DNA from: a virus | IMG/VR virus record: IMGVR_UViG_3300042862_000163 | Coordinates: 1 to 64,000 of that record | Length of the DNA stretch: 64,000 bases | Direction: 5' to 3' (one strand) | Shown here: positions 1 through 64,000 of the stretch, piece after piece | How the letters are laid out: each line of letters begins with the position of its first letter | Position numbering within the stretch: position 1 is the first letter of the stretch | Notes under the pieces: model-generated | The model's database searches: none | Seen by the model: only the letters and a program-made list of their open reading frames with translations | What the model was told of the DNA's origin: nothing | Program-made: the position numbers and the translations under genes

Positions 1-849
1 TCTATTATAAATCCATTCTAAATGATTAACTTCTTCCTCACTATAACTTCTTTCTTGTTGCTTTAACTCATATTCTTCTTTGGCTTTAAGATAACCTTCT
101 CTTGAAGATTTTAAATCATCCATAGCTAAAGTAAATTGATTATAAGTTTCTTGTTGCCATTTAGCACCAAACTCAAAACCCGTAATGAAATCTGTATCAT
201 TATCAACTTCTGAACGCGGTAAGAATGACAAAGCAGCTTCTTCAAGTGTTTCTTGTTGTTTAGCATTTGCAATAAACCTTTCCATTATTTTATCTTGTTT
301 AGTTTCTTCTTTTAATGCTCTTTCTTTTAAAGTTTCTTCTGAAAGATGAATACCTTTACAATTTTTAGGATGTTCTTGACAAGCAAAATTATCTGCATAA
401 TATAAATCTACACCACATTTTATACAAACATTTGTAAGTTTAGGTTCTTCTTTTGGAGTGATTAATAAATGAGAACAACCACTTTCATCAAAGTATGGAA
501 CTTTAATAGTTTTAACCTCCTCACAACTTGGATTCTTTACAAACCATTTTAAAAACTCATCATCAATAGCTTGTACACCATCTGCAATTAAATCTTGGTC
601 TGTTGTTAGGATTATTTTTTTACAATTTTTATCAGATGATTGATAGAAAATTGATTTCATTACTATGTTATGAGTTAAATCATAATAGTAACCTTCTTTA
701 ATTTCTTCATCAGAAGTGATGTAGATGTTATAGCATTTTTTATGTTGAGTGCTTATTCTCGGTATTTCACAAAACTCATAATGTTTGTAACGACTATTTA
801 TATATAACCTGCTCGGTTTATCTGTTGGTAATATGTGTAGTTTATTCAT
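1..849 (-). CDS. hypothetical phage protein, 3' end outside window
   Basis: The reading frame opens at an ATG at 849-847 and runs 283 codons to the window edge without a stop, so the C-terminus is missing. I do not know its function. The visible part has a basic N-terminus, a central motif (FLKWFVKNPSCEEV) that I recall from many small proteins of Bacteroidota phages, then four cysteines and histidines (CIKCG...CQEHPKNC) that could bind a metal. The C-terminal third is Glu/Lys-rich and probably alpha-helical (EETLKERALKEE, EEYELKQQE). Its start overlaps the stop of the 54-residue gene upstream by 8 bases, which suggests translational coupling. Confidence that it is a real gene is high; no role can be assigned. 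Confidence 0.8.
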   Translation of the reverse strand, partial: MNKLHILPTDKPSRLYINSRYKHYEFCEIPRISTQHKKCYNIYITSDEEIKEGYYYDLTHNIVMKSIFYQSSDKNCKKIILTTDQDLIADGVQAIDDEFLKWFVKNPSCEEVKTIKVPYFDESGCSHLLITPKEEPKLTNVCIKCGVDLYYADNFACQEHPKNCKGIHLSEETLKERALKEETKQDKIMERFIANAKQQETLEEAALSFLPRSEVDNDTDFITGFEFGAKWQQETYNQFTLAMDDLKSSREGYLKAKEEYELKQQERSYSEEEVNHLEWIYNR

Positions 850-1006
850 CTGTTTTTTGTTTAGGTTTCTTTTCTAATGATTCCATTAGTTTAAGTTTAC
901 ATTTTTGACATTGTAATGCATCTATAAATCCTGTAGAGATAATAGTTCTACATGTATGACAGAGAGTTGCTCCTCTGCCATTATTAAACTTGTGTATAGG
1001 CTTCAT
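842..1006 (-). CDS. small zinc-ribbon-like protein (54 aa)
   Basis: A 54-residue frame starting MKPIHKFNNGRGATLCHTC. Two CxxC knuckles (CHTC near residues 16-19 and CQKC near 35-38) are spaced as in a mini zinc ribbon, followed by a Lys-rich tail. The stop overlaps the start of the downstream partial gene by 8 bases. Small Cys-rich proteins of this size are common in Bacteroidota phages and their roles are unknown; nucleic-acid or protein binding is an inference from the knuckles only. Confidence 0.65.
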   Translation of the reverse strand: MKPIHKFNNGRGATLCHTCRTIISTGFIDALQCQKCKLKLMESLEKKPKQKTDE

Positions 1007-1009
1007 ATT

Positions 1010-1129
1010 CTATTTATTTACAGATTTAGGTGTACACACATGTCCATCACTCCATTTGATTCCTGGAGGTGGTGTTGTTTCTGATGAGCTGTATTTTGTA
1101 CCACACTCACTACATTCAAATTTATTCAT
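1010..1129 (-). CDS. small Cys-pair protein (39 aa)
   Basis: A 39-residue frame beginning MNKFECSECGTKYSSSETTP. It has a CxxC knuckle at residues 6-9, a third Cys near residue 32, and a Pro-rich turn followed by IKWSDGHVC, a layout I recall from small rubredoxin- or zinc-knuckle-like phage proteins. The start overlaps the stop of the upstream membrane protein by 8 bases and it is followed after 3 bases by the next gene, so it sits in a tight minus-strand operon. Function unknown. Confidence 0.6.
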   Translation of the reverse strand: MNKFECSECGTKYSSSETTPPPGIKWSDGHVCTPKSVNK

Positions 1130-1241
1130 ATTTTATCCAATTTTTTAATTTTTCAAGTTTTGATTTTTGTCCTATCATTCCAAAAACAAATGCTAATATG
1201 AAAGCAATATAAACTTTTATAATATAAATTATGTCTTTCAT
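1122..1241 (-). CDS. single-pass membrane protein (39 aa)
   Basis: A 39-residue frame with one strongly hydrophobic segment (IIYIIKVYIAFILAFVFGMI, about residues 4-23) followed by a Lys-rich tail (KSKLEKLKNWIKYE). This looks like a small inner-membrane protein with a cytoplasmic basic tail. Its stop codon overlaps the start of the next gene by 8 bases. It could be an early host-takeover or superinfection protein, but nothing in the sequence decides this. Confidence 0.55.
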   Translation of the reverse strand: MKDIIYIIKVYIAFILAFVFGMIGQKSKLEKLKNWIKYE

Positions 1242-1270
1242 AATTTCTTTTGTTAATGATTAAACAATTA

Positions 1271-1294
1271 GGCTCCTGTTATTACACAAGAGCC
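1271..1294 (-). terminator. possible weak terminator hairpin
   Basis: GGCTC at 1271-1275 pairs with GAGCC at 1290-1294 around a 14-base loop, in the gap downstream of the 48-residue gene. On the minus strand it is followed by TAATTGTTTAA, so there is no strong U-tract; termination is only possible. Confidence 0.3.
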
Positions 1295-1305
1295 CTTTTG
1301 CCCCC

Positions 1306-1452
1306 TTAATAACCCAACTGTTCCAGCTGGTTTATATTGGCTTCTACAATATACACACCTTGTGTAATTGAACAGGCAAATGCAATACTCATTGCAAATG
1401 CTAATTTTCGGAATTGATAAAAGTCCACAGGACTTAATTTAATTGTCTTCAT
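1306..1452 (-). CDS. small hypothetical protein (48 aa)
   Basis: A 48-residue frame starting MKTIKLSPVDFYQFRKLAF. It has a short hydrophobic Ala-rich stretch (LAFAMSIAFACSIT) and an acidic end (EANINQLEQLGY), so it may be a weak membrane segment or a buried helix. The start codon is preceded by the leader motif AATCCTTAATAAC found before other genes of this block, which supports the chosen start. It is the first gene after the RNA cluster and lies just downstream of a strong minus-strand terminator. Function unknown. Confidence 0.6.
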   Translation of the reverse strand: MKTIKLSPVDFYQFRKLAFAMSIAFACSITQGVYIVEANINQLEQLGY

Positions 1453-1461
1453 GTTTTTATA

Positions 1462-1475
1462 GTTATTAAGGATTA
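1462..1475 (-). promoter_or_regulatory. leader motif copy (TAATCCTTAATAAC)
   Basis: On the minus strand this reads TAATCCTTAATAAC, 9 bases before the ATG of the 48-residue gene. The same core CCTTAATAAC precedes four other start codons of this block. Whether it is a promoter of a phage polymerase or a translation signal cannot be decided here. Confidence 0.5.
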
Positions 1476-1483
1476 ATACAAAA

Positions 1484-1510
1484 TAAAAAAGCCTCCATTA
1501 CAGAGGCTTT
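1484..1510 (-). terminator. intrinsic terminator
   Basis: AAAGCCTC (1488-1495) pairs perfectly with GAGGCTTT (1503-1510) around the 7-base loop CATTACA, and on the minus strand the hairpin runs into TTTTTT. It closes the RNA cluster on its right. The loop is identical to that of the terminator at 5793-5817. Confidence 0.8.
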
Positions 1511-1733
1511 GATTGAGAGTTTATTCATTGCAACTCACAAGTGTTCCCTATCCACAGAGACCATAGCTTACAAGTTTAAAATGTGTGGATGTAAGACCAC
1601 TTGATAGAACTTCACATACTTGGTCTCAGACCTATTCTATCTGGTAACACTGAGCTGTTACAGGGCAATTCACGACACTTAGCTTTGTCCAATTGCTTGT
1701 TGCTTTCCTAGTGCTAAGATCAAACAACAGATG
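1511..1733 (-). other. structured non-coding stretch, unexplained
   Basis: No convincing reading frame. On the minus strand several complementary pairs are visible: GTAACA/TGTTAC around GCTCAG, GATAGAA/TTCTATC about 25 bases apart, GGTCT/GAGACC, and GTGG/CCAC around a T-arm-sized loop. It sits between the terminator and a tRNA-like element in the same orientation. It may hold one or two degenerate tRNAs or another RNA; I cannot fold it with confidence. Confidence 0.35.
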
Positions 1734-1845
1734 TGATTGAGACAGGAATCGAACCTGTAAGGTATAACCACTGAACGTGGAGATGGAAGTTAATTCTTCT
1801 TTTACAATACCAACCTGTGAGCATTTACCATTTCGCCACTCAATC
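1734..1845 (-). tRNA. oversized tRNA-like element (112 nt)
   Basis: The minus strand shows a 7-base acceptor pair (GATTGAG with CTCAATC), a plausible D-arm (GCGAAATGGTAAATGC) and a canonical T-arm (ACAGG TTCGATT CCTGT). The interval between D-arm and T-arm is far too long for a normal tRNA. It contains a possible anticodon arm (CACAG GTTGGTA TTGTA, which would read TGG) plus about 44 extra bases with two more hairpins (GAAG/CTTC and CCAC/GTGG) and a GGTAT/ATACC pair. The 3' CCA is not encoded. It could be a functional tRNA with a large insertion, a degenerate tRNA, or a tRNA mimic; the anticodon is left unassigned. Confidence 0.5.
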
Positions 1846-2029
1846 ATTTAATAGATTTTAAATGTCTCTAACTTACTTATAGTGTCTCACGTTACTTTCA
1901 GTTAGAGTTACATTAATAGAAAGCCTAATTGAGCTACAGTCTAAAGCTTGATGTATACTTGAGATACACATCTTCTAAATTAACAATTACTCCATGTACC
2001 AGTAACTTTACTATTATATGTCTGGCTCG
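1846..2029 (-). other. non-coding spacer with long inverted repeat
   Basis: Between the tRNA-like element and the tmRNA no gene is visible. On the minus strand CTCTAACT and AGTTAGAG form an 8-bp pair about 35 bases apart, and a segment reading TGTAGCTCAATTAGGC resembles a tRNA 5' half, but I find no matching T-arm or acceptor partner. Possibly a decayed tRNA. Confidence 0.3.
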
Positions 2030-2421
2030 TGGAGGTGGGGAGAGTCGAACTCCCGTCCAAATTACTTTCATTAATACAATTTATACAGCTTCACGTTTCT
2101 TTAAACTCTTTACGTTAGAAAGGTCAACTAATTAAAGAAGACTCCACCAGAATGTTTTTAAGGAATCATACAAACCTCCTTATGGCAAATGTTATTGTCT
2201 GTAGCCAGTGTGTGACAGATTTAATGCTTATGCAGCCATTTCTAGCTCTTCAACATTAGAGTTAATTAATGAAAAAACTTTGCTCATGTTAGCGTTAACT
2301 TGGTTAACATCTAACGAAATTACTTTGTTGTCATTTATTAAAATTCACCTTAGTTTTAGCCAGTTATCTCTCTGGGCTGATTGTATCAATTAGTAGTAAC
2401 CTGTCAAAACCAGTCACCCCC
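2030..2421 (-). ncRNA. ssrA: transfer-messenger RNA (tmRNA)
   Basis: tmRNA rescues stalled ribosomes: its tRNA-like ends are charged with alanine and its internal frame adds a degradation tag. On the minus strand the 5' end reads GGGGGTGACTGGTTTTGACA and the 3' end GGACGGGAGTTCGACTCTCC followed by CCACCTCCA. The 7-base acceptor GGGGGTG pairs with CACCTCC (one G-U), and the T-arm GGGAG TTCGACT CTCCC is canonical. The length of 392 nt is normal. CCA is not encoded. An open tag frame ends with GCT GCA TAA at 2235-2228 (reads ELEMAA) and is open back to at least nt 78 of the RNA, so the tag may be about 27-31 residues if the resume codon is near nt 99-111. Bacterial tmRNA is normally chromosomal; phage copies are known but uncommon. 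Identity is well supported by both ends. Confidence 0.9.
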
Positions 2422-2620
2422 AATTTCCCTCATGTGAGGGCACTTATCATTTCGGTAGCGTAGCACAATCAACTGATTGCACCTCGAGCCTTTAATTCTA
2501 TGTGAGAGCATTTAGTACCCTCTTTCTTATAGTTATTAAAACCGACTAAAACTTCCTATAAGAGTAGGGTCACGTAATTAATTGTCTTACACATTTAGAC
2601 GATTTCCTCACGAATGAAGA
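2422..2620 (-). other. structured non-coding stretch upstream of tmRNA
   Basis: No gene. The minus strand shows a perfect hairpin CCCTCA-CA-TGAGGG just before the tmRNA, GCAATCA/TGATTGT with almost no loop, and TCTTATAG/CTATAAGA about 25 bases apart. A piece reading ACCGAAATGATAAGTGC resembles the D-arm of the tRNA-like element at 1734-1845. It may be a processing leader for the tmRNA or a further degenerate tRNA. Confidence 0.35.
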
Positions 2621-2624
2621 ATAT

Positions 2625-2639
2625 GTGGATTTGAACCAC
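2625..2639 (-). other. isolated tRNA-type T-arm
   Basis: On the minus strand GTGG TTCAAAT CCAC is a textbook T-arm with a 4-bp stem. I cannot find a convincing acceptor partner; upstream lies a GAGAAC/GTTCTC hairpin, and further up an AGTGG/CCACT arm whose loop contains TGAAC. It could belong to a heavily interrupted tRNA of 120-190 nt or to a pseudogene. Confidence 0.3.
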
Positions 2640-2854
2640 TATTTTTTAACTACTTGCTGAGAACTCATTTGTGTTGTGGCAATGTTCTCTAGGTTTGCCA
2701 AATCTTTTTCCTTTCTCAAGGGAACAACACAATTCAATGTTACCATGAATATCCAATTTTTAAAGTGGCTTTCGATGTTCAGTCCACTATTACCAATCTA
2801 ATTCTATGCTTCCAAGTTTCATTAAGGCCTATGAATTAGTAACAGTCTCCTCGG

Positions 2855-2958
2855 TAGTCAGGACAGGATTCGAACCTGTATAATTAGCTTACGATTATCT
2901 AATTACCCGCTTTTCCAAGCAGCTAGGGGTTGCGTCTATCCAATTCCGCCACCTGACT
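2855..2958 (-). tRNA. oversized tRNA, Leu-like body (104 nt)
   Basis: The minus strand has a 7-bp acceptor (AGTCAGG with CCTGACT), a D-arm very close to bacterial tRNA-Leu (GGCGGAATTGGATAGACGC), a long variable arm (TAATTAG with CTAATTA) and a T-arm ACAGG TTCGAAT CCTGT. The region that should be a 17-base anticodon arm is about 26 bases, with ACCC/GGGT as the outer pair. An inner arm CTGC...GCGG encloses TTGGAAAA, which looks like a Ser-GGA anticodon loop with one extra base. The anticodon is therefore ambiguous. It is a class II tRNA by its variable arm; whether it is functional is uncertain. CCA is not encoded. Confidence 0.65.
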
Positions 2959-3040
2959 TAGCTTCACACAGCTTAGCTATTTTATCTTTTGTATCACTCT
3001 AGTGAGTTTTAAACTGACTACACTGATATGAAACATAAAT

Positions 3041-3067
3041 ATCCCTGCAAATATAATTCACAGGGAT
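3041..3067 (-). terminator. hairpin downstream of VWA gene
   Basis: ATCCCTG (3041-3047) pairs with CAGGGAT (3061-3067) just after the stop of the VWA gene. On the minus strand it is followed by ATTTATGTTTC, a weak U-tract, so it may be a terminator or an RNA-processing site separating the mRNA from the RNA cluster. Confidence 0.45.
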
Positions 3068-3079
3068 TAATAATCAAAA

Positions 3080-4465
3080 CTATTTTTTAGTTATTTGTAA
3101 CTTACCTGCTTCTTTTGAATGAGAATACACTGATTGATCTTCATTCACTTGAATTAGTTTACCACCAGTTTGAAGACAAAGATGTTTTAAATCATCATTA
3201 TATTCCATCAATGTAATAGCATTCACTTTATAAGGGAACTTCTTTGTATTGATTCTATCTTGTCCATCATTGATAATTAATATCTCTGGTTTCTCTTCAA
3301 ATAAATCTACATCTAAGTTACAAAGTTTGTGCTCATTAATTTCAGAAGCAATTCTTTCAACCATATCTGCCACTTCAGTTGATCCACCATCAGGTTCATT
3401 AGAGAATGTTTGCCAAAATGATATAACATCTTCTCTGTTCTTGATATGTTGAAATTCTAAATCATCTGCATCATGTACAAAATAACTAAAGAATACTTCA
3501 GCTTCTCCTCTCATTACATATTTGAATCTATCTATAAGAATAGCATTAACCCAAATTTGTTTTTCAGGGTCATCCATACTACCAGAGAAATCTAATATAA
3601 TGATAATCTTCTGCTTCTGTTCTTTTCTATCAACTGGAACATTTACTGTTAAGTCTTTAGTTAAGAATTTAATATCAAAGTTAGGAAGAAGTCTTTGATA
3701 AAGATCAATCATTGTTAATTGATCATGACTTCTCATTATCGTTTTAAGATATTGATCAGAGTTAGCAACTATTTTCTCATCTATTTCCTTCTCCACTTTG
3801 AATTCAGTACCAAATTCACCAACAAGAGATAAAAGATTTAATATCTCCATTGATCTCTCTTTACTCATTTCATTAAGATTCAATTGTTCATTGATACTTG
3901 GATCAGTATATAGAGTTCTATCGAAATCTAACCCTTTCTTCATATCCACTTCAGTATCATCTTCATCTTTCTCACCAGACTCACCAGCACTGTTATCTTT
4001 TAGTTTTAAATAAATAGATATAGCTTGTTCCAATGGTGTGAATCCAGGAATATATTGATCATAGATACTATCGAACAATTGTTTCTTTCCTCTTTGAGTA
4101 TCACTTTGTTGATCTTCTTCAATGAATGCATCAGCTATGTAGTCTTTTTCATCAATCATTTTGAAATAACATACACGAGCTAGTTCTTTAATCATATCAA
4201 TAGAGTCTTGTTTTCTTACATTGACTTTCTTCTTGATATCCACAGCAGTTGGTGTTAGATAATGTACTGGATCTTTGACGAATAAACTATCATCATTATC
4301 TTCATACGAAACTACAAATGAATAGTTAGACCAACTACTCTTTGACCAACCACCACTACCATATTTACTTTTCCATCCTCCATTACTCCTTTTTTTTGGA
4401 GTAAATGAAGAAGGAGTATACAAATCTTCATAATCTGTATACTCATTTCCCCATAAATCTTTCAT
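3080..4465 (-). CDS. VWA-domain protein, partner of MoxR-type ATPase
   Basis: A 461-residue protein with a Ser/Gly/Trp-rich N-terminus (residues 22-50), an acidic linker near 158-175 and a C-terminal von Willebrand factor A domain. The metal-ion-dependent adhesion site is visible: DFSGSMD (DxSxS) near residue 293, GGST near 360 and INDGQD near 398. VWA proteins paired with MoxR AAA+ ATPases act as metal-dependent adaptors in chaperone-like remodelling of target proteins. Its start codon overlaps the stop of the ATPase gene by one base, so the two are made together. In a phage the target could be a host or virion protein; that is inference. Domain call is strong, biological role unknown. Confidence 0.85.
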   Translation of the reverse strand: MKDLWGNEYTDYEDLYTPSSFTPKKRSNGGWKSKYGSGGWSKSSWSNYSFVVSYEDNDDSLFVKDPVHYLTPTAVDIKKKVNVRKQDSIDMIKELARVCYFKMIDEKDYIADAFIEEDQQSDTQRGKKQLFDSIYDQYIPGFTPLEQAISIYLKLKDNSAGESGEKDEDDTEVDMKKGLDFDRTLYTDPSINEQLNLNEMSKERSMEILNLLSLVGEFGTEFKVEKEIDEKIVANSDQYLKTIMRSHDQLTMIDLYQRLLPNFDIKFLTKDLTVNVPVDRKEQKQKIIIILDFSGSMDDPEKQIWVNAILIDRFKYVMRGEAEVFFSYFVHDADDLEFQHIKNREDVISFWQTFSNEPDGGSTEVADMVERIASEINEHKLCNLDVDLFEEKPEILIINDGQDRINTKKFPYKVNAITLMEYNDDLKHLCLQTGGKLIQVNEDQSVYSHSKEAGKLQITKK

Positions 4466-5781
4466 TATATAAATTGTGCTATTTGAAGATTCTTTTTACA
4501 CTTATCTATCACTGCAACAGCTGCTTTTACAAGTTGAGTATGCATGCTTACAAGATCATCATTAACTGTTAATGATCTAAGATCACTTAATTTATCAGTA
4601 AGACTCTTAAGAATGATTTTGTATGCTGTCTCATCAGTTCTAGTTGATAATGGAGTTTCACTTATTGCTGACATTATATCAGTTAGTTCCCCTGACATTT
4701 GTCTGAACTTAATTGTTCCCTCAAATGTTTTGATAGCTTCAGCTATTAATGCAGGTTTCTTTGTGAATTCAGCAATGAAACTTAATGCTTCTGGTCCACA
4801 TTGATCATACACTGAATAAGCTGTTACAGCAATCCTTGGACTGATTGTAATACCATTCTTTGCATACTCTTGTAACAAGTATGGAATAACTGGATCTACA
4901 TTATCAACACCAAATTTGCTTTCCAACAATTTGTTGTAACTGATCTCAGTATAATTATCCCAAATAACATTTAACTCAAGAGGAAATCTCTCCATCAATG
5001 CTCTTAATGACATATTCTTAGAGAATTCATCACGAGTTCTATTTGTACAACAAATGATGAACTTAGTCTTGATTGGATACACTTGTGTACCATTTCTAAA
5101 CACACCACTTGATAGAATATCTTTTAATTGCTCTAAAATAAAATCAGGAGCATCAAACATCTCTTCAAATACAACATATTCATGATCCATAAATGAATTC
5201 TCTACAAGATATTCTATTTTACCTGTCTTATTGAATTTTAATATATTCATACCACCAAATAATCTATCTGTGGTCATACCTGTACCCATTGTAATAACGT
5301 AAGGCTGAATACCTCTTTCTTTTAGGAAATCTAATGTTTTCTCTGATTTTCCGTGTCCTCCTGGACCATAAAGAACAATATTCTTACAGGTGTTGAAACC
5401 TATGTTAAGAACTTGATCTGTCTTGTCCATGAATACGAATTTCTCTGTAGCTGTTTCTGTAACGTTTTCTAAATTGTTCATCTGTTTTTCTTTTGTTATT
5501 AAGGATTTGTTTAAATTAATTTGTTCTAAAATTTGTTCTATTGGCATTTCTGGTTCGTTCAATATAAAATCATGTGAATGATACCAATAGCCTTCTATTT
5601 TGAAATTATTATCATTATCCATGTGATTTTCTATTATGTCAATCCATTCATCATCTATATCTTCTCCTAAGACAACATTCATATCACCATTAGTATTCCA
5701 ACCTACTGGAGAATCAATTCGTTTATCCCATTTACCAATGTCTTTAAATTCTTCTTTTGTTCTAAATCTATATTTACTCAT
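4465..5781 (-). CDS. MoxR-type AAA+ ATPase with fused N-terminal extension
   Basis: A 438-residue protein. Residues about 115-330 form an AAA+ module: Walker A GPGGHGKS (139-146), Walker B VVFEEM (E206/E207), sensor-1 Asn in CCTNRT (N247) and arginine-finger candidates in LRALMERF (R260, R265). The order fits MoxR/CbbQ-type ATPases that load or remodel a VWA partner, here the next gene. The first 100 residues are different: they look like a small phage protein of their own (MSKYRFRTKEEFKDIGKWDK). They end in QINLNKSLITKEKQ, which is a translated AT-rich leader carrying the motif AATCCTTAATAAC used before other genes. Met101 (nt 5481-5479) is therefore a second plausible start, and the gene looks like a fusion through loss of a stop codon. 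Both starts may be used. Confidence 0.85.
   Translation of the reverse strand: MSKYRFRTKEEFKDIGKWDKRIDSPVGWNTNGDMNVVLGEDIDDEWIDIIENHMDNDNNFKIEGYWYHSHDFILNEPEMPIEQILEQINLNKSLITKEKQMNNLENVTETATEKFVFMDKTDQVLNIGFNTCKNIVLYGPGGHGKSEKTLDFLKERGIQPYVITMGTGMTTDRLFGGMNILKFNKTGKIEYLVENSFMDHEYVVFEEMFDAPDFILEQLKDILSSGVFRNGTQVYPIKTKFIICCTNRTRDEFSKNMSLRALMERFPLELNVIWDNYTEISYNKLLESKFGVDNVDPVIPYLLQEYAKNGITISPRIAVTAYSVYDQCGPEALSFIAEFTKKPALIAEAIKTFEGTIKFRQMSGELTDIMSAISETPLSTRTDETAYKIILKSLTDKLSDLRSLTVNDDLVSMHTQLVKAAVAVIDKCKKNLQIAQFI
5495..5508 (-). promoter_or_regulatory. leader motif copy inside the ATPase frame
   Basis: The minus strand reads AAATCCTTAATAAC, 13 bases before the internal ATG at 5481. It is the same motif that precedes other start codons of the block but here it is translated in frame (KSLIT). 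This supports Met101 of the ATPase as an ancestral or alternative start. Confidence 0.5.
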
Positions 5782-5792
5782 AGCTTTGATAT

Positions 5793-5817
5793 AAAAGGAG
5801 AGCCATTACAGCTCTCC
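5793..5817 (-). terminator. intrinsic terminator
   Basis: GGAGAGC (5797-5803) pairs perfectly with GCTCTCC (5811-5817) around the loop CATTACA, and on the minus strand is followed by TTTTAT. It lies between the 133-residue gene and the ATPase start, so ATPase/VWA transcription probably needs its own start or read-through. Confidence 0.75.
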
Positions 5818-5826
5818 CAATTAGTT

Positions 5827-6228
5827 TTACTCTTCATTGTCCTCTTCAGACTGTCTATTCTGAATTGCATTTCGAATCTTATCTAGAATATCTTTTAACC
5901 CTTGAGGTAATTCTCCATCTTCTGATTGAAGAGAACGTTTAATCATCTCTTTGTGAATCTCTTCCATTTTATCACGTAGATAGAATGATGATAGTATCAC
6001 AAGTTGAGAATAACTAAACTCATTTAATGATGCTTCAACTAATTCACTTGGTGAACATCCATCATCTTCATCATCATCACTAGTTAAACTATCAACTATA
6101 GAATCATTTGTTCTACAAACTATTCTCTTTACAATTTCTTGTAAATCATCAAGATATTCTGGTGCTACACCAATTGCTTTGTCTAATTTCTTTTGACCGT
6201 GGTCAAATGTAAAAATGCTTGTGCTCAT
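5827..6228 (-). CDS. acidic hypothetical protein (133 aa)
   Basis: A 133-residue protein with a middle acidic run (SLTSDDDEDDG, about residues 48-58) and two helical, charged stretches. I do not recognise the family. The ATG is immediately preceded by the leader motif AAATCCTTAATAAC with no spacer, which fixes the start. It ends 10 bases before a strong terminator. Acidic early phage proteins often act as DNA mimics or adaptors for host enzymes, but there is no specific evidence here. Confidence 0.75.
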   Translation of the reverse strand: MSTSIFTFDHGQKKLDKAIGVAPEYLDDLQEIVKRIVCRTNDSIVDSLTSDDDEDDGCSPSELVEASLNEFSYSQLVILSSFYLRDKMEEIHKEMIKRSLQSEDGELPQGLKDILDKIRNAIQNRQSEEDNEE

Positions 6229-6242
6229 GTTATTAAGGATTT
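6229..6242 (-). promoter_or_regulatory. leader motif copy (AAATCCTTAATAAC)
   Basis: The minus strand reads AAATCCTTAATAAC directly abutting the ATG of the 133-residue gene. With zero spacing it would lie inside a leaderless transcript or act in translation; if it is a promoter, the transcript would start within or at the gene. Confidence 0.5.
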
Positions 6243-6252
6243 AATTAATTAA

Positions 6253-6420
6253 TTATTTTTTGTTACGTTCTTCTTCTATTCTCATACCAATATATATTGG
6301 TAATAAAAATGGTGCTGCTAAAAATGCTACCCATGCATATTTATATTTACCATTTTTCTTTTCATCTTCTATTATCATGCCTAGCATGACTAAATAGCAT
6401 ATTATACAATACAATATCAT
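6253..6420 (-). CDS. two-helix membrane protein (55 aa)
   Basis: A 55-residue frame with two hydrophobic segments (MILYCIICYLVMLGMII and AWVAFLAAPFLLPIYIG) joined by a charged loop EDEKKNGKYKY and ending in EEERNKK. Its start overlaps the stop of the upstream 51-residue gene by four bases (ATGA), a typical coupling signal. A closely similar layout is seen in the protein at 6556-6723. Function unknown. Confidence 0.65.
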   Translation of the reverse strand: MILYCIICYLVMLGMIIEDEKKNGKYKYAWVAFLAAPFLLPIYIGMRIEEERNKK

Positions 6421-6572
6421 TGTAATAATGTTTGTCTAATGTCTATTGTTCTCTCTGATATAATTCCTTTCTTGAAGTTCCAGATCACTTCAACAACAAG
6501 TCTCTTAGCTTTGATAGCTCTTAGTTTATTAGTTGATCCAACTAATGTTCCTTTGTTAATTCTTGGTCTCAT
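6417..6572 (-). CDS. small basic protein (51 aa)
   Basis: A 51-residue, Lys/Arg-rich frame (MRPRINKGTLVGSTNKLRAI...). It overlaps the gene downstream by four bases and the gene upstream by 17 bases, so it lies in a compact operon of tiny proteins. The basic composition suggests nucleic-acid or membrane-surface binding, but there is no motif to decide. Confidence 0.55.
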   Translation of the reverse strand: MRPRINKGTLVGSTNKLRAIKAKRLVVEVIWNFKKGIISERTIDIRQTLLQ

Positions 6573-6723
6573 CGTCTGTAGCTGTTTTAACTATCCATCC
6601 TAATAATAAAGGAAATGATAATGGTGCAAAAATTAATATTAACCAACCAAAAAATGTGATTTCTTGATCTTTACCTAATGCCATACCTCCCATAAAGAAA
6701 TATGAAAATAAAATATAATACAT
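6556..6723 (-). CDS. two-helix membrane protein (55 aa)
   Basis: A 55-residue frame with hydrophobic segments at about residues 1-16 and 24-45 (TFFGWLILIFAPLSFPLLLG) and a short charged tail (KTATDDETKN). Size and layout match the protein at 6253-6420, suggesting two divergent members of one family. Both could be part of a membrane-directed early function. No known family recognised. Confidence 0.6.
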   Translation of the reverse strand: MYYILFSYFFMGGMALGKDQEITFFGWLILIFAPLSFPLLLGWIVKTATDDETKN

Positions 6724-6733
6724 AATTTACTGA

Positions 6734-7000
6734 TTAAAGGATTAATGAAATAACTTTTACTATACCAATGATAACAAATACTGCAGTGAATCCAATAATT
6801 ACTGCAGTTAACATTTTGTTCTCTGCTGTATAGATTTCTTTCTGCTGTTCTAATATATCTATTATATCATCTTTAGCCTTCAACATTTTATCTGCTGTTC
6901 CTAGCACCTTGTCTTGATATTCTACTAATTCTCTAAAATCTTCAACTTGTTTGCGTAATACATTGATAGTATTATCAGCTTGTGGTTTTTCTTTTGCCAT
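6734..7000 (-). CDS. coiled-coil protein with C-terminal membrane anchor (88 aa)
   Basis: Residues about 10-62 are a charged heptad-like helix (VLRKQVEDFRELVEYQDKV...KAKDDIIDILEQQKEIY), and residues about 64-88 form a single hydrophobic segment (MLTAVIIGFTAVFVIIGIVK) ending the protein. This is the layout of a tail-anchored coiled-coil protein facing the cytoplasm. Function is unknown; spanin or holin roles are possible by shape only, but no lysis partner is seen nearby. Confidence 0.65.
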   Translation of the reverse strand: MAKEKPQADNTINVLRKQVEDFRELVEYQDKVLGTADKMLKAKDDIIDILEQQKEIYTAENKMLTAVIIGFTAVFVIIGIVKVISLIL

Positions 7001-7026
7001 TGTTTTAATTGTTTAATTGTTTAAAA

Positions 7027-7113
7027 TTACCATTTTGTCTCTCTTGGACAGTTTTGTGAAGCCTCTCTTAACTCTTGTAAGAGAGACTTCCATAACCTAA
7101 TAATAGTTTTCAT
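7027..7113 (-). CDS. very small basic protein (28 aa)
   Basis: A 28-residue frame (MKTIIRLWKSLLQELREASQ...). Its start codon overlaps the stop of the upstream 63-residue gene by four bases (ATGA), which is the main support. The N-terminal 16 residues would form an amphipathic basic helix. Function unknown. Confidence 0.45.
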   Translation of the reverse strand: MKTIIRLWKSLLQELREASQNCPRETKW

Positions 7114-7301
7114 AGTCCTATCATTTCATCAAAACAACTCTCTAACAAATATGTTAGTTTGAATCGTTCTTCTATTAATACATCTATTTGATATTCTATC
7201 TCATGAATGTTTGTATCATCATGTGCATCTCTAAGACCATCTAAGAAGAATATTTCATTCTTGATGTCTTGTAACCTTTGTTCAATTTGTTCTGTTCCCA
7301 T
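7110..7301 (-). CDS. small helical protein (63 aa)
   Basis: A 63-residue, Glu/Ile-rich frame predicted to be two helices (IEQRLQDIKNEIFFLDGL and EIEYQIDVLIEERFKLTYLL). It overlaps the upstream 127-residue gene by one base and the downstream 28-residue gene by four bases. No family recognised. Confidence 0.6.
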   Translation of the reverse strand: MGTEQIEQRLQDIKNEIFFLDGLRDAHDDTNIHEIEYQIDVLIEERFKLTYLLESCFDEMIGL

Positions 7302-7684
7302 TATATTAAGTATTTAGAATATTTCTTTGTTACTAATCGTATTTGTTCTCTAGCATAAATGTCTGCATCATAATCCATATATGAATCAATTAATGATTTG
7401 ATAGTATTAGCTTGTGATGTAACATATGCTTCATCATGACTATCATTATTATGACTATGCGCTGTATCAAAGCCTATAATCAGATAGTCTCCATCTTTAT
7501 CCCATTGTGTAAAAGTAATCTCTTCAGGACAATGTTTAGGAGATAAATAATTTCCCCAACCTTCTTCTAACTCAACCAATATTGGATGATCTTTGGGAAT
7601 ATAAACATATCCACATCCCCAACCAGTTTTACAATGATTTTTGAATTCATCATCATATGCTATTGTATCAATATATGTTTTCAT
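7301..7684 (-). CDS. conserved hypothetical phage protein (127 aa)
   Basis: A 127-residue soluble protein with the features GWGCGYVYIPKDHP (residues 22-35) and IIGFDTAHS (residues 69-77). I recall this combination from hypothetical proteins in many Bacteroidota phage genomes, but no function is known to me. It lies 2 bases after a small membrane protein gene and overlaps the next by one base. Confidence 0.7.
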   Translation of the reverse strand: MKTYIDTIAYDDEFKNHCKTGWGCGYVYIPKDHPILVELEEGWGNYLSPKHCPEEITFTQWDKDGDYLIIGFDTAHSHNNDSHDEAYVTSQANTIKSLIDSYMDYDADIYAREQIRLVTKKYSKYLI

Positions 7685-7686
7685 AA

Positions 7687-7893
7687 TTAATAGTCTTTAA
7701 GTTGTTCATCAAGATCAATACCAACTATAACAGCTGGTATCCAACCAAATACCATCATACATAATAATGTTCCACCATGTGTGTAACAATCACGGAATGA
7801 TAAATCAGATAATATATATCCAATAAGACTAAATGTAGTCCATGTAGCAATAAGTGTAGCTATTACAGCTAACATAATTTTTGTTGATTTCAT
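7687..7893 (-). CDS. two-helix membrane protein (68 aa)
   Basis: A 68-residue frame with two hydrophobic segments (IMLAVIATLIATWTTFSLIG and LLCMMVFGWIPAVIVGI) and an acidic tail. The start is preceded by the leader motif AATTCCTTAATAAC eight bases upstream. Possible inner-membrane protein; no known family. Confidence 0.65.
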   Translation of the reverse strand: MKSTKIMLAVIATLIATWTTFSLIGYILSDLSFRDCYTHGGTLLCMMVFGWIPAVIVGIDLDEQLKDY

Positions 7894-7901
7894 TTTTGTT
7901 T

Positions 7902-7915
7902 GTTATTAAGGAATT
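7902..7915 (-). promoter_or_regulatory. leader motif copy (AATTCCTTAATAAC)
   Basis: Minus strand AATTCCTTAATAAC, eight bases before the ATG at 7893. It overlaps the stop codon of the 24-residue frame upstream, so that frame and the motif share bases. Confidence 0.5.
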
Positions 7916-7980
7916 AATAATAATATTATTATTGTAACAGTATATAATACTGTTATTGTAATATAAGGATACTTCTTCAT
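7906..7980 (-). CDS. tiny membrane peptide (24 aa)
   Basis: A 24-residue frame (MKKYPYITITVLYTVTIIIL...) made of a basic start and one hydrophobic segment. The leader motif CCCTTAATAAC lies seven bases before its ATG, which is the best argument that it is translated. Function unknown. Confidence 0.45.
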   Translation of the reverse strand: MKKYPYITITVLYTVTIIILLLIP

Positions 7981-7987
7981 GTTATTT

Positions 7988-8001
7988 GTTATTAAGGGAT
8001 T
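7988..8001 (-). promoter_or_regulatory. leader motif copy (AATCCCTTAATAAC)
   Basis: Minus strand AATCCCTTAATAAC, seven bases before the ATG of the 24-residue membrane peptide. Confidence 0.45.
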
Positions 8002-8019
8002 AAAAATTGTATTGTTAAA

Positions 8020-8184
8020 TCATTTGTAGTTATTCTGTAACTGACTAAAGTTTGAAGATATATATGTGCTACATCCTATTGTTCCAGGATTTAAATGATC
8101 TATATTTAGCAGATTGTTATTCGTAATATGATTGCATATTGATAGAAGCTGTTTATTGGACCACAATGGGTAAGCAAAAATCAT
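8020..8184 (-). CDS. possible small protein (54 aa), weak support
   Basis: An open frame of 54 codons (MIFAYPLWSNKQLLSICNHI...) in an otherwise empty stretch. It is Asn/Ile/Leu-rich without clear motif, has no leader motif or overlap with a neighbour, and could be chance in AT-rich DNA. I list it because nothing else explains 8002-8290. Confidence 0.3.
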   Translation of the reverse strand: MIFAYPLWSNKQLLSICNHITNNNLLNIDHLNPGTIGCSTYISSNFSQLQNNYK

Positions 8185-8291
8185 TTACACATTACTATTC
8201 TCATTTATTGTTCTAAACTGAGACCACTCATTTGCACATACATTCAACCATCACTATCTAGTGCATCAAGTAATTGTATTATTATAATGAT

Positions 8292-8366
8292 CTATTCTTT
8301 ATTCTTTGTTAACATGATGCCTTCTAATATAAAGAACACACCAAAGAGTATAATGTTTGTCATCAT
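8292..8366 (-). CDS. tiny membrane peptide (24 aa)
   Basis: A 24-residue frame (MMTNIILFGVFFILEGIMLT...) with one hydrophobic segment and a charged end. Its start overlaps the stop of the upstream 74-residue membrane protein gene by four bases, suggesting coupled translation. Function unknown. Confidence 0.45.
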   Translation of the reverse strand: MMTNIILFGVFFILEGIMLTKNKE

Positions 8367-8587
8367 AATGTAAATATAAAATGATAAGAATGTATTCTAT
8401 CTATTACAATAAAGTATATAACAGATAATATAAGAGTGATTATTAATGAAAATGCAATTTCAAGATCTGTATCTCCAGCTCTCTCACGTTTATCAGTCAT
8501 AATACCATAATATATTATACAGTATATAACTAAAGGAGACAGTATATAAAACAATACTGTCGTAAGGCTAATTGTTATTGTTTCCAT
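8363..8587 (-). CDS. two-helix membrane protein (74 aa)
   Basis: A 74-residue frame with two hydrophobic segments (about residues 5-28 and 44-64) separated by a charged loop (TDKRERAGDTDLE). It follows the 104-residue gene by two bases. Probably an inner-membrane protein of the early block; family unknown. Confidence 0.6.
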   Translation of the reverse strand: METITISLTTVLFYILSPLVIYCIIYYGIMTDKRERAGDTDLEIAFSLIITLILSVIYFIVIDRIHSYHFIFTL

Positions 8588-8589
8588 AA

Positions 8590-8904
8590 CTAAACTATTT
8601 TAATTAATGATTCAGGTATTTCTGGACATTTATAATGTTCCCACCATTCAGATCCATCATATTCTCCTCTATCAGACCATGTGCCATCTTTATACCAAAT
8701 ATTACCATACAATTCTTGTCCTCCATATCCACCATCATAATTAAAATCTAATGATTTAATGAATGCATCATATTCTTCTTGTGTATGTTTCATAGGAAGA
8801 ACACATTGTTTACTGTTATTCCAATCATACTCATGAGATATATAAGCACACAATAATCCTTTGTTATCAATATGTCTTAAGAACTCTTCTTTAGCATTTG
8901 CCAT
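8590..8904 (-). CDS. Trp/Tyr-rich hypothetical protein (104 aa)
   Basis: A 104-residue soluble protein with an aromatic C-terminal half: YGNIWYKDGTWSDRGEYDG followed by SEWWEHYKCPEIP. I recall the W-x-DGTW-x-x-R-x-EYDG-SEWW pattern from hypothetical proteins of various phages; no function is known to me. It begins the run that continues with the 74- and 24-residue membrane proteins. Confidence 0.7.
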   Translation of the reverse strand: MANAKEEFLRHIDNKGLLCAYISHEYDWNNSKQCVLPMKHTQEEYDAFIKSLDFNYDGGYGGQELYGNIWYKDGTWSDRGEYDGSEWWEHYKCPEIPESLIKIV

Positions 8905-8915
8905 AATATATATAT

Positions 8916-9050
8916 TTAGTTGTTTTTAATAAATTCTAATAGCTCAAGAACAATATCACGTTGTCCTAAGAAATATTCATAGTCTAATATATTATCACAT
9001 TTTAATACATCATCTATTTCTATAAGCTTATTCTCTAACCATTGTTCCAT
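8916..9050 (-). CDS. small acidic protein (44 aa), paralogue of 9091-9258
   Basis: A 44-residue frame (MEQWLENKLIEIDDVLKCDN...) ending in LDYEYFLGQRDIVLELLEFI. The same pattern (LEYEYLRGKRDMLLHLI) occurs in the neighbouring 55-residue gene, so the two are tandem duplicates, which also argues that both are translated. Function unknown. Confidence 0.6.
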   Translation of the reverse strand: MEQWLENKLIEIDDVLKCDNILDYEYFLGQRDIVLELLEFIKNN

Positions 9051-9060
9051 AATTAAATGT

Positions 9061-9086
9061 ATTTAAAAGGGCCCGTAGAAGAGCCC
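9061..9086 (-). terminator. intrinsic terminator between paralogues
   Basis: On the minus strand GGGCTC-TTCTAC-GGGCCC forms a 6-bp stem (one G-U) followed by TTTTAAAT, five bases downstream of the stop codon of the 55-residue gene. Confidence 0.6.
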
Positions 9087-9090
9087 ATTA

Positions 9091-9258
9091 TTATTCTCCA
9101 GTATATGTACGAATCAAATGTAATAACATATCTCTCTTACCTCGTAAGTATTCATATTCTAATATATATGATTCATCTCTATCTGATAACATAAGTATAT
9201 TATCTAGTTCTAAGTATCTTTGTTCTATAATTGTTAGTTCTTCAAATAATTGCTTCAT
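9091..9258 (-). CDS. small acidic protein (55 aa), paralogue of 8916-9050
   Basis: A 55-residue helical, Glu/Leu-rich frame (MKQLFEELTIIEQRYLELDN...) ending in YEYLRGKRDMLLHLIRTYTG. It shares its C-terminal pattern with the next gene downstream. It is the first gene after a 347-base gap. No family recognised. Confidence 0.6.
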   Translation of the reverse strand: MKQLFEELTIIEQRYLELDNILMLSDRDESYILEYEYLRGKRDMLLHLIRTYTGE

Positions 9259-9605
9259 AATGCTATATATATTATTTATGTTATCACTTATTTTTGCTTA
9301 GTTAGTAAGCTCTATTATGTCTTTAGTGTCTCCACGTTGATCATTTCACACTCAACAAAACATATATTTATATCAAAAACATATGATTGCTATGTAATAT
9401 TCTTACATAAAGTTTATTTCTCCCTCGTAAAAACTTTTTATTCATTTCTCAACCCAGTAGTTTCTTACAAGATTATATAATAAAGTTTATACCTATATAT
9501 ATAGGAGTAAAATGTGTTCAATTTAATTTCCCACCCAATGTTTTTCAAACCCACCCTTATATATAATAGCAAGCTCAAATTAATGAGCCTGCTATTCTAT
9601 TAATA
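9259..9605. other. gene-free gap, probable promoter region
   Basis: No reading frame that I trust. It contains the palindrome CCTATATATATAGG (9492-9505) and, at its right end, a long hairpin (9565-9596). On the minus strand TATAATCTTGTAAG and TATGTTTTG resemble the TAnnTTTG element without matching it fully, so the promoter for the small-gene run to the left is probably here but not identified. Confidence 0.4.
9565..9596 (-). terminator. 12-bp hairpin downstream of 133-aa gene
   Basis: On the minus strand AATAGCAGGCTC pairs with GAGCTTGCTATT (12 bp, one G-U) around eight bases, nine bases after the stop codon of the 133-residue gene. It is followed by ATATATAAG rather than a U-tract, so it may be a terminator of unusual type or an mRNA 3'-end stabiliser. 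Confidence 0.55.
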
Positions 9606-10007
9606 TTAGATGCTTACAGCAAGAATTCTTTCAAGGTCTGCACTTGTTAATCCTGCTGTTGTGGCAGAAGATTTACGAGCTTGTTCTTTAAGAACATCCA
9701 ATGCGAAATCATCAGCATAATCATCAGCTAATGCTTGAGCACTTGAAAAGACATCAACAACATCTACTCTTGTAAATGTACTGTTAGTACCGTCAGCATT
9801 AAGAATGTTTTCCCCTTTTGAATCTCTATTATTGTATGTAAATTGTTTTACATTAACATAAAGAGGAAACTTGATGTCTTCAACTGATTTCCATTTATTG
9901 TCTTCAACAATAGATTTAGGACAAAAATAAGCTTCTCTTTCTTTGTCCATTAACATTAAATTACCTGCTGCACTAAATGCTCCTCTTGTGATTTTTAAAC
10001 TTTTCAT
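9606..10007 (-). CDS. hypothetical early protein (133 aa)
   Basis: A 133-residue protein starting MKSLKITRGAFSAAGNLMLM. It has a beta-rich N-terminal half (EAYFCPKSIV, FPLYVNVKQFTYNN) and an Ala/Asp-rich helical C-terminal half (SSAQALADDYADDFALDVLK). It is the first sizeable gene of the minus block next to the divergence region and has its own strong hairpin downstream, so it is probably expressed early and strongly. I do not recognise a family. A-rich leader, no Shine-Dalgarno sequence, as usual in Bacteroidota. Confidence 0.75.
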   Translation of the reverse strand: MKSLKITRGAFSAAGNLMLMDKEREAYFCPKSIVEDNKWKSVEDIKFPLYVNVKQFTYNNRDSKGENILNADGTNSTFTRVDVVDVFSSAQALADDYADDFALDVLKEQARKSSATTAGLTSADLERILAVSI

Positions 10008-10061
10008 TTTCTTTTGTTTTTATTAATTGTTTAATTGTGTTTTTTGAGCACTACGCTCAGG

Positions 10062-10114
10062 TTGTGGAAAGGGTTTTGAAATGGAGACCTTTCCGTTGCT
10101 CCATTTTATTGTAT
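10062..10114. other. two mutually exclusive hairpins
   Basis: GGAAAGG pairs with CCTTTCC, and AAATGGAG pairs with CTCCATTTT; the two hairpins share the segment between them, so only one can form at a time. This is the layout of an attenuator. On the plus strand the second hairpin ends in TTTTATTG, on the minus strand it would lie in the leader of the 133-residue gene. Function is inference. Confidence 0.35.
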
Positions 10115-10159
10115 TGCATTATAGTAATCAGGACTCGAGCTCAAGACTCGAGAGAAAGA

Positions 10160-10255
10160 TTATGAATTCTCTACTGTAGTTTCATCACATGTTTGGTTCG
10201 CTATTAACAATTGCTGTGCACACTCTTGCTTTAACTGATTATTGTCAACCAACAC
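10160..10255 (-). CDS. very small protein with GTG start (31 aa)
   Basis: A 31-residue frame starting at GTG (10255-10253), translated MLVDNNQLKQECAQQLLIAN. A purine-rich AAAGGAG lies 5 bases upstream, an unusually good Shine-Dalgarno sequence for this genome. The pattern ECAQQLLIANQTCDETTVEN is protein-like and I faintly recall similar small phage proteins. The frame lies inside a perfect 12-bp inverted repeat (10166-10177 with 10277-10288). It could be a chance frame. Confidence 0.5.
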   Translation of the reverse strand: MLVDNNQLKQECAQQLLIANQTCDETTVENS

Positions 10256-10731
10256 GCTTCTCCTTTTTTTATGATAACAGTAGAGAATTAATAAAATAGA
10301 ACAGTTTTATGACTTGTTCAGGTGCTTGGTGCCTGCTAAGGCTGTTGTGGTATTACGTGTCAAAGCATTAAGACACAACCATTTGGTTTGAAAAACATAA
10401 CTAAGAGGATTTGTTAGTGGGGACTACCCCCAACCTCTCAATTTGTCCAGGGGGTCTTGAGATGGAGTAGTCTCTACCAGTACACATATGGGGGGGTATT
10501 CATATTTTGAAAAAAAATTTAAAAAAAGTTTTGGTTGGTATGATATTTTTGTATTACCTTTGGGGTGGGGGTTGGGCATGGTAGTAATAGTATGTTCTTC
10601 TTTTATAGGTTATCAATACACATCTATAGAGAAAAAGTTCATAATATAGCATTGGAATAAATTAATTTATCTATTATGTTTATTATATAGTTTATTTATA
10701 TATCTTTGTCAATAGAATATAAAACTAAATT
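10256..10731. other. divergence region between left and right blocks
   Basis: Non-coding. It holds one arm of the 12-bp inverted repeat (10277-10288), a GGGG/CCCC-rich segment with AGAGG/CCTCT pairing (about 10410-10440), a run of seven G at about 10491-10497, long A- and T-tracts (10508-10532) and the plus-strand promoter element near 10701. This is the natural place for early promoters in both directions. Confidence 0.5.
10701..10708 (+). promoter_or_regulatory. -7 element of a Bacteroidota-type promoter
   Basis: TATCTTTG matches the TAnnTTTG -7 consensus of Bacteroidota sigma factor, 24 bases before the ATG of the first plus-strand gene. The -33 box is poor (TATGTT around 10675-10680), so strength is uncertain. 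Confidence 0.5.
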
Positions 10732-11085
10732 ATGGAACCAACGAAGATAATAGTACAAAGACTAAAGAAAGGAGTGGAGAATGATCTACAACTAGCTGAG
10801 AAGTATTATTCTATTCTATCTGTTATTAACAATCTTAAGTTAACAGAGAGAGAAATTCAACTTATAGCTTTTACATCTATTAAAGGAAACATTACATATG
10901 CTAATGTGAGAGAGGAATTCTGCAAACTACATGGAACAACAAGTCCTACGATTAATAATATTATCAGTAAGCTTAAGAAGATAGGTATATTTATTAAAGA
11001 GAGTGGTAAGGTGAAGGTTAATCCTCGTATTGTTATTGATTTCAAGAATGATGTAACATTAGATATAAAGCTAGTACATGAATAA
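10732..11085 (+). CDS. winged-helix-like DNA-binding protein (117 aa)
   Basis: The first gene of the plus-strand structural block. Residues about 35-95 look like a winged helix: LTEREIQLIAFTSIKG, then a helix-turn-helix candidate TTSPTINNIISKLKKIGIF, then a beta wing KESGKVKVNPRIV. The recognition-helix pattern resembles MarR- or replication-initiator-type HTH proteins. Being first in the late block it may control that block, which is inference. Its end overlaps the IHF-like gene by 8 bases. Genes of this kind occur at the head of the structural module in other crAss-like phages as I recall. Confidence 0.7.
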   Translation: MEPTKIIVQRLKKGVENDLQLAEKYYSILSVINNLKLTEREIQLIAFTSIKGNITYANVREEFCKLHGTTSPTINNIISKLKKIGIFIKESGKVKVNPRIVIDFKNDVTLDIKLVHE

Positions 11086-11422
11086 GCCAACAACAATGTC
11101 AGTGAAGGAATGGATTATCAAAAGGATGGCTATTAGTTTAGTTGTGTCTGAGAAGATAATTGATAGCATCATTACACATCAGTTTGATTCAGCCAATGAC
11201 GCTTTGAATTTAAATGATAGTATTGAGATCTCTGGATTTGGTAAGTTCTATTTTAATACAAAGAAAGCTAATTTATATTACGCAAAGCTTCTTGCAATGA
11301 AGCAAGCATATGAGAACACACTCAATGATCCTCTTACAACAGATAAGAAAAGACATTCTACAAATCTACGTATGGTTACATTGTTACATGATATTAAAAT
11401 GCTAAAACCAAAAATAAAATGA
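11078..11422 (+). CDS. IHF/HU-family DNA-binding protein
   Basis: A 114-residue protein. Residues about 5-45 match the helical dimerisation half of HU/IHF (SVKEWIIKRMAISLVVSEKI...) and LNDSIEISGFGKFYFN (about residues 45-60) is the hallmark beta strand with the conserved GFG turn. IHF/HU proteins bend DNA; crAss-like phages are known to encode IHF-like subunits, probably for packaging or replication architecture. The C-terminal arm that normally wraps the minor groove is replaced by a helical segment (KKANLYYAKLLAMKQAYEN), so it may be a divergent member. Overlaps its neighbours by 8 and 4 bases. Confidence 0.75.
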   Translation: MNKPTTMSVKEWIIKRMAISLVVSEKIIDSIITHQFDSANDALNLNDSIEISGFGKFYFNTKKANLYYAKLLAMKQAYENTLNDPLTTDKKRHSTNLRMVTLLHDIKMLKPKIK

Positions 11423-11697
11423 GCCTAGGACAAATCATTGAGGGATGGAAGAATCATCTTCTTCCAGAGGAAAGAAACAAAGCTTTTATAGAACATGTAA
11501 GCAAAGAGAGGAATGATATATGTATACAATGTAATGAGCATTCATACAATAAGCCAGAGTATACAACAATAAGACCAGATGCACATTGCACAAATTGTGG
11601 ATGTACGTTAGCTGCCAAAACAAAATGTTTAACTTGTGAATGTCCATTAAAGAAATGGGTAGCTACAGAAATACCAACAGACAATGAAACTAAGTAA
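11419..11697 (+). CDS. zinc-ribbon protein (92 aa)
   Basis: A 92-residue protein with three pairs of cysteines: CIQC near residue 35, CTNCGC near 57 and CLTCEC near 71, ending PLKKWVATEIP. At least one, probably two zinc-binding knuckles. Proteins with a CxxC-N-H-C pattern of this size occur next to terminase genes in many Bacteroidota phages. It overlaps the IHF-like gene by four bases and the next gene by 14 bases. A packaging or DNA-binding role is inferred only from position. Confidence 0.7.
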   Translation: MSLGQIIEGWKNHLLPEERNKAFIEHVSKERNDICIQCNEHSYNKPEYTTIRPDAHCTNCGCTLAAKTKCLTCECPLKKWVATEIPTDNETK

Positions 11698-11974
11698 AAT
11701 CCCATTAGAACCGCTTATTCAAATCCTTACAGATCTATTTGATAGTGGAGCTGATTATATTGATATATCAGGTGAAGAAAGTGAAGAAAATGGAAAGCCA
11801 AAAGATATAATTCACATAACAATCAAACCAGAATACTTGCTAGCTCAGGAACCAATTGAAATGATAGAAGATGAAGAGGGCAATCAACATATAGAGATGG
11901 ATTATTCAGATGATCTTTATATAGACAAAGATACAAAGAGATTATCTGATGATGATATAGATAATTTAATATAA
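11684..11974 (+). CDS. acidic small protein (96 aa)
   Basis: A 96-residue, strongly acidic protein (EESEENGKPKDI, EDEEGNQHIEM, DDDIDNLI). It has beta-like segments in the middle (IIHITIKPEYLLA). No family recognised. It overlaps the zinc-ribbon gene by 14 bases and shares a base with the next start (TAATG), so it belongs to the packaging operon. Confidence 0.65.
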   Translation: MKLSKIPLEPLIQILTDLFDSGADYIDISGEESEENGKPKDIIHITIKPEYLLAQEPIEMIEDEEGNQHIEMDYSDDLYIDKDTKRLSDDDIDNLI

Positions 11975-12264
11975 TGAGCATGATAAAGAAACCAAACTAT
12001 TATCGACAAATCATCCAGACATTAGAGAGTTTACATAAAACTCATCCCACATATAATATTGGAAGACATCTATCAACAGCAACTAATGAATCAGACTTAT
12101 GGGGGGTGACGGATAAAGAACTTTTATTATCATTAAAGAAATATGAGACAAGTCTTGAAATGGATGTTATACATGATGAAAAGGATCTTGAGAATATCAT
12201 TAAAGATGGAATGAATCTCGGAACAATATTCTTAAATGATAATGAGGACGAGGAGGAATATTAA
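11974..12264 (+). CDS. small hypothetical protein (96 aa)
   Basis: A 96-residue protein beginning MSMIKKPNYYRQIIQTLESL with an acidic tail (NDNEDEEEY). The N-terminal part (IIQTLESLHKTHPTYNIGRH) resembles small phage proteins encoded just before terminase genes in Bacteroidota phages as I recall. Function unknown. Confidence 0.65.
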   Translation: MSMIKKPNYYRQIIQTLESLHKTHPTYNIGRHLSTATNESDLWGVTDKELLLSLKKYETSLEMDVIHDEKDLENIIKDGMNLGTIFLNDNEDEEEY

Positions 12265-12274
12265 CAACTAAACT

Positions 12275-12607
12275 ATGGCATTAAACAAAACTACATATAT
12301 AAATACAGAACTTGATTGGGCTGAAGAGCAACTATCTAATTGGAAACAATATGTAGATGCTAATCCTTTACATACACTAGAGGATAGAATCAAGTGGAAA
12401 GAAACTAAAGCTGGTGGAGCAATGCCTATGGTAATTGCATCTATTGAAGCTCAAGGTAAGTTTGTACAAGAGACAATGAAGAACTACCTTGCTCTTCTTG
12501 AACAAGTTGAAAAGCTTAGAGAGAAAGAAGAAGCTAAAAAGATTCCTGTACGAGGTGGTGTTGAACTTGGTAGTATGGCTGAAGATTTCTTAAAAGGTAG
12601 AAAATAA
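12275..12607 (+). CDS. possible small terminase subunit (110 aa)
   Basis: A 110-residue, mainly helical protein with a long charged coiled-coil stretch (about residues 60-95, LALLEQVEKLREKEEAKKIP). It lies directly upstream of the large terminase and overlaps its start by one base. Position, size and helical content fit a small terminase subunit, which recognises DNA for packaging, but no helix-turn-helix is obvious. It could equally be another packaging accessory. Confidence 0.45.
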   Translation: MALNKTTYINTELDWAEEQLSNWKQYVDANPLHTLEDRIKWKETKAGGAMPMVIASIEAQGKFVQETMKNYLALLEQVEKLREKEEAKKIPVRGGVELGSMAEDFLKGRK

Positions 12608-14631
12608 TGGAGGGCCTACAAAGTATTGAATATGGAGATTGGTTCATCAATCAGAAAAGAGTTCCATCGAAGGACTCAGATGAGTATAAAGCATTCTATG
12701 CTTTCCATAAACAAATATGTATGGATGGTTGTACAATGGGAGGAGTATATATCAATCCTTTTTTATATTGGCATTTAAACTTTTGGAATACAGAGGTAGA
12801 TATTATAGATGACAGAGGAAGAATATCACAGAAATATGCTAACCCATATATGCGTGATAATGAATGGGTTATTACAAATGAAATAGATAGAGCACAGAAC
12901 GAAAAGAAAGGTTTAGTTATACTAGGCATTCGTCGTTTGGCCAAGTCAGTAATTGAGAGCAGTTATATAGGTTGGGGTGCCACGTTTGATGAGAACTCTC
13001 AGAATATTATAGCAGGACTGAATGCTCCCGATATAAAGCTTATCACAGATAAGATTGACAAAGGATTAAACTTCTTACCAGAAGCCTGGAGATGGCAGAG
13101 AGTAGAAGACAATTGGAAAAACCAAGTTACATTAGGGATCAAGACAAAAGCAGGAGAGCGAATCCCCTTTTCTCAGATCCTTATTCGTAACTTAGATGGT
13201 GGTAACAATGAAGAAGCAATTGCAGGTACTAAACCAAGAAAGTTAATTATTGATGAGATTGGTAAAGGATCTTTCTTACGAGGATTGCAAGCTGCAACTC
13301 CTGGGTTCACTACACCGTATGGTTGGGGGTGTTCACCTATACTCACAGGTACTGGTGGAGATATGCAGAACTTTATGGATGCTAAGTCCTTAATGTTTGA
13401 CGTAGAAAACTTCAACTTCTTAGAATACAAAAGTGCTAAAGATGATCAAAGAATCCATGGATTATTTATATCACATAAATATAGAATGGAAGCTAAAGAA
13501 GAATCTACACTTGGAGCATTCTTAGAACAACCATTAAATTCAGAATTACATAAAGTGAAAATGCTTGTCTCTAATGAAGAGAAAGCAGATAAGATTACAA
13601 ATGATAACCTTGATAGATTAAAGAAAGCTGGAGATAGACTAGCTTATTTAAAAGAGAAGATGTACTACCCACAAGAGGTAGATGATATATTCTTAAATGA
13701 AGATACAAACATCTTTGATATAGAAGCAGCTAAACGTCAGAAGACTAGATTATTAGCACAAGAGAGAACAGGAACACCTGTTATTTTATATGATGATGGT
13801 CAAGGAGTGAAACATGAGTTCACAGACAAAATGCCTATATCAAACTTCCCTCTTAAGAATAGTGATAACAAAGAAGCTCCTGTAATAATATATGAGTTTC
13901 CAATTGAATCTCCTCCATATGGATTATACGTTGCAGGGATTGACCCTTATAGACAAGGTAAATCTGCATATTCAAGTTCATTAGGATCTGTGTATATATA
14001 CAAACGTATGCACGCTATATCAGGAGAGAAGTATCAAGATATGTTTGTTGCTAGTTATTGTGCTAGACCAGAAAAGAAAGAAACATGGGAGGAACAAGCT
14101 CGTTATCTCATAAAGTATTACAATGCTAGAGCTCTATGTGAAAATGATGAGATCTCTTTTATTGACTATATGATAGCTAAAGGAGATGCACATTACTTAG
14201 AAAGACAACCAGATTGGTTAAAAGAAATAGTTCCAAACACCACAGTTAGAAGGGATTACGGAATACATAGATCTTCTGAAAAGATTAGAGACTTCTTACA
14301 TGGATGTCTTAAAAAATATACAGAAGAAGTGATACATACTGAGAAGGATGAAGATGGTAATATTACATCTGAGATAAAAGGTATGGCCAAGATATTTGAT
14401 CCTGTTCTACTTGAGGAGATGATTCAGTATAATGAATCAGGCAACTTTGATAGAATCATTGCTGCAGAGCTTGCAATATCTTTAGCAATGAAACTGGATC
14501 CTATAATGGGTAGGATAGGTGGAGAGCAAGATGTAAGAATACAATCAATGTTTACAAAGAAAAAAATGAATACTCTGTTTACAGAAAGCAGATCAATGTT
14601 TAACACACCAAAAAATAAAATGTTTAGATAA
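12607..14631 (+). CDS. terL: terminase large subunit
   Basis: The motor that pumps DNA into the capsid and cuts it. The 674-residue protein has a Walker A variant GIRRLAKS (residues 107-114), Walker B LIIDE (D216, E217), and a C-terminal RNase H-like nuclease with acidic residues in YVAGIDPYRQG (D446) and LCENDEIS (E512 to E515). The order and the G-x-R-R-x-x-K-S form of Walker A fit the terminases of crAss-like phages. It follows the possible small subunit with a one-base overlap and is followed by the portal gene. Length is normal for the family. Confidence 0.92.
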   Translation: MEGLQSIEYGDWFINQKRVPSKDSDEYKAFYAFHKQICMDGCTMGGVYINPFLYWHLNFWNTEVDIIDDRGRISQKYANPYMRDNEWVITNEIDRAQNEKKGLVILGIRRLAKSVIESSYIGWGATFDENSQNIIAGLNAPDIKLITDKIDKGLNFLPEAWRWQRVEDNWKNQVTLGIKTKAGERIPFSQILIRNLDGGNNEEAIAGTKPRKLIIDEIGKGSFLRGLQAATPGFTTPYGWGCSPILTGTGGDMQNFMDAKSLMFDVENFNFLEYKSAKDDQRIHGLFISHKYRMEAKEESTLGAFLEQPLNSELHKVKMLVSNEEKADKITNDNLDRLKKAGDRLAYLKEKMYYPQEVDDIFLNEDTNIFDIEAAKRQKTRLLAQERTGTPVILYDDGQGVKHEFTDKMPISNFPLKNSDNKEAPVIIYEFPIESPPYGLYVAGIDPYRQGKSAYSSSLGSVYIYKRMHAISGEKYQDMFVASYCARPEKKETWEEQARYLIKYYNARALCENDEISFIDYMIAKGDAHYLERQPDWLKEIVPNTTVRRDYGIHRSSEKIRDFLHGCLKKYTEEVIHTEKDEDGNITSEIKGMAKIFDPVLLEEMIQYNESGNFDRIIAAELAISLAMKLDPIMGRIGGEQDVRIQSMFTKKKMNTLFTESRSMFNTPKNKMFR

Positions 14632-14632
14632 C

Positions 14633-17218
14633 ATGGCAATAATTAGATATACAAAAGATGCTACCATTAGGTATGCTTACTTAAACATCTTCCCTGATCA
14701 GTTTAAGACAGAGAAGGAAAAAGAAGATGAGAGTTGGATTAAGAATACTATGGATTATTTCTCTAACAAGGCCTATGCTGAGTATATGAAGAATAGAGAT
14801 ACATTTGTTAAGAACTATGATCTTATGAAAGGAATCTTACGTATGGAAGATTTTTATCAAGAACCAGAGACAAGAAGTTTTACAGATGTTCTTACATCAG
14901 ATCTTGAACTTCCTGCTTATGTAAAGATGTATTCAATCATCACCACTCCTGTTAATGAGTTAGTAGGAGAAATAAGCAAACGTCCAGATACATTTAGAGT
15001 GAAAGCTTTTGATGATGATAGTAAAGCAGAAGAGTTACAATTTAAAACAGACACTCTTCAACAATATGTAATTAGTCAAGTTAAACAACAACTAATGACT
15101 AAAGCTGCAATGCAAGGAGAAGAAGTTGATCCTGAGCAATTGGAGCAAATGACAATGGAACAAGTTAAGGATCAATTAGATAGCTATACATCTATTGCTG
15201 AGAAATGGGCTAACCATGTTCTTACATCTAATAAAGCTGAGTTTAATTTAAAGGAAAAGAGTGAGGATGCCTTTAGGGATATGCTTATATCAGCTAGAGA
15301 ATTCTATCATATATACGAAGATAACTCAAAGCTTGGATTTAACATTGAAGTGGCTAACCCAAAGAACACTTGGTTTTTAAGTACACCAGATAGAAAGTAT
15401 ATATCAGATCCTACAGGTAGAGCACAAGGAGCATACGCTGCTGGTACTGTGCAAGTTATGGAACTTTCAGAAATCATTGAATCTATACCAGATCTTAGTA
15501 AAGAAGAGATAGATCACCTACGTAGTTCATTACAAGATTATGGATTAATCAATGTACGTGAATCTAACCTTGGTAATCCTAATGCTCCAGAAGGACAAGA
15601 CTCTGTTCAGTATGATACATTTGATCCACTTGTCTTACAGACTAGAATGATGATTGAATCAGAAATGAAAGAAAACAATGATGGCTTAAAAGATTTCTTA
15701 GGCTTAACTAATAATGTAAGTTCATTTGGATATAAATACGTAGTAGTAAGAAGCTATTGGATATCTAAAAGAAAAATAGGTAAGTTGGTTTATATAGATG
15801 AAATGGGTAATGAGCAATCTACACTTGTTGATGAGTCTTATAAATCAGGAACAATGCCTACACAACAATCATTGGAGTGGGGATGGATTAATGAATGGTA
15901 CCAAGGAACAAAGATCGGTCCAGACATTTATCATATTAAACCATTTAAGTTACTGAACTATTGTCCTATTATAGGAACTACACATGAGGTGAAGAATACA
16001 GAAGCTAAATCACTTGTTGATTTAATGAAACCTTTTCAGGTGATATATAATGTATGTATGAACCAATTGTATAAACTACTTGAAAAAGAAGTAGGAAAGG
16101 TTCAGTTAATGTCATTAAGACATATTCCTATTCCTAAAGATGGAGATGCACAAGATGCTCTTGATATATGGGAAATGGAAGCACGTAACAGAGGTGTTGT
16201 ATTTATAGATGATAGCCCAGAGAACTTAAAATCTCCTAGCTCATTTAATCAATTTACAGCTCTTGATCTTACACGTACACAAGAGATACAATCTAGATAT
16301 ACATTAGCTCAACAAATCAAGATGGAATGTTGGGAACTTGTTGGAATGTCTAAACAGCGTATGGGGTCTGTTTCTGCCTCTGAAAGTGCTACAGGGACAA
16401 ACACTGCCATGCAACAGAGTTATTCGCAGACAGAGCCTCTATTCGTGGCACATGAGTATGTACTTGGACAATTGTATCAATCCATTATTGATGCATCTCT
16501 TTATATAGAAAGTGCTAAGCCACAATCGACATTATCTTATATTACATCTGAAGGTGAATCTGCATTTGTACAAGTGAATGGAACTGATCTTTCATTCCGT
16601 GATTTAAAAGTGTTCTTAACTAATAGACCAGAAGATACTCAAATGTTTAATGAGCTTAGACAATTGTCTCAAGCTATTATCCAAAATGGTGGCACACTTT
16701 ATGATGTCGTTGAATTATACAGTTCTAAATCACAAAGAGATCTTAAGAAAACATTTAAAGATCTTAGAGATAGACAGATTGCACAACAAGAACAAGCTAA
16801 TCAGTTGCAACAACAACAGTTACAACAACAACAAGAACAAGCTCAAGCTACATTACAACAAACTGCTCAATTGGCGCAAGAGCAACAAGCTCATGATGAT
16901 TACCAAAAAGAACTTGATAGATTATCTAAAGAAAAGATTGCCATTATACAAGCTACAGGATTTGGTAATGTTGAAGCTGAAGACACAAATGCAAATGCTA
17001 TTCCTGATGTAATGGAAATGAGCAGGTTAGCTCATGACCAAGATAAAGCTACAAAAGATTACGGATTAAAAATGGCTGATATTCAATCTAAAAACAAACA
17101 AGCTACTGATAAAATGTCTGTAGAGAAAGAGAAATTACAAGTGGCTAGAGAGAATATGGCAAATGATCTTGCTGTTGCAAAAGAGAATGCTAAAGGACGT
17201 AATAACAAAAAAGGTTAA
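14633..17218 (+). CDS. portal protein
   Basis: The dodecameric ring through which DNA enters the capsid. The 861-residue protein directly follows terminase by one base, as in other crAss-like phages whose portals are similarly long. It shows a mixed alpha/beta N-terminal body and a C-terminal part (about residues 700-850) that is a long Gln/Ala/Lys-rich helix (QEQANQLQQQQLQQQQEQAQ and following), typical of a portal barrel or crown. No enzymatic motif. Identity rests on position, size and the helical C-terminus. Confidence 0.85.
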   Translation: MAIIRYTKDATIRYAYLNIFPDQFKTEKEKEDESWIKNTMDYFSNKAYAEYMKNRDTFVKNYDLMKGILRMEDFYQEPETRSFTDVLTSDLELPAYVKMYSIITTPVNELVGEISKRPDTFRVKAFDDDSKAEELQFKTDTLQQYVISQVKQQLMTKAAMQGEEVDPEQLEQMTMEQVKDQLDSYTSIAEKWANHVLTSNKAEFNLKEKSEDAFRDMLISAREFYHIYEDNSKLGFNIEVANPKNTWFLSTPDRKYISDPTGRAQGAYAAGTVQVMELSEIIESIPDLSKEEIDHLRSSLQDYGLINVRESNLGNPNAPEGQDSVQYDTFDPLVLQTRMMIESEMKENNDGLKDFLGLTNNVSSFGYKYVVVRSYWISKRKIGKLVYIDEMGNEQSTLVDESYKSGTMPTQQSLEWGWINEWYQGTKIGPDIYHIKPFKLLNYCPIIGTTHEVKNTEAKSLVDLMKPFQVIYNVCMNQLYKLLEKEVGKVQLMSLRHIPIPKDGDAQDALDIWEMEARNRGVVFIDDSPENLKSPSSFNQFTALDLTRTQEIQSRYTLAQQIKMECWELVGMSKQRMGSVSASESATGTNTAMQQSYSQTEPLFVAHEYVLGQLYQSIIDASLYIESAKPQSTLSYITSEGESAFVQVNGTDLSFRDLKVFLTNRPEDTQMFNELRQLSQAIIQNGGTLYDVVELYSSKSQRDLKKTFKDLRDRQIAQQEQANQLQQQQLQQQQEQAQATLQQTAQLAQEQQAHDDYQKELDRLSKEKIAIIQATGFGNVEAEDTNANAIPDVMEMSRLAHDQDKATKDYGLKMADIQSKNKQATDKMSVEKEKLQVARENMANDLAVAKENAKGRNNKKG

Positions 17219-17223
17219 AAAAC

Positions 17224-17241
17224 TTCCTCTCTTCGGAGGAA
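17224..17241. other. hairpin with UCUUCG loop after portal gene
   Basis: TTCCTC and GAGGAA pair around TCTTCG, flanked by A-runs. On the plus strand there is no U-tract, so it is more likely an mRNA-stabilising or processing hairpin. On the minus strand it would read as an intrinsic terminator (followed by GTTTTTT), which could block antisense transcription. Confidence 0.5.
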
Positions 17242-17297
17242 AAAAATATATTAATGCTATATTATCAAGAAAATTGGATTAGATTGGTTCAGAACCC

Positions 17298-17328
17298 TTT
17301 GATATTCAAAACTCTTATTATACTTTTA
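17298..17328 (+). promoter_or_regulatory. Bacteroidota-type promoter before scaffold/capsid genes
   Basis: TTTG (17298-17301) and TACTTTTA (17321-17328) are separated by 19 bases, close to the -33 TTTG / -7 TAnnTTTG consensus (last G replaced by A). The start of transcription would be about 17335, giving a leader of about 27 bases to the ATG at 17362. It fits strong expression of the capsid genes. Confidence 0.55.
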
Positions 17329-17361
17329 CATAAATAAAACCAAACACAAATACAACTACAT

Positions 17362-18630
17362 ATGGCTGATAATTTAGATATAGATAACTTTGGTATCTTA
17401 GATACTATGGAAATGGGAATGGGTAACCAAGAACTATTAAATGATTTGTTTTCTCCTGAGACATCAACTTCTAATCCAGAAGATGTTACTCCTATCATTA
17501 ATGAGACTGATCCTCCAGCTGCACCTGCTAAACCAGATGTTCAAAAAGGTAAGGATATTGTTCCTCCTAAAAGTGTTGATGGTAAAACAGATGAAGAAAA
17601 ACTAGATGGACAATCAATGATCTCTGACTTCTTAAGTGATAGCGAAGATGATGAAGATGATGAACCTGCTCCAGTATCAAAACCTGCAAAACCTGCTAGT
17701 GTTGATAATGATAATACAGATGACACAGATGATGAACCACAAGGTACACAATTCTCTGCTCTTGCTAATGATCTATATAAATTAGGTGTATTCACAAATG
17801 ATGATGAAGAACAAGAACCTGTAACAACTGCAGAAGAATTCTTGGAAAGATTTAATAGTGAAAAGAAAAAAGGTGCCTCAGAAATCGTTCAAAATTTCAT
17901 TGGACAATTTGGTGAGGATTACCAAGAAGCATTTGATGCCATATTTGTAAAAGGAGTTGATCCAAAAGATTACTTCACTACATATAATAATGTTGTTGGA
18001 TTTGCAGAGATGGATCTTACTGATGAAGGTAATCAGGAAAGAATAATGAAACAAGCTTTAACAAACCAGGGGTTTGATGCAGAAGATGTAGTAACAGAAA
18101 TCGAAAGACTTAAAAACTACGGTGATCTAGAAAGTGTTGCAGCAAAACATCACAAGGTGTTAGTTAAAAACGAAGCATCTAAATTACAAGACTTAGAAAA
18201 AAAATCTGAAGCTGAGTTACAACAAAAAGCTCAAATCAGAAATCAGTACATAAGTAATGTACAATCAATATTACAAGATAAAGTTAAAGCAAAAGAGTTT
18301 GATGGTATTCCTATCAATCCAAAATTAGCAGGCGAACTACAAGACTTCTTATTAGTTGATAAGTGGAAAACTCCTTCAGGAGAAACTCTTACAGACTTTG
18401 ATCGTGCTATTTTGGATATGAAAAGACCAGAGAATCACGCAATGAAAGTGAAGGTAGGACTTCTTTTAAAGATGTTAGAAAAAGATCCTACATTATCAAC
18501 CATACAAAGAACAGGCGTTACGAAAAAATCTAACGAACTGTTTGGAGAAGTTGCAAGACAAGTTAGTAAAGCTAAAACAGGTGGAGCATCAACTACTGGT
18601 GGTGCCAATTCAAAATCATGGTTTTTATAA
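17362..18630 (+). CDS. acidic protein, probable capsid scaffold
   Basis: A 422-residue protein with an Asp/Glu/Pro-rich, low-complexity N-terminal third (SEDDEDDEPAPVSKPAKPAS and similar), and a helical charged C-terminal half containing a coiled coil (KLQDLEKKSEAELQQKAQIR). It lies between portal and major capsid protein, where tailed phages place the scaffold or its fusion. Scaffolds are typically acidic and helical, so this is the best guess. No protease motif (Ser-His pair) seen. It has its own promoter in front. Confidence 0.7.
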   Translation: MADNLDIDNFGILDTMEMGMGNQELLNDLFSPETSTSNPEDVTPIINETDPPAAPAKPDVQKGKDIVPPKSVDGKTDEEKLDGQSMISDFLSDSEDDEDDEPAPVSKPAKPASVDNDNTDDTDDEPQGTQFSALANDLYKLGVFTNDDEEQEPVTTAEEFLERFNSEKKKGASEIVQNFIGQFGEDYQEAFDAIFVKGVDPKDYFTTYNNVVGFAEMDLTDEGNQERIMKQALTNQGFDAEDVVTEIERLKNYGDLESVAAKHHKVLVKNEASKLQDLEKKSEAELQQKAQIRNQYISNVQSILQDKVKAKEFDGIPINPKLAGELQDFLLVDKWKTPSGETLTDFDRAILDMKRPENHAMKVKVGLLLKMLEKDPTLSTIQRTGVTKKSNELFGEVARQVSKAKTGGASTTGGANSKSWFL

Positions 18631-18664
18631 CAAACAATATTAATAATTAATAAATTCAAATAAA

Positions 18665-20230
18665 ATGGCAGTTCAAACAATCCCTGGGTTAACAGGATTT
18701 ACTTATGCTCGTGTAGCGTCTATGGACAAACGTGCAGTAGGTAAACTTACAGACTCAAATCACTTAGAGAGTTTTCACTCTACTGAGCCTGCAGACTATG
18801 ATAAAAAAATCATCAGTCTATATACCCAGAGCTCATTGTACAGTAACGACTTCTTAGACATGATCAACAAAAGCACACCTTATTATATTGATAATAATAG
18901 TGATGCATGGAAATGGCAAGTAGCAGTTCCTTACAAATTCCCAAAAATTATTGACATTCCTAACTTTACAACAGACATCATTAGTGGTACTGGTAAAGTT
19001 GGTATTGATGGTCAAGAATTCCAATTAGTATTAGATACTAATGAGTTTTCTAAAAATGCTATCGTATCTGTAGGTACTCGTCAGTATGGTCCACGTTTCT
19101 ACGTGATCAAAGATCCATTACCTTGGAACATGGGGTATTTGTATTCATTTACTCTTGTAACTGATAATCCAACTATTGATTTCGTTAATCCTTTGTTTTT
19201 ACAATATGGTATTGAACTAGAATTAGTTGATGCTGCTATTGGAGAATTTGATCAAGACTTATTAGGTCTTCCAAGATTAGGTGAGCAAATCACAATGTTT
19301 GAATCTTTAGGTTCTGCATATGGATATGAGCACAAAATCACAGAATGGGCTGATGATAAAATGATGAGAGATGCTTCAGGTAAACCTCTTGACATTTTAG
19401 TATATGCTCCACAAAGACGTAACCAATTACCACTTACACGTAATGATGTTAAATGGGAACCGTTTATTGAATTCTGGATGCGTAAATCTATGTTAGAATT
19501 GAAAGTTAAACGTATGATCTGGGCTAAACCAGGTACAGTTAAATCTGGTGGTTCTAAACAAGAAGTTAAACGTACATCTGCAGGTGTTTACCACAGAATG
19601 CGTAACAATGGTAACTTAGTACAATACAACAGAGGTGAATTCTCTGCTAACTTAATCCGTTCTGTATTTGGAGATTTATTCTACAGAAGAGTGGATGTAA
19701 AAGATAGACGTGTTAAGATGTACACTAACGAAGCTGGATTCGATGTATTCCAACAAGCTTTGAAAACAGATGCATTAAATTCAGGTCTTACTTTCATGGC
19801 TGATTCTGGAAACAGATACATGCAAGGTGAAGGACAACATATCACTTACAACTTTGCATTTGATGCAATGGTAACTCGTGAGACTGGTCGTGTTGAACTT
19901 ATTCACTTGAAAGAATTAGATTTACCACAAACTAACCTAGAGTTTGGACAAAACAAAAAATCTACTCCTGTATTTATGGTGTTTGATGTTTCTCCAATGG
20001 GTGATGGTTCTATGGTGAATAACATTAGAGAAGTACGTATGAAAGGTGCTCCTTCTATGACTTGGGGTTATATTGATGGAACTCGTCATCACTTAGGTTT
20101 TGCTAAATCTCAAGGTATGTCAAGTGCTAACAAATTCCCAGGATACGAAATCTGGATGAAAGACAGATGTGATGTATTTATTGAAGATTTGTCAAGAACT
20201 GTGTTGATTGAGGAAATCCCACAATTCTAA
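18665..20230 (+). CDS. major capsid protein
   Basis: The shell protein, expected to have the HK97 fold. The 521-residue length matches major capsid proteins of crAss-like phages, and the gene has the expected place after portal and scaffold. The protein is rich in beta-type segments and has no low-complexity regions; conserved-looking pieces include NMGYLYSFTLVT and TWGYIDGTRHHLGF near the C-terminus. Codon choice looks more uniform than in the neighbours, consistent with high expression. It is followed by a strong hairpin and a tRNA gene. Confidence 0.9.
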   Translation: MAVQTIPGLTGFTYARVASMDKRAVGKLTDSNHLESFHSTEPADYDKKIISLYTQSSLYSNDFLDMINKSTPYYIDNNSDAWKWQVAVPYKFPKIIDIPNFTTDIISGTGKVGIDGQEFQLVLDTNEFSKNAIVSVGTRQYGPRFYVIKDPLPWNMGYLYSFTLVTDNPTIDFVNPLFLQYGIELELVDAAIGEFDQDLLGLPRLGEQITMFESLGSAYGYEHKITEWADDKMMRDASGKPLDILVYAPQRRNQLPLTRNDVKWEPFIEFWMRKSMLELKVKRMIWAKPGTVKSGGSKQEVKRTSAGVYHRMRNNGNLVQYNRGEFSANLIRSVFGDLFYRRVDVKDRRVKMYTNEAGFDVFQQALKTDALNSGLTFMADSGNRYMQGEGQHITYNFAFDAMVTRETGRVELIHLKELDLPQTNLEFGQNKKSTPVFMVFDVSPMGDGSMVNNIREVRMKGAPSMTWGYIDGTRHHLGFAKSQGMSSANKFPGYEIWMKDRCDVFIEDLSRTVLIEEIPQF

Positions 20231-20250
20231 GAATAAGAATTCCGAGAAAG

Positions 20251-20283
20251 ATCCCCTCACCTCCTCTCCCTCCTAGAGGGGAT
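20251..20283 (+). other. hairpin after capsid gene with anti-SD-like loop
   Basis: ATCCCCTC pairs with GAGGGGAT (8 bp) around a 17-base pyrimidine-rich loop. The loop side contains TCACCTCCT (20257-20265), identical to part of the 3' end of 16S rRNA. There is no U-tract. It may protect or terminate the capsid mRNA, or separate it from the tRNA by processing. Confidence 0.55.
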
Positions 20284-20355
20284 TGATCTCAAAATAGAGT
20301 GTTTGAAATAGATAGTATCTAGGTTCAGGTTTCTTCGGTGAAACCACTCTACAAG

Positions 20356-20424
20356 GCGGTTTAGTGTAATTGGTAGCATATCGGGCTCATAACCCAATGG
20401 CCAGGTTCGAGTCCTGAATCCGCA
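20356..20424 (+). tRNA. tRNA-Met (anticodon CAT)
   Basis: A 69-base tRNA: acceptor GCGGTTT with AATCCGC (one T-T mismatch), D-arm TGTAATTGGTAGCA, anticodon arm TCGGG CTCATAA CCCAA (anticodon CAT, one mismatch at the base), T-arm CAGG TTCGAGT CCTG. CCA is not encoded. It lies between the capsid gene and the next structural gene on the same strand, so it is probably cut from the structural mRNA. It is slightly short and imperfect; it may be an initiator, elongator or lysidine-modified Ile tRNA, which the sequence alone does not decide. Confidence 0.8.
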
Positions 20425-20459
20425 ACTAATAAAACCAAACAAATTAATTAAACTACATT

Positions 20460-21425
20460 ATGGCTAAAACAGGTAAAATCTCTACGATAAAACGTGAGTT
20501 CACTAGTACACAACAAACAATGGATAGTGGACTGGCACAAAAAGGAATGACAAGAATTCCTGGAACAGGAGTATTCAAATATCCTTATAAAGAATTAGAT
20601 GGTAAATACAGAACAGGATTAGATCCTACTGCTGCATATATCAGAAGAATTTCAGATCCACTAGAAAGAGAACTAGAAATCGAAAGAGTAACTAACTTAA
20701 AAGCAAAACTTGAATATGACTTAGGTGATATTGATTTAGGACCTCGTTCACAATTCTGGAACTATGGACTATCAACTTCAACAGATGATCAAAATCATGT
20801 ACAATCAGTTAAACTATTAGATGGTGATAACTTTTTTGATCTATCAGTTCCTTTTCAAGAGATAGCTTTCTCATGGTTAAGAGTACATCCTACCGTTGCA
20901 TCAAGTCATCAAGCTTGGGAAAGAGGAGAATATCCTGCTGACACACAGTTTTATGTTGTAGATGATGAAATTGAAAATGCTGTAATATTTAAGAAAAAAC
21001 AATTGATCAATAAAGCAATTGTTATGTTTGATTCTATGACTCCTGATAAGAAGAAAAAAGTTGCAAGACTTTTAGGTCTTCCAGTAACAGAAGAAACAAA
21101 AGAAGAAGTTGTTTACAATCAAGTGGATAACATGTTAAAACAAACAGAATTTAAGAATGGTAAATATTCAGGCTTAAATCCAGTTGAAGTGTTTAATAGA
21201 TTTGCAAATATGAAAGAAGATTTACTTCATATTAAAGATCTTGTTAAACAAGCTACAGCACATTCAGTGTATAGAATCAAACCAAACGGTAAGGTTTATG
21301 AAGGTGAATATGAAGTGGCAAAAGATGAAGATGATTTAATTAGATTCTTAGCTGATGATGATAACCAAGATGAGTTATTGATATTAGAACAAAAATTAAA
21401 AACTAAAAAACTAGCTGCTATATAA
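20460..21425 (+). CDS. structural protein downstream of capsid (321 aa)
   Basis: A 321-residue soluble protein, Lys/Glu/Asp-rich, with no recognised motif. It begins MAKTGKISTIKREFTSTQQT and ends in an acidic, helical stretch (DDDNQDELLILEQKLKTKKL). Its position straight after the major capsid protein suggests a head-associated or head-completion protein. Its stop overlaps the start of the next gene by one base (TAATGG). Confidence 0.6.
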   Translation: MAKTGKISTIKREFTSTQQTMDSGLAQKGMTRIPGTGVFKYPYKELDGKYRTGLDPTAAYIRRISDPLERELEIERVTNLKAKLEYDLGDIDLGPRSQFWNYGLSTSTDDQNHVQSVKLLDGDNFFDLSVPFQEIAFSWLRVHPTVASSHQAWERGEYPADTQFYVVDDEIENAVIFKKKQLINKAIVMFDSMTPDKKKKVARLLGLPVTEETKEEVVYNQVDNMLKQTEFKNGKYSGLNPVEVFNRFANMKEDLLHIKDLVKQATAHSVYRIKPNGKVYEGEYEVAKDEDDLIRFLADDDNQDELLILEQKLKTKKLAAI

Positions 21426-21586
21426 TGGATGAAAATATATTAAAAAATCATTTTGAAGAGCAAGGATTAGTTTCTTTAGAAGATATAGATAAATTAGTAA
21501 AACCTTTAACTAAAATTAAAAATGTATCATTTGATGAAGATGGTAAATTTATAGATGATACATTAATAGATTTTTTAAAAGAATAA
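21425..21586 (+). CDS. small acidic protein (53 aa)
   Basis: A 53-residue frame (MDENILKNHFEEQGLVSLED...) overlapping the preceding stop by one base and followed after four bases by the next gene. It is acidic and helical with KNVSFDEDGKFIDDTLIDFL at the end. The tight packing between two structural genes supports it. Function unknown. Confidence 0.6.
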   Translation: MDENILKNHFEEQGLVSLEDIDKLVKPLTKIKNVSFDEDGKFIDDTLIDFLKE

Positions 21587-21590
21587 TAAT

Positions 21591-22322
21591 ATGATACCAG
21601 TAGATAGTTTATTGTATAAGATTGATCAGAAACTAAATAAACTATCAACTAATGCACATCAACAAATTCAATTAGAAGATAAAATCCTAGCTTTAAATGA
21701 AGCTCAGATTAAATTAATAAAACAAAAAGTTGATGGTATAAGTGTTGCTAATGGAATGGGTATGGACTCATTTAAAAAGCGTTATGAAGATCTTCAAAGT
21801 TTAGTGATGAATTATAATCACCAACCTTTAACATTAATATTAAAAGATCCTGATTTAAATCAATGGACTGCTAACATTCATTTACTTGAACCTAAGTATA
21901 TGTTTTATGTTGACAGTTATGCATTAGCTGATAAAGGAAGATGTAAGGATAGAAAAATATGGATTAATAGAGATCTTGCTAAACATGGTGATCTTCAATT
22001 CATATTAAATAATGATCATTACAAACCTTCATTTGAATACCAAGAGACATTTAACTTCTTAGCATCAGATGAAATAAGTATATTCACAGATGGTACATTT
22101 ACCCCTAAGAATCTACAGATAATGTATATGAGATATCCAGTATATATTAATAAGACAGGATATATAATGTTAGATGGTGAACCATCATATGATGCAGATT
22201 GCGAATTAGAAACATATCTAGAAGATGAGCTTTTAGATCTTACAGTTCAAAATCTAGCAATGTATACAGAAAATCAATCTGCTGTTCAAAATGCAGCATA
22301 CAGAATACAAACAAACGAATAA
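21591..22322 (+). CDS. structural/connector protein (243 aa)
   Basis: A 243-residue protein with a helical N-terminal 55 residues (LLYKIDQKLNKLSTNAHQQI) and a beta-rich remainder including IYMRYPVYINKTGYIMLDGE. The layout recalls head-tail adaptor proteins encoded after the capsid gene in crAss-like phages, but I see no decisive motif. It forms one operon with the genes around it. Confidence 0.55.
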   Translation: MIPVDSLLYKIDQKLNKLSTNAHQQIQLEDKILALNEAQIKLIKQKVDGISVANGMGMDSFKKRYEDLQSLVMNYNHQPLTLILKDPDLNQWTANIHLLEPKYMFYVDSYALADKGRCKDRKIWINRDLAKHGDLQFILNNDHYKPSFEYQETFNFLASDEISIFTDGTFTPKNLQIMYMRYPVYINKTGYIMLDGEPSYDADCELETYLEDELLDLTVQNLAMYTENQSAVQNAAYRIQTNE

Positions 22323-22346
22323 ACTATTAATTTAAATAAATAAAAA

Positions 22347-23501
22347 ATGGCTGATTTTTCATTAACCACATTATTTGTGGTTCCAGTAGGACAGACTGCT
22401 CTTCCTAGCTCTGGCTCAACGCAAGACCTTGACCCAGGTATTGTGGGAATTTTTAAAAGTAACTATACTCTAGCTACTGCTGCGAATATTCAAACTGCTA
22501 ATAACTACTTTTATGTAGCTCAAGGTAGAGAGAATACTTATCTTCAAGCATCTAAAAGATCTGATAGAATTGCTTCTAATGGATCTAATGTATCTGAATG
22601 GTATAAAGTAATTGGTTGCCCAACAGCAGCTAATCAAATTACTGATGTAACTAATTTTTCTGTACAATGTGGAGACACACTTACATTAACATTGCGTGCA
22701 CATTCTTCTTATATTGATACATTGTATTTCAATGGATTTACACGTTCAGTAACTATCCAAGCACCTTGTTGTGATTGTGGTGGTGATGTTTGTGTAGATG
22801 TTGATGCAAATGCATTAATTAATCAATTGATTACAAAATTACGTGCACAAGCTCCTGGTATCAATCCTGATAACATTAGCTTCAATACATTCTATACATT
22901 TGAAAATGTAGGTGGTACTATTTTACGTATTACTGGAAAACCTTTAACAAAATATGGTCAACCATGTGATGTTGCTGCTTTCCCTTTTGAATATGACAGA
23001 ATGTCTTTCAGAACTTTTGTATATTCTGGTCCAGCTACAACTGCTGACTTTATTGTTGCTGATGCTTGTAACATTGTTGCAACTACAGTTATTACTCAAC
23101 GTGCTTCTTATCCAACAGGACAATCAGGAGAAATTGCTCAACTAGAGAAAAACTTCTATAGCTACCAAGCTGGTTACTTGAAACATTTATACAGAATGAA
23201 TGGGTATAATGAGAACTTTGAAACTTATGTTTCAGGTGGAATTACTTATGATACTTACTATATCAAATTCAACGAACTTGATAAGTCTGCTTACCAATGG
23301 GGTGATTACATCATGGAAGATTCAACAGTAATTATTGCTGCTCCAAACTCTGTAACAAGTGGTATTGCTGCTGCAATTGAAACTGTATTAGAAGCTGCTT
23401 TAGGAACTTTAGTTAATGGTAATACTTGTGTAATCACAACTACTACTACTAGTACTGCTGCTCCTTCAACTACAACTACTACCTCTACACAAATACCGTA
23501 A
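22347..23501 (+). CDS. surface-type virion protein with poly-Thr tail (384 aa)
   Basis: A 384-residue beta-rich protein starting MADFSLTTLFVVPVGQTALP. It has a cysteine cluster (APCCDCGGDVCVDVD, about residues 138-152) and ends in a Thr/Ser-rich low-complexity tail (ITTTTTSTAAPSTTTTTSTQ). Poly-Thr stretches here act as linkers in several neighbouring proteins, so this one looks like a head- or tail-surface protein whose appended domain is absent. A strong terminator follows. Head fibre or decoration protein is the best guess. Confidence 0.6.
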   Translation: MADFSLTTLFVVPVGQTALPSSGSTQDLDPGIVGIFKSNYTLATAANIQTANNYFYVAQGRENTYLQASKRSDRIASNGSNVSEWYKVIGCPTAANQITDVTNFSVQCGDTLTLTLRAHSSYIDTLYFNGFTRSVTIQAPCCDCGGDVCVDVDANALINQLITKLRAQAPGINPDNISFNTFYTFENVGGTILRITGKPLTKYGQPCDVAAFPFEYDRMSFRTFVYSGPATTADFIVADACNIVATTVITQRASYPTGQSGEIAQLEKNFYSYQAGYLKHLYRMNGYNENFETYVSGGITYDTYYIKFNELDKSAYQWGDYIMEDSTVIIAAPNSVTSGIAAAIETVLEAALGTLVNGNTCVITTTTTSTAAPSTTTTTSTQIP

Positions 23502-23530
23502 GAATAGTAGAATTATAAATTCCTAATATT

Positions 23531-23564
23531 AAAAGGAGAGAAGTAAAACTCTCTCCTTTTTTTT
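23531..23564 (+). terminator. strong intrinsic terminator
   Basis: AAAAGGAGAGA pairs perfectly with TCTCTCCTTTT (11 bp) around eight bases, followed by TTTT. It closes the capsid operon. Confidence 0.9.
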
Positions 23565-23586
23565 ATTAATCTTTTAAACAAAAATA

Positions 23587-24150
23587 ATGGCAGATTTAAA
23601 ATTAGATATATTAGTATTTCCAACATATAATGTTTTAACTTTAGGGGTGGCTGATGCGTCTACTTATCCTGATGATCCACCTATTGTTGTTGATCCTACG
23701 ATTGAAATAACTGTTCCAACTTTTGGTGTAGTTATTCTTCCTTTCATTGTTAATAATCTTAATTTATTTAATTCAGCAAGTTTAGGAATTACAGAAGTTG
23801 GGGTTGATCAACCATTACCTGATGGAATATATAGATTAAGATATTCTATTTCTCCTGCATATTTAAACTTTGTAGAGAGAACAATAATGCGTACAGATAA
23901 AATACAAGAAAAGTTTGATAGAGCTTTTCTTCAATTAGATCTTATGGAATGTGATAGAGCAATTAAAACACAATCCACTGTAACATTAAATACTATTAAC
24001 TTTTTTATTCAAGGATCTATAGCTGCAGCTAATAATTGTGCAGATTATGAATCAAATAAATTATACATTCAAGCAGATAATATGTTAGACACTTTTATCA
24101 AAAATAACTGTGGATGTACAGGAAATAATTATCAATTAAACTTTTATTAA
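23587..24150 (+). CDS. virion-associated hypothetical protein (187 aa)
   Basis: A 187-residue protein with a beta-rich N-terminal half containing VVDPTIEITVPTFGVVILPF, and a helical C-terminal half with several Cys (LMECDRAIK, NNCADYESNKLYI, NNCGCTGNNY). The pattern of C-terminal Cys and the position before fibre-type genes recall small adaptor proteins of Bacteroidota phages. No function is known to me. Confidence 0.6.
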   Translation: MADLKLDILVFPTYNVLTLGVADASTYPDDPPIVVDPTIEITVPTFGVVILPFIVNNLNLFNSASLGITEVGVDQPLPDGIYRLRYSISPAYLNFVERTIMRTDKIQEKFDRAFLQLDLMECDRAIKTQSTVTLNTINFFIQGSIAAANNCADYESNKLYIQADNMLDTFIKNNCGCTGNNYQLNFY

Positions 24151-24152
24151 TT

Positions 24153-24248
24153 ATGGCACAATGTTCAAATTGTCAAGCAAATGTGGGGTGTGGATGTCAA
24201 TTGAAAAATGGATTATGTGCTACATGTGCAGGTAAAATAAATAAATAA
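24153..24248 (+). CDS. tiny Cys-rich protein (31 aa)
   Basis: A 31-residue frame (MAQCSNCQANVGCGCQLKNG...CATC) with four Cys pairs, tucked between two genes with gaps of two and one bases. The same kind of N-terminal Cys motif starts the protein at 26378. It probably binds zinc or forms disulphides; function unknown. Confidence 0.6.
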   Translation: MAQCSNCQANVGCGCQLKNGLCATCAGKINK

Positions 24249-24249
24249 T

Positions 24250-26253
24250 ATGTTATCACCTAGACTAACCAATTGCCCTGAATGTGCAAACATTCCTAAC
24301 TTAATTGAAGAGATAGATTGTAAATTAGCGTATTATGCTAATGGTCTATTTAACAATATTACATTTATGTTGAATCAATCTGTTCCTGCTGGAATAATGA
24401 TTCAACTAATTGCGTATAGAAGAATATTAACATACAAGAATGCTAATCCTGATTATATATGTGAGGTATCTATAAATAGAATTGCAAGTAAAGTTAAGTT
24501 ATTAACATTAGGTTGCAACACTATATGTGTGCTTACACCTACTCCTACATCATCTACAACAAGTACTAGTTCAACTAGTACAACAACCACAACAACAACA
24601 ACTCTTTGTGGAACTCTTATAAGTGAGGAAGGCGGTCAAGGGGCTTATCTTGTTAACTTAGATGTAGGAAATTCTATAGGGGCTATAATTGTAAAGTTCA
24701 ATCCTGGTGGGTTGCCTGATGGTATTAAAGCAACATACAATGGATTGGTATATAATAAACTTACCTCTCCTGTAGATGGTCTTCATCAAAGTAGCAACGC
24801 AAGTAATTTTACTTTTATTGGTAACACGATAGACGACTGTGGAATATCAGGAACGACATATCCTGCGTTGCAAGAGTTTTTGTATAGCGGAACTGCATTT
24901 GTAGCAACAGGAAATACTCAGTCTGTTACTGTAGCCGCAGGAGATGTCTCTTTAAGTGCAACAGACCCTGGAACCTGTATAATGGTGATACCAAAAACAA
25001 CAGCCTCTCCTTCAATTATAAATTTTGAAATAATAGGTCCTTGTTCAGAAACAGGGTTTGGAACAAATATCTCTTGTCCTGTATTATTGACAGGGTTTAG
25101 TTCAAGTAGTGTATTTGCAAGTTCTACATTAGCTTGTGCGGCAGGAGAAACTCAAACTTATTACAACGCCTCTTTGAACGATACTCCAGGAATTGTAGAT
25201 GTTTTTGATTTTGTATATTCAGATAATCTTGGGGTTAGTCCTTTAGCAAATGGATTTTATAACGCAACAGGAAGTATAGCAGGAGGAGCTCAATGGTTTC
25301 AAGTAGTGTCAGGAATAGTAGTGGCAATTAATGAATGTAACAGTACTAGCACATCTACAACAACTGCTGTACCAACTACCACAACCACTACTACAGTTCA
25401 AATGGTTTGGACTTATACTTTCCGATATATTACATGTGATACATGTGCTAATTTCGGTAGTGGATCATTTGGTAATTCTCAAGAATTAACAGTTGGAAAC
25501 TATTATATCACTCCAAGTGGACCTTATAAACTTTTAATTCTTGGATTTGTGTCAGTTAATCCTGGTAGTCCAGCACACTATATTTTAAATTCTAGTGGTT
25601 CAACTACTTGTGAAGGGATTAGTTGTCCTACCACAACCACTACTACTACTGTTGCACCAACAACAACCACAACTACCACTGCTGTAGCATCTGGCACAGT
25701 AACTATTTGTAATCAAACGTGGACAAGTACAAATTTAGATACAACAACTTATAGAAATGGAGATACAATTCCCCAAGTAACAGATCCAACACAATGGGCA
25801 GCCTTAACCACAGGGGCTTGGTGTTATTACAACAACGATTCAGGCAATGGAACGACTTATGGAAAATTATACAATTGGTATGCAGTAAATGACCCAAGAG
25901 GTTTAGCGCCTTTAGGTTACCATATACCATCATATACTGAATGGATTACTTTATTTAATTGCTTAGGTAATTCACTTATTGCTGGAGGTAAGATGAAGGA
26001 AACAGGAACTTTGCATTGGAACACCCCTAACACAGCTGCCACAAATAGCAGTGGATTTACAGCACTTCCTGGAGGGTTTAAATACAACACTAGTGGATTC
26101 AACAATATTGGCAACAATGGTTTCTGGTGGAGTTCGTCAGAAAACACTCAAATAGACGCCTCGAGCACTAGCATAAGTCACATTAGTGGTAATACTTTTG
26201 GGAATCCCATCAGTAAGGCCTTCGGTTTATCAGTTCGTTGCATAAAAGACTAA
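24250..26253 (+). CDS. modular fibre/receptor protein with poly-Thr linkers and FISUMP domain
   Basis: A 667-residue protein built from modules. Residues 1-95 are a helical adaptor with Cys (LTNCPECANIPNLIEEIDCK). Thr/Ser linkers near 97-118, 365-380 and 455-475 separate beta-rich modules. The C-terminal ~185 residues are a FISUMP domain (Fibrobacter succinogenes major paralogous domain, a C-type-lectin-related fold): TYRNGDTIPQVTDPTQWAAL, YGKLYNWYAVND, APLGYHIPSYTEW, FWWSSSEN and the end FGLSVRCIKD. Such domains are typical of Bacteroidota surface proteins. This is probably a receptor-binding or glycan-binding protein. After its stop the former C-terminus is still readable in frame (26254-26370), so the FISUMP part looks newly inserted. 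Confidence 0.8.
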   Translation: MLSPRLTNCPECANIPNLIEEIDCKLAYYANGLFNNITFMLNQSVPAGIMIQLIAYRRILTYKNANPDYICEVSINRIASKVKLLTLGCNTICVLTPTPTSSTTSTSSTSTTTTTTTTLCGTLISEEGGQGAYLVNLDVGNSIGAIIVKFNPGGLPDGIKATYNGLVYNKLTSPVDGLHQSSNASNFTFIGNTIDDCGISGTTYPALQEFLYSGTAFVATGNTQSVTVAAGDVSLSATDPGTCIMVIPKTTASPSIINFEIIGPCSETGFGTNISCPVLLTGFSSSSVFASSTLACAAGETQTYYNASLNDTPGIVDVFDFVYSDNLGVSPLANGFYNATGSIAGGAQWFQVVSGIVVAINECNSTSTSTTTAVPTTTTTTTVQMVWTYTFRYITCDTCANFGSGSFGNSQELTVGNYYITPSGPYKLLILGFVSVNPGSPAHYILNSSGSTTCEGISCPTTTTTTTVAPTTTTTTTAVASGTVTICNQTWTSTNLDTTTYRNGDTIPQVTDPTQWAALTTGAWCYYNNDSGNGTTYGKLYNWYAVNDPRGLAPLGYHIPSYTEWITLFNCLGNSLIAGGKMKETGTLHWNTPNTAATNSSGFTALPGGFKYNTSGFNNIGNNGFWWSSSENTQIDASSTSISHISGNTFGNPISKAFGLSVRCIKD

Positions 26254-26370
26254 ACAACAACTGCAGGATGTAATATTACTAGCCCGATAACATTATCTCA
26301 AGGAAATACTGCAGAGGAAGCTTGTACCAATATCATGTATATAAATAATAAACTTAATAATATAAAATAA
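26254..26370 (+). pseudogene. relic C-terminus of the fibre gene
   Basis: Directly after the TAA of the 667-residue gene the same frame continues 38 codons (TTTAGCNITSPITLSQGNTA...) to a second TAA at 26368-26370. It begins with Thr-Thr-Thr, as after the poly-Thr linkers of the gene, and reads as ordinary protein with two Cys. It is best explained as the old ending of the fibre gene, cut off by insertion of the FISUMP cassette with its own stop codon. Confidence 0.65.
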
Positions 26371-26377
26371 TAATAAT

Positions 26378-27115
26378 ATGTCTTGTCAAAATTGTTACAA
26401 TGGATGCGTTGAAACTGTAAGTGATCAATGTGTTAAATATACAGGAATAGATATTCCTACTTTAGGAATTCAAACAGGTGATTCTTTATCACATATAGAA
26501 CAAGCTATAACTACATATCTTGTATCTGCATTAAATGGAACAGGTATAAAGATAAATCTTACTGGTATAACTATATGTACTCTTGTGAGTTCATTTCTTC
26601 CTATTTCTGGAGATATAACTATTGTAGATATATCAAAAGCTCTTATACAAGCTGCTTGCGATCTGCAAGAACAAGTTGATGCAATAGTTGCAGATATAGT
26701 AGTAATTGATGGTAAGATAGATGTAATCGAGGCTGATTATACTGTAAAATGTCTTATAGATGCAACACCTTCTATAACACCTTCTTCAGGAACACATGAT
26801 ATGCTTCAAGCTACAATAGATACATTATGTGCATTAGCTTTATATCTTGATACAAATTATGTAAGATATGATGAACTTGATAGTTTAATCAATACATATT
26901 TATCTGTTACATCTGGAATAACTACAAACTATTATAATAGAATGGTTCCTAAAGTTGTAGAAAAACTTTATGATACATTAGCAGGTAAATTTGATATTGA
27001 TGGTGTAGGTTATGGTGTATGGCAAAAAATATATGTTTGTAACGGAGTGGCTGGAACACCAGTTATTCCAAATCCAGTAGGTTCAGGTTATTATTATATT
27101 CAATACAGACCTTAA
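26378..27115 (+). CDS. virion protein, possible fibre or head-fibre (245 aa)
   Basis: A 245-residue protein with a Cys-rich start (MSCQNCYNGCVETVSDQCVK) followed by YTGIDIPTLGIQTGDSLSHI, a pattern I recall from fibre-type proteins of Bacteroidota phages. The middle is helical (AACDLQEQVDAIVADIVVID), and the end is beta-type with aromatic residues (YGVWQKIYVCNGVAGTPVIP, YYYIQYRP). It is a short trimeric-fibre candidate, by composition only. Confidence 0.6.
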   Translation: MSCQNCYNGCVETVSDQCVKYTGIDIPTLGIQTGDSLSHIEQAITTYLVSALNGTGIKINLTGITICTLVSSFLPISGDITIVDISKALIQAACDLQEQVDAIVADIVVIDGKIDVIEADYTVKCLIDATPSITPSSGTHDMLQATIDTLCALALYLDTNYVRYDELDSLINTYLSVTSGITTNYYNRMVPKVVEKLYDTLAGKFDIDGVGYGVWQKIYVCNGVAGTPVIPNPVGSGYYYIQYRP

Positions 27116-27163
27116 TACAAACTTATTTGAAACTTATATAATAATTAATTAAAACAAATAAAA

Positions 27164-27772
27164 ATGACAGTCTTACTAACATTAACTACAGCAGGAGCAG
27201 ACTCAGGACCATTATTTAATTTATATTCTAATATTGATTATGTAACACCTCTTCAAACAGGAGTGACTAAATCAGCATTACAATCAGGATACACATTATC
27301 AGGAGTACCTGATACTGCAACAATAATTAGAATAACATCTACAGGAACTTCTTGTACTAATTCTATAGATGTAACTGTAACAGGTGGTAGTACAACCACT
27401 ACTAGTAGTACTACATCTACACCAACACCAAATATTACTATAAGTAATAATAGTAATAATCTCAGTGTAGATATAAATGAAGTATATGTGAATGGTAATC
27501 CAGTTACTTTAGACTCTCCGTATTCTTTTCCTATAGGACCTAACACTATAGCATTAGGTACATATACTTTTATTCCTGGTAATACTGCTCAAACTGTACA
27601 GGTATTTACTAACAATGCTATAGATTCTCCTGTAACACTAACTGTATATACTCCTATTGTTCAGACACCGTGTCTGTTAACTACAGGAGATATTGTATTT
27701 ACTGGGTTAGATTTATCTACAGGTCCATCAATAAATCTAGATTTAGGCGGTGAAGGTGAACAATGTATATAA
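27164..27772 (+). CDS. fibre accessory protein with repeated N-terminal domain (202 aa)
   Basis: Residues 1-75 form a domain (LTLTTAGADSGPLFNLYS...) that recurs at the start of the proteins at 27788 and 37365. A Thr/Ser linker (GGSTTTTSSTTSTPTPNI) follows, then a beta-rich C-terminal module and a last segment similar to a partial copy of the same kind of sequence (IVFTGLDLSTGPSINLDLGG). Probably a small virion surface protein anchored through the shared domain. Confidence 0.6.
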   Translation: MTVLLTLTTAGADSGPLFNLYSNIDYVTPLQTGVTKSALQSGYTLSGVPDTATIIRITSTGTSCTNSIDVTVTGGSTTTTSSTTSTPTPNITISNNSNNLSVDINEVYVNGNPVTLDSPYSFPIGPNTIALGTYTFIPGNTAQTVQVFTNNAIDSPVTLTVYTPIVQTPCLLTTGDIVFTGLDLSTGPSINLDLGGEGEQCI

Positions 27773-27787
27773 AATAAATTAAAAATT

Positions 27788-28645
27788 ATGACAGTATTAA
27801 TAAAATTAACAACAGTAGGAGTAGATTCAGGTCCATTATATAATTTATATTCAAGTCCTGATGGAATAACTTTTACAATATTAGTTACAGGAATTACTAA
27901 AACTGCATTAGTTGCAGGATACACTTCTACAACTGTACCAAATGGTACAACAATAATTAGAGTGTTATCTACAGGATCATGTACTAATTATGTAAATTTA
28001 ACTATATCAGGAATAGATTGTGATTTAGCAGCAACTGCTGTAATTACAACACCAGATCCATGTTTAGATTGTGTACCTGGCGAAGAAATCTTAATTGGAA
28101 CTCAAGAATGGACAAATTGCAATTTAAATGTAACAACTTATAGAGACGGTACGCCAATCCCACAAGTAACCGACCCAACTGCTTGGGCAGGATTGACTAC
28201 AGGTGCTTGGTGTTATTATAATAATGATTCAGCTAACGGACCGACCTATGGTAAACTATACAATTGGTATGCTGTAAATAATACTGCTAATGGAGGATTA
28301 GCGCCTTTAGGTTACCATATACCAACAAGTACTGAGTTTAATACTCTTACTACATTTTTAGGCGGAGAAACTGTTGCAGGAGGTAAGATGAAAGAGGCAG
28401 GATTGTGTCATTGGTCAACACCAAATACGGATGCTACTAACACAAGTGGTTTTACAGGTCTTCCTGGAGGGTACCGTGACGATGAAGTATTTATTGAAAT
28501 AAGTAATTATGGTTTATGGTGGAGTTCTACAGAGGCAGTTATAGCATTCGCTACTTATCTTTTATTAGGTTACGATAATAGCAATGCTTTTATATACGAT
28601 AATGATAAGAATTATGGTTTCTCTGTAAGATTAATAAAAGATTAA
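27788..28645 (+). CDS. receptor-type protein with FISUMP domain (285 aa)
   Basis: Residues 1-75 repeat the domain seen at 27164 and 37365 (IKLTTVGVDSGPLYNLYSSP). Residues about 98-285 are a FISUMP domain: ILIGTQEWTNCNLNVTTYRD, YNWYAVNN, APLGYHIPTSTEF, LWWSSTEA and the end YGFSVRLIKD. It is a close paralogue of the C-terminal part of the 667-residue protein, with a stretch of about 27 identical bases between them (around 25909 and 28301), but the segment just before the last ten residues differs strongly. It is the last gene before a strong terminator. Receptor binding is inferred. Confidence 0.75.
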   Translation: MTVLIKLTTVGVDSGPLYNLYSSPDGITFTILVTGITKTALVAGYTSTTVPNGTTIIRVLSTGSCTNYVNLTISGIDCDLAATAVITTPDPCLDCVPGEEILIGTQEWTNCNLNVTTYRDGTPIPQVTDPTAWAGLTTGAWCYYNNDSANGPTYGKLYNWYAVNNTANGGLAPLGYHIPTSTEFNTLTTFLGGETVAGGKMKEAGLCHWSTPNTDATNTSGFTGLPGGYRDDEVFIEISNYGLWWSSTEAVIAFATYLLLGYDNSNAFIYDNDKNYGFSVRLIKD

Positions 28646-28694
28646 CAATATAAAATAAAATAAAAAACCTTGTTTTGTTGGTTTTACCAGGTTT

Positions 28695-28727
28695 CTCCTT
28701 AGACATTTGTCTAGGGAGTTTTTGTTT
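28695..28727 (+). terminator. strong intrinsic terminator
   Basis: CTCCTTAGAC pairs with GTCTAGGGAG (10 bp, one G-U) around ATTT, followed by TTTTTG and TTT. It ends the fibre operon. Confidence 0.9.
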
Positions 28728-28771
28728 ATAACAATTTTAGTTATAAAGAATAACCTATTTAATTAAATTTA

Positions 28772-28803
28772 TTTGGATAGTATAAAAACTATATTTATCT
28801 TTA
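28772..28803 (+). promoter_or_regulatory. Bacteroidota-type promoter of the tail operon
   Basis: TTTG (28772-28775) and TATCTTTA (28796-28803) are 20 bases apart, one base off the TAnnTTTG consensus. It lies between a terminator and the ATG at 28831, leaving a leader of about 20 bases. Confidence 0.6.
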
Positions 28804-28830
28804 CCCTAATTTAATTAAACTAAACTATAT

Positions 28831-30054
28831 ATGTCTGAGAATCAAGATTTATTATTCAAGTTAGAAGAGTTATTGAGTCAAAAGAAAAGTAAAAAATTCT
28901 ATGCTGAAAAACTAGGAATAAGTGAGTTTGAAGTGAATGAACTTTTAAAAGAATTAAGAGAAAAAGATACAGAAGTTCCTATGGAACTTAATGTTTCTAC
29001 AGGAGAAATCAGAAAAGTGAATGTTGAAAAAGGTACAATAGAAAGTACTGTTACTAGTGCATTTGAACCTAAAGATGATATTGAGTTAGCTAAATTACAT
29101 AAGATAAATCTAGATAAGTATGTTATTACAAACTACTGGTCTAAGATGTTACCAAGTGGAAGTTTTACTTCCTCAGTCTTTTCAAAAAGAAAAGAAGCAA
29201 AAGATTACTCTGCTGAAGACTTTTCTAAGTTTTTAGAAAATTACAAACCAAATAATATATCAGTTAGTGAAGCTTTACTTGATCCTAATAAAGATCATGT
29301 AGATGTAGAAATATCAATAGCTGATTATCATTTAGCTAAAAGATGTGTAGATGGAGATAATGATCCATCTATAAGAGCTAAAAGATATTTTGAAATAGCT
29401 CAATCTTTAGTTAAAAAAGTATGGCTTAATTACAACATAGACACCGTAGTATTACCTATATCAAATGATTTCTTTCATACTGATAACTACCAAAACCAAA
29501 CTACACAAGGTACTCCACAGGATACTATTATGGAATATCATTCAGAATATGAATTAGGATTTTCAGTTTTAGTAGATACAATTAATATGTTAAGACAATA
29601 TTGCAGTGAAGTTAAAGTTGTTCTAGTACAAGGTAATCATGACAGAACTAAATCTTTTTACTTAGCACATGCATTAGATATATTCTTCAAAAATGATTAT
29701 GATGTAGAATTCATAAGAGAACATTCAGTCATTAAAGGAATAACATTAGGTAATACATTTATTGGCTGGCATCATGGAAATTGTAAATTAGATGATCTTC
29801 CTTTATTGTTTGCAACACATCCTCAATATAGTCAAGCATTTGGTAATGCTAAATATAGAGAAGTTCATACAGGTGATAAACATCACTATATGGCCAAGGA
29901 ACTTAAAGGAGTAAGAATACAACAAATGCCTAGCTTATCAGGAACTGATAGATGGCACCTAGATAATAATTTTGTCCACTCAGTTAGAGCTGCATTAGCT
30001 CTTGTATATGATCCTGTACTAGGCAAGATTGCAGAATTTGAACAACGAATATAA
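28831..30054 (+). CDS. calcineurin-like metallophosphoesterase with N-terminal HTH (407 aa)
   Basis: Residues about 15-45 look like a helix-turn-helix (KKFYAEKLGISEFEVNELLK). The rest is a metallophosphoesterase with its metal ligands in order: ADYHLAK (D165, H167), ISNDFFH, QGNHDRT (G268 to D271), GWHHG (H314, H315) and GDKHHY (H351, H352). Enzymes of this fold cut phosphodiesters or phosphomonoesters; SbcD/Mre11 nucleases are one branch. It opens the tail operon. Its place among virion genes is unusual, and the DNA-binding-like N-terminus suggests action on nucleic acid, but the substrate is unknown. Confidence 0.8.
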   Translation: MSENQDLLFKLEELLSQKKSKKFYAEKLGISEFEVNELLKELREKDTEVPMELNVSTGEIRKVNVEKGTIESTVTSAFEPKDDIELAKLHKINLDKYVITNYWSKMLPSGSFTSSVFSKRKEAKDYSAEDFSKFLENYKPNNISVSEALLDPNKDHVDVEISIADYHLAKRCVDGDNDPSIRAKRYFEIAQSLVKKVWLNYNIDTVVLPISNDFFHTDNYQNQTTQGTPQDTIMEYHSEYELGFSVLVDTINMLRQYCSEVKVVLVQGNHDRTKSFYLAHALDIFFKNDYDVEFIREHSVIKGITLGNTFIGWHHGNCKLDDLPLLFATHPQYSQAFGNAKYREVHTGDKHHYMAKELKGVRIQQMPSLSGTDRWHLDNNFVHSVRAALALVYDPVLGKIAEFEQRI

Positions 30055-30057
30055 ATT

Positions 30058-30786
30058 ATGGCAACATTAAGAAAATTAGTATCAGATGTTAGAAGTGTCC
30101 ACAAGATACTTTCAACTGACTCTTTGATAACAGATAGAGCAATAGCTAGCGAAATAAGAAACAATTCTTTATTGCTTATTAAACGTGAAACCAATCTTAG
30201 AAAGCTTTGGGCTACTGATACATTGTTCACTACTATACCATGTCTTGAGATGTGTGAAGTGTCTATTTCTGAATGTTGTGATTATGTAGATCCTTGTTCA
30301 ATAGCTAGAACTAAATTTAAACTCCCACGTATATCTGAAGGAAACTATCAGTATGTTATACAAGGAGTTTATTCTATTAATGCTATGAGTGGTAAAGGAA
30401 AGAAACTAAAAGAAATATCTATTAATAGATATATAAACTTATTAAAACTTCCTGTAATTAAGAATGAAGAATACTTCTGGATATCTAATGGATATTTATA
30501 TGTAAACAATCCATTACTTAAAGCAATTAGATTTGTAGCATTCTTTGAAGAAGATGTTGATAATGAAATTATGTATCCTGAATGTGGATGCGGATCTCCA
30601 GATTATACAAATGAACAATTATGTATGAATCCTTTGGATAAAGAGTTTGCTCTTCCTGGATACTTAGAACAACAAGTCTTAGAGCTTACATCTAAAAAAC
30701 TTTTATCTACATATTTCAATATTAAATCAGATGTTAGTGCAGAAGGAATAGATGGTCAATCTCCAAATTCAAAACCAACTAATTAA
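30058..30786 (+). CDS. head-tail connector-type protein (242 aa)
   Basis: A 242-residue protein with helical N-terminus and a central Cys group (CLEMCEVSISECCDYVDPCS), later YPECGCGSPDYTNEQLC. The last third is helical (LEQQVLELTSKKLLSTYFNI). It is followed with a one-base overlap by another connector-type gene. I recall proteins with this Cys pattern in the tail modules of Bacteroidota phages; adaptor or ring protein is the likely role. Confidence 0.6.
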   Translation: MATLRKLVSDVRSVHKILSTDSLITDRAIASEIRNNSLLLIKRETNLRKLWATDTLFTTIPCLEMCEVSISECCDYVDPCSIARTKFKLPRISEGNYQYVIQGVYSINAMSGKGKKLKEISINRYINLLKLPVIKNEEYFWISNGYLYVNNPLLKAIRFVAFFEEDVDNEIMYPECGCGSPDYTNEQLCMNPLDKEFALPGYLEQQVLELTSKKLLSTYFNIKSDVSAEGIDGQSPNSKPTN

Positions 30787-31265
30787 TGTCAAGAGTAAAA
30801 GTAGACTGGAGATCTTCTAGTAAAGATAACTATAATCATTTCTGTAAAAGTTATCCTTCTATTAAACTTACATTCGATGAATGGAGAAACATAGTCTACA
30901 CATATAATGAATTATTTAAAGAATATATTTTAGAGACAGGAGAGAAAGCAAAACTACCATATGGTTTTGGAGAATTTTCTATCAATAAAAAGAAACGAAG
31001 AAAGATGACCCATGCTGATGGTAAAGAGTTTATAAACTTACCAATTGATTGGCAAAAAACTAAAGAGAAAGGAAAGGTGATATATAATTTTAATTATCAC
31101 ACAGAAGGTTATTTCTTTGGTTGGATGTGGTTTAAACCCACAGCACGTTTTAAGAACTCTGGACTTTGGTACTTCAAACCTTCCAGACTTACATCAAGAC
31201 TACTATCACACTATTTAAAAACCAACGATAAATATCAACATATATATCGAGAATGGAAACACTAA
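30786..31265 (+). CDS. conserved tail-module protein (159 aa)
   Basis: A 159-residue basic protein with the signature LPYGFGEFSINKKKRRKMTH, INLPIDWQKTKEKGKVIYNF and an aromatic end (FFGWMWFKPTARFKNSGLWY). I recall this combination as widely conserved in crAss-like and other Bacteroidota phages. It sits between two connector-type proteins and so is probably part of the head-tail interface. No enzymatic motif. Confidence 0.65.
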   Translation: MSRVKVDWRSSSKDNYNHFCKSYPSIKLTFDEWRNIVYTYNELFKEYILETGEKAKLPYGFGEFSINKKKRRKMTHADGKEFINLPIDWQKTKEKGKVIYNFNYHTEGYFFGWMWFKPTARFKNSGLWYFKPSRLTSRLLSHYLKTNDKYQHIYREWKH

Positions 31266-31272
31266 ATAAATT

Positions 31273-32202
31273 ATGAGCTACTATTATAAATATGCTTTTA
31301 TAAGCCCAGAACCTATCTACTCAACCGTTAAGGAAGAACTTAAGTCATATATGGATACAGGTGCTGTAGATGATTTATTATTTCCTACTTATTTAGACAA
31401 AGCTCTAAAGAAGTTAGGAAGAACAACTTATGTGATTACTGAAGAAGTTCTTATTATTGAAGACTTTCAAGCAAGACTTCCTGATAACTTTTATGCTGTT
31501 AGAGAAGCTTGGATGACTACACAAGTATCTGGATATCCATATCAATCAGCTAATTCATTCTATTCACAAGCATATACTGAAACTACTATTCAAGTATCTC
31601 CTATTACTACTGATTGTAGTGTTGTTGGTCCTTGTTGTGCTAATGTTGGTTGTGATGGTTCATGTATGCCAGAATTAATACAGACTGTATATAAGACAAA
31701 CAATAGTGTGACTAGAGGATTTAATCATAGTTATTTACTTAAACCTGGAAATATATCTGCAAGACAAAACTGTGATGTATCTTACACAAATAACTTTACA
31801 CCTGGATCTGCAAGTATTGATTCATTTGATATACGAGATAACAAGTTTGTAACTAACTTCAGAAATGGTGTTGTACATTTAATATTTTATGCTACAGAGT
31901 ATGATGAAATAGGAAATCAATTAATTCCTGATAATTATCGTATAAGAGAATATGTAGAAGCATTTCTTAAGTTTAAAATATTTGAAACGTTAACTAATCA
32001 AACTAATGATGAAACTTTCAATCAGTTACAACAAAAGTTAATGTATCATAAACAAGCATATGAAGAAGCCTTTATTATGGCTAGTATTGAAATCAAGAAA
32101 CAAACTCCTTGGGAAAAACAACAAAGGATTAAGAATGATTTGAATAGATTTAATATGTATGAACTTCCTACTAGTAGATATGGAAGACGTAGAAATAATT
32201 AA
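31273..32202 (+). CDS. tail/connector protein (309 aa)
   Basis: A 309-residue protein with a helical N-terminus (VDDLLFPTYLDKALKKLGRT), a central Cys-rich loop (CSVVGPCCANVGCDGSCMPE) and a helical C-terminus (VEAFLKFKIFETLTNQTNDE). The layout fits a gatekeeper-type ring protein of podovirus-like tails, where such helical-plus-beta proteins bridge portal and tail. Identity is by position and composition only. Confidence 0.55.
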   Translation: MSYYYKYAFISPEPIYSTVKEELKSYMDTGAVDDLLFPTYLDKALKKLGRTTYVITEEVLIIEDFQARLPDNFYAVREAWMTTQVSGYPYQSANSFYSQAYTETTIQVSPITTDCSVVGPCCANVGCDGSCMPELIQTVYKTNNSVTRGFNHSYLLKPGNISARQNCDVSYTNNFTPGSASIDSFDIRDNKFVTNFRNGVVHLIFYATEYDEIGNQLIPDNYRIREYVEAFLKFKIFETLTNQTNDETFNQLQQKLMYHKQAYEEAFIMASIEIKKQTPWEKQQRIKNDLNRFNMYELPTSRYGRRRNN

Positions 32203-32210
32203 TATATATC

Positions 32211-35200
32211 ATGGCTGAAGAAGAAAAAGGCAATATAAGACAAGAATATAATAATGCAACTGTAGGACTTAATATGGATCAAACTTTGAACCAGATTAAA
32301 CCAGGCACTCTTACTTATGCATTGAATGCTGCTTTAGAAAACTTTGATTCATCGTCTGTTAATTATCAGAATGAACAAGGAAATGAACTTTGTTTATCTT
32401 TTCCAAAAAACTATGTATTAATAGGAGAACATTTTATCAACGAAAAAAGTAAACATATATTCTTTATTACCAATCCTAATGATGGTTCATCTGAGATAGG
32501 TTATATGGATAATAATGATTGTATATATCATACATTAGTTAATGCAGCATGTCTTAATTTTAATATTGATAATCCAATACATAAAGCTGTACATAAAATA
32601 GCTAATTGTAAAACTGAAATTTATTGGACAGATGGATTTAATCCAAGAAGATATTTAGATATTGAAAATATTCCTTATACATTAACTTCTGATTCAGATC
32701 TTTGTGATCCTACATATACTAAAATATTAGATTGTAATCAATTAAAAATACAACCTAATTTTAACATTCCAGATCTTTCAGTTGTAGATATTACAACTGG
32801 AGGAGCTTTAATTTCTGGTACATATCAATTTGCTGTACAATATGCAGATGCTTCTGGTAATCCATATACATCGTATTATTCTATTACAAACCCTACACCA
32901 ATTGCTGATATTAGTATTACAACGGTAAATTATAATTACAATGTAGGTAAGTCAATTGTTATTGATGTTTCTAATTTAGATACAACAGGAGAATATACAT
33001 ATTTTAACTTAGCAGTTATTAAAACAATAAATGCAGTGAGTTCTGTTGAATTAGTTGGTACATATTTTATTGATAATTCAACAAGACAAATAACTTATAC
33101 TGGACAAGATGTCACTGCCATAAGATTATCTATTAATGATATATTTGAAAAGTTTCCATATTATGATATAGCTGAAGATTTAACTACAGCACAAGATGTT
33201 CTTATATGGGATGGACTTGTATCTATTGATAGAATCAATTATCAAGAAATAGCAACAGGTATAAATTTACTTTGGGAAACATATAAATTACCACCAACTG
33301 AAAACTATTCAGATGAATTAAATGCTACTAATCTAAGAGGTTATCTTCGTGATGAGGTGTATGCTTTTGAAATTGCATTCCTACTTAGAAATGGAAAACA
33401 AACAGATGGTTTTCATATACCAGGTAGAGAAGCAATAAGTAGTGATTTAGTTAGTGTTCCTAATACAAATCAAGATTTTATTGGTGAAGGCACAAGTGCT
33501 CCTTATTGGGAAATTTACAACACTGCTTCTGTAATTAATGCATCTCCTGTAGATGCAACAACTAATATTGGTAATGCCACTGCTTACAACTATGGTAAAT
33601 TTGCATATTGGGAATCTACAGAAGAATATCCATGCAACACTAATGTATGGGGAGATCTTGGTGGACAAAAGATTAGACATCATAAGTTTCCAGATGTATT
33701 AGTATCTCCTATTACAAAACCAGTCATAGGATATGATCCTCTTACAGGATTATCTTTTCAAAATAATAATGTATTTCCTATAGGAGTAAAAATAGATATT
33801 ACTCAAGTAAATACTTTAATTCAAAGTTCTTCTCTTACAGATGAACAAAAAGCAGATATAGTAGGATTTAAAATACTAAGAGGAGATAGAGCAACAAATA
33901 AATCTATTGTAGGTAAAGGAATTCTTCGTAATGTAGGAAGATATAAAAGAGAAGAACAATCTTTTTATTTTCCTAATTATCCGTATAATGATATTAATGA
34001 AGATCCATTTATTAATGCAACTAATAATGGATGGACACAGTTATGTGAACCGTTTGTTGTAAATGTTACTTCACTTGGACCTAATGGTTATGTTGAAATA
34101 GAATACACTAGTTGTAATACTGATAAATCAATAAAAGAAAAATTATACACATTAGGAATTCATAACATTTGTGCTATTACAAAACCTATAATTTATAGTG
34201 GTACTGCTACATCTGCATATGGTAATTATAATGTTTGGAGAATTGCTTCTACTGGCACAGCTATTCAATTTTGTGCTGGATGGCGAGCACGATGGACAGA
34301 TGAATTTGGAGAGATAAAAGAAGAATGGGTAGAAGGATGGCCAACAAATTCTAGTTATATTATTCATGTAAAGGTAGGAACAGAACCTGTATGTATTGAT
34401 GGATGCGATCATTGTGGTAAAACTATTCAAGCTAGACCTGACGAAGATGTACGTGCAGCAAATCAATGTAAAGTTCCTACACCTCAACCTCCAATTGATG
34501 ATGAAACTAATCAACCTCTTCCATATAGACAAATATTTAATTCACCAGAAACATCATTTGGTCAACCCTTTTTAGGAGATATTGTTAAATTGGAGAATGT
34601 AATATATGGTAAAGGATCTGCACATTTTGTACAAGTTAGAAGTAATGCTAAATATAGACTTCTTACAAAAGAAGCACAAGAAGATGCATTGGATAGTTCT
34701 AGTAGATTGGGAAATATTACAGCTCAATTTAATGCTACTGCTATGTTTACAACATATCAAGCATATCTACAAATATATATAAATGGTATAACAAGAAGAA
34801 ATTATGCATATTCATTTAACTCTACAGCTAGTTATGATTATAATGCAGAGATAACTAATACTGGAAATAAACAAAGAACACTAGATATCAAAAGATATTT
34901 AATTCCAGGAGTACAAAATGTAGGTGATGATTTTAATATAAATAATTATCAAAGAGAATCTTCTGTTTATTTAAAAACAGATGATGCTAAAACTGCATTA
35001 CCATTTCCTAGTAATAGTACTGAAATGGCTAGTATAGGAGTAACAGATAAATCTAGATTTACTGTAAGTAGTGGTAGTTCTTGTGGAACTCCTGCTCAAG
35101 AAAAAGACATTAGTGTTGTTTCTTATTATGCATCATTGAAAAATACTTTTGTTAATCAATGGGGACAAATATATTCTTATGTTACTATTGATACAGGATT

Positions 35201-37355
35201 TCAAAAAAATACTAAAACTACAGGAAGCTCTACAATATTTGGCGGAGATACATTTATAAGTAGATTTGCATTTAAAACTAAACTTCCATTCTTTATTGAT
35301 AATAGAGTTAATGCTCCAGATGATAGTGATGTATTTTATGATGAAATTGGTAATATAGCTTATCCTAAATATTGGCACTCAGCTAGATCTATATTAAGTA
35401 ATTATGAAAAAAATAATTCAGGTACATTATCTAATATAATTTCATATAAAGCTCATGAGTTTGATTGTAAAAATAGTCAAGAGTTAATACCATCAACTGC
35501 TAAAGCAGATACAAATCCTAATAGAACATTCTACGATGGATACTTTTATTTATTTGCATATGGTATTCCTAACTTCTATTGTGAGAGTTCTTATAATACA
35601 GATCTTAGACAAGCATTTAATAATAGAGAAGGTGATTTCTGGCCACATGTATCTACAGGTATTCCTGATGATTGGGTACAAGAAGATTTTGTAAGTATAG
35701 CTAACGATAATACATATACATATAATGTAACATTCTCTAAACAGAATAAAGAAAATACATTTACACATCTTCCTCCTGACTGGGATGGAAAAGCTTGTTA
35801 TACATATTATCCATTTAGAGCAATTTATTCTGATACACAGAATACAGATGCTGATAACAGAGTGAATAGTTGGTTAACATATAGAGCAGTTTCATATTTT
35901 GACTTTCCTCAAAACTACGGAAACTTAATATCATTAGATGGTATTCAGAATAGAGCTATACTTGCTAGATTTGAGAATAAAACATTAATGTATAATAACT
36001 TACTTACTATTGATACAAGTAATCCACAAGCAGCTTATGTTGGTAATCCAATGTTATTTAAAGGAGCTCCTCCAATAGATTTTGCTGAAACAGATCTTGG
36101 ATATGTAGGAAGTCAAAATAAAATGTTATTAAAGATTCCAAATGGACAAATAACAATTGATGCTAAAAGAGGACAAGTGTTTCTTATTGTAGGTACACAG
36201 GCTCAAGACTTATCTGCATTTGGTTCTGGTATGAATAGATTCTTTACAGATCATTTAGCATTTGAAATATTAAGATATTATCCAAATGTAGATACTGATA
36301 ATCATTTTAATGGTGTAGGTTTACATGCTGTATATGATAGTAAATTTGATAGAGTAATAATTACTAAATTAGATTATATTCCTCTAAATAATAATATTAA
36401 ATATAATTCTACAACTAAAGAATTTTACATAGAAGAAGTAGTAGGTGATTCAACAATAACAATAGTTGTTGATTTAAAAGATTCAGATTATTTTTGTAAT
36501 AAGTCTTGGACACTTTCATTTAACATGAATACCAAAACTTGGATAAGTTTTCATAGTTATATTCCTAATTGGTACATAGCTGAGAATAACTTCTTCTATT
36601 CAGGAGTAAATGGATGTTGTGATGATTTTGATTTTGTTGCTGGAATATTAGTTCCTACACCATCAACTACAACCACTACTACTATTGCAATTTTAGATTG
36701 TAGAATAGATGGAGAAGCTCATTTATTTGATTGTACAATTGATGGAGAAGCTACAGTATTTGATTGTGCATTAGAAGCAACTGGTGTAGTTGTAATTGAA
36801 CCTTGCACAAGACCTGCAGGATTACAAACAATTAGTTTGATAACAGGATATACTACAACAGACCCTCCATCTACAGTAATATCTACAGCAAATTCAGAAG
36901 ATGCTTGTAATGCAGTTGCTTATGTAACAACTTATCCAGATTTTATATATATATTATTATCTGCAAAAGCAATAAATCTTACATTATTTCAAGAAGTATA
37001 TTTAGATAATGGTACAAATGATTGTACTACAGTACCTGATGGCTGGTATTTTACAGATGAGAGTGCAAATACAACAACAGATGTGTATCACATTGAATCA
37101 GGGATAATTACAGAAATTTTAAGATGTGTTCCTGCAACAACAACAACAACTACAACAATAGCTTGTTTCTCATATACAATAAGTAAAACAACAGTGGGAG
37201 TTGTAACAGTGAGTTATACTGATTGTTCAGGAGTTACCCAAACTGTAAATATTGGTAACTCTGGTGGAGGACCTTCAACTCAAACATTCTGTGCACGAAG
37301 TGGTAGTGTAATTACACCTCCTGAAGTAACATTAATTAATAATGGACCTTGTTAA
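32211..37355 (+). CDS. large tail protein of the crAss-like 'stabilization protein' type (1714 aa)
   Basis: A 1714-residue beta-rich protein starting with NIRQEYNNATVGLNMDQTLN and QIKPGTLTYALNAALENFDS, which I recall from the large protein annotated as stabilization protein in crAss-like phages. The main body probably forms a tail ring or hub. Near the C-terminus (from about residue 1480) come Thr linkers (PTPSTTTTTTIA, PATTTTTTTIA) and three short repeats (ILDCRIDGEAHL, FDCTIDGEATV, FDCALEATG). It ends in a Cys-rich module (CFSYTISKTTVGVVTVSYTD ... LINNGPC) that looks like an exchangeable surface domain. Confidence 0.75.
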   Translation: MAEEEKGNIRQEYNNATVGLNMDQTLNQIKPGTLTYALNAALENFDSSSVNYQNEQGNELCLSFPKNYVLIGEHFINEKSKHIFFITNPNDGSSEIGYMDNNDCIYHTLVNAACLNFNIDNPIHKAVHKIANCKTEIYWTDGFNPRRYLDIENIPYTLTSDSDLCDPTYTKILDCNQLKIQPNFNIPDLSVVDITTGGALISGTYQFAVQYADASGNPYTSYYSITNPTPIADISITTVNYNYNVGKSIVIDVSNLDTTGEYTYFNLAVIKTINAVSSVELVGTYFIDNSTRQITYTGQDVTAIRLSINDIFEKFPYYDIAEDLTTAQDVLIWDGLVSIDRINYQEIATGINLLWETYKLPPTENYSDELNATNLRGYLRDEVYAFEIAFLLRNGKQTDGFHIPGREAISSDLVSVPNTNQDFIGEGTSAPYWEIYNTASVINASPVDATTNIGNATAYNYGKFAYWESTEEYPCNTNVWGDLGGQKIRHHKFPDVLVSPITKPVIGYDPLTGLSFQNNNVFPIGVKIDITQVNTLIQSSSLTDEQKADIVGFKILRGDRATNKSIVGKGILRNVGRYKREEQSFYFPNYPYNDINEDPFINATNNGWTQLCEPFVVNVTSLGPNGYVEIEYTSCNTDKSIKEKLYTLGIHNICAITKPIIYSGTATSAYGNYNVWRIASTGTAIQFCAGWRARWTDEFGEIKEEWVEGWPTNSSYIIHVKVGTEPVCIDGCDHCGKTIQARPDEDVRAANQCKVPTPQPPIDDETNQPLPYRQIFNSPETSFGQPFLGDIVKLENVIYGKGSAHFVQVRSNAKYRLLTKEAQEDALDSSSRLGNITAQFNATAMFTTYQAYLQIYINGITRRNYAYSFNSTASYDYNAEITNTGNKQRTLDIKRYLIPGVQNVGDDFNINNYQRESSVYLKTDDAKTALPFPSNSTEMASIGVTDKSRFTVSSGSSCGTPAQEKDISVVSYYASLKNTFVNQWGQIYSYVTIDTGFQKNTKTTGSSTIFGGDTFISRFAFKTKLPFFIDNRVNAPDDSDVFYDEIGNIAYPKYWHSARSILSNYEKNNSGTLSNIISYKAHEFDCKNSQELIPSTAKADTNPNRTFYDGYFYLFAYGIPNFYCESSYNTDLRQAFNNREGDFWPHVSTGIPDDWVQEDFVSIANDNTYTYNVTFSKQNKENTFTHLPPDWDGKACYTYYPFRAIYSDTQNTDADNRVNSWLTYRAVSYFDFPQNYGNLISLDGIQNRAILARFENKTLMYNNLLTIDTSNPQAAYVGNPMLFKGAPPIDFAETDLGYVGSQNKMLLKIPNGQITIDAKRGQVFLIVGTQAQDLSAFGSGMNRFFTDHLAFEILRYYPNVDTDNHFNGVGLHAVYDSKFDRVIITKLDYIPLNNNIKYNSTTKEFYIEEVVGDSTITIVVDLKDSDYFCNKSWTLSFNMNTKTWISFHSYIPNWYIAENNFFYSGVNGCCDDFDFVAGILVPTPSTTTTTTIAILDCRIDGEAHLFDCTIDGEATVFDCALEATGVVVIEPCTRPAGLQTISLITGYTTTDPPSTVISTANSEDACNAVAYVTTYPDFIYILLSAKAINLTLFQEVYLDNGTNDCTTVPDGWYFTDESANTTTDVYHIESGIITEILRCVPATTTTTTTIACFSYTISKTTVGVVTVSYTDCSGVTQTVNIGNSGGGPSTQTFCARSGSVITPPEVTLINNGPC

Positions 37356-37364
37356 TAAATTAAT

Positions 37365-38231
37365 ATGTCAAAAGTAATAACAATAAAGTTAACACAAGTA
37401 GGACCTACTGCTGGACCATTCTCAATCTTTGATCAGTTTGGGAATGTAATAGCAGAAGGTGTTTCTAAAAAAACTCTTATATTAGGAATAAGTTATACTG
37501 TAAACGATAATGTAACTATGGTTACATTAAAATCTACAGGAGATTGTAAATCTGAAAAGACCATATCATTACATGATATTACTAGAGACGAATATTATAA
37601 TATCAAATTAACACAAACTATAACAGGATGTATATGGAGACACTTAACTAATATACAATTATACAATAGTTTCTATGGAAATGTAAGACCATATATAATT
37701 GAATATCCTTTTGCTTATCAGTATCAAGATGAGATTCTCCAGAACGTACAAGATTACACTAAGGCATATGAATATATTTCTATACCAGATGGTGTGTTTA
37801 ATGATAACACAAGAATAGAAACAAATGATAAATGGTTTAATAAAGCTATCCTTTATAATGGACAACAAAGTTCTGGTGTATTAAACTTAGTGGCAAAACC
37901 ATTAAACAACATGCATGCATACATGCAATATCCAATATTCAATACAGATAGTAAAACAATTCTATATACTAAGAGCGATAGCTTTTATCAGTATAATACA
38001 TTCTGGGCTCTTCAAAAATCTTCTCAAATTCCATTATTCAACACTGGATGTCAGAGTCTTTCTATTGATAAAGTAGTTAATCAAGAAAACATGAATTATG
38101 ATACACGTAGTTTCAAAAAAGCTCCTCTAAGAGCAAAAGAATTAAAAGTGAGACATATTCTTGACAATCAATCAAACGTTCACCTAGTGAGCCAATTCAT
38201 ATTAACTCCTGCACAAATATCATATAAGTAA
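37365..38231 (+). CDS. tail hub-like protein with shared N-terminal domain (288 aa)
   Basis: Residues about 1-72 are the third copy of the domain in the proteins at 27164 and 27788 (TIKLTQVGPTAGPFSIFDQF ... KSTGDCKSEKT). The C-terminal 215 residues are unique (WRHLTNIQLYNSFYGNVRPY, PLNNMHAYMQYPIFNTDSKT). Because the shared domain also carries receptor-type modules, this protein may be the attachment point or the original tail version. It overlaps the next gene by one base. Confidence 0.6.
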   Translation: MSKVITIKLTQVGPTAGPFSIFDQFGNVIAEGVSKKTLILGISYTVNDNVTMVTLKSTGDCKSEKTISLHDITRDEYYNIKLTQTITGCIWRHLTNIQLYNSFYGNVRPYIIEYPFAYQYQDEILQNVQDYTKAYEYISIPDGVFNDNTRIETNDKWFNKAILYNGQQSSGVLNLVAKPLNNMHAYMQYPIFNTDSKTILYTKSDSFYQYNTFWALQKSSQIPLFNTGCQSLSIDKVVNQENMNYDTRSFKKAPLRAKELKVRHILDNQSNVHLVSQFILTPAQISYK

Positions 38232-40903
38232 TGGCTAGTAAAGTAAAATGCACATGTGGATGGTCATGGGACAAATCTGATTCTAGTGTTAAGGATATGT
38301 ACATATGTCATGAATGTGGTAGAGACAATAGCAACAACATGAAGAATGGCGGTTGGTTAGATAACTACGGTAAAGAAGATAATTATAATGATTATCAAAC
38401 ACATGCTCCTGAAGGATTTCAAGGAGATGGATATTCTAATGTAGGTAGAAATAGTTCTCCTGCATGGGGAGGACAGTTTCAAACTGGAGGTAAACTAAAA
38501 TTTTTACAACCTACTAGTGATAAGTTACCAAAAGGATATAGAATTCCATATTCTGATCCTAGTAGTGAAAGAGCTATGTCTATAGGTGGAGAAGATGGAG
38601 AACCAGCTTATTTAATTCCTAGTTTCAAATATGGTAAACCATTAAATGATCCAATGGGAGAATTTAGAAAAACAGGTGAACATTTAGGTGGTCCATTTAA
38701 AACATGGCAAGAAGCTGATAAATGGGAAAATGAAACTAGACATCCAGCAGTTGAGAAAGGAGAAAATATAATGTTTCCTCAGAAAGAATTTCAAATGGGA
38801 GGAGTAATGCCAGGAGCTGTAGGACATATGTATGCTAGACATGGATCTCCTAGTAAAGGACCACGTAGAAACCAAACTGATGTTACAGATGCTTCTGCAC
38901 AGAATGGCAAAGAGATGCAATACTACCAACAAGGATTAGATTGGAAACCTAAGACTATTAGTCAAGATGGAAGTAAGACTTCTAAATTTGATTTTAAAAA
39001 ATTTAATAAAGATCAAAAAGCAAATACACCACTACAACAATCTATAAATAAAGAAGCTCAATCTGAAGATTCTAGAAGATGGTTTGATACTAAAGAATAT
39101 AAAAATCAAGTTAAAGCAAATCAACTAGCTAAAGATAAAGCTGTTGTACAAGATAGAAAAGATAGACTAAATAAAAGTGCTGCTTCTCAAAAGAAATCTT
39201 TTACAAAAGATAATTGGAGACAACAACTTGCAGATGAAACACAAGCTACAGGAGATAAGTTTAGAATGTTTCCTGATGAACCAAATAATTTCGTTGATGA
39301 ATGGTTGAATCCAGGAGTGATGATTGGTAACATGGCTTCTGATTTAGGTTCTGCTCCATTAAGAGCACAACAAGAAGATTCATATATGCCTTATGTTACA
39401 AGTGTAGGTGTTCCATTATTAACAGGAGGGCTTGAAGGTATAGGAGCAAAATCAAATTCAGAGTTTGTTAGTAATCTTGTTAATCCTCTTAACATAGTTC
39501 CTGGATATAAATCTGCTGAAAAAGCTATAGGACAACAATTAGGTAATGTAGGATCAGGTATTAAAGCACAAACTATTAAGAACTTTCCTAAGTCAGGATC
39601 ACTTCTTCCAGTAATTGATGAACATATGGGAGGATTAAAACAAGGTATAATAGATGTGGCTAAAGGAAGACCATTATTTGAAACATTTCCTATAACACAA
39701 GCACAGAAACAAGCATCTAATATAGTTCAAAATAAAGCGATGCAAGAAGGTATTGATTTTGTTGATAATTGGTATTATAAAAATGGACAGCTTAGACCTG
39801 AAGTAGAAAATAGAATAGATAATATATATTTGACTGAGCCAAATTATGGAATAGGAGCAAAGAATAAAAATCCTTTAACGCTTACAGAAAATAAGTTAGT
39901 GTCTACTAGATCTTCAGACTTACCTTTTGAAAATATATCTGCTGACTCAAAAGAATATCTTGAAGCTAATAGAGGTAGAGTGGCTGGGTTTAATTCTGGA
40001 ACTACTAATGAGAGTATTACATTAAGAAATATGGGGATGTATAGATTACCTGGAGAAGAAATAAAAAAAACTGTTGTACATGAATCAGGGCACTCAGCTC
40101 AAGATATAGGAGATTATATTCCTTGGGGAACAATGACAACTGAATATTCTCCAGAGTTAAAATACTTTACATCAAATCCTGATACTAATATAGGAAAAAG
40201 ATTTAAAAATGCATTGAGAACACCAGTTAAACCTTCTGGAAATAATTATGCACATAGAACATGGCAATCATCACCAAATGAATTACACTCTGAATTAATG
40301 AGTGCTAGATCTCAACTATATGATAAGTTCTTAAAACAAGGAGTTGATCCAGAAGAAGCTATGGGTTTATTACAAAATCCTGGAGATGAAACATTAGATG
40401 CTTTATATAAAATTGGAGGATTAGATCAATTCTTCAAACAAAATAGGTGGGGAAAATCAAGAGTTCCAACGGAAACAAAAAGAGATTTAATGAGACTTCT
40501 TCCAGCAGCAGTTCCAGCAGCAGTAGGTGCAGGAGCTTTACAACAACAAAAAAATGGAGGAATCATTAAAGATGATAGAGGACAATGGGATCATCCAGGA
40601 GAGATAACAAGAATTCAAGGTGGTAACATTACAATGAAAAGAGACCCTAGAACAGGTAAAGCTTTAACTGAACCAATATTAGGTATAGCAGATACAGGAG
40701 AAGAACAAATGATGTATCCAGGTGAAGACTATAACTTTGAAGGAGCTGAGTATGTTACTGAATATCCAAAAGGTAAAAAACCTAGAATGGCTAAGAATGG
40801 ATTAAGACAAGAACAAAAAGGTTTGCAAAATTTAGATAATCTAACTAACTTTACAAACTACAATACTAAACAACCAGGAAGCTGGTTAAACAAATATAAC
40901 TAA
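38231..40903 (+). CDS. virion protein with zinc ribbon and zincin HExxH motif (890 aa)
   Basis: An 890-residue protein. Residues 8-30 form a zinc ribbon (CTCGWSWDKSDSSVKDMYIC, then HECG), followed by MKNGGWLDNYG, a motif seen again at its very end (WLNKYN). Around residues 100-175 lies a module found in phage internal virion proteins (LPKGYRIPYSDPSSERAMSI ... FRKTGEHLGGPFKTWQEADK). A metalloprotease-like motif VVHESGHSAQD (H617, E618, H621) occurs in the middle, and the last part is charged. It may be a virion-carried peptidase or cell-wall enzyme processing other virion proteins; activity is inferred. Confidence 0.65.
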   Translation: MASKVKCTCGWSWDKSDSSVKDMYICHECGRDNSNNMKNGGWLDNYGKEDNYNDYQTHAPEGFQGDGYSNVGRNSSPAWGGQFQTGGKLKFLQPTSDKLPKGYRIPYSDPSSERAMSIGGEDGEPAYLIPSFKYGKPLNDPMGEFRKTGEHLGGPFKTWQEADKWENETRHPAVEKGENIMFPQKEFQMGGVMPGAVGHMYARHGSPSKGPRRNQTDVTDASAQNGKEMQYYQQGLDWKPKTISQDGSKTSKFDFKKFNKDQKANTPLQQSINKEAQSEDSRRWFDTKEYKNQVKANQLAKDKAVVQDRKDRLNKSAASQKKSFTKDNWRQQLADETQATGDKFRMFPDEPNNFVDEWLNPGVMIGNMASDLGSAPLRAQQEDSYMPYVTSVGVPLLTGGLEGIGAKSNSEFVSNLVNPLNIVPGYKSAEKAIGQQLGNVGSGIKAQTIKNFPKSGSLLPVIDEHMGGLKQGIIDVAKGRPLFETFPITQAQKQASNIVQNKAMQEGIDFVDNWYYKNGQLRPEVENRIDNIYLTEPNYGIGAKNKNPLTLTENKLVSTRSSDLPFENISADSKEYLEANRGRVAGFNSGTTNESITLRNMGMYRLPGEEIKKTVVHESGHSAQDIGDYIPWGTMTTEYSPELKYFTSNPDTNIGKRFKNALRTPVKPSGNNYAHRTWQSSPNELHSELMSARSQLYDKFLKQGVDPEEAMGLLQNPGDETLDALYKIGGLDQFFKQNRWGKSRVPTETKRDLMRLLPAAVPAAVGAGALQQQKNGGIIKDDRGQWDHPGEITRIQGGNITMKRDPRTGKALTEPILGIADTGEEQMMYPGEDYNFEGAEYVTEYPKGKKPRMAKNGLRQEQKGLQNLDNLTNFTNYNTKQPGSWLNKYN

Positions 40904-40905
40904 TC

Positions 40906-43900
40906 ATGAAAGCACAAATTTTAAAGATGTCTGGATGTAAGACCCAGAAAGAATTTTACAAGAAATACCCATCGGAAGAAGCCTTCATGAAGGTTCATGG
41001 TAAAGAGTTTAAGAAAGCTCAATTAGGTGCTAATATAAATTTAGCACAACCAGCATTTAAACCTTTAAGTTTTTCAGATCAGTTTGATTCTGCTGATAAA
41101 ATGATTACAGGTTCCACTGGTGCTGAAAGACAAGAGTTAGCACTCAAACAACAAGCTGCTGCTCCAAAAGATGGTGGAGGCGGTGGTTTTGATATTGGTG
41201 GTCTTATGAAAATGGCTAGTAGCCTTGGTGGAGAAAGTGGTGGTGCTGGTGGAGAAATGGATTTAAGTTCATTAGCTGCAGGAAAATATGGAAGAACTAT
41301 TCATAAAGCACAATTTGGTGGTAATTATGATTTAGGACAAGCTCCAAGTTCAGGTTTAAATATGCAACAAGGATTCCCTCAAGCACAGAATAGTTTTTCT
41401 ATGCAAGCTCCTAAATTTAATGCATATGATCCTCAAGGAGATCAATCAGGAACAGCAATGGCTAAAGGTATTTTTGAAGGAGCACATTCTGTACCTAATG
41501 CCCCACAAGAAAATGGATGGACAAAAACAGCAGGAGCATTAGGTAAATATGCTGGACCAGTGGGAGATATCATTGGAGGTATAGGAGCTTTACAACAAGA
41601 GAAAGAAGCAGCTAAAGCAGCTAAACAAACAAAATTAGTTAGTGATGTTTCATTACAAGCAGCTACAAGTACTGATGTAGATGCAAGAAGACAAATGCAA
41701 GATACATTTTCTAAACAAAGAAATGCTATGATGCAACCTAATGTTAATCCTAATGCACAAGGTGTAGGTACATCAATTGGTCGTAACGGTTTGCAATTAA
41801 AAGGTGGAGGAGAAATACAAAATACATATGATCCTAATACATTATATGATGATCTTGGATATGAACCATTAAATGATTCTAATACAAAACAATATTATCA
41901 TGGTGGAAGAATTCATCAAATGCAAGATGGAGGAGGAACTCCATGGGGAGCTATATCAAGCAAAGCTACAGGTATGGGACAATCATTAATGGGTGGACAA
42001 AATGCTGGTGGACAAATAGGTGGTACAGCAGGTAAAGCAATTGGTTCTATATTTGGACCTGCTGGTGGAGCAATAGGAGAATTTGTTGGAGGCATGGCTG
42101 GTAATTTATTAGATCCTTATGCTAAAAGAATAGCAAAAGATAATGCTGCTACACAAAGAAATATGCAAGGAATGGCTAGTGCAAATATGGCTAAAGGTAT
42201 TCAATCACAGAATCAATCTTTTATGAAAGATGGTGGATGGGTTAGTCATGATTGGACTCCACAAGTAATAGCTTCGTTTGGTGGTCTTGATAAACAAGAA
42301 GTTTATGACTATGCACATGAAGGAATGGATTCATTAAGAGCTGGTGGACACCTAAGAAATTATACTCCTCCTAGTGATAGAGCTATGGAAATATATGAAG
42401 ATGGTGGAGAAATTAATTCTTATGGTTTAGGTGGAGAGTTACAAACACATTGGGGTGGAGGAGCTGAAACTATTTCACGTAATCCTTATTTACCTGGTAC
42501 AGGAGAAACAGTTATGTTTAGAGGTAAGAGTCATGAAGAAAGATCTCCTAATGGAGAAACAGGAATAGGTGTTACTTATGGTGGTAATCCAGTAGAAGTA
42601 GAAAGAGGAGAACCTATGGTAGAATTAGAAGAAGGTGGTACAGTAGATCCTGAAACAGGAGAAGTACAAAAATCAGGAGTGGTATTTGGTAATCTTCAAA
42701 TACCTAATCAATATATAGATATGTTAGGAGATAATAAAGCTAAAGGTAAGAAGTTTAAAAACTACGTAAATGATTTATCTAAGATAGAAGATAAACAAAA
42801 TACATTAATTGAAAAATCTACAAAAGAACTCAATGCATTAAACCCAAGAAACTCTTTTGATAAATTAAAACTTGCATCATTACAATCTAGTATACAAGGT
42901 GCTAATATGAAACTTAAAGAGCTAGCTGATAAAAAAATAAACGCAGCTTCTCTTCAAAATGCAATTAATGATACAGCAGAAGAACGTGGTTTAGTTGCTG
43001 ATGATCTTGCTAGAGGTAAAGTTAAAATAGATAAAGAAGCTCAAAAGCAATATGCTAAGTTTGGTGGTAAGTTTACACAAGCACAAAATGGCATTAATGA
43101 TTTAACTGATGATGAGAAGGTAGCTCAAATGGATAGAGATATTAAAAGTGGTAAACTTAAAGAAGCTACTGTATACAATACTCCAATATCACAAGGTGTT
43201 CCTAGAGGTGCATTTGATGTTAATCCTAAAAATTTACCAAAAGTATCTAACTTACAACTTAAACAAAACGTAGAACTTCCAACATCTTTTGGTACAGATA
43301 CATATAATAATGAGGAAGAACTTACTCCTTCAAATCCTTATATAGATATGTTTAATCAAATGCTACCACAAATAAGACCTACAGATCAAGAAGAATTAGA
43401 TGCATCACAATTGTATCCAGAAATGTTTGCAATGGCCACAAATCAATTACAACCTGTGCAAGCTAACTTCTATCATCCAGAATTAGGTACACCTTACGAT
43501 GTATCATTACAAGATCAATTAAATGCTAATCAAGCTGATTATAGAGCAGCACAAAGAATGATGGGATATAACCCAGCAGCTCAAGCACAATTAAATGCTC
43601 AGAAATATCAAGCTAATCAACAAATATTAGGTAATCAATTCAGAGCTAATCAAGAAATGAAAGATAAAGTATATGGTGAGAATAGAAATATTCTAAATCA
43701 AGCTAAACTTACAAATCTTGGTATAGCTGATAAACAATACGAAAGACAATCAGAAGCTATGTCTAATACTAAAGCTACTACACAAGCTGCTCTTAATTCT
43801 ATAGCTGATAAATATGCTAAGAATAAACTTGAGAATAGAACTCTTGGTGTAATGGAGAATATGTATAACTATAGATACGATAGTAAAGGTAGAATTATTA

Positions 43901-44082
43901 ACATGAATCCTTTACAACAATTTAGTATACAAGGAAAAGCTGGAGGATCAAAAGGAAAAGGATTAGCTGAAGGAAAAGGATTTACATACGATGAGAATGG
44001 AAACATTGTAGGAGTAAGATCTATAGGAAAAGAAGATAAAGCTAAGAATGGTTCTATTGTAAAATCATATAAAAATTTATAA
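40906..44082 (+). CDS. Gly/Gln-rich virion protein, probable cargo or tail protein (1058 aa)
   Basis: A 1058-residue protein beginning MKAQILKMSGCKTQKEFYKK, YPSEEAFMKVHGKEFKKAQL, which I recall from large virion proteins of crAss-like phages. Gly-rich stretches (GGAGGEMDLSS, GGAIGEFVGGMAGNLL near residues 375-400) alternate with Gln/Ala-rich helices near the C-terminus (AAQAQLNAQKYQANQQILGN). Short KAQ-x-G-type pieces recur (KKAQLGAN, HKAQFGGN, TQAQNGIN). The mixture of amphipathic Gly/Ala segments and helices suits a packaged, ejected protein. Function is inferred. Confidence 0.6.
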   Translation: MKAQILKMSGCKTQKEFYKKYPSEEAFMKVHGKEFKKAQLGANINLAQPAFKPLSFSDQFDSADKMITGSTGAERQELALKQQAAAPKDGGGGGFDIGGLMKMASSLGGESGGAGGEMDLSSLAAGKYGRTIHKAQFGGNYDLGQAPSSGLNMQQGFPQAQNSFSMQAPKFNAYDPQGDQSGTAMAKGIFEGAHSVPNAPQENGWTKTAGALGKYAGPVGDIIGGIGALQQEKEAAKAAKQTKLVSDVSLQAATSTDVDARRQMQDTFSKQRNAMMQPNVNPNAQGVGTSIGRNGLQLKGGGEIQNTYDPNTLYDDLGYEPLNDSNTKQYYHGGRIHQMQDGGGTPWGAISSKATGMGQSLMGGQNAGGQIGGTAGKAIGSIFGPAGGAIGEFVGGMAGNLLDPYAKRIAKDNAATQRNMQGMASANMAKGIQSQNQSFMKDGGWVSHDWTPQVIASFGGLDKQEVYDYAHEGMDSLRAGGHLRNYTPPSDRAMEIYEDGGEINSYGLGGELQTHWGGGAETISRNPYLPGTGETVMFRGKSHEERSPNGETGIGVTYGGNPVEVERGEPMVELEEGGTVDPETGEVQKSGVVFGNLQIPNQYIDMLGDNKAKGKKFKNYVNDLSKIEDKQNTLIEKSTKELNALNPRNSFDKLKLASLQSSIQGANMKLKELADKKINAASLQNAINDTAEERGLVADDLARGKVKIDKEAQKQYAKFGGKFTQAQNGINDLTDDEKVAQMDRDIKSGKLKEATVYNTPISQGVPRGAFDVNPKNLPKVSNLQLKQNVELPTSFGTDTYNNEEELTPSNPYIDMFNQMLPQIRPTDQEELDASQLYPEMFAMATNQLQPVQANFYHPELGTPYDVSLQDQLNANQADYRAAQRMMGYNPAAQAQLNAQKYQANQQILGNQFRANQEMKDKVYGENRNILNQAKLTNLGIADKQYERQSEAMSNTKATTQAALNSIADKYAKNKLENRTLGVMENMYNYRYDSKGRIINMNPLQQFSIQGKAGGSKGKGLAEGKGFTYDENGNIVGVRSIGKEDKAKNGSIVKSYKNL

Positions 44083-44122
44083 CTAATTTAATTATAAAGA
44101 ATTACCAGAATTGATTATTAAT

Positions 44123-44154
44123 TTTGGTAGTTCTAATAATTCATATTACATTTG
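44123..44154 (+). promoter_or_regulatory. Bacteroidota-type promoter of the ejection-protein operon
   Basis: TTTG (44123-44126) and TACATTTG (44147-44154), an exact match to TAnnTTTG, are 20 bases apart. The leader then contains ACATG-TTTAGG-CATGT, a short hairpin, before the ATG at 44194. This is the best promoter match in the window. Confidence 0.7.
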
Positions 44155-44193
44155 CTAACGACATGTTTAGGCATGTAAATAAAATACTCCACT

Positions 44194-46734
44194 ATGGCCT
44201 CATGGACAGATAAAATCCCCACTTTTAATCCTTACGTACAACAATTGCCTGTAGAGGCAATGGTAAAAGTTGGTATGCAAAAACAACAACAGTATGACGA
44301 AGGTGTACAAAAGATACAAACTAATATTGATAATGTTGCAGGACTTGATGTTGCTAATGATGCTGATAAAGCATATTTACAATCTAAACTTAATTCATTA
44401 GGTAATAACTTAACTGCTGTAGCAGCTGGAGATTTCTCTAATTTTCAATTAGTTAATTCTGTTAATGGAATGACTAATCAAATTAGTAAAGATGATAATG
44501 TAATCAATGCTGTAAAATCTACATCATGGTTAAGAAAACAACAAGCTGAAATGGAGAAAGCTATTTCAGAAGGAAAGTCTTCTCAAGAGAATCAATGGGA
44601 CTTTGGAGAAAAAGCAAATAAATATTTAAGCTCTACTACAGTTGGTGATAAATTCAATGATCGATACACTCAATATATAGATGTAAATAAAAAGTGGATG
44701 GATGTAATGAAATCATTACATTCAGATCTTGCTGAACAAGATATGCCATATACAAGAAATGATGATGGATCTATAAATTATAAACAGACTGCTGCAGCAA
44801 TGCAACGTATGAGTAAAGAAACTGTATCCTCTGCTAAAATAGAAAATGCATTAAGATCTAGTTTATCTCCTGATGAATTAAATCAATTATCTATTAGTGG
44901 TAGATATACATTTAAACAATTTGATACACCAGATAAATTAGCAGTTTATTCTCAAACTAGATTTGGTAAACAAATTGAATTAAATGATGCACGAATTAAA
45001 GAACTAGATGGCTTATGTAATTTAAGTACATCTAATCCTGAGTTGCAGAAACAAGGACAAGATACTATAGATAGTTTACAACTTAAAAATAAACAATTAG
45101 GAATACAACTTAATGATGAGTTAGAAGCAATCAAAGCAGATCCAGAACAAGCTAAAGCTACTATTTATAAAAATGGAGCAATAGAAGAATTTGCTAATAC
45201 ATATGCTTGGGAACACAATAAAGAAAACCTTTTAACTAATGTTGTATTAGAAGCAGATCATTGGGAAAAGAAACATGCTATAGATTTAGCTAATTTAAAT
45301 TTATCAATTAAGAAAGATAAATGGGCAGTGTATAAAGATAAATTTGACATGGATATGTCTAGTAAGGAATATGGACTTAAAGTAGCTAAACAACATGCAG
45401 ATCTTTATGGAGCAGATGCTCCTTTTGAAACTTACCTAGGACAAAATACTAATGTTAAAGATCCTATGTCAGCAATGATAGAAGATGAAACTTCATATCG
45501 TCAATCTGCTAGTGCAGGTATAGTTGATATGGTAAATGGTATTCCTGGTACTAACTCAACTCAAATAAAGAATGCTATTGATAAATATGACAAGGGTGAT
45601 CCTAATTGGTATAAAATAGGAGATGGTAATAGTAAGAAAGCTATTCCTGTTGAATGGAGAGAAACTGTTGAGGGTATTATAAACAATCGAAATGAAGCTA
45701 ACAGATTAAGTACTGCCAGAACTAAGATAGTGAATGAAGTAGAAACTTCTCCAGAGTTTGCAAATTCAAAATTGCAGATTTATGATAAAGTTAAAAATGT
45801 TAAACCTATTACAATAGAAGATGCTAATGGAAATGGAATTACGTATACTTCTAAGGAATTAACAGATTATGCAATTAAGGAAAGTAAAAGTAAAATTCCT
45901 TTTAATAAAAAAGAACAAGCTTTGTATAATTTTACACATCGTAAATCTATATTTAGAGGAAGTACTGACACAAGTTTAAATAATGCTTTTCGTGAAATTA
46001 GACATGCTGTTTCTCCAATAGAAGATGCAAAACAAGATGCAATTCAAGCTAAATTATTAGAACGTGGCGGAACATATGTACCAAGATTAACTGCAATTAC
46101 TTTTAGTAGTGAAGGAGGAGATGTAGCTAGAAGAAGTTGGGAAGGTATTGCTAGTAGTGTATTATCTAGATTTAAAGAAGGTGGTGATGAAAAACTTAGT
46201 GGTTCAGATATTGAATTAGGAAAAAAATGGTTAAGTAGTGAAGGGAAAAATAATATTAATTATAAAAAATTAACCCAAGGAGATAAAACTTATTTAATAT
46301 TACTTAAAGATGGTGAAGAAGTAACTATTCCATTAGAAGGAAGAGAAGCACGACAGTTACCTATAAGTGATATTAATGAACCAAGTGCTGAAGAAAAAGA
46401 TGTAGTCAAAGCTCAATATTTAAGTGGTATAGGCTCAACTAATGCAACAGGTAAATATTCAGATGCTTACTTTGGTAGATCTAGAATGCCTCACTCAGAA
46501 TTAGATGTAAAAGCAGATTTAAGTTGGAATAAATCTAATAATGCTAAACAGTATATACAATTAAAATTAAATACAACTAATGGAGTAGTTCCTTTACAAT
46601 TGGATAATAATCCGATGTCTAGACAAGATGCTATATCTTTTTTAGGACGATTAACAAAAACACAAATCAAACAATTGTATCTAAGTAATCCATCAGTTCG
46701 TGATGTTGATAAACAAGCAATTAAAAATCTTTAA
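44194..46734 (+). CDS. helical virion protein (846 aa), probable ejected cargo
   Basis: An 846-residue, mostly helical protein: QLPVEAMVKVGMQKQQQYDE near the start, long charged helices in the middle (ELDGLCNLSTSNPELQKQGQ, NKKEQALYNF) and a beta-richer C-terminus. The start recalls internal virion proteins of crAss-like phages encoded just before the RNA-polymerase polyprotein. It has its own promoter and is followed after 11 bases by the giant gene. Role as cargo in the capsid or tail is inferred. Confidence 0.6.
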   Translation: MASWTDKIPTFNPYVQQLPVEAMVKVGMQKQQQYDEGVQKIQTNIDNVAGLDVANDADKAYLQSKLNSLGNNLTAVAAGDFSNFQLVNSVNGMTNQISKDDNVINAVKSTSWLRKQQAEMEKAISEGKSSQENQWDFGEKANKYLSSTTVGDKFNDRYTQYIDVNKKWMDVMKSLHSDLAEQDMPYTRNDDGSINYKQTAAAMQRMSKETVSSAKIENALRSSLSPDELNQLSISGRYTFKQFDTPDKLAVYSQTRFGKQIELNDARIKELDGLCNLSTSNPELQKQGQDTIDSLQLKNKQLGIQLNDELEAIKADPEQAKATIYKNGAIEEFANTYAWEHNKENLLTNVVLEADHWEKKHAIDLANLNLSIKKDKWAVYKDKFDMDMSSKEYGLKVAKQHADLYGADAPFETYLGQNTNVKDPMSAMIEDETSYRQSASAGIVDMVNGIPGTNSTQIKNAIDKYDKGDPNWYKIGDGNSKKAIPVEWRETVEGIINNRNEANRLSTARTKIVNEVETSPEFANSKLQIYDKVKNVKPITIEDANGNGITYTSKELTDYAIKESKSKIPFNKKEQALYNFTHRKSIFRGSTDTSLNNAFREIRHAVSPIEDAKQDAIQAKLLERGGTYVPRLTAITFSSEGGDVARRSWEGIASSVLSRFKEGGDEKLSGSDIELGKKWLSSEGKNNINYKKLTQGDKTYLILLKDGEEVTIPLEGREARQLPISDINEPSAEEKDVVKAQYLSGIGSTNATGKYSDAYFGRSRMPHSELDVKADLSWNKSNNAKQYIQLKLNTTNGVVPLQLDNNPMSRQDAISFLGRLTKTQIKQLYLSNPSVRDVDKQAIKNL

Positions 46735-46745
46735 AATAAATCAGT

Positions 46746-49700
46746 ATGCCAGATTTTGATAAAAACTTACAACCTATCATAAAAGATAGTTCTATTCCTT
46801 TTGAACATATTAACATTGGTGCGCCTAAACCTGCTGCTCCAATTAATGTAGGTAGTAATGATTTTAGTTTACCAACTCTTGCTAAAAATGATGATGATGT
46901 ATTTGCAATATTAGATAATATTTCAAGAACTACAGACTTCAATGAGAAGGGTGCTTTTGTTACAAATGCTACATTAAAAGCAAATCAAAGATATAAAGAA
47001 TATAATCCTATAATAGCAAACCAAGAAGACTTTGCAGCATATGGTCAAGGATCAGCTGAGAAAGCATTTAATGGTGTTGTTAAAGGAGCTAATCTTGTAG
47101 GTACTACAATTGCAGGTGGATTTGGTATGTTGTATGGTGCAGGTAAGGCTATACTTCCTGGTGGAAAGTTTTCTGATATATGGGATAATCCTATTATGCA
47201 AGGACTTGATAAATGGAATAATAAAGTTGACCAAGAGTATCTTCCTAATTACTATACAGATAAAGAGAAGAATGCTGAGTGGTATCAGAGAGATAACTGG
47301 ATGACAACAAACTTTCTATTTGATAAGTTAATTAAAAATTCAGGATTTGCTGTTGGTGCTATGGTTTCTGGTAATATAGCAAATGGTGTATTAGGAGCAG
47401 CTGGTGCTGCACTTGGTGGATTTGCTGCAGAAGGTGCATTGTTAGCTGAAGCATCACAAGGATTTAAATTATTTACTCCTCTGTTAAGAGGTACAGCAAG
47501 AGCATTCAGTGCTGCTAAAAATGTTGAAGCAGCTGCTATATTAGAAAAAAATCTATCTTCTATTGCTAATATAACTTCTCAAGCAGCTGAGTTAGAAGTA
47601 TTAGGCATTGCTAAATCTACTTTGAAATACGCAGGTTTTAATGATGCTGCTAGAAGAACTGCTATTGCTGCTTATTCATCTGCAGGAGAAGCATCTTTTG
47701 AAGCATTGCAAACATCTAATGAATATAAAAAATCTTTAATTCAAAAATATACTAATGAAAATGGACATGCTCCTACAGGAATAGATTTAGAAAATATTAA
47801 TGATTTAACAGCAAGTGTTGGTGCAACATCTTTCTTAGGAAACATGGCTTTACTTACAGTTACTGAGTTTCAACAATTACCTAACTTATTAGGTTCATCA
47901 TATAAAACAACAAAGAATGCTGCCAATAGTTTACTTGGTAAAGTTGACAATGTTATTTTAAAAGATGGAAAATATGTATCTGATGTAGTAGCACCATCTA
48001 CAAGATTTGGTAAATTATATGGTTCTGCAAAAAGAGTAGGAGGATATATGTTTGATCCAAAAGAAGGTGGTCAAGAAATAGGACAGTATGCGTTACAAGT
48101 TGGTACACAGCATTATTTTGAAAAAGGAAAACAAAATAGAAGTTCATCTGATGTACTAGATGCTATTTTGGAAAGTGCTCAATATGGTTTCTTAGATGAA
48201 AAGAAAGGAGCATTAAGATCTAAAGAAGGAATTGAAGGAGGTATTATAGGAGCTCTTACTGGAGGAGTTATGCAAACATTTGGTGCTAATGGAACAATTG
48301 CTGAAAATAAACAAGTAAAAACAAATACCGAAAAGTTTATAAATGGATTAAATGATGCACCAACATTTCAACAAGCATTCTTACAAAGAATGGAAAGTAT
48401 CAATAGAGGAGTAGCATTACAAAAACAATATCAAGATGCAGTTATACAAGGAGATAAATTAGAAGCGTTAGATACACAAACTGACATGATGCATAACTAT
48501 TTAACTTCTCGTATAAATTATGGAAAGTTTGACATGGTTATGGATGACATTACTGAGTTAAAACAAATGGGTATGTCTAAAGAAGGACTAGCTACATTAA
48601 AAGAACAAGGAATAGGTAACATCGAAGATACTGTTGATTCATTTCAGAAGAGACTTAATAATTTTGAACAAATAGCAAAGAATACAAATGATATAATTAA
48701 ATCTACTAATCTAAGATTTTCTGGAGAAGTATTAACAGATGAAGATAATAATCCAATATTATCTCCTGACGGTAAACAACTTAGAAAATATTCTCCATAT
48801 GTTATTGATAAATTAGTTTACGCAGCTAGTAAAATAGCTGATTATGATGTTCGTATACCTTTAGTTAATCAATCATTATCTGCTACAGGAATAAATACTT
48901 TTGATGTATTACAAAGCATCATTAAAAATAACAAACCTAGCAGAGAAGCTACAGATGAAGTATTAAAACAGATCAATGACATGGATGTATTATCTGATGT
49001 CAAAGATGGTCTTAAAACAGTATTGTCTGATACTATAGAACTTTCTTTACGTAGAAAAACTTTCATGCAAGAGTATGATGATATCAAAAGAAAACCATTA
49101 AACTATGAAACAAAACCTGAATTTCTTTTTGGAGCTTCAGAAGAACTTGATGTTAAAGTAGAGCAACAAGAAAAAGTTAAAGGAAAAAGAAAACCTTTAA
49201 TTACAGAGAAAGAGTTAGAAGTTAATAAAGAATATTCTTTAAAGGAACCTTTAAGAAAAGAAGGATCTACATTACAGCTTGCTCCAAAAATCACTGTGCT
49301 TTCTCAAACACTAGGAGGTGAGTTTGAAGTGAGACTTCCTAATGGTCAGATAAAATTTATTACACCAACAGAGTTTAAAAATTATAATATTTCTGATGAA
49401 GATAATACTTCTGACGAAATGGAAACTATATTTGATAAAGCTATTGATACTGTATTAGATAGAGAAGAATATCTTGAATATAACATTGAACTTAAAACAG
49501 CAGGACCTAAAAATGTTTATGATAAAAGAGCATTTGTTAATGATCTAGATAATCAAAAACTTATTGATGCTATTGAAAAAGAATTCAATAAACAAGCTGG
49601 AGAACTTATTGAGAAAAAAGAAAAACAAATAGCACAGCAAAAACAACTTATTCAGAATAAAGAACAAATAATAAAACAACAAACTGAATTAGAACATGAT

Positions 49701-52700
49701 TCAGGATCTATAGCAACCAGTAATCAAATTCCTGCTGAACCTTTTAAAGAAGGTAAGCTTATTGATGCTGAAGCATTATTTCTTTCTAGCACAACAGAGT
49801 CTGAAGGAATAGAAGATGCTACAAAATCAGCACAGCATATTAAAAACTCTAGAGTATTTTTAAATAACATTGCTGAGTTTCCTAATAGATCTAATATAAG
49901 AGCTATATTATTAACACCTAAACAAGTAGCTGGATTAAACCTTAATGGTTTAGTTCAGATGTCTTATGGGAAAGAATCAACAGTTAGTGTTGACTCTATA
50001 GAAGATGTTAATAGTATAGATAATGGATTTGTTGCTCAAGTATTTGTAGAGCAAAACAAAGATGGTTTATTTTATGTAAATAAAGAAGGAAAAATAATTG
50101 GTAAAGTTGGAGAAGACTTAGGTGATAGTCTTAGAGATGTTATATTCCAAACAATGCGTACCACTTCTTTACATTATAGAAATGGTAATCCAAGATATAG
50201 ATCTGAACAAGAAGATGAGGCTAGAGCTTATGCAGCAGCATGGAAAGCGTATAGAACAAAATTATTTAATGCAGGAGCTACAGAGTTTCCTACATTTGAA
50301 TTCTTTGTATCTAGTGGTATTCCTATTGAAATAAAAACTGCAGAGGGAATTAAAGAAAAAAATCATGTAGGAGGTATATTAATCAAAGAAGAATTAATAA
50401 CTAACCAAGCAAATTTAATTGTAATTCCAACTAAAAAAACTATAACTAATAGTAGAGGAGAAATACAAAAAGCTGCTAATGGTGTACCTATGTTACAATA
50501 TGGAGATACATTACAATTTTTAAACAATAGATCTTTCAATAATAGAGAAGCAGAAGGTATATATGAAACTATTAGAAGAATTGCTAATCAAACTGTAGAA
50601 CAATCTAATACAGGACAAGCAATAAGTTTCAATAGACAATTTACTAAGTTTTTACAAAATGTATTGTATTGGAAATCAAAAGCTGATACAGCATCTCCAA
50701 ACCAAATTGGTATAGATGTTAATACATTGAGTTTAAATCTTGGTAATAAAAGTTTTCCATTAGCTGAAATAGATAATTATAAAAAAGAAATAATTGATCA
50801 TTTAACAGATACTGAAACATTCAACAGTATTAATACTAAAACATTAACTGATTTACAATCAGCTCCTTTTGAAGAGTGGTATATAAACCAAGAAGGAAAC
50901 TTTGTTTCAAGTAAATGGGCAAACTACCAAACATATTTATTATCTAGTACATATCCAAGTGGTAAAGCTAGACCAATAGGTGATACACCTCTTTCCACTT
51001 CTATAGCTAAGCCTACAGAAGCAATTCCTTATTCTTTTCAACAAAGATATTCTACAATAACACAACCAGATGATTTTAATGTACAAGTAATTGTTGCTAC
51101 TGCAAAAAAAGAAGAAAAGAAAGAAGAAGCTCCTGCACCAAAAACATTTGAATTTAAAGCTGGTCCTGTAGAATATACATCACAGGAAGATGCTGATGGT
51201 AATTTTATTGTTGAAGTGGAAAGAAATGCAACAACAAAAGCTGTAGCTGCTGATACAAATTCTTTAGATGTAGTAATTAATGCATTAAAGGCTGCTGACA
51301 AATTTGATGCTTCTATTCCAAAAGGGCAAGAAGAAACATATGTTACAGATTTTATGGCTATGCAAATAGCTGCTTCATTAAAAGCTGAGAATTTAAAACA
51401 ACAAGAAGCTCCAGTAGCTGAAGAAGTGGTACAACCAATGGCTCCACCAGAAGTTGTAGCTCAACAAGATATAGAAAAAAGAAAAACAAAAGTTATATCT
51501 TCTGAAGTTGTAGAAAAAGGAAGTAGAAAAGGTCAAACAAGAACTGTGACACAAACTAATTCTATAGAAGAAGTAGAAGGTACGCTTGTAAGTGTAACAG
51601 AGTATGAAGCAAAAGTTGGAGACACTACCGTAACATTAGGAGGGAAAACAATGACTGTTAAAGAATTTAAAGAAGAGTTTCCCTTAGATGAAGATTATGA
51701 AGGAATATTTGAAGGTCTGGATGATGATGCAAAAATTACAGTAAGAAAAGTAAAAAGAACTCCTACTAATTCAAGATTTGATAGTATTGTAAGTATTATG
51801 TCTGCCGAGTTTGGTAAAATGGATGTAGGTACTAAAAAAAATGATAATACTTATAATGCAGAACTAGCTGCTTTAGAAGGTGGTGAAGAAACAAATATAG
51901 GTAAAGAGATTATAGCTGTTGCTCCTTTCAATAAAGGAACCATCACTGGTAAAATAGTAAGTGTAATAGAAAACAAAGCTAAAAAAGGATTGTATTCTAT
52001 TATATTAGATAATGGAGAAAGAGTTTCAGGAAGTTTTGAAGACAATAAATTTACTTGGATAAAAGAAGAAGAAACTCCTCCTAGTGAATTTCCTAGTGGA
52101 GATTTTAGAAGAGTTGGTTTAAATGATAAAGATAGAATGACTGATGCTGACTTTGAAATATTCAAAGAATGGGCAGCAGAAACGCTTCCTTTGATTCCAT
52201 GGGAAGATTTAGAACACATGATTACAATTAGCCCTAATGAAAAAGCTTGGGGTGTATTTGAAAATGGTGTAGCTAAATTTGTTAAAGGAGGTCTTAGAGG
52301 TACTGAGTATCATGAAGTTATGGAAGCTGTTTGGAAAGGTTTATTAACATCTGAACAAAGACAAGCTCTTCTTAATGAATTTAAAAATAAAAATGGATTT
52401 TTTACAGATAGACAAACAGGTAAAAAGATTCCTTTTCTTGAAGCTACTGACTTACAAGCTAAAGAAAGAATAATGGATGACTTTTCTGATTTTAGACTTG
52501 GTAAAATTCCAGCTAGATCATTAGGAGAATTTGTTCGTAGATTATTTAATAAAATATTAAACTTCTTTAAAACTTTTAATAATAAACCTTCTCTAAAACA
52601 AGAATTATTTGAAGCTATTAATGCAGGTAAGTTTAAAGAAAAAGCATTATCTCCTGAATCAATAACTTCTGCTCCTGAATATAGAACTGTAGAAGACTTA

Positions 52701-55700
52701 ACTGTACAACAAGCCAATAACTTTGTACAAGATATATTAGCTAGAGCTTCTGGTATATTATTTAGAGATGGAGAAAAAGGATTATTATTTAATCCTCAAG
52801 GAATTACTGGTACAGAAATGTTTAATAAAGTTGAAGAAATGTATATTAAAGAAGGTAGAAGACAATTACTTTCTGATAATGCATGGGAACAACTTAAAGA
52901 AAGAGTTAAAGATAAATTAAGAATACAAGGAATCAACTTTAACGAGGAAGAAGTTCATAATATAAACAATGATGAAACAAATAAAAATGATTATGTTTCT
53001 GATCCATTCACTGTAGAAGGTAAAAAGAGTGCTACACCAGCTGTTAAGTTTTTATTATCTACACAAATTGAAAGAGAATCTACTAATCAAGAAAGTGCTA
53101 TTACATTAAATACACCACCTCCTAGTTATTCTGAAATGAAGGTAAAAGGATTTCCTATTAAAGGATATAAACTTATGGACTATAGTAGAACATTTGCTAC
53201 ATTATTAGATAAACTTTCTAATTCATCAAGTGTTTCTAAATTTACAGATAAGTTATTTAACCTAGCCCAGGATGATGCTAACTATGTAGGTGTGTTTCAA
53301 AAAATTGGTGGTAAAGATAAAGTGATTCCATTCAGTGAGTTTAAAGCTAATGACTGGAGATTGTTTATTGATTTCATGCAAACATTTGCTAGACAGAAAC
53401 CAGATGCATTAATTCAATACAAATCTATTGACAGTGTTCACACTGGTGCAGCTAATCTATTTACTGCTAATAAACAAACACAACAGTATTGGATGGAGAA
53501 TATAAAAACTTTAGCCAAAGGAACAGGAACTATTGTTAATTTTAATAACAAGACTTACACAATAGATCAAGAAGCTCTTCAATCAATGCCTTTAAGAAAA
53601 TCTAAAGACATGGTTGCATTCTTAAATGCTATCGGTATAGAGTTTGATCTTGATACATATAATAAATTAAAGTCTTATCAGAAAACAGGTAAAAATGGCT
53701 TTAATGAACAAGTACAAAGTATATATGCATTCTTTGGTAGTAATAATAATTTGATGAGCATATCAGGTAAGACACTTGATATCGATGGACCATTAAGTAG
53801 ATTAGCTGAATTATATAATACAGTTAACAATCCTTCACAAGAAAGTACATACTTTGGTGTGGAGAATCAACGTATTGGTGCATTTTCAGAAAATAATGCT
53901 CCATCTATATTTGAAAATGAATTTAATGAAGCAGATACATTAACTGAATTAAAACAAACAAGAACTGAACTTAATGATATATTCTCTGCAGGTAGTCAAG
54001 TATTGAAAGAGGGTGGTTTGTTTTATGATAAAGATGGTAAACAAATAAAAGAATTCAAATTATCTTATATACAAGGAGAAGATAATCAAGATACTGATAA
54101 AGGAACTTCTACATCTAAATTAAAAATTGGAGATAGATATACATTAGAGATTAATCAAAATCTTAATGGTAAATATTATATATTGATGCCTGCTGATGGA
54201 TCTACAGAATGGATGATGAACATAGGTAACAATGTTTCATTTGATTCTATAGCAGCTGGATCATATACAGACATCAATGCTATATTCAAGGGATACTTGA
54301 TGGATGACATTAATTTAGCTTTAGATTATAAAACTAGAGAAAAACTATTAAATGTTGGTGATAAAGCAAAAGAGTTACGTTTCTTCAAAGATATATTAGC
54401 TGATGAGCAATTAGAAGCAATCAATAAAATGATTGAGGATAATGAATCATTAGATGATATTAAAAAATACATAGATACAAACATAGGTGCTATTAATAAT
54501 TCTGTAAAAGAATTTATTGATGGTATGAATGTAGGAACAAAGAATGTATTAGTAGAAAACAAGAAAATTGTAGTAGGAGAAAAAACATCTAAGTATTTAG
54601 ATTTAGATGGTAACTTTGCTAAAGCTAATTCATTAAATAAAAATGCATTAACAGAAAAATCTGTTAATGATATAATTAATTTTGCTAATGTAAATTATAT
54701 TATTGCTAATATAGAATATCATAAGATTTTATTTGGTGATCCTTATCAATTTGCTGTTAAGAAAGATGGGTCTTTAGATCAAACTAAACGTATCAAATCT
54801 TGGTTATCTCCTAGAAGAACTACATTTGATTCTGCTGAGTTTAATACATTCTTAAATAACAATGCAAATGAAACTGATGGTATTAAAGTAGATGAATATG
54901 TATATGATGCTAAAACTAATACATGGACTGGAGACTTAGGTGGTCACAAATTTAAATCTCATACTAATACTATAACTATTAAAGATGTTACTACAGCAGG
55001 TAGCTTAGCTAATATCAATAAATTGTTTGGTGATAATAATGAAGCAGATGCTGTATCATGGTTGATGGATACTACTCACAGAGAAGTTAAACTTAAAAAT
55101 AAACAATGGGATTTAGAAGGACCAGAAGAAAAATTCTTTCAATGGCAAATGGCTTTTACAAGAACAAATCTTCCTGGATATAAGTATTCAAACTCTGCAT
55201 TAGAAGCTCATGATAAAGCTTTGATGGAAACTGAAATGCCTAAACATAAACTTGAAATATTAAAACCAATTGTTACAGGTAATAAGTTTAATAAAAATAA
55301 TTTTGATCAAGTGTTAGATAAGTTCTCTCAAGTACCTGTCTACTACAGTATGGTAAAAGGAACTAACCTTGAGAAACTTTATATACAAATGATGAAACAA
55401 CAAATAGGATATGCTATTGTTGAATCAGGTAGAAAGGTGGGTACACAAGAAAAACATAGTCTTTATAATGGAGATGGTTCATTTAATACTGAAGCTTTTT
55501 CTGAAGAATCAATTGTACAAGTTCCATGGAAAGCTTATGGTATACAAGTAGAAACTGCTAGTAGTGATAATAAAACACAAACTAGAGGATCTCAGCTTAC
55601 TAAGTTAGCTAGTATGGATATATTTGATAATGGAGAAGCATCTAGTGTTGAAGCTGAAAAAGAATACAATAGAAATAAAGACATTCTTGATTTAATGCAT

Positions 55701-58700
55701 TCTAATGGTTACAAAGAACTTCTTATTGATTTAGGTATAGAAGATCTTGGTACTGAGTTTGTAATGAAAGATGGTACATCTATATCAGAAACATTAATGA
55801 GAGAAATGTTAAGAAGAGAAGTATCAGATAATTCAAAAGATACTCTTGAACTTAATGAAGAAAATCAATTCATTATCCCATTTGAAGCATCCCCTTCTTA
55901 TACACAGATTAGAAGTATTCTTTATTCTATGATAGATAAAGCTATTGGTTCTCCTAAAATGACTGGAGGAGCGCATGTACAAATGCCTGCAACAATGCTT
56001 GAATCTGCTACTAAAGGTAGAAGTATTGTTATGAAGAATGAGAAAGGAATTTGGGAGAAGATAACAAAAGAGAAGTATGCTACATTAAATGCTGCACAAA
56101 AAGCTAATGTTATGCTTACAGATGATACATTGAAATTTTACACAAGAACTGAAAAATGGTGTGAAGTTTATATGCCTCATTGGTTTAAAGATAAGTTCAA
56201 AGGTAAATTTAAAAATGATAGAGAATTATTAAACTATCTTAATGGTACAACAGAAGGAAAAGCTATTCTTTCTGGTATTGGATTTAGAATTCCTACACAA
56301 GCACTATCTTCTGTTGAGGTGTTTAGAGTGAAAGGGTTTCTTCCACAATACATGGGAGCAACAGTTGTTGTACCATCAGAAATTACTACTAAAGCAGGAT
56401 CAGATTTTGATATTGATAAATTGAACATGTATCTTAAATCTGTATATGTAGATAGTAAAGGTGACATCAAGTTAGTTAAGTATTTAGATTCTGAAGAAGC
56501 TACAAAAGAATTTTTTAGTAGAATATATGATGAAACTATTTTAAAAGATATACAAAAGATCAAAGACTCTGATGCATTTAGAGAAGAGTTGTATAACTTT
56601 CTTGATCCTACAAGAGTTGTTTCAGAAGTAGGAGCTATAAGACAACAAGTTTTTTATGATCAAAATGAAGCAATCATTAATGAGATTATATCACAAGCAG
56701 ATGCTGCTGATAAAGATCCTGTAGATTACATCAATAATCAGATTCAAATGTTAGCTGGTAAAGAAGCCAAGTTAAATGCTAAATTATTAAATGATACATT
56801 AAGAAATAGATATGTTAAAGAGATGTATAAAAATTCTCTTGAGAATGAATACTATGATTCTCTTGAGAAACTTATAACATTACCAGAAAACTTTGATAGA
56901 CTTATCTCTCCTATTGATGATGCAGGATTAAAAAAATTAGCAGGTGAATTAGATACATTAAGACAAACTGATGAGACTAGTATTCCAAATAGAATTCTTA
57001 ATAGAAACTTTATGACTTCTTTAAGAAACTCGTTTGTAATGGGTAAAAAATGGGTAGGTATTGTAGCTGTTAATATTACAAACCTTTCATTGAAACAAAA
57101 GAGTCAAGTGTACATTGATCCTAAAAGATTTCAACTTGTATCTTTAGATGATCAAGTGTTATTAGGAGATGGAACCATAGCTTTAAAACATAATACAACT
57201 AAAGTTAATGGTGAAGAGTTTGTATCTTTATCAGGAACTACAGTGAAAGATTCTACAGAATTAATATCTAACAGATTATCTGGATACGCAACTGCTGTAG
57301 TGGATGTAGCTAAAGATGACTTTATTACTAGAATTATACAATCAGATCTTGTTATAGGTACATTTATGTTCCTTGAGAATATAGGTGCAGGAAGACAGAC
57401 AGCTTTCTTCTTGAATCAACCTATTATATCTGAGTATTTAAAAATTGTAAATGCTAACAATGCATCTAACTTATTTGATAAAAAGAACATCGAATTAGTT
57501 AAAGATAAGTTTGGATCAAAGGTTACATTTATTAAATCTAGCACAATAAATCTTGATAATTTAGAAAGTAATATTTCTGATTATTATTCTGATGTAAAAT
57601 TTGATGAAACTAGAAATGCAGAACAGTTAAAGATATTCTCTGAATTCCTTAAGTATGCTAAAATGGCTGAATATAATTTCAGTTTTACACAAGCTACTAA
57701 TTATGATACAAGTAGATTTGGATCTGGAGATATGTTTGCTAGAAAAGAATGGCAAACACAAGCAGCTAAGGATGTAAACATAATATCTTCTGTAGAAAAT
57801 ATACTTAATTCTACTTTTATAGGTAAACAATCTAAGTTTATGTCTAAATCAATGCAAGCAATGAGTGCTGTATTTAATCTAGAAAGAGATGACTTGAGAA
57901 TTATTACAGAAAGTATAATGAAGGTTTATGGTAAGAACAAGTATTTAAGTCAAGAGAATTTTAATAAAATTTCTAATAAAGCTAAAATGGCTTTCTTAGA
58001 CTATATTATACAGACTAAGACAGAATTGAGTGATAGAACATATGCATTACTTATCAATCCAAAGTCATGTGTTGCTGTTAAGTTAGAGAGAGCAAAAATA
58101 AGATATCCATTTATTCAAATTCTAAAAGAGTTACAAGTTACTCCATCTGATAGAATAGATGGAGCTAAGAGTATTCAACTTAGAGTTAACGATAAATCTG
58201 CTGAAAGTGAAAACTTAAATCAGGAAATGATGAGAGAGCTTAGAGATTACAATGAAGAAACAAAAGAACTATATAATGATATTGTATCAGTTGCTATCCT
58301 TCAAGGAAGTTATCAATCAGCAATATCTATAAAGAATATTATTCCTATTGAAGATTATTCTGCTATTGTAACTCCTGTTGTAACTTCTATATCTTCAACA
58401 GAATCATTAAAAGCATTCAGTGAAGGATTCTTTGAAAGAAATAATTTTGATGATCAATTGATTATGCCTAGAGTGATTCCTTTCTTTAAAGAGAAAGTAG
58501 AACCAGGTGATGATCCATTTTCAGAATATAGAAGATACACATCTGATTCATTTCCTACATTAGAAGGATTAGGTCTTGATACAATGGACAGACAAGTTAT
58601 GCTTATTACAGATAAGTACAATCAAAAAGCTATGAATAGTAATTATGTAGCTGTAAATAAAGTTACAAAACTTAAAGATGGTACAAGAGTAGATATAACA

Positions 58701-59123
58701 ACAGGTACCACAGTTACTAAAAAAGACTATGCTGTAAGACTTTCTAAAGGAGATTATTCTCTAAATGATGTAATAGGATATAAAAGAGTTTTGCTTTCAT
58801 CAGGAGAGCCATTGAGGATATTTGATTACAATGGAAACTTGCAATCTGTATACAAAATGGTTAATCTTTATGGAGATGGTGCTAAGGCTTCAGAATATTA
58901 CACAACATTTAGACCTTCTGTTATTGAAAATGGTACAATGCCAGTTAAAAGAGAAATAGAGGATAGAGATATTGTTAACTATTATGGTGGTGAAATTGCA
59001 AAAGAAACAGTATCTTTACCAACAGAAGCACCTACACAAATGACTGGACAACCTGAAGGAATATCACAAGAAGAATGGGATGGTTTATCTCAAGAAGAAA
59101 AAAATAAAATAAACGAATGTTAA
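46746..59123 (+). CDS. giant virion RNA-polymerase protein (4125 aa)
   Basis: A 4125-residue protein, probably packaged and injected. Hydrophobic Gly/Ala stretches near residues 108-140, 196-235 and 490-515 could help it cross membranes. A degenerate zincin motif sits at 1856-1860 (YHEVMEAVW). Around residues 3180-3230 lies the polymerase signature: GFRIPTQALSSVEVFRVKGF, then PSEITTKAGSDFDIDKLNMY with DFDID at about 3220-3224. This corresponds to the catalytic NADFDGD loop of cellular RNA polymerases and to the DxDxD loop of the virion RNA polymerase of crAss-like phages. It would transcribe early phage genes before host polymerase is engaged. Cleavage into smaller proteins is possible but not shown. 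Confidence 0.88.
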   Translation: MPDFDKNLQPIIKDSSIPFEHINIGAPKPAAPINVGSNDFSLPTLAKNDDDVFAILDNISRTTDFNEKGAFVTNATLKANQRYKEYNPIIANQEDFAAYGQGSAEKAFNGVVKGANLVGTTIAGGFGMLYGAGKAILPGGKFSDIWDNPIMQGLDKWNNKVDQEYLPNYYTDKEKNAEWYQRDNWMTTNFLFDKLIKNSGFAVGAMVSGNIANGVLGAAGAALGGFAAEGALLAEASQGFKLFTPLLRGTARAFSAAKNVEAAAILEKNLSSIANITSQAAELEVLGIAKSTLKYAGFNDAARRTAIAAYSSAGEASFEALQTSNEYKKSLIQKYTNENGHAPTGIDLENINDLTASVGATSFLGNMALLTVTEFQQLPNLLGSSYKTTKNAANSLLGKVDNVILKDGKYVSDVVAPSTRFGKLYGSAKRVGGYMFDPKEGGQEIGQYALQVGTQHYFEKGKQNRSSSDVLDAILESAQYGFLDEKKGALRSKEGIEGGIIGALTGGVMQTFGANGTIAENKQVKTNTEKFINGLNDAPTFQQAFLQRMESINRGVALQKQYQDAVIQGDKLEALDTQTDMMHNYLTSRINYGKFDMVMDDITELKQMGMSKEGLATLKEQGIGNIEDTVDSFQKRLNNFEQIAKNTNDIIKSTNLRFSGEVLTDEDNNPILSPDGKQLRKYSPYVIDKLVYAASKIADYDVRIPLVNQSLSATGINTFDVLQSIIKNNKPSREATDEVLKQINDMDVLSDVKDGLKTVLSDTIELSLRRKTFMQEYDDIKRKPLNYETKPEFLFGASEELDVKVEQQEKVKGKRKPLITEKELEVNKEYSLKEPLRKEGSTLQLAPKITVLSQTLGGEFEVRLPNGQIKFITPTEFKNYNISDEDNTSDEMETIFDKAIDTVLDREEYLEYNIELKTAGPKNVYDKRAFVNDLDNQKLIDAIEKEFNKQAGELIEKKEKQIAQQKQLIQNKEQIIKQQTELEHDSGSIATSNQIPAEPFKEGKLIDAEALFLSSTTESEGIEDATKSAQHIKNSRVFLNNIAEFPNRSNIRAILLTPKQVAGLNLNGLVQMSYGKESTVSVDSIEDVNSIDNGFVAQVFVEQNKDGLFYVNKEGKIIGKVGEDLGDSLRDVIFQTMRTTSLHYRNGNPRYRSEQEDEARAYAAAWKAYRTKLFNAGATEFPTFEFFVSSGIPIEIKTAEGIKEKNHVGGILIKEELITNQANLIVIPTKKTITNSRGEIQKAANGVPMLQYGDTLQFLNNRSFNNREAEGIYETIRRIANQTVEQSNTGQAISFNRQFTKFLQNVLYWKSKADTASPNQIGIDVNTLSLNLGNKSFPLAEIDNYKKEIIDHLTDTETFNSINTKTLTDLQSAPFEEWYINQEGNFVSSKWANYQTYLLSSTYPSGKARPIGDTPLSTSIAKPTEAIPYSFQQRYSTITQPDDFNVQVIVATAKKEEKKEEAPAPKTFEFKAGPVEYTSQEDADGNFIVEVERNATTKAVAADTNSLDVVINALKAADKFDASIPKGQEETYVTDFMAMQIAASLKAENLKQQEAPVAEEVVQPMAPPEVVAQQDIEKRKTKVISSEVVEKGSRKGQTRTVTQTNSIEEVEGTLVSVTEYEAKVGDTTVTLGGKTMTVKEFKEEFPLDEDYEGIFEGLDDDAKITVRKVKRTPTNSRFDSIVSIMSAEFGKMDVGTKKNDNTYNAELAALEGGEETNIGKEIIAVAPFNKGTITGKIVSVIENKAKKGLYSIILDNGERVSGSFEDNKFTWIKEEETPPSEFPSGDFRRVGLNDKDRMTDADFEIFKEWAAETLPLIPWEDLEHMITISPNEKAWGVFENGVAKFVKGGLRGTEYHEVMEAVWKGLLTSEQRQALLNEFKNKNGFFTDRQTGKKIPFLEATDLQAKERIMDDFSDFRLGKIPARSLGEFVRRLFNKILNFFKTFNNKPSLKQELFEAINAGKFKEKALSPESITSAPEYRTVEDLTVQQANNFVQDILARASGILFRDGEKGLLFNPQGITGTEMFNKVEEMYIKEGRRQLLSDNAWEQLKERVKDKLRIQGINFNEEEVHNINNDETNKNDYVSDPFTVEGKKSATPAVKFLLSTQIERESTNQESAITLNTPPPSYSEMKVKGFPIKGYKLMDYSRTFATLLDKLSNSSSVSKFTDKLFNLAQDDANYVGVFQKIGGKDKVIPFSEFKANDWRLFIDFMQTFARQKPDALIQYKSIDSVHTGAANLFTANKQTQQYWMENIKTLAKGTGTIVNFNNKTYTIDQEALQSMPLRKSKDMVAFLNAIGIEFDLDTYNKLKSYQKTGKNGFNEQVQSIYAFFGSNNNLMSISGKTLDIDGPLSRLAELYNTVNNPSQESTYFGVENQRIGAFSENNAPSIFENEFNEADTLTELKQTRTELNDIFSAGSQVLKEGGLFYDKDGKQIKEFKLSYIQGEDNQDTDKGTSTSKLKIGDRYTLEINQNLNGKYYILMPADGSTEWMMNIGNNVSFDSIAAGSYTDINAIFKGYLMDDINLALDYKTREKLLNVGDKAKELRFFKDILADEQLEAINKMIEDNESLDDIKKYIDTNIGAINNSVKEFIDGMNVGTKNVLVENKKIVVGEKTSKYLDLDGNFAKANSLNKNALTEKSVNDIINFANVNYIIANIEYHKILFGDPYQFAVKKDGSLDQTKRIKSWLSPRRTTFDSAEFNTFLNNNANETDGIKVDEYVYDAKTNTWTGDLGGHKFKSHTNTITIKDVTTAGSLANINKLFGDNNEADAVSWLMDTTHREVKLKNKQWDLEGPEEKFFQWQMAFTRTNLPGYKYSNSALEAHDKALMETEMPKHKLEILKPIVTGNKFNKNNFDQVLDKFSQVPVYYSMVKGTNLEKLYIQMMKQQIGYAIVESGRKVGTQEKHSLYNGDGSFNTEAFSEESIVQVPWKAYGIQVETASSDNKTQTRGSQLTKLASMDIFDNGEASSVEAEKEYNRNKDILDLMHSNGYKELLIDLGIEDLGTEFVMKDGTSISETLMREMLRREVSDNSKDTLELNEENQFIIPFEASPSYTQIRSILYSMIDKAIGSPKMTGGAHVQMPATMLESATKGRSIVMKNEKGIWEKITKEKYATLNAAQKANVMLTDDTLKFYTRTEKWCEVYMPHWFKDKFKGKFKNDRELLNYLNGTTEGKAILSGIGFRIPTQALSSVEVFRVKGFLPQYMGATVVVPSEITTKAGSDFDIDKLNMYLKSVYVDSKGDIKLVKYLDSEEATKEFFSRIYDETILKDIQKIKDSDAFREELYNFLDPTRVVSEVGAIRQQVFYDQNEAIINEIISQADAADKDPVDYINNQIQMLAGKEAKLNAKLLNDTLRNRYVKEMYKNSLENEYYDSLEKLITLPENFDRLISPIDDAGLKKLAGELDTLRQTDETSIPNRILNRNFMTSLRNSFVMGKKWVGIVAVNITNLSLKQKSQVYIDPKRFQLVSLDDQVLLGDGTIALKHNTTKVNGEEFVSLSGTTVKDSTELISNRLSGYATAVVDVAKDDFITRIIQSDLVIGTFMFLENIGAGRQTAFFLNQPIISEYLKIVNANNASNLFDKKNIELVKDKFGSKVTFIKSSTINLDNLESNISDYYSDVKFDETRNAEQLKIFSEFLKYAKMAEYNFSFTQATNYDTSRFGSGDMFARKEWQTQAAKDVNIISSVENILNSTFIGKQSKFMSKSMQAMSAVFNLERDDLRIITESIMKVYGKNKYLSQENFNKISNKAKMAFLDYIIQTKTELSDRTYALLINPKSCVAVKLERAKIRYPFIQILKELQVTPSDRIDGAKSIQLRVNDKSAESENLNQEMMRELRDYNEETKELYNDIVSVAILQGSYQSAISIKNIIPIEDYSAIVTPVVTSISSTESLKAFSEGFFERNNFDDQLIMPRVIPFFKEKVEPGDDPFSEYRRYTSDSFPTLEGLGLDTMDRQVMLITDKYNQKAMNSNYVAVNKVTKLKDGTRVDITTGTTVTKKDYAVRLSKGDYSLNDVIGYKRVLLSSGEPLRIFDYNGNLQSVYKMVNLYGDGAKASEYYTTFRPSVIENGTMPVKREIEDRDIVNYYGGEIAKETVSLPTEAPTQMTGQPEGISQEEWDGLSQEEKNKINEC

Positions 59124-59124
59124 T

Positions 59125-62100
59125 ATGGCACATTGTGTAAATAGAAGTTCTCCAGAATTTATAGCATTAGCTGAACAATCTAATATCAATCCAATAATTC
59201 TTGCTGCAAAGGTTTCTTTGTGGCAGGAAGTTAATGGTTTAGATAATTTTCCTGCATTAGAAAATATAGTAAAATCTACAGAAGAAAAAACTATACCACA
59301 AACTGCATCACCACAAACCCTTGCATTAATAAAAGATTTTATTAAACGTATTGGTGTTGATGCAAAATCAATGCAAAATATTGTAGTGAATGGCGTTAAG
59401 CAAGATGCTAATGGTGTGGCATTGCTTATGCAAAAACTTATTCAAGTAGTAGAGGGTACAGAAGCACAATCTCTTCCTGAAGAAGCTATGCACTTTGCTG
59501 TAGCTATTATTAAACAAACCAACCCTAAGTTGTATAAAAAATTGATGAGTGAAATAAATAACTATCAATTAAAGAATGAAGTGTTTGAAACTTATGGTAG
59601 TGATCCAGGATATCAATTAGATGGTAAACCAGATGTTATTAAACTTAAAGAAGAAGCTATTGCTAAAGTGTTAGTTGAAACTATAATTAACAATAATGAA
59701 AACAACCCTGAAAAACTAGAGCTTATAGCTAAATCACAATCATGGTGGAATGATATTATAGATTATTTTAAAAACTTATTCATGAAAAGTGGATTTGATA
59801 AACTGTCTATGAATATTATTTCAGGAAAGAATATAGGAACAGCTGAAGATATTAGAGAAGAGGAAGGTACATTCTTTTTACAAAAATCTAGACAAGAACA
59901 ATTAGTTAGTAGTATAAAAGAAATATCTGATAGAATAAGTTTAGATACAGTTAAGAATGATGCTGGTGGAGAAGATTCAAAATATTTTATTGATGGTAAA
60001 GAAATCAAATGGAGAGTTAGTAATATAACTAAAACTTGGTATGATATATTACGTAGAGATAAAGCATTGAATGATTCTGAATTTAAAAAAGCAGTTAACA
60101 CATTAAAGGCTGACAAAGGAACTGCTTTACATAAAGATACGGAACATGCTATGTCTATTCTTACTGATGATAGTGGTAAATTAAGAAGTAGAGAAGAGCT
60201 AAATGACATTATAGCTAATGATAATCATGTATCATTTGGAGATCCAAACAATAATGATATGTATCATCTCTTGAGAGATAATCTAAGAGCTCGTATGGAA
60301 TCATTTCCTAAAGATACTATATTCATGTCTGAAGTTACAATATACGATGCTAAAAGAGATTTAGCAGGCACCGTAGATTTTTTAGCTATTACACCTACAG
60401 GAAAGATTAATATATTAGATTGGAAATTTATTGGACTTGATACAGCTAAGTTTAAAGATATTCCTTGGTACAACGTTGCTTCTTGGAATAGACAAATGAA
60501 TCAGTATAAAACTATAATTAAAGATAATTATGGTGTAGAAAATAAAGATTTTGAACAAACAAGAATGATTCCTATCAAAGCTGTTTATTCAGAAGCTAAT
60601 GCAAAAACAGGAGCACTTCCTAATTTATTAAATGTAATAATAGGAGATGTTAATGTTAAAAATATTAAAGAAGATTATTTAATACCTGTTCCAGCTCCTG
60701 GAGAAAAAGTTATTATAGAAAACGATGTTGCAGCAAGTAAAAAAATTAATTTATTATTAGATAAATTGAATGATGTGTATGCAAAACTTTCTGAACAAAA
60801 AGCATTACCATCTGAAAGACTTAATAAATCTGAACAATTAAATGCTTTATATTCTGCAATTAGACAATTGCAAATGAAACAAGACATAGGACCTTTGTTA
60901 TATCAAGCTAAAGTGTTGAATGTGCAGATCCAAGGAATTATAGAAACATACAATACTAAATTCAAAGATGTAGATAGAGAAACTTTAAAAGGTGATGAAG
61001 TAGAAGATTTCACAAAAACAATGTTAGTAGCAGAAGATGCTTTACAACATTATACAACTTTGGATTTAGATTTAGATTTTCTTTTTGAAGGAAAAACTAC
61101 TGATGAAGAAAAAGCTTTAAAAGAAGAATTAAGAGAAACAGCTTATCAATCTAGAAAACTTAAAGAAACATTAGGTGAGTTATTTACAGAATTCACTGTA
61201 GATAATATTGGAGGTACAGAAAAAGGAGAGAAAGTTGTAAAAGATATATTTTCTAAATGGTTAGGAACAACTTCTACTATACAGATTAAAAGTGTTCAAG
61301 ATTTATTCAAAATGGCTAATGCAGCATTTGGACGTGCTGGTATGGATACACAATCAGAAGTTAAGAAATTAACAGAATTAAAAAAATCTTTTCAAGCATG
61401 GGCAAGTAACAAAGGTCTTACATCTAAAAATATGTTTTCTCTTATTAAGAAAAAAGGAGAGAATGAATTAATAGACCAATATCAAAACGAATTTTACAAA
61501 ACATTAACTTCTAAGATAGAAGCAAAAGATTTTGATTGGATAAGAGATAATGTTGATGTAGATGCATATAAAGAATATTTAGAAGAAAAATTAAAGACAG
61601 AATATAAAAGGATAGAAGATAAATCTAGAGTTGGTTCAGAAGAAGAGAATTATAATGCAGTGACTAGAGAACAATTTGAAGCTAAGAACTTATATGACAT
61701 ATCTACACCTAAATCTGTGGGATGGTTGCTATATAATGATATTAAGAATTTCCCAGTTGAAACTTGGGAATCTAAAGAATGGAAAGAATTACATGCTAAA
61801 GATACCAATGGTAATTATATAAATAAACCAGCTTTAGATTTTTATAATTATATTATAGAAAGAAATAATGAATATGCAAAAATAGGATATATACAAGATA
61901 AAACAGCTAGAACATTTCTTCCATGGGTTAGAAAAGGTTTTACAGAAAAACTTATATTTGGTGGAAACATAACAGTAGGAGAACAGTTTTTAAAAAGTAT
62001 ATCAGTTGATCCTGATGAAGTCGGATTTGGTTCTTTTGATCCAATTTCAGGAAAAATAATAAATAAGATTCCTAGATATCTAGTAAGTAAATTTGAAGAA

Positions 62101-63912
62101 GAGGCATCAGAAGATTTATTTAAAACTATGGCAATGTATAATGAATTTGCTATTAAGTTTCAGTATTTATCACAAATAGAAAATCAAGGAAGAGCATTGC
62201 TAAGACTTGAACAAAACAAAAAAGCTATTGCAACCTCTCAATTTGGAAAAACACAAAAGGATGAGTATGGTGAATTAGTATATACAAATGATAATAATGA
62301 GAACACTAAACTATATGAAGATATGTTCAAAGCTATTGTATATCAACAAAAGTATATACAAAGTGAAGCATTTGATCAATTGCTAGGAAAGTTTGGTAAT
62401 TTTGGTACAACTATAAATGATAAACTTGGATTTAAACTATTACCAGAAAATTTAGATGGAAGACAAATAAGTATTAATAAAGCTATAACACAATTAAATA
62501 ATACATTTCAAGTGACAGCTTTAGGTCTTAATATACTATCATCATCATCTAACTACTTTGGAGGTACAGCACAAGGGTTTATTAACGCTGGTAAGTATTT
62601 TACTAAAGCAGATTATGCAGCTACAGAAATGTGGTTACTAGGTAATAAAATGGGTGGTGTAGATAAACAGAAAATTCTTGCTGCACTTGAATATTTTATA
62701 CCATTCACAGACAATTATAATAAACAAGCTACAACGCATCTTTCTTTAAATAAATTAGATGAGCAAGCTGTGCAAGATTGGTTAATGATAATGATGAGAG
62801 AAGGAGATGAAGCTGTACAAAGATTAAACTTTTTTTCTTTCTTGAAAAATTCAATTGTTGTAGATGGTAAAGTGGTTAACTCTAGAGAATATTTAAAAAC
62901 TACAGAAGAGTATAAAGAATTTTATAAAGGAACTGAACAAGAAAGAAAAGATAGAGCTGATAAATTTGAAAAAGATGTAAAGGCTATTAATGAAAAACAA
63001 GGAGTATTAGCTTTAAGTACAGTAGAAAATGGTGAACTTATTATTCCTGGTGTAGATAGAAAATCTGATTCTGTAATAGAACTAAGAAGAAAAGTGCAAA
63101 GTTTTACTGCTGATGCTTTAGGTTCTATGACAGAAGAAAATAAACGTCTAATGAATTTAAATATATATGGAAACTCATTCATGGTATTTAAAAACTGGAT
63201 CCCAAGACTTGTAGATGTACGTATGGGTAATATTAAATACAATGCTGCTTCTGATGCTTATGAATGGGGAAGAACTAGAATGATAGCTAGATTTGTATCA
63301 GATGATCTTAAAGGAGCATTAGGTAATCTTAAAAATTCTTTAATGGGTAATGATAAAGGAATGGAATATATAAGAGAACTATATGAGAAAAAAAGAGCTG
63401 ATTATAAAGCTGATACTAATAAAGAACTTGAAATGACAGAAGATGAATTTATCGATCTTGTTAGAGCAAATATTAAGAATCAATTAATAGATGTATTATT
63501 CTATGCAGGATTGTGGGCATTGTTTTTAGGAATGAAAGCATTAGCTCCAGATGATGATGAAGATCCAGCTGTTAGAAGTCAATGGAACTTCATGCTTAAA
63601 GCAACAGATAAATTTAAAGATGAGGTTGGATATTTTTATAATCCTGGAAGTTTAACAAGTTTAGTATCAAAAGGAGCATTCCCAGCTATGGGACTTATAA
63701 CTAATTATGAAAAAGCATTAGGAGGATTTTTAAAAGAATCATATGCTTTAGGAACAGGAGATGATGAATCAGCTGAAAAGAATCAAGTTATAAAATATTG
63801 GATGAAAACAAATCCTATAACTAATCAAGCTGCAGGATTACTTCCTATGTTTTACCCTGCTTTAGCAAAAGATCTTGGTATAAAGATGCAATCCCAATAT
63901 GGTATAAGATAG
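59125..63912 (+). CDS. giant virion protein with PD-(D/E)XK nuclease domain (1595 aa)
   Basis: A 1595-residue protein one base after the polymerase gene. Residues about 325-480 contain the elements of a RecB/Cas4-type PD-(D/E)XK nuclease: GTALHKDTEH (H336, E340), AGTVDFLAI (D418), INILDWKF (D432, K434) and a following NRQMNQYK helix. The rest is helical and charged, with one hydrophobic segment near residues 1455-1472 (VLFYAGLWALFLGMKALAP). It is probably another ejected protein. The nuclease could act on host or competitor DNA, or trim the incoming phage DNA. Domain call is from motif order, not from a profile search. Confidence 0.7.
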   Translation: MAHCVNRSSPEFIALAEQSNINPIILAAKVSLWQEVNGLDNFPALENIVKSTEEKTIPQTASPQTLALIKDFIKRIGVDAKSMQNIVVNGVKQDANGVALLMQKLIQVVEGTEAQSLPEEAMHFAVAIIKQTNPKLYKKLMSEINNYQLKNEVFETYGSDPGYQLDGKPDVIKLKEEAIAKVLVETIINNNENNPEKLELIAKSQSWWNDIIDYFKNLFMKSGFDKLSMNIISGKNIGTAEDIREEEGTFFLQKSRQEQLVSSIKEISDRISLDTVKNDAGGEDSKYFIDGKEIKWRVSNITKTWYDILRRDKALNDSEFKKAVNTLKADKGTALHKDTEHAMSILTDDSGKLRSREELNDIIANDNHVSFGDPNNNDMYHLLRDNLRARMESFPKDTIFMSEVTIYDAKRDLAGTVDFLAITPTGKINILDWKFIGLDTAKFKDIPWYNVASWNRQMNQYKTIIKDNYGVENKDFEQTRMIPIKAVYSEANAKTGALPNLLNVIIGDVNVKNIKEDYLIPVPAPGEKVIIENDVAASKKINLLLDKLNDVYAKLSEQKALPSERLNKSEQLNALYSAIRQLQMKQDIGPLLYQAKVLNVQIQGIIETYNTKFKDVDRETLKGDEVEDFTKTMLVAEDALQHYTTLDLDLDFLFEGKTTDEEKALKEELRETAYQSRKLKETLGELFTEFTVDNIGGTEKGEKVVKDIFSKWLGTTSTIQIKSVQDLFKMANAAFGRAGMDTQSEVKKLTELKKSFQAWASNKGLTSKNMFSLIKKKGENELIDQYQNEFYKTLTSKIEAKDFDWIRDNVDVDAYKEYLEEKLKTEYKRIEDKSRVGSEEENYNAVTREQFEAKNLYDISTPKSVGWLLYNDIKNFPVETWESKEWKELHAKDTNGNYINKPALDFYNYIIERNNEYAKIGYIQDKTARTFLPWVRKGFTEKLIFGGNITVGEQFLKSISVDPDEVGFGSFDPISGKIINKIPRYLVSKFEEEASEDLFKTMAMYNEFAIKFQYLSQIENQGRALLRLEQNKKAIATSQFGKTQKDEYGELVYTNDNNENTKLYEDMFKAIVYQQKYIQSEAFDQLLGKFGNFGTTINDKLGFKLLPENLDGRQISINKAITQLNNTFQVTALGLNILSSSSNYFGGTAQGFINAGKYFTKADYAATEMWLLGNKMGGVDKQKILAALEYFIPFTDNYNKQATTHLSLNKLDEQAVQDWLMIMMREGDEAVQRLNFFSFLKNSIVVDGKVVNSREYLKTTEEYKEFYKGTEQERKDRADKFEKDVKAINEKQGVLALSTVENGELIIPGVDRKSDSVIELRRKVQSFTADALGSMTEENKRLMNLNIYGNSFMVFKNWIPRLVDVRMGNIKYNAASDAYEWGRTRMIARFVSDDLKGALGNLKNSLMGNDKGMEYIRELYEKKRADYKADTNKELEMTEDEFIDLVRANIKNQLIDVLFYAGLWALFLGMKALAPDDDEDPAVRSQWNFMLKATDKFKDEVGYFYNPGSLTSLVSKGAFPAMGLITNYEKALGGFLKESYALGTGDDESAEKNQVIKYWMKTNPITNQAAGLLPMFYPALAKDLGIKMQSQYGIR

Positions 63913-64000
63913 TGTAAGATTAGTTACTATTAAAATATATTTATGTTATGCTATATTATGAAGAAAATATAATATTATCATTTCGTTATAACAAATATAA

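Follow-up and report, generated by a model that had tools for sequence, protein, structure and literature searches.

A phage-encoded tmRNA is present on the minus strand of the window, which is the whole stretch of DNA analysed here (64,000 nt, the first 64 kb of the 114,520-base IMG/VR virus record IMGVR_UViG_3300042862_000163), and it is the only tmRNA in this 114.5 kb record. The RNA carries a tag of 34 amino acids and belongs to a family of long-tag tmRNAs that appears to be undescribed, whereas tmRNA in phages as such is already known. tmRNA releases ribosomes that have become stuck and adds a tag to the incomplete protein; it is usually seen as a host quality-control factor with a short degradation tag. 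No description of a tmRNA in crAss-like phages or of this long-tag family was found in the open-access literature.

Detection and Structure of the Phage tmRNA

ARAGORN made a single tmRNA call at 2029-2421 on the minus strand. The cmscan analysis matched Rfam model RF00023 to 2027-2421 (-) over model positions 1-374, which is the full length, with a score of 90.2 bits (E=1e-33; gathering score, 47). The preliminary description had proposed a phage tmRNA at 2030-2421; the whole of this interval was matched by both Infernal/Rfam and ARAGORN, its limits were right within one base, and the strand, which had not been given, is minus. A chance match was ruled out by the E-value, the covariation and the synteny described below.

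The gene is of the one-piece type (ssrA-like) with a length of 393 nt. All of its parts lie on the minus strand. The acceptor stem consists of the 5' strand GGGGGTG (2415-2421), containing G3 of the G3-U70 alanine identity pair, and the 3' strand CACCTCC (2031-2037), containing U70, as placed by cmscan, the ARAGORN acceptor stems and the host comparison. It is followed by A73-C74 at 2029-2030, with the CCA incompletely encoded (ACGA). The T-arm, GGGAG TTCGACT CTCCC, occupies 2038-2054, and its stem shows compensatory changes. Helix H2 is formed by a 5' side at 2376-2403 (alignment columns 20-46) and a 3' side at 2058-2089 (alignment columns 488-522). A family-diagnostic motif, CAGAGAGATAACTG...AAACTAAGGTGAA, which is invariant or almost so in the alignment, lies at 2344-2374.

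When the interval was folded, its 5' and 3' ends paired to give the acceptor stem, the T-arm and a closed H2, and thus the tRNA-like domain. The same three elements were recovered by RNAalifold from 22 aligned relatives, and 24 of the 42 pairs showed compensatory changes on both sides. G3-U70 was kept in all 22 sequences, while acceptor-stem pairs 4-7 co-varied. ARAGORN analysis of 62 loci revealed 15 distinct acceptor stems, and G3-U70 was present in all those read in register. For pseudoknots PK1-PK4, the mid-model posterior probabilities were low; the alignment yielded only short stems and one resembling PK1 (CAG/CTG). The 3' ends of the family encode A-C, mostly without CCA, as do those of most sampled hosts. 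Identical tags were found together with different tRNA-like domains (L008 and L101), and therefore the two halves of the tmRNA recombine.

Affiliation of the Phage

The phage is a virus of Bacteroidota bacteria. Its major capsid protein matched Pfam PF23898 (Crass_capsid) with 101.7 bits (cut-off, 27), its TerL matched phrog_6681 with 282 bits, and its terminase and portal gave matches to phage families. Judged by the capsid protein and TerL, the phage is crAss-like in the broad sense, as distinct from an ICTV-family placement, and the crAss-like carrier suggested in the preliminary description was confirmed to that extent. In a TerL tree of 18 rows with a midpoint root and long branches, the window sequence grouped with close IMG/VR relatives, then with Leptolyngbya phage Lbo-JY46, Cellulophaga phage phi17:2 and csAssE-Sib, and was placed apart from the sampled ICTV Crassvirales (Suoliviridae and phi14:2).

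Genomic Context

A MoxR-type AAA ATPase gene (PF20030; 4465-5781, -) is located next door but one to the tmRNA gene and served as a syntenic anchor, since it lies upstream of the tmRNA in relatives. ARAGORN detected a tmRNA downstream of a relative of this ATPase gene in 19 of 32 IMG/VR loci; in these relatives the tmRNA is syntenic. The adjoining ORF of 461 aa (3080-4465, -) had no Pfam or PHROG match; its position beside the MoxR ATPase suggests a vWA partner.

Other RNA-like elements surround the tmRNA gene. Downstream of it, at 1733-1845 (-), lies a tRNA-like RNA with a conserved acceptor stem (GATTGAG/CTCAATC), a Leu-type D-arm and a T-arm, which ARAGORN labels as a tRNA with an intron. 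The middle of this RNA type, 39-90 nt, is hypervariable and contains no normal anticodon arm, and seven distinct versions were observed among seven relatives. Counterparts occur in L112 (8932-9076), L094 (11445-11556), L114 (11120-11231), L103 (8750-8897), L098 (5503-5604) and L189. The element may be a tRNA decoy, or else a second tRNA-like RNA. A further tRNA-like gene at 2853-2958 (-) combines an enlarged anticodon loop with a long variable arm and was called Phe(gaa) with a 7-nt intron by ARAGORN. Two non-coding blocks beside the tmRNA, at 2646-2731 and 2961-3073 (-), are ~75-100% conserved in relatives and gave no Rfam match at the gathering score.

Start, Length and Conservation of the Tag

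The resume codon was located by comparison with a host reference of 80 loci carrying the GENNYALAA tag, which were collected by pattern from named genome records and are nearly all from Bacteroidota. In these loci, the resume codon is usually preceded by TTTAAA[CT], TTTAATT or a near variant, and GGC, the resume codon, is at nt 94-99 in the 69 host ssrA genes that ARAGORN called in full. Each of the 25 phage sequences checked has, at nt 84-91, a G[GA]N codon that is preceded by TAAA[CT] or TAATT and lies in the tag frame, and this phage context, TAAA[CT] followed by G[GA]N, resembles the host context of TTTAAA[CT] followed by GGC. Alignment to the 69 host ssrA genes placed the presumed resume codon ~24 nt upstream of the tag start given by ARAGORN. 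The ARAGORN start (VNQVNANM..., 26 aa) was rejected and GAC at 2330-2332 was preferred, since resumption in hosts takes place immediately downstream of TTTAAA[CT] and all members checked carry an in-frame G[GA]N codon at that site. Read from this codon, the tag frame (2231-2332, -) encodes DNKVISLDVNQVNANMSKVFSLINSNVEELEMAA, which comprises 34 aa, ends with MAA and is followed by the stop codon TAA (2228-2230, -). The internal frame noted in the preliminary description is thus present, at 34 codons instead of the 26 of the ARAGORN tag. Within the phage, no protein resembling the window tag was seen apart from the tag itself.

At least 94 distinct tags were obtained from more than 100 viral loci. 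Their length ranges from 24 to 49 aa with a median of 35 (94 distinct tags); the ANM core is present in 93 of the 94, a C-terminal AA in 87 and the longer ending [VLIM]AA in 80. Both ends of the host tag are retained, namely a G-x-N-like start in most members and the [VLIM]AA end, with an insert of ~25 residues between them. The 94 tag ORFs are open from the resume codon, and the other two frames contain 4.6 and 3.1 stops on average. The pN/pS values of the tag frame were 0.52 (35-aa group), 0.29 (window group) and 0.44 (15-codon core), compared with 0.87-1.42 in the other frames. On the basis of these comparisons, the tags are under purifying selection at the peptide level. The Asn codon of ANM switches between AAC and AAT (58/35), with Asn itself kept. 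Within single groups, the position-3 excess by minimum steps was only moderate (p=0.005 and 0.02). In the alignment, four pairs (GCTA/TAGC) join the ANM codons to a site near the end of the tag, and the tag may owe some of its conservation to constraints on the RNA.

The open mRNA-like part bears on whether the RNA acts as a decoy that titrates SmpB or competes with the host tmRNA and in this way shuts off trans-translation by the host; the model for such a role is the RNA of mycobacteriophage DS6A, which is TLD-only. An RNA of this TLD-only kind, resembling that of DS6A, is reported to inhibit tmRNA strongly (PMC4131195); however, an open mRNA-like part and peptide-level selection in 94 tags would be needless for a decoy, and we consider such a role very improbable.

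Distribution of the Family

The motif CAGAGAGATAACTG...AAACTAAGRTGAA, located just after H2, was shared by all 22 sequences of the alignment and by 15 of 20 near-complete relatives and was detected, by a scan of viral contigs allowing a gap of 1-8 nt, in at least 119 viral stretches. It was absent from the 395 Bacteroidota genomes searched, with the commonest subtype (1-nt gap) included in that search. A narrower form of the motif (gap, 2-8 nt), which misses the commonest subtype and covers the longer-gap subtype only, was found in 0 of 84,980 species' genomes. The family therefore appears, within the genomes searched here, to occur so far in viruses only. Of the motif-bearing records, 43 were tested for TerL, and 35 of these encode one of phrog_6681. 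The named phages of the family are phi14:2 (Crassvirales), Calle, phi38:1 and the FpV4 group, and the internal tag module is common to phages with divergent TerL, namely the window clade, phi14:2, Calle and FpV4.

In two viral contigs, L252 and L143, the tmRNA 3' ends are identical to host ssrA over 33 and 29 nt, respectively, which suggests recombination with host genes. The viral contigs L148 and L164 carry a divergent tag of 49 aa, GNIDNDAQEVVDINYTFSTPMMVVHKGERKSVSPSQDLSWGTRQVAIAA, which lacks the ANM core; the copy in L164 is cut by the contig end.

The exact sharing of 29-33 nt with host ssrA 3' ends by two family members, together with the argument that tmRNA genes are common attachment sites (PMC11590407), would fit a relic of an integration site, in which host ssrA was captured at excision of a temperate phage, as proposed for Maribacter phage Panino. 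For the window RNA, however, the longest exact 3' suffix match to any of the 69 host ssrA genes is only 6 nt, and a tyrosine-integrase match was not found in the phage record. The tag is also unlike the host type, and the family motif was not seen in the 395 Bacteroidota genomes searched. The integration-relic origin is disfavoured, and we regard it as extremely unlikely.

Proposed Role of the Phage tmRNA

The RNA is probably a functional phage-encoded trans-translation RNA that would use the AlaRS, EF-Tu, SmpB and protease of the host and add a long phage-specific degron. We infer its expression, charging, use of SmpB, protease and benefit to the phage along the following lines. Host AlaRS would charge the phage tmRNA with alanine via G3-U70, and the host CCA-adding enzyme would complete the CCA. 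In the infected cell, host SmpB and EF-Tu would deliver the charged tmRNA to ribosomes that have stalled on broken mRNA. Translation would then resume at GAC after TAATAAAT, and the 34-residue phage tag would be added. Its end, MAA, resembles the C-terminal signal recognised by host ClpXP-type proteases. As an outcome, ribosomes would be freed, and the unfinished proteins would carry a much longer, phage-specified degron. No SmpB match was detected in the phage record, and therefore the phage tmRNA must use host SmpB. The suggestion in the preliminary description that the phage copy might replace host ssrA found no support, as ssrA is retained in the hosts and SmpB gave no match in the phage record. 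Most likely, the RNA rescues ribosomes while mRNAs are being cut in the infected cell and directs the products to disposal through a long degron specific to the phage.

The same description had raised redirected tagging, which is plausible in so far as the tag is strongly unlike that of the host. In its stronger form, ribosomes would be rescued, yet the main purpose would be the ~25-residue module (NAQxEANMxxVxxxL), which would bind a different protease, an adaptor or a phage factor and thereby put the fate of tagged proteins under phage control. The conservation of this module under purifying selection across the divergent-TerL phages points in this direction, as does a family tag ~4 times the host length; on the other hand, the [VLIM]AA C-terminus in 80 of 94 tags fits plain ClpXP-type degradation, and RNA pairing may account for the conservation of part of the module. 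Such retargeting as the main purpose is, in our estimation, unlikely. A broader proposal, that a phage-only tmRNA family in several groups with crAss-related terminases has replaced the 9-residue tag by a conserved one of ~35 residues with a specific action, such as recruiting another protease, an adaptor or a phage factor, is put forward tentatively, as less probable than not.

If this specific action of a phage-only tag were true, the phage would control the fate of stalled-translation products. With a tag of ~35 amino acids in place of the 9 of the host, these phages may be choosing how proteins from jammed ribosomes get marked. What a phage gains from its own tmRNA was raised as a question, but without a test, in the open-access papers found. 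A widespread family, seen in the present searches only in viruses, in which the tRNA half and the two ends of the host tag are retained around a conserved inserted peptide of ~25 residues provides a direct handle on the gain from a phage's own ribosome-rescue RNA, and it has cultured members in Cellulophaga phages phi14:2, phi38:1 and Calle and in Flavobacterium phage FpV4. Standard annotation, by ARAGORN or in GenBank records, misplaces or misses the tmRNA genes and tags of this family.

Comparison with Known tmRNAs

The one-piece tmRNA of Bacteroidota hosts resembles that of the phage in its tRNA-like domain with G3-U70, its resume context (TTTAAA[CT] followed by GGN), its C-terminal AA, its length of ~395 nt and its mostly incompletely encoded CCA. 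The host tag GENNYALAA, however, has 9 aa, compared with 34 aa in the window phage, and the region after H2 of the host RNA lacks the phage motif in the Bacteroidota genomes searched.

Within the family, the tmRNA of phi14:2 (Crassvirales; Steigviridae; Akihdevirus balticus) at 4031-4500 has the same motif and a long tag, GNDTDNTQLKANMTVVHNILNGSDALIGSSVQKLAMVA, of 38 aa, but it is longer (470 nt), is unannotated in its record and comes from a phage whose TerL is in another clade. In that record, three 'hypothetical protein' CDS cover the tmRNA (4000-4519), and two of the three run in the opposite direction to it. The tmRNAs of Calle and phi38:1, with a tag of 30 aa, and of the FpV4 group, with a tag of 35 aa, share the motif and tag type in different phage groups (Pervagoviridae and Fipvunavirus, respectively). 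The tmRNA of Flavobacterium phage FpV4 at 3691-4105 (-), with tag GNTNNSVVSLEDNAQVEANMNMAFSLIREDVAVAA, is unannotated and was missed by ARAGORN; its Rfam score is 58 bits.

The preliminary description considered tmRNA rare in phages. A 2022 survey reported it in 402 of 18,146 phages, ~2.3% (PMC9004378), and tmRNAs are annotated in Cellulophaga phage Calle (PMC8776804) and Maribacter phage Panino (PMC11590407), so that the view was not upheld; the unannotated RNA of phi14:2 is of the same type. Complete tmRNAs are encoded by Bacillus phage G and by mycobacteriophages of cluster C and Wildcat (PMC4131195). In Wildcat, the tmRNA is the most highly expressed lytic gene (PMC7474061), which shows that strong expression of a phage tmRNA can occur. 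The ssrA of Methylophilales phage Melnitz is likewise phage-encoded and is thought to maintain translation or recycle proteins, but it is two-piece, permuted and under a glutamine riboswitch (PMC9004378). The tag of phage G, AKLNITNNELQVA, has 13 aa and shows no sign of the same tag family; long tags are therefore not a general feature of phage tmRNAs.
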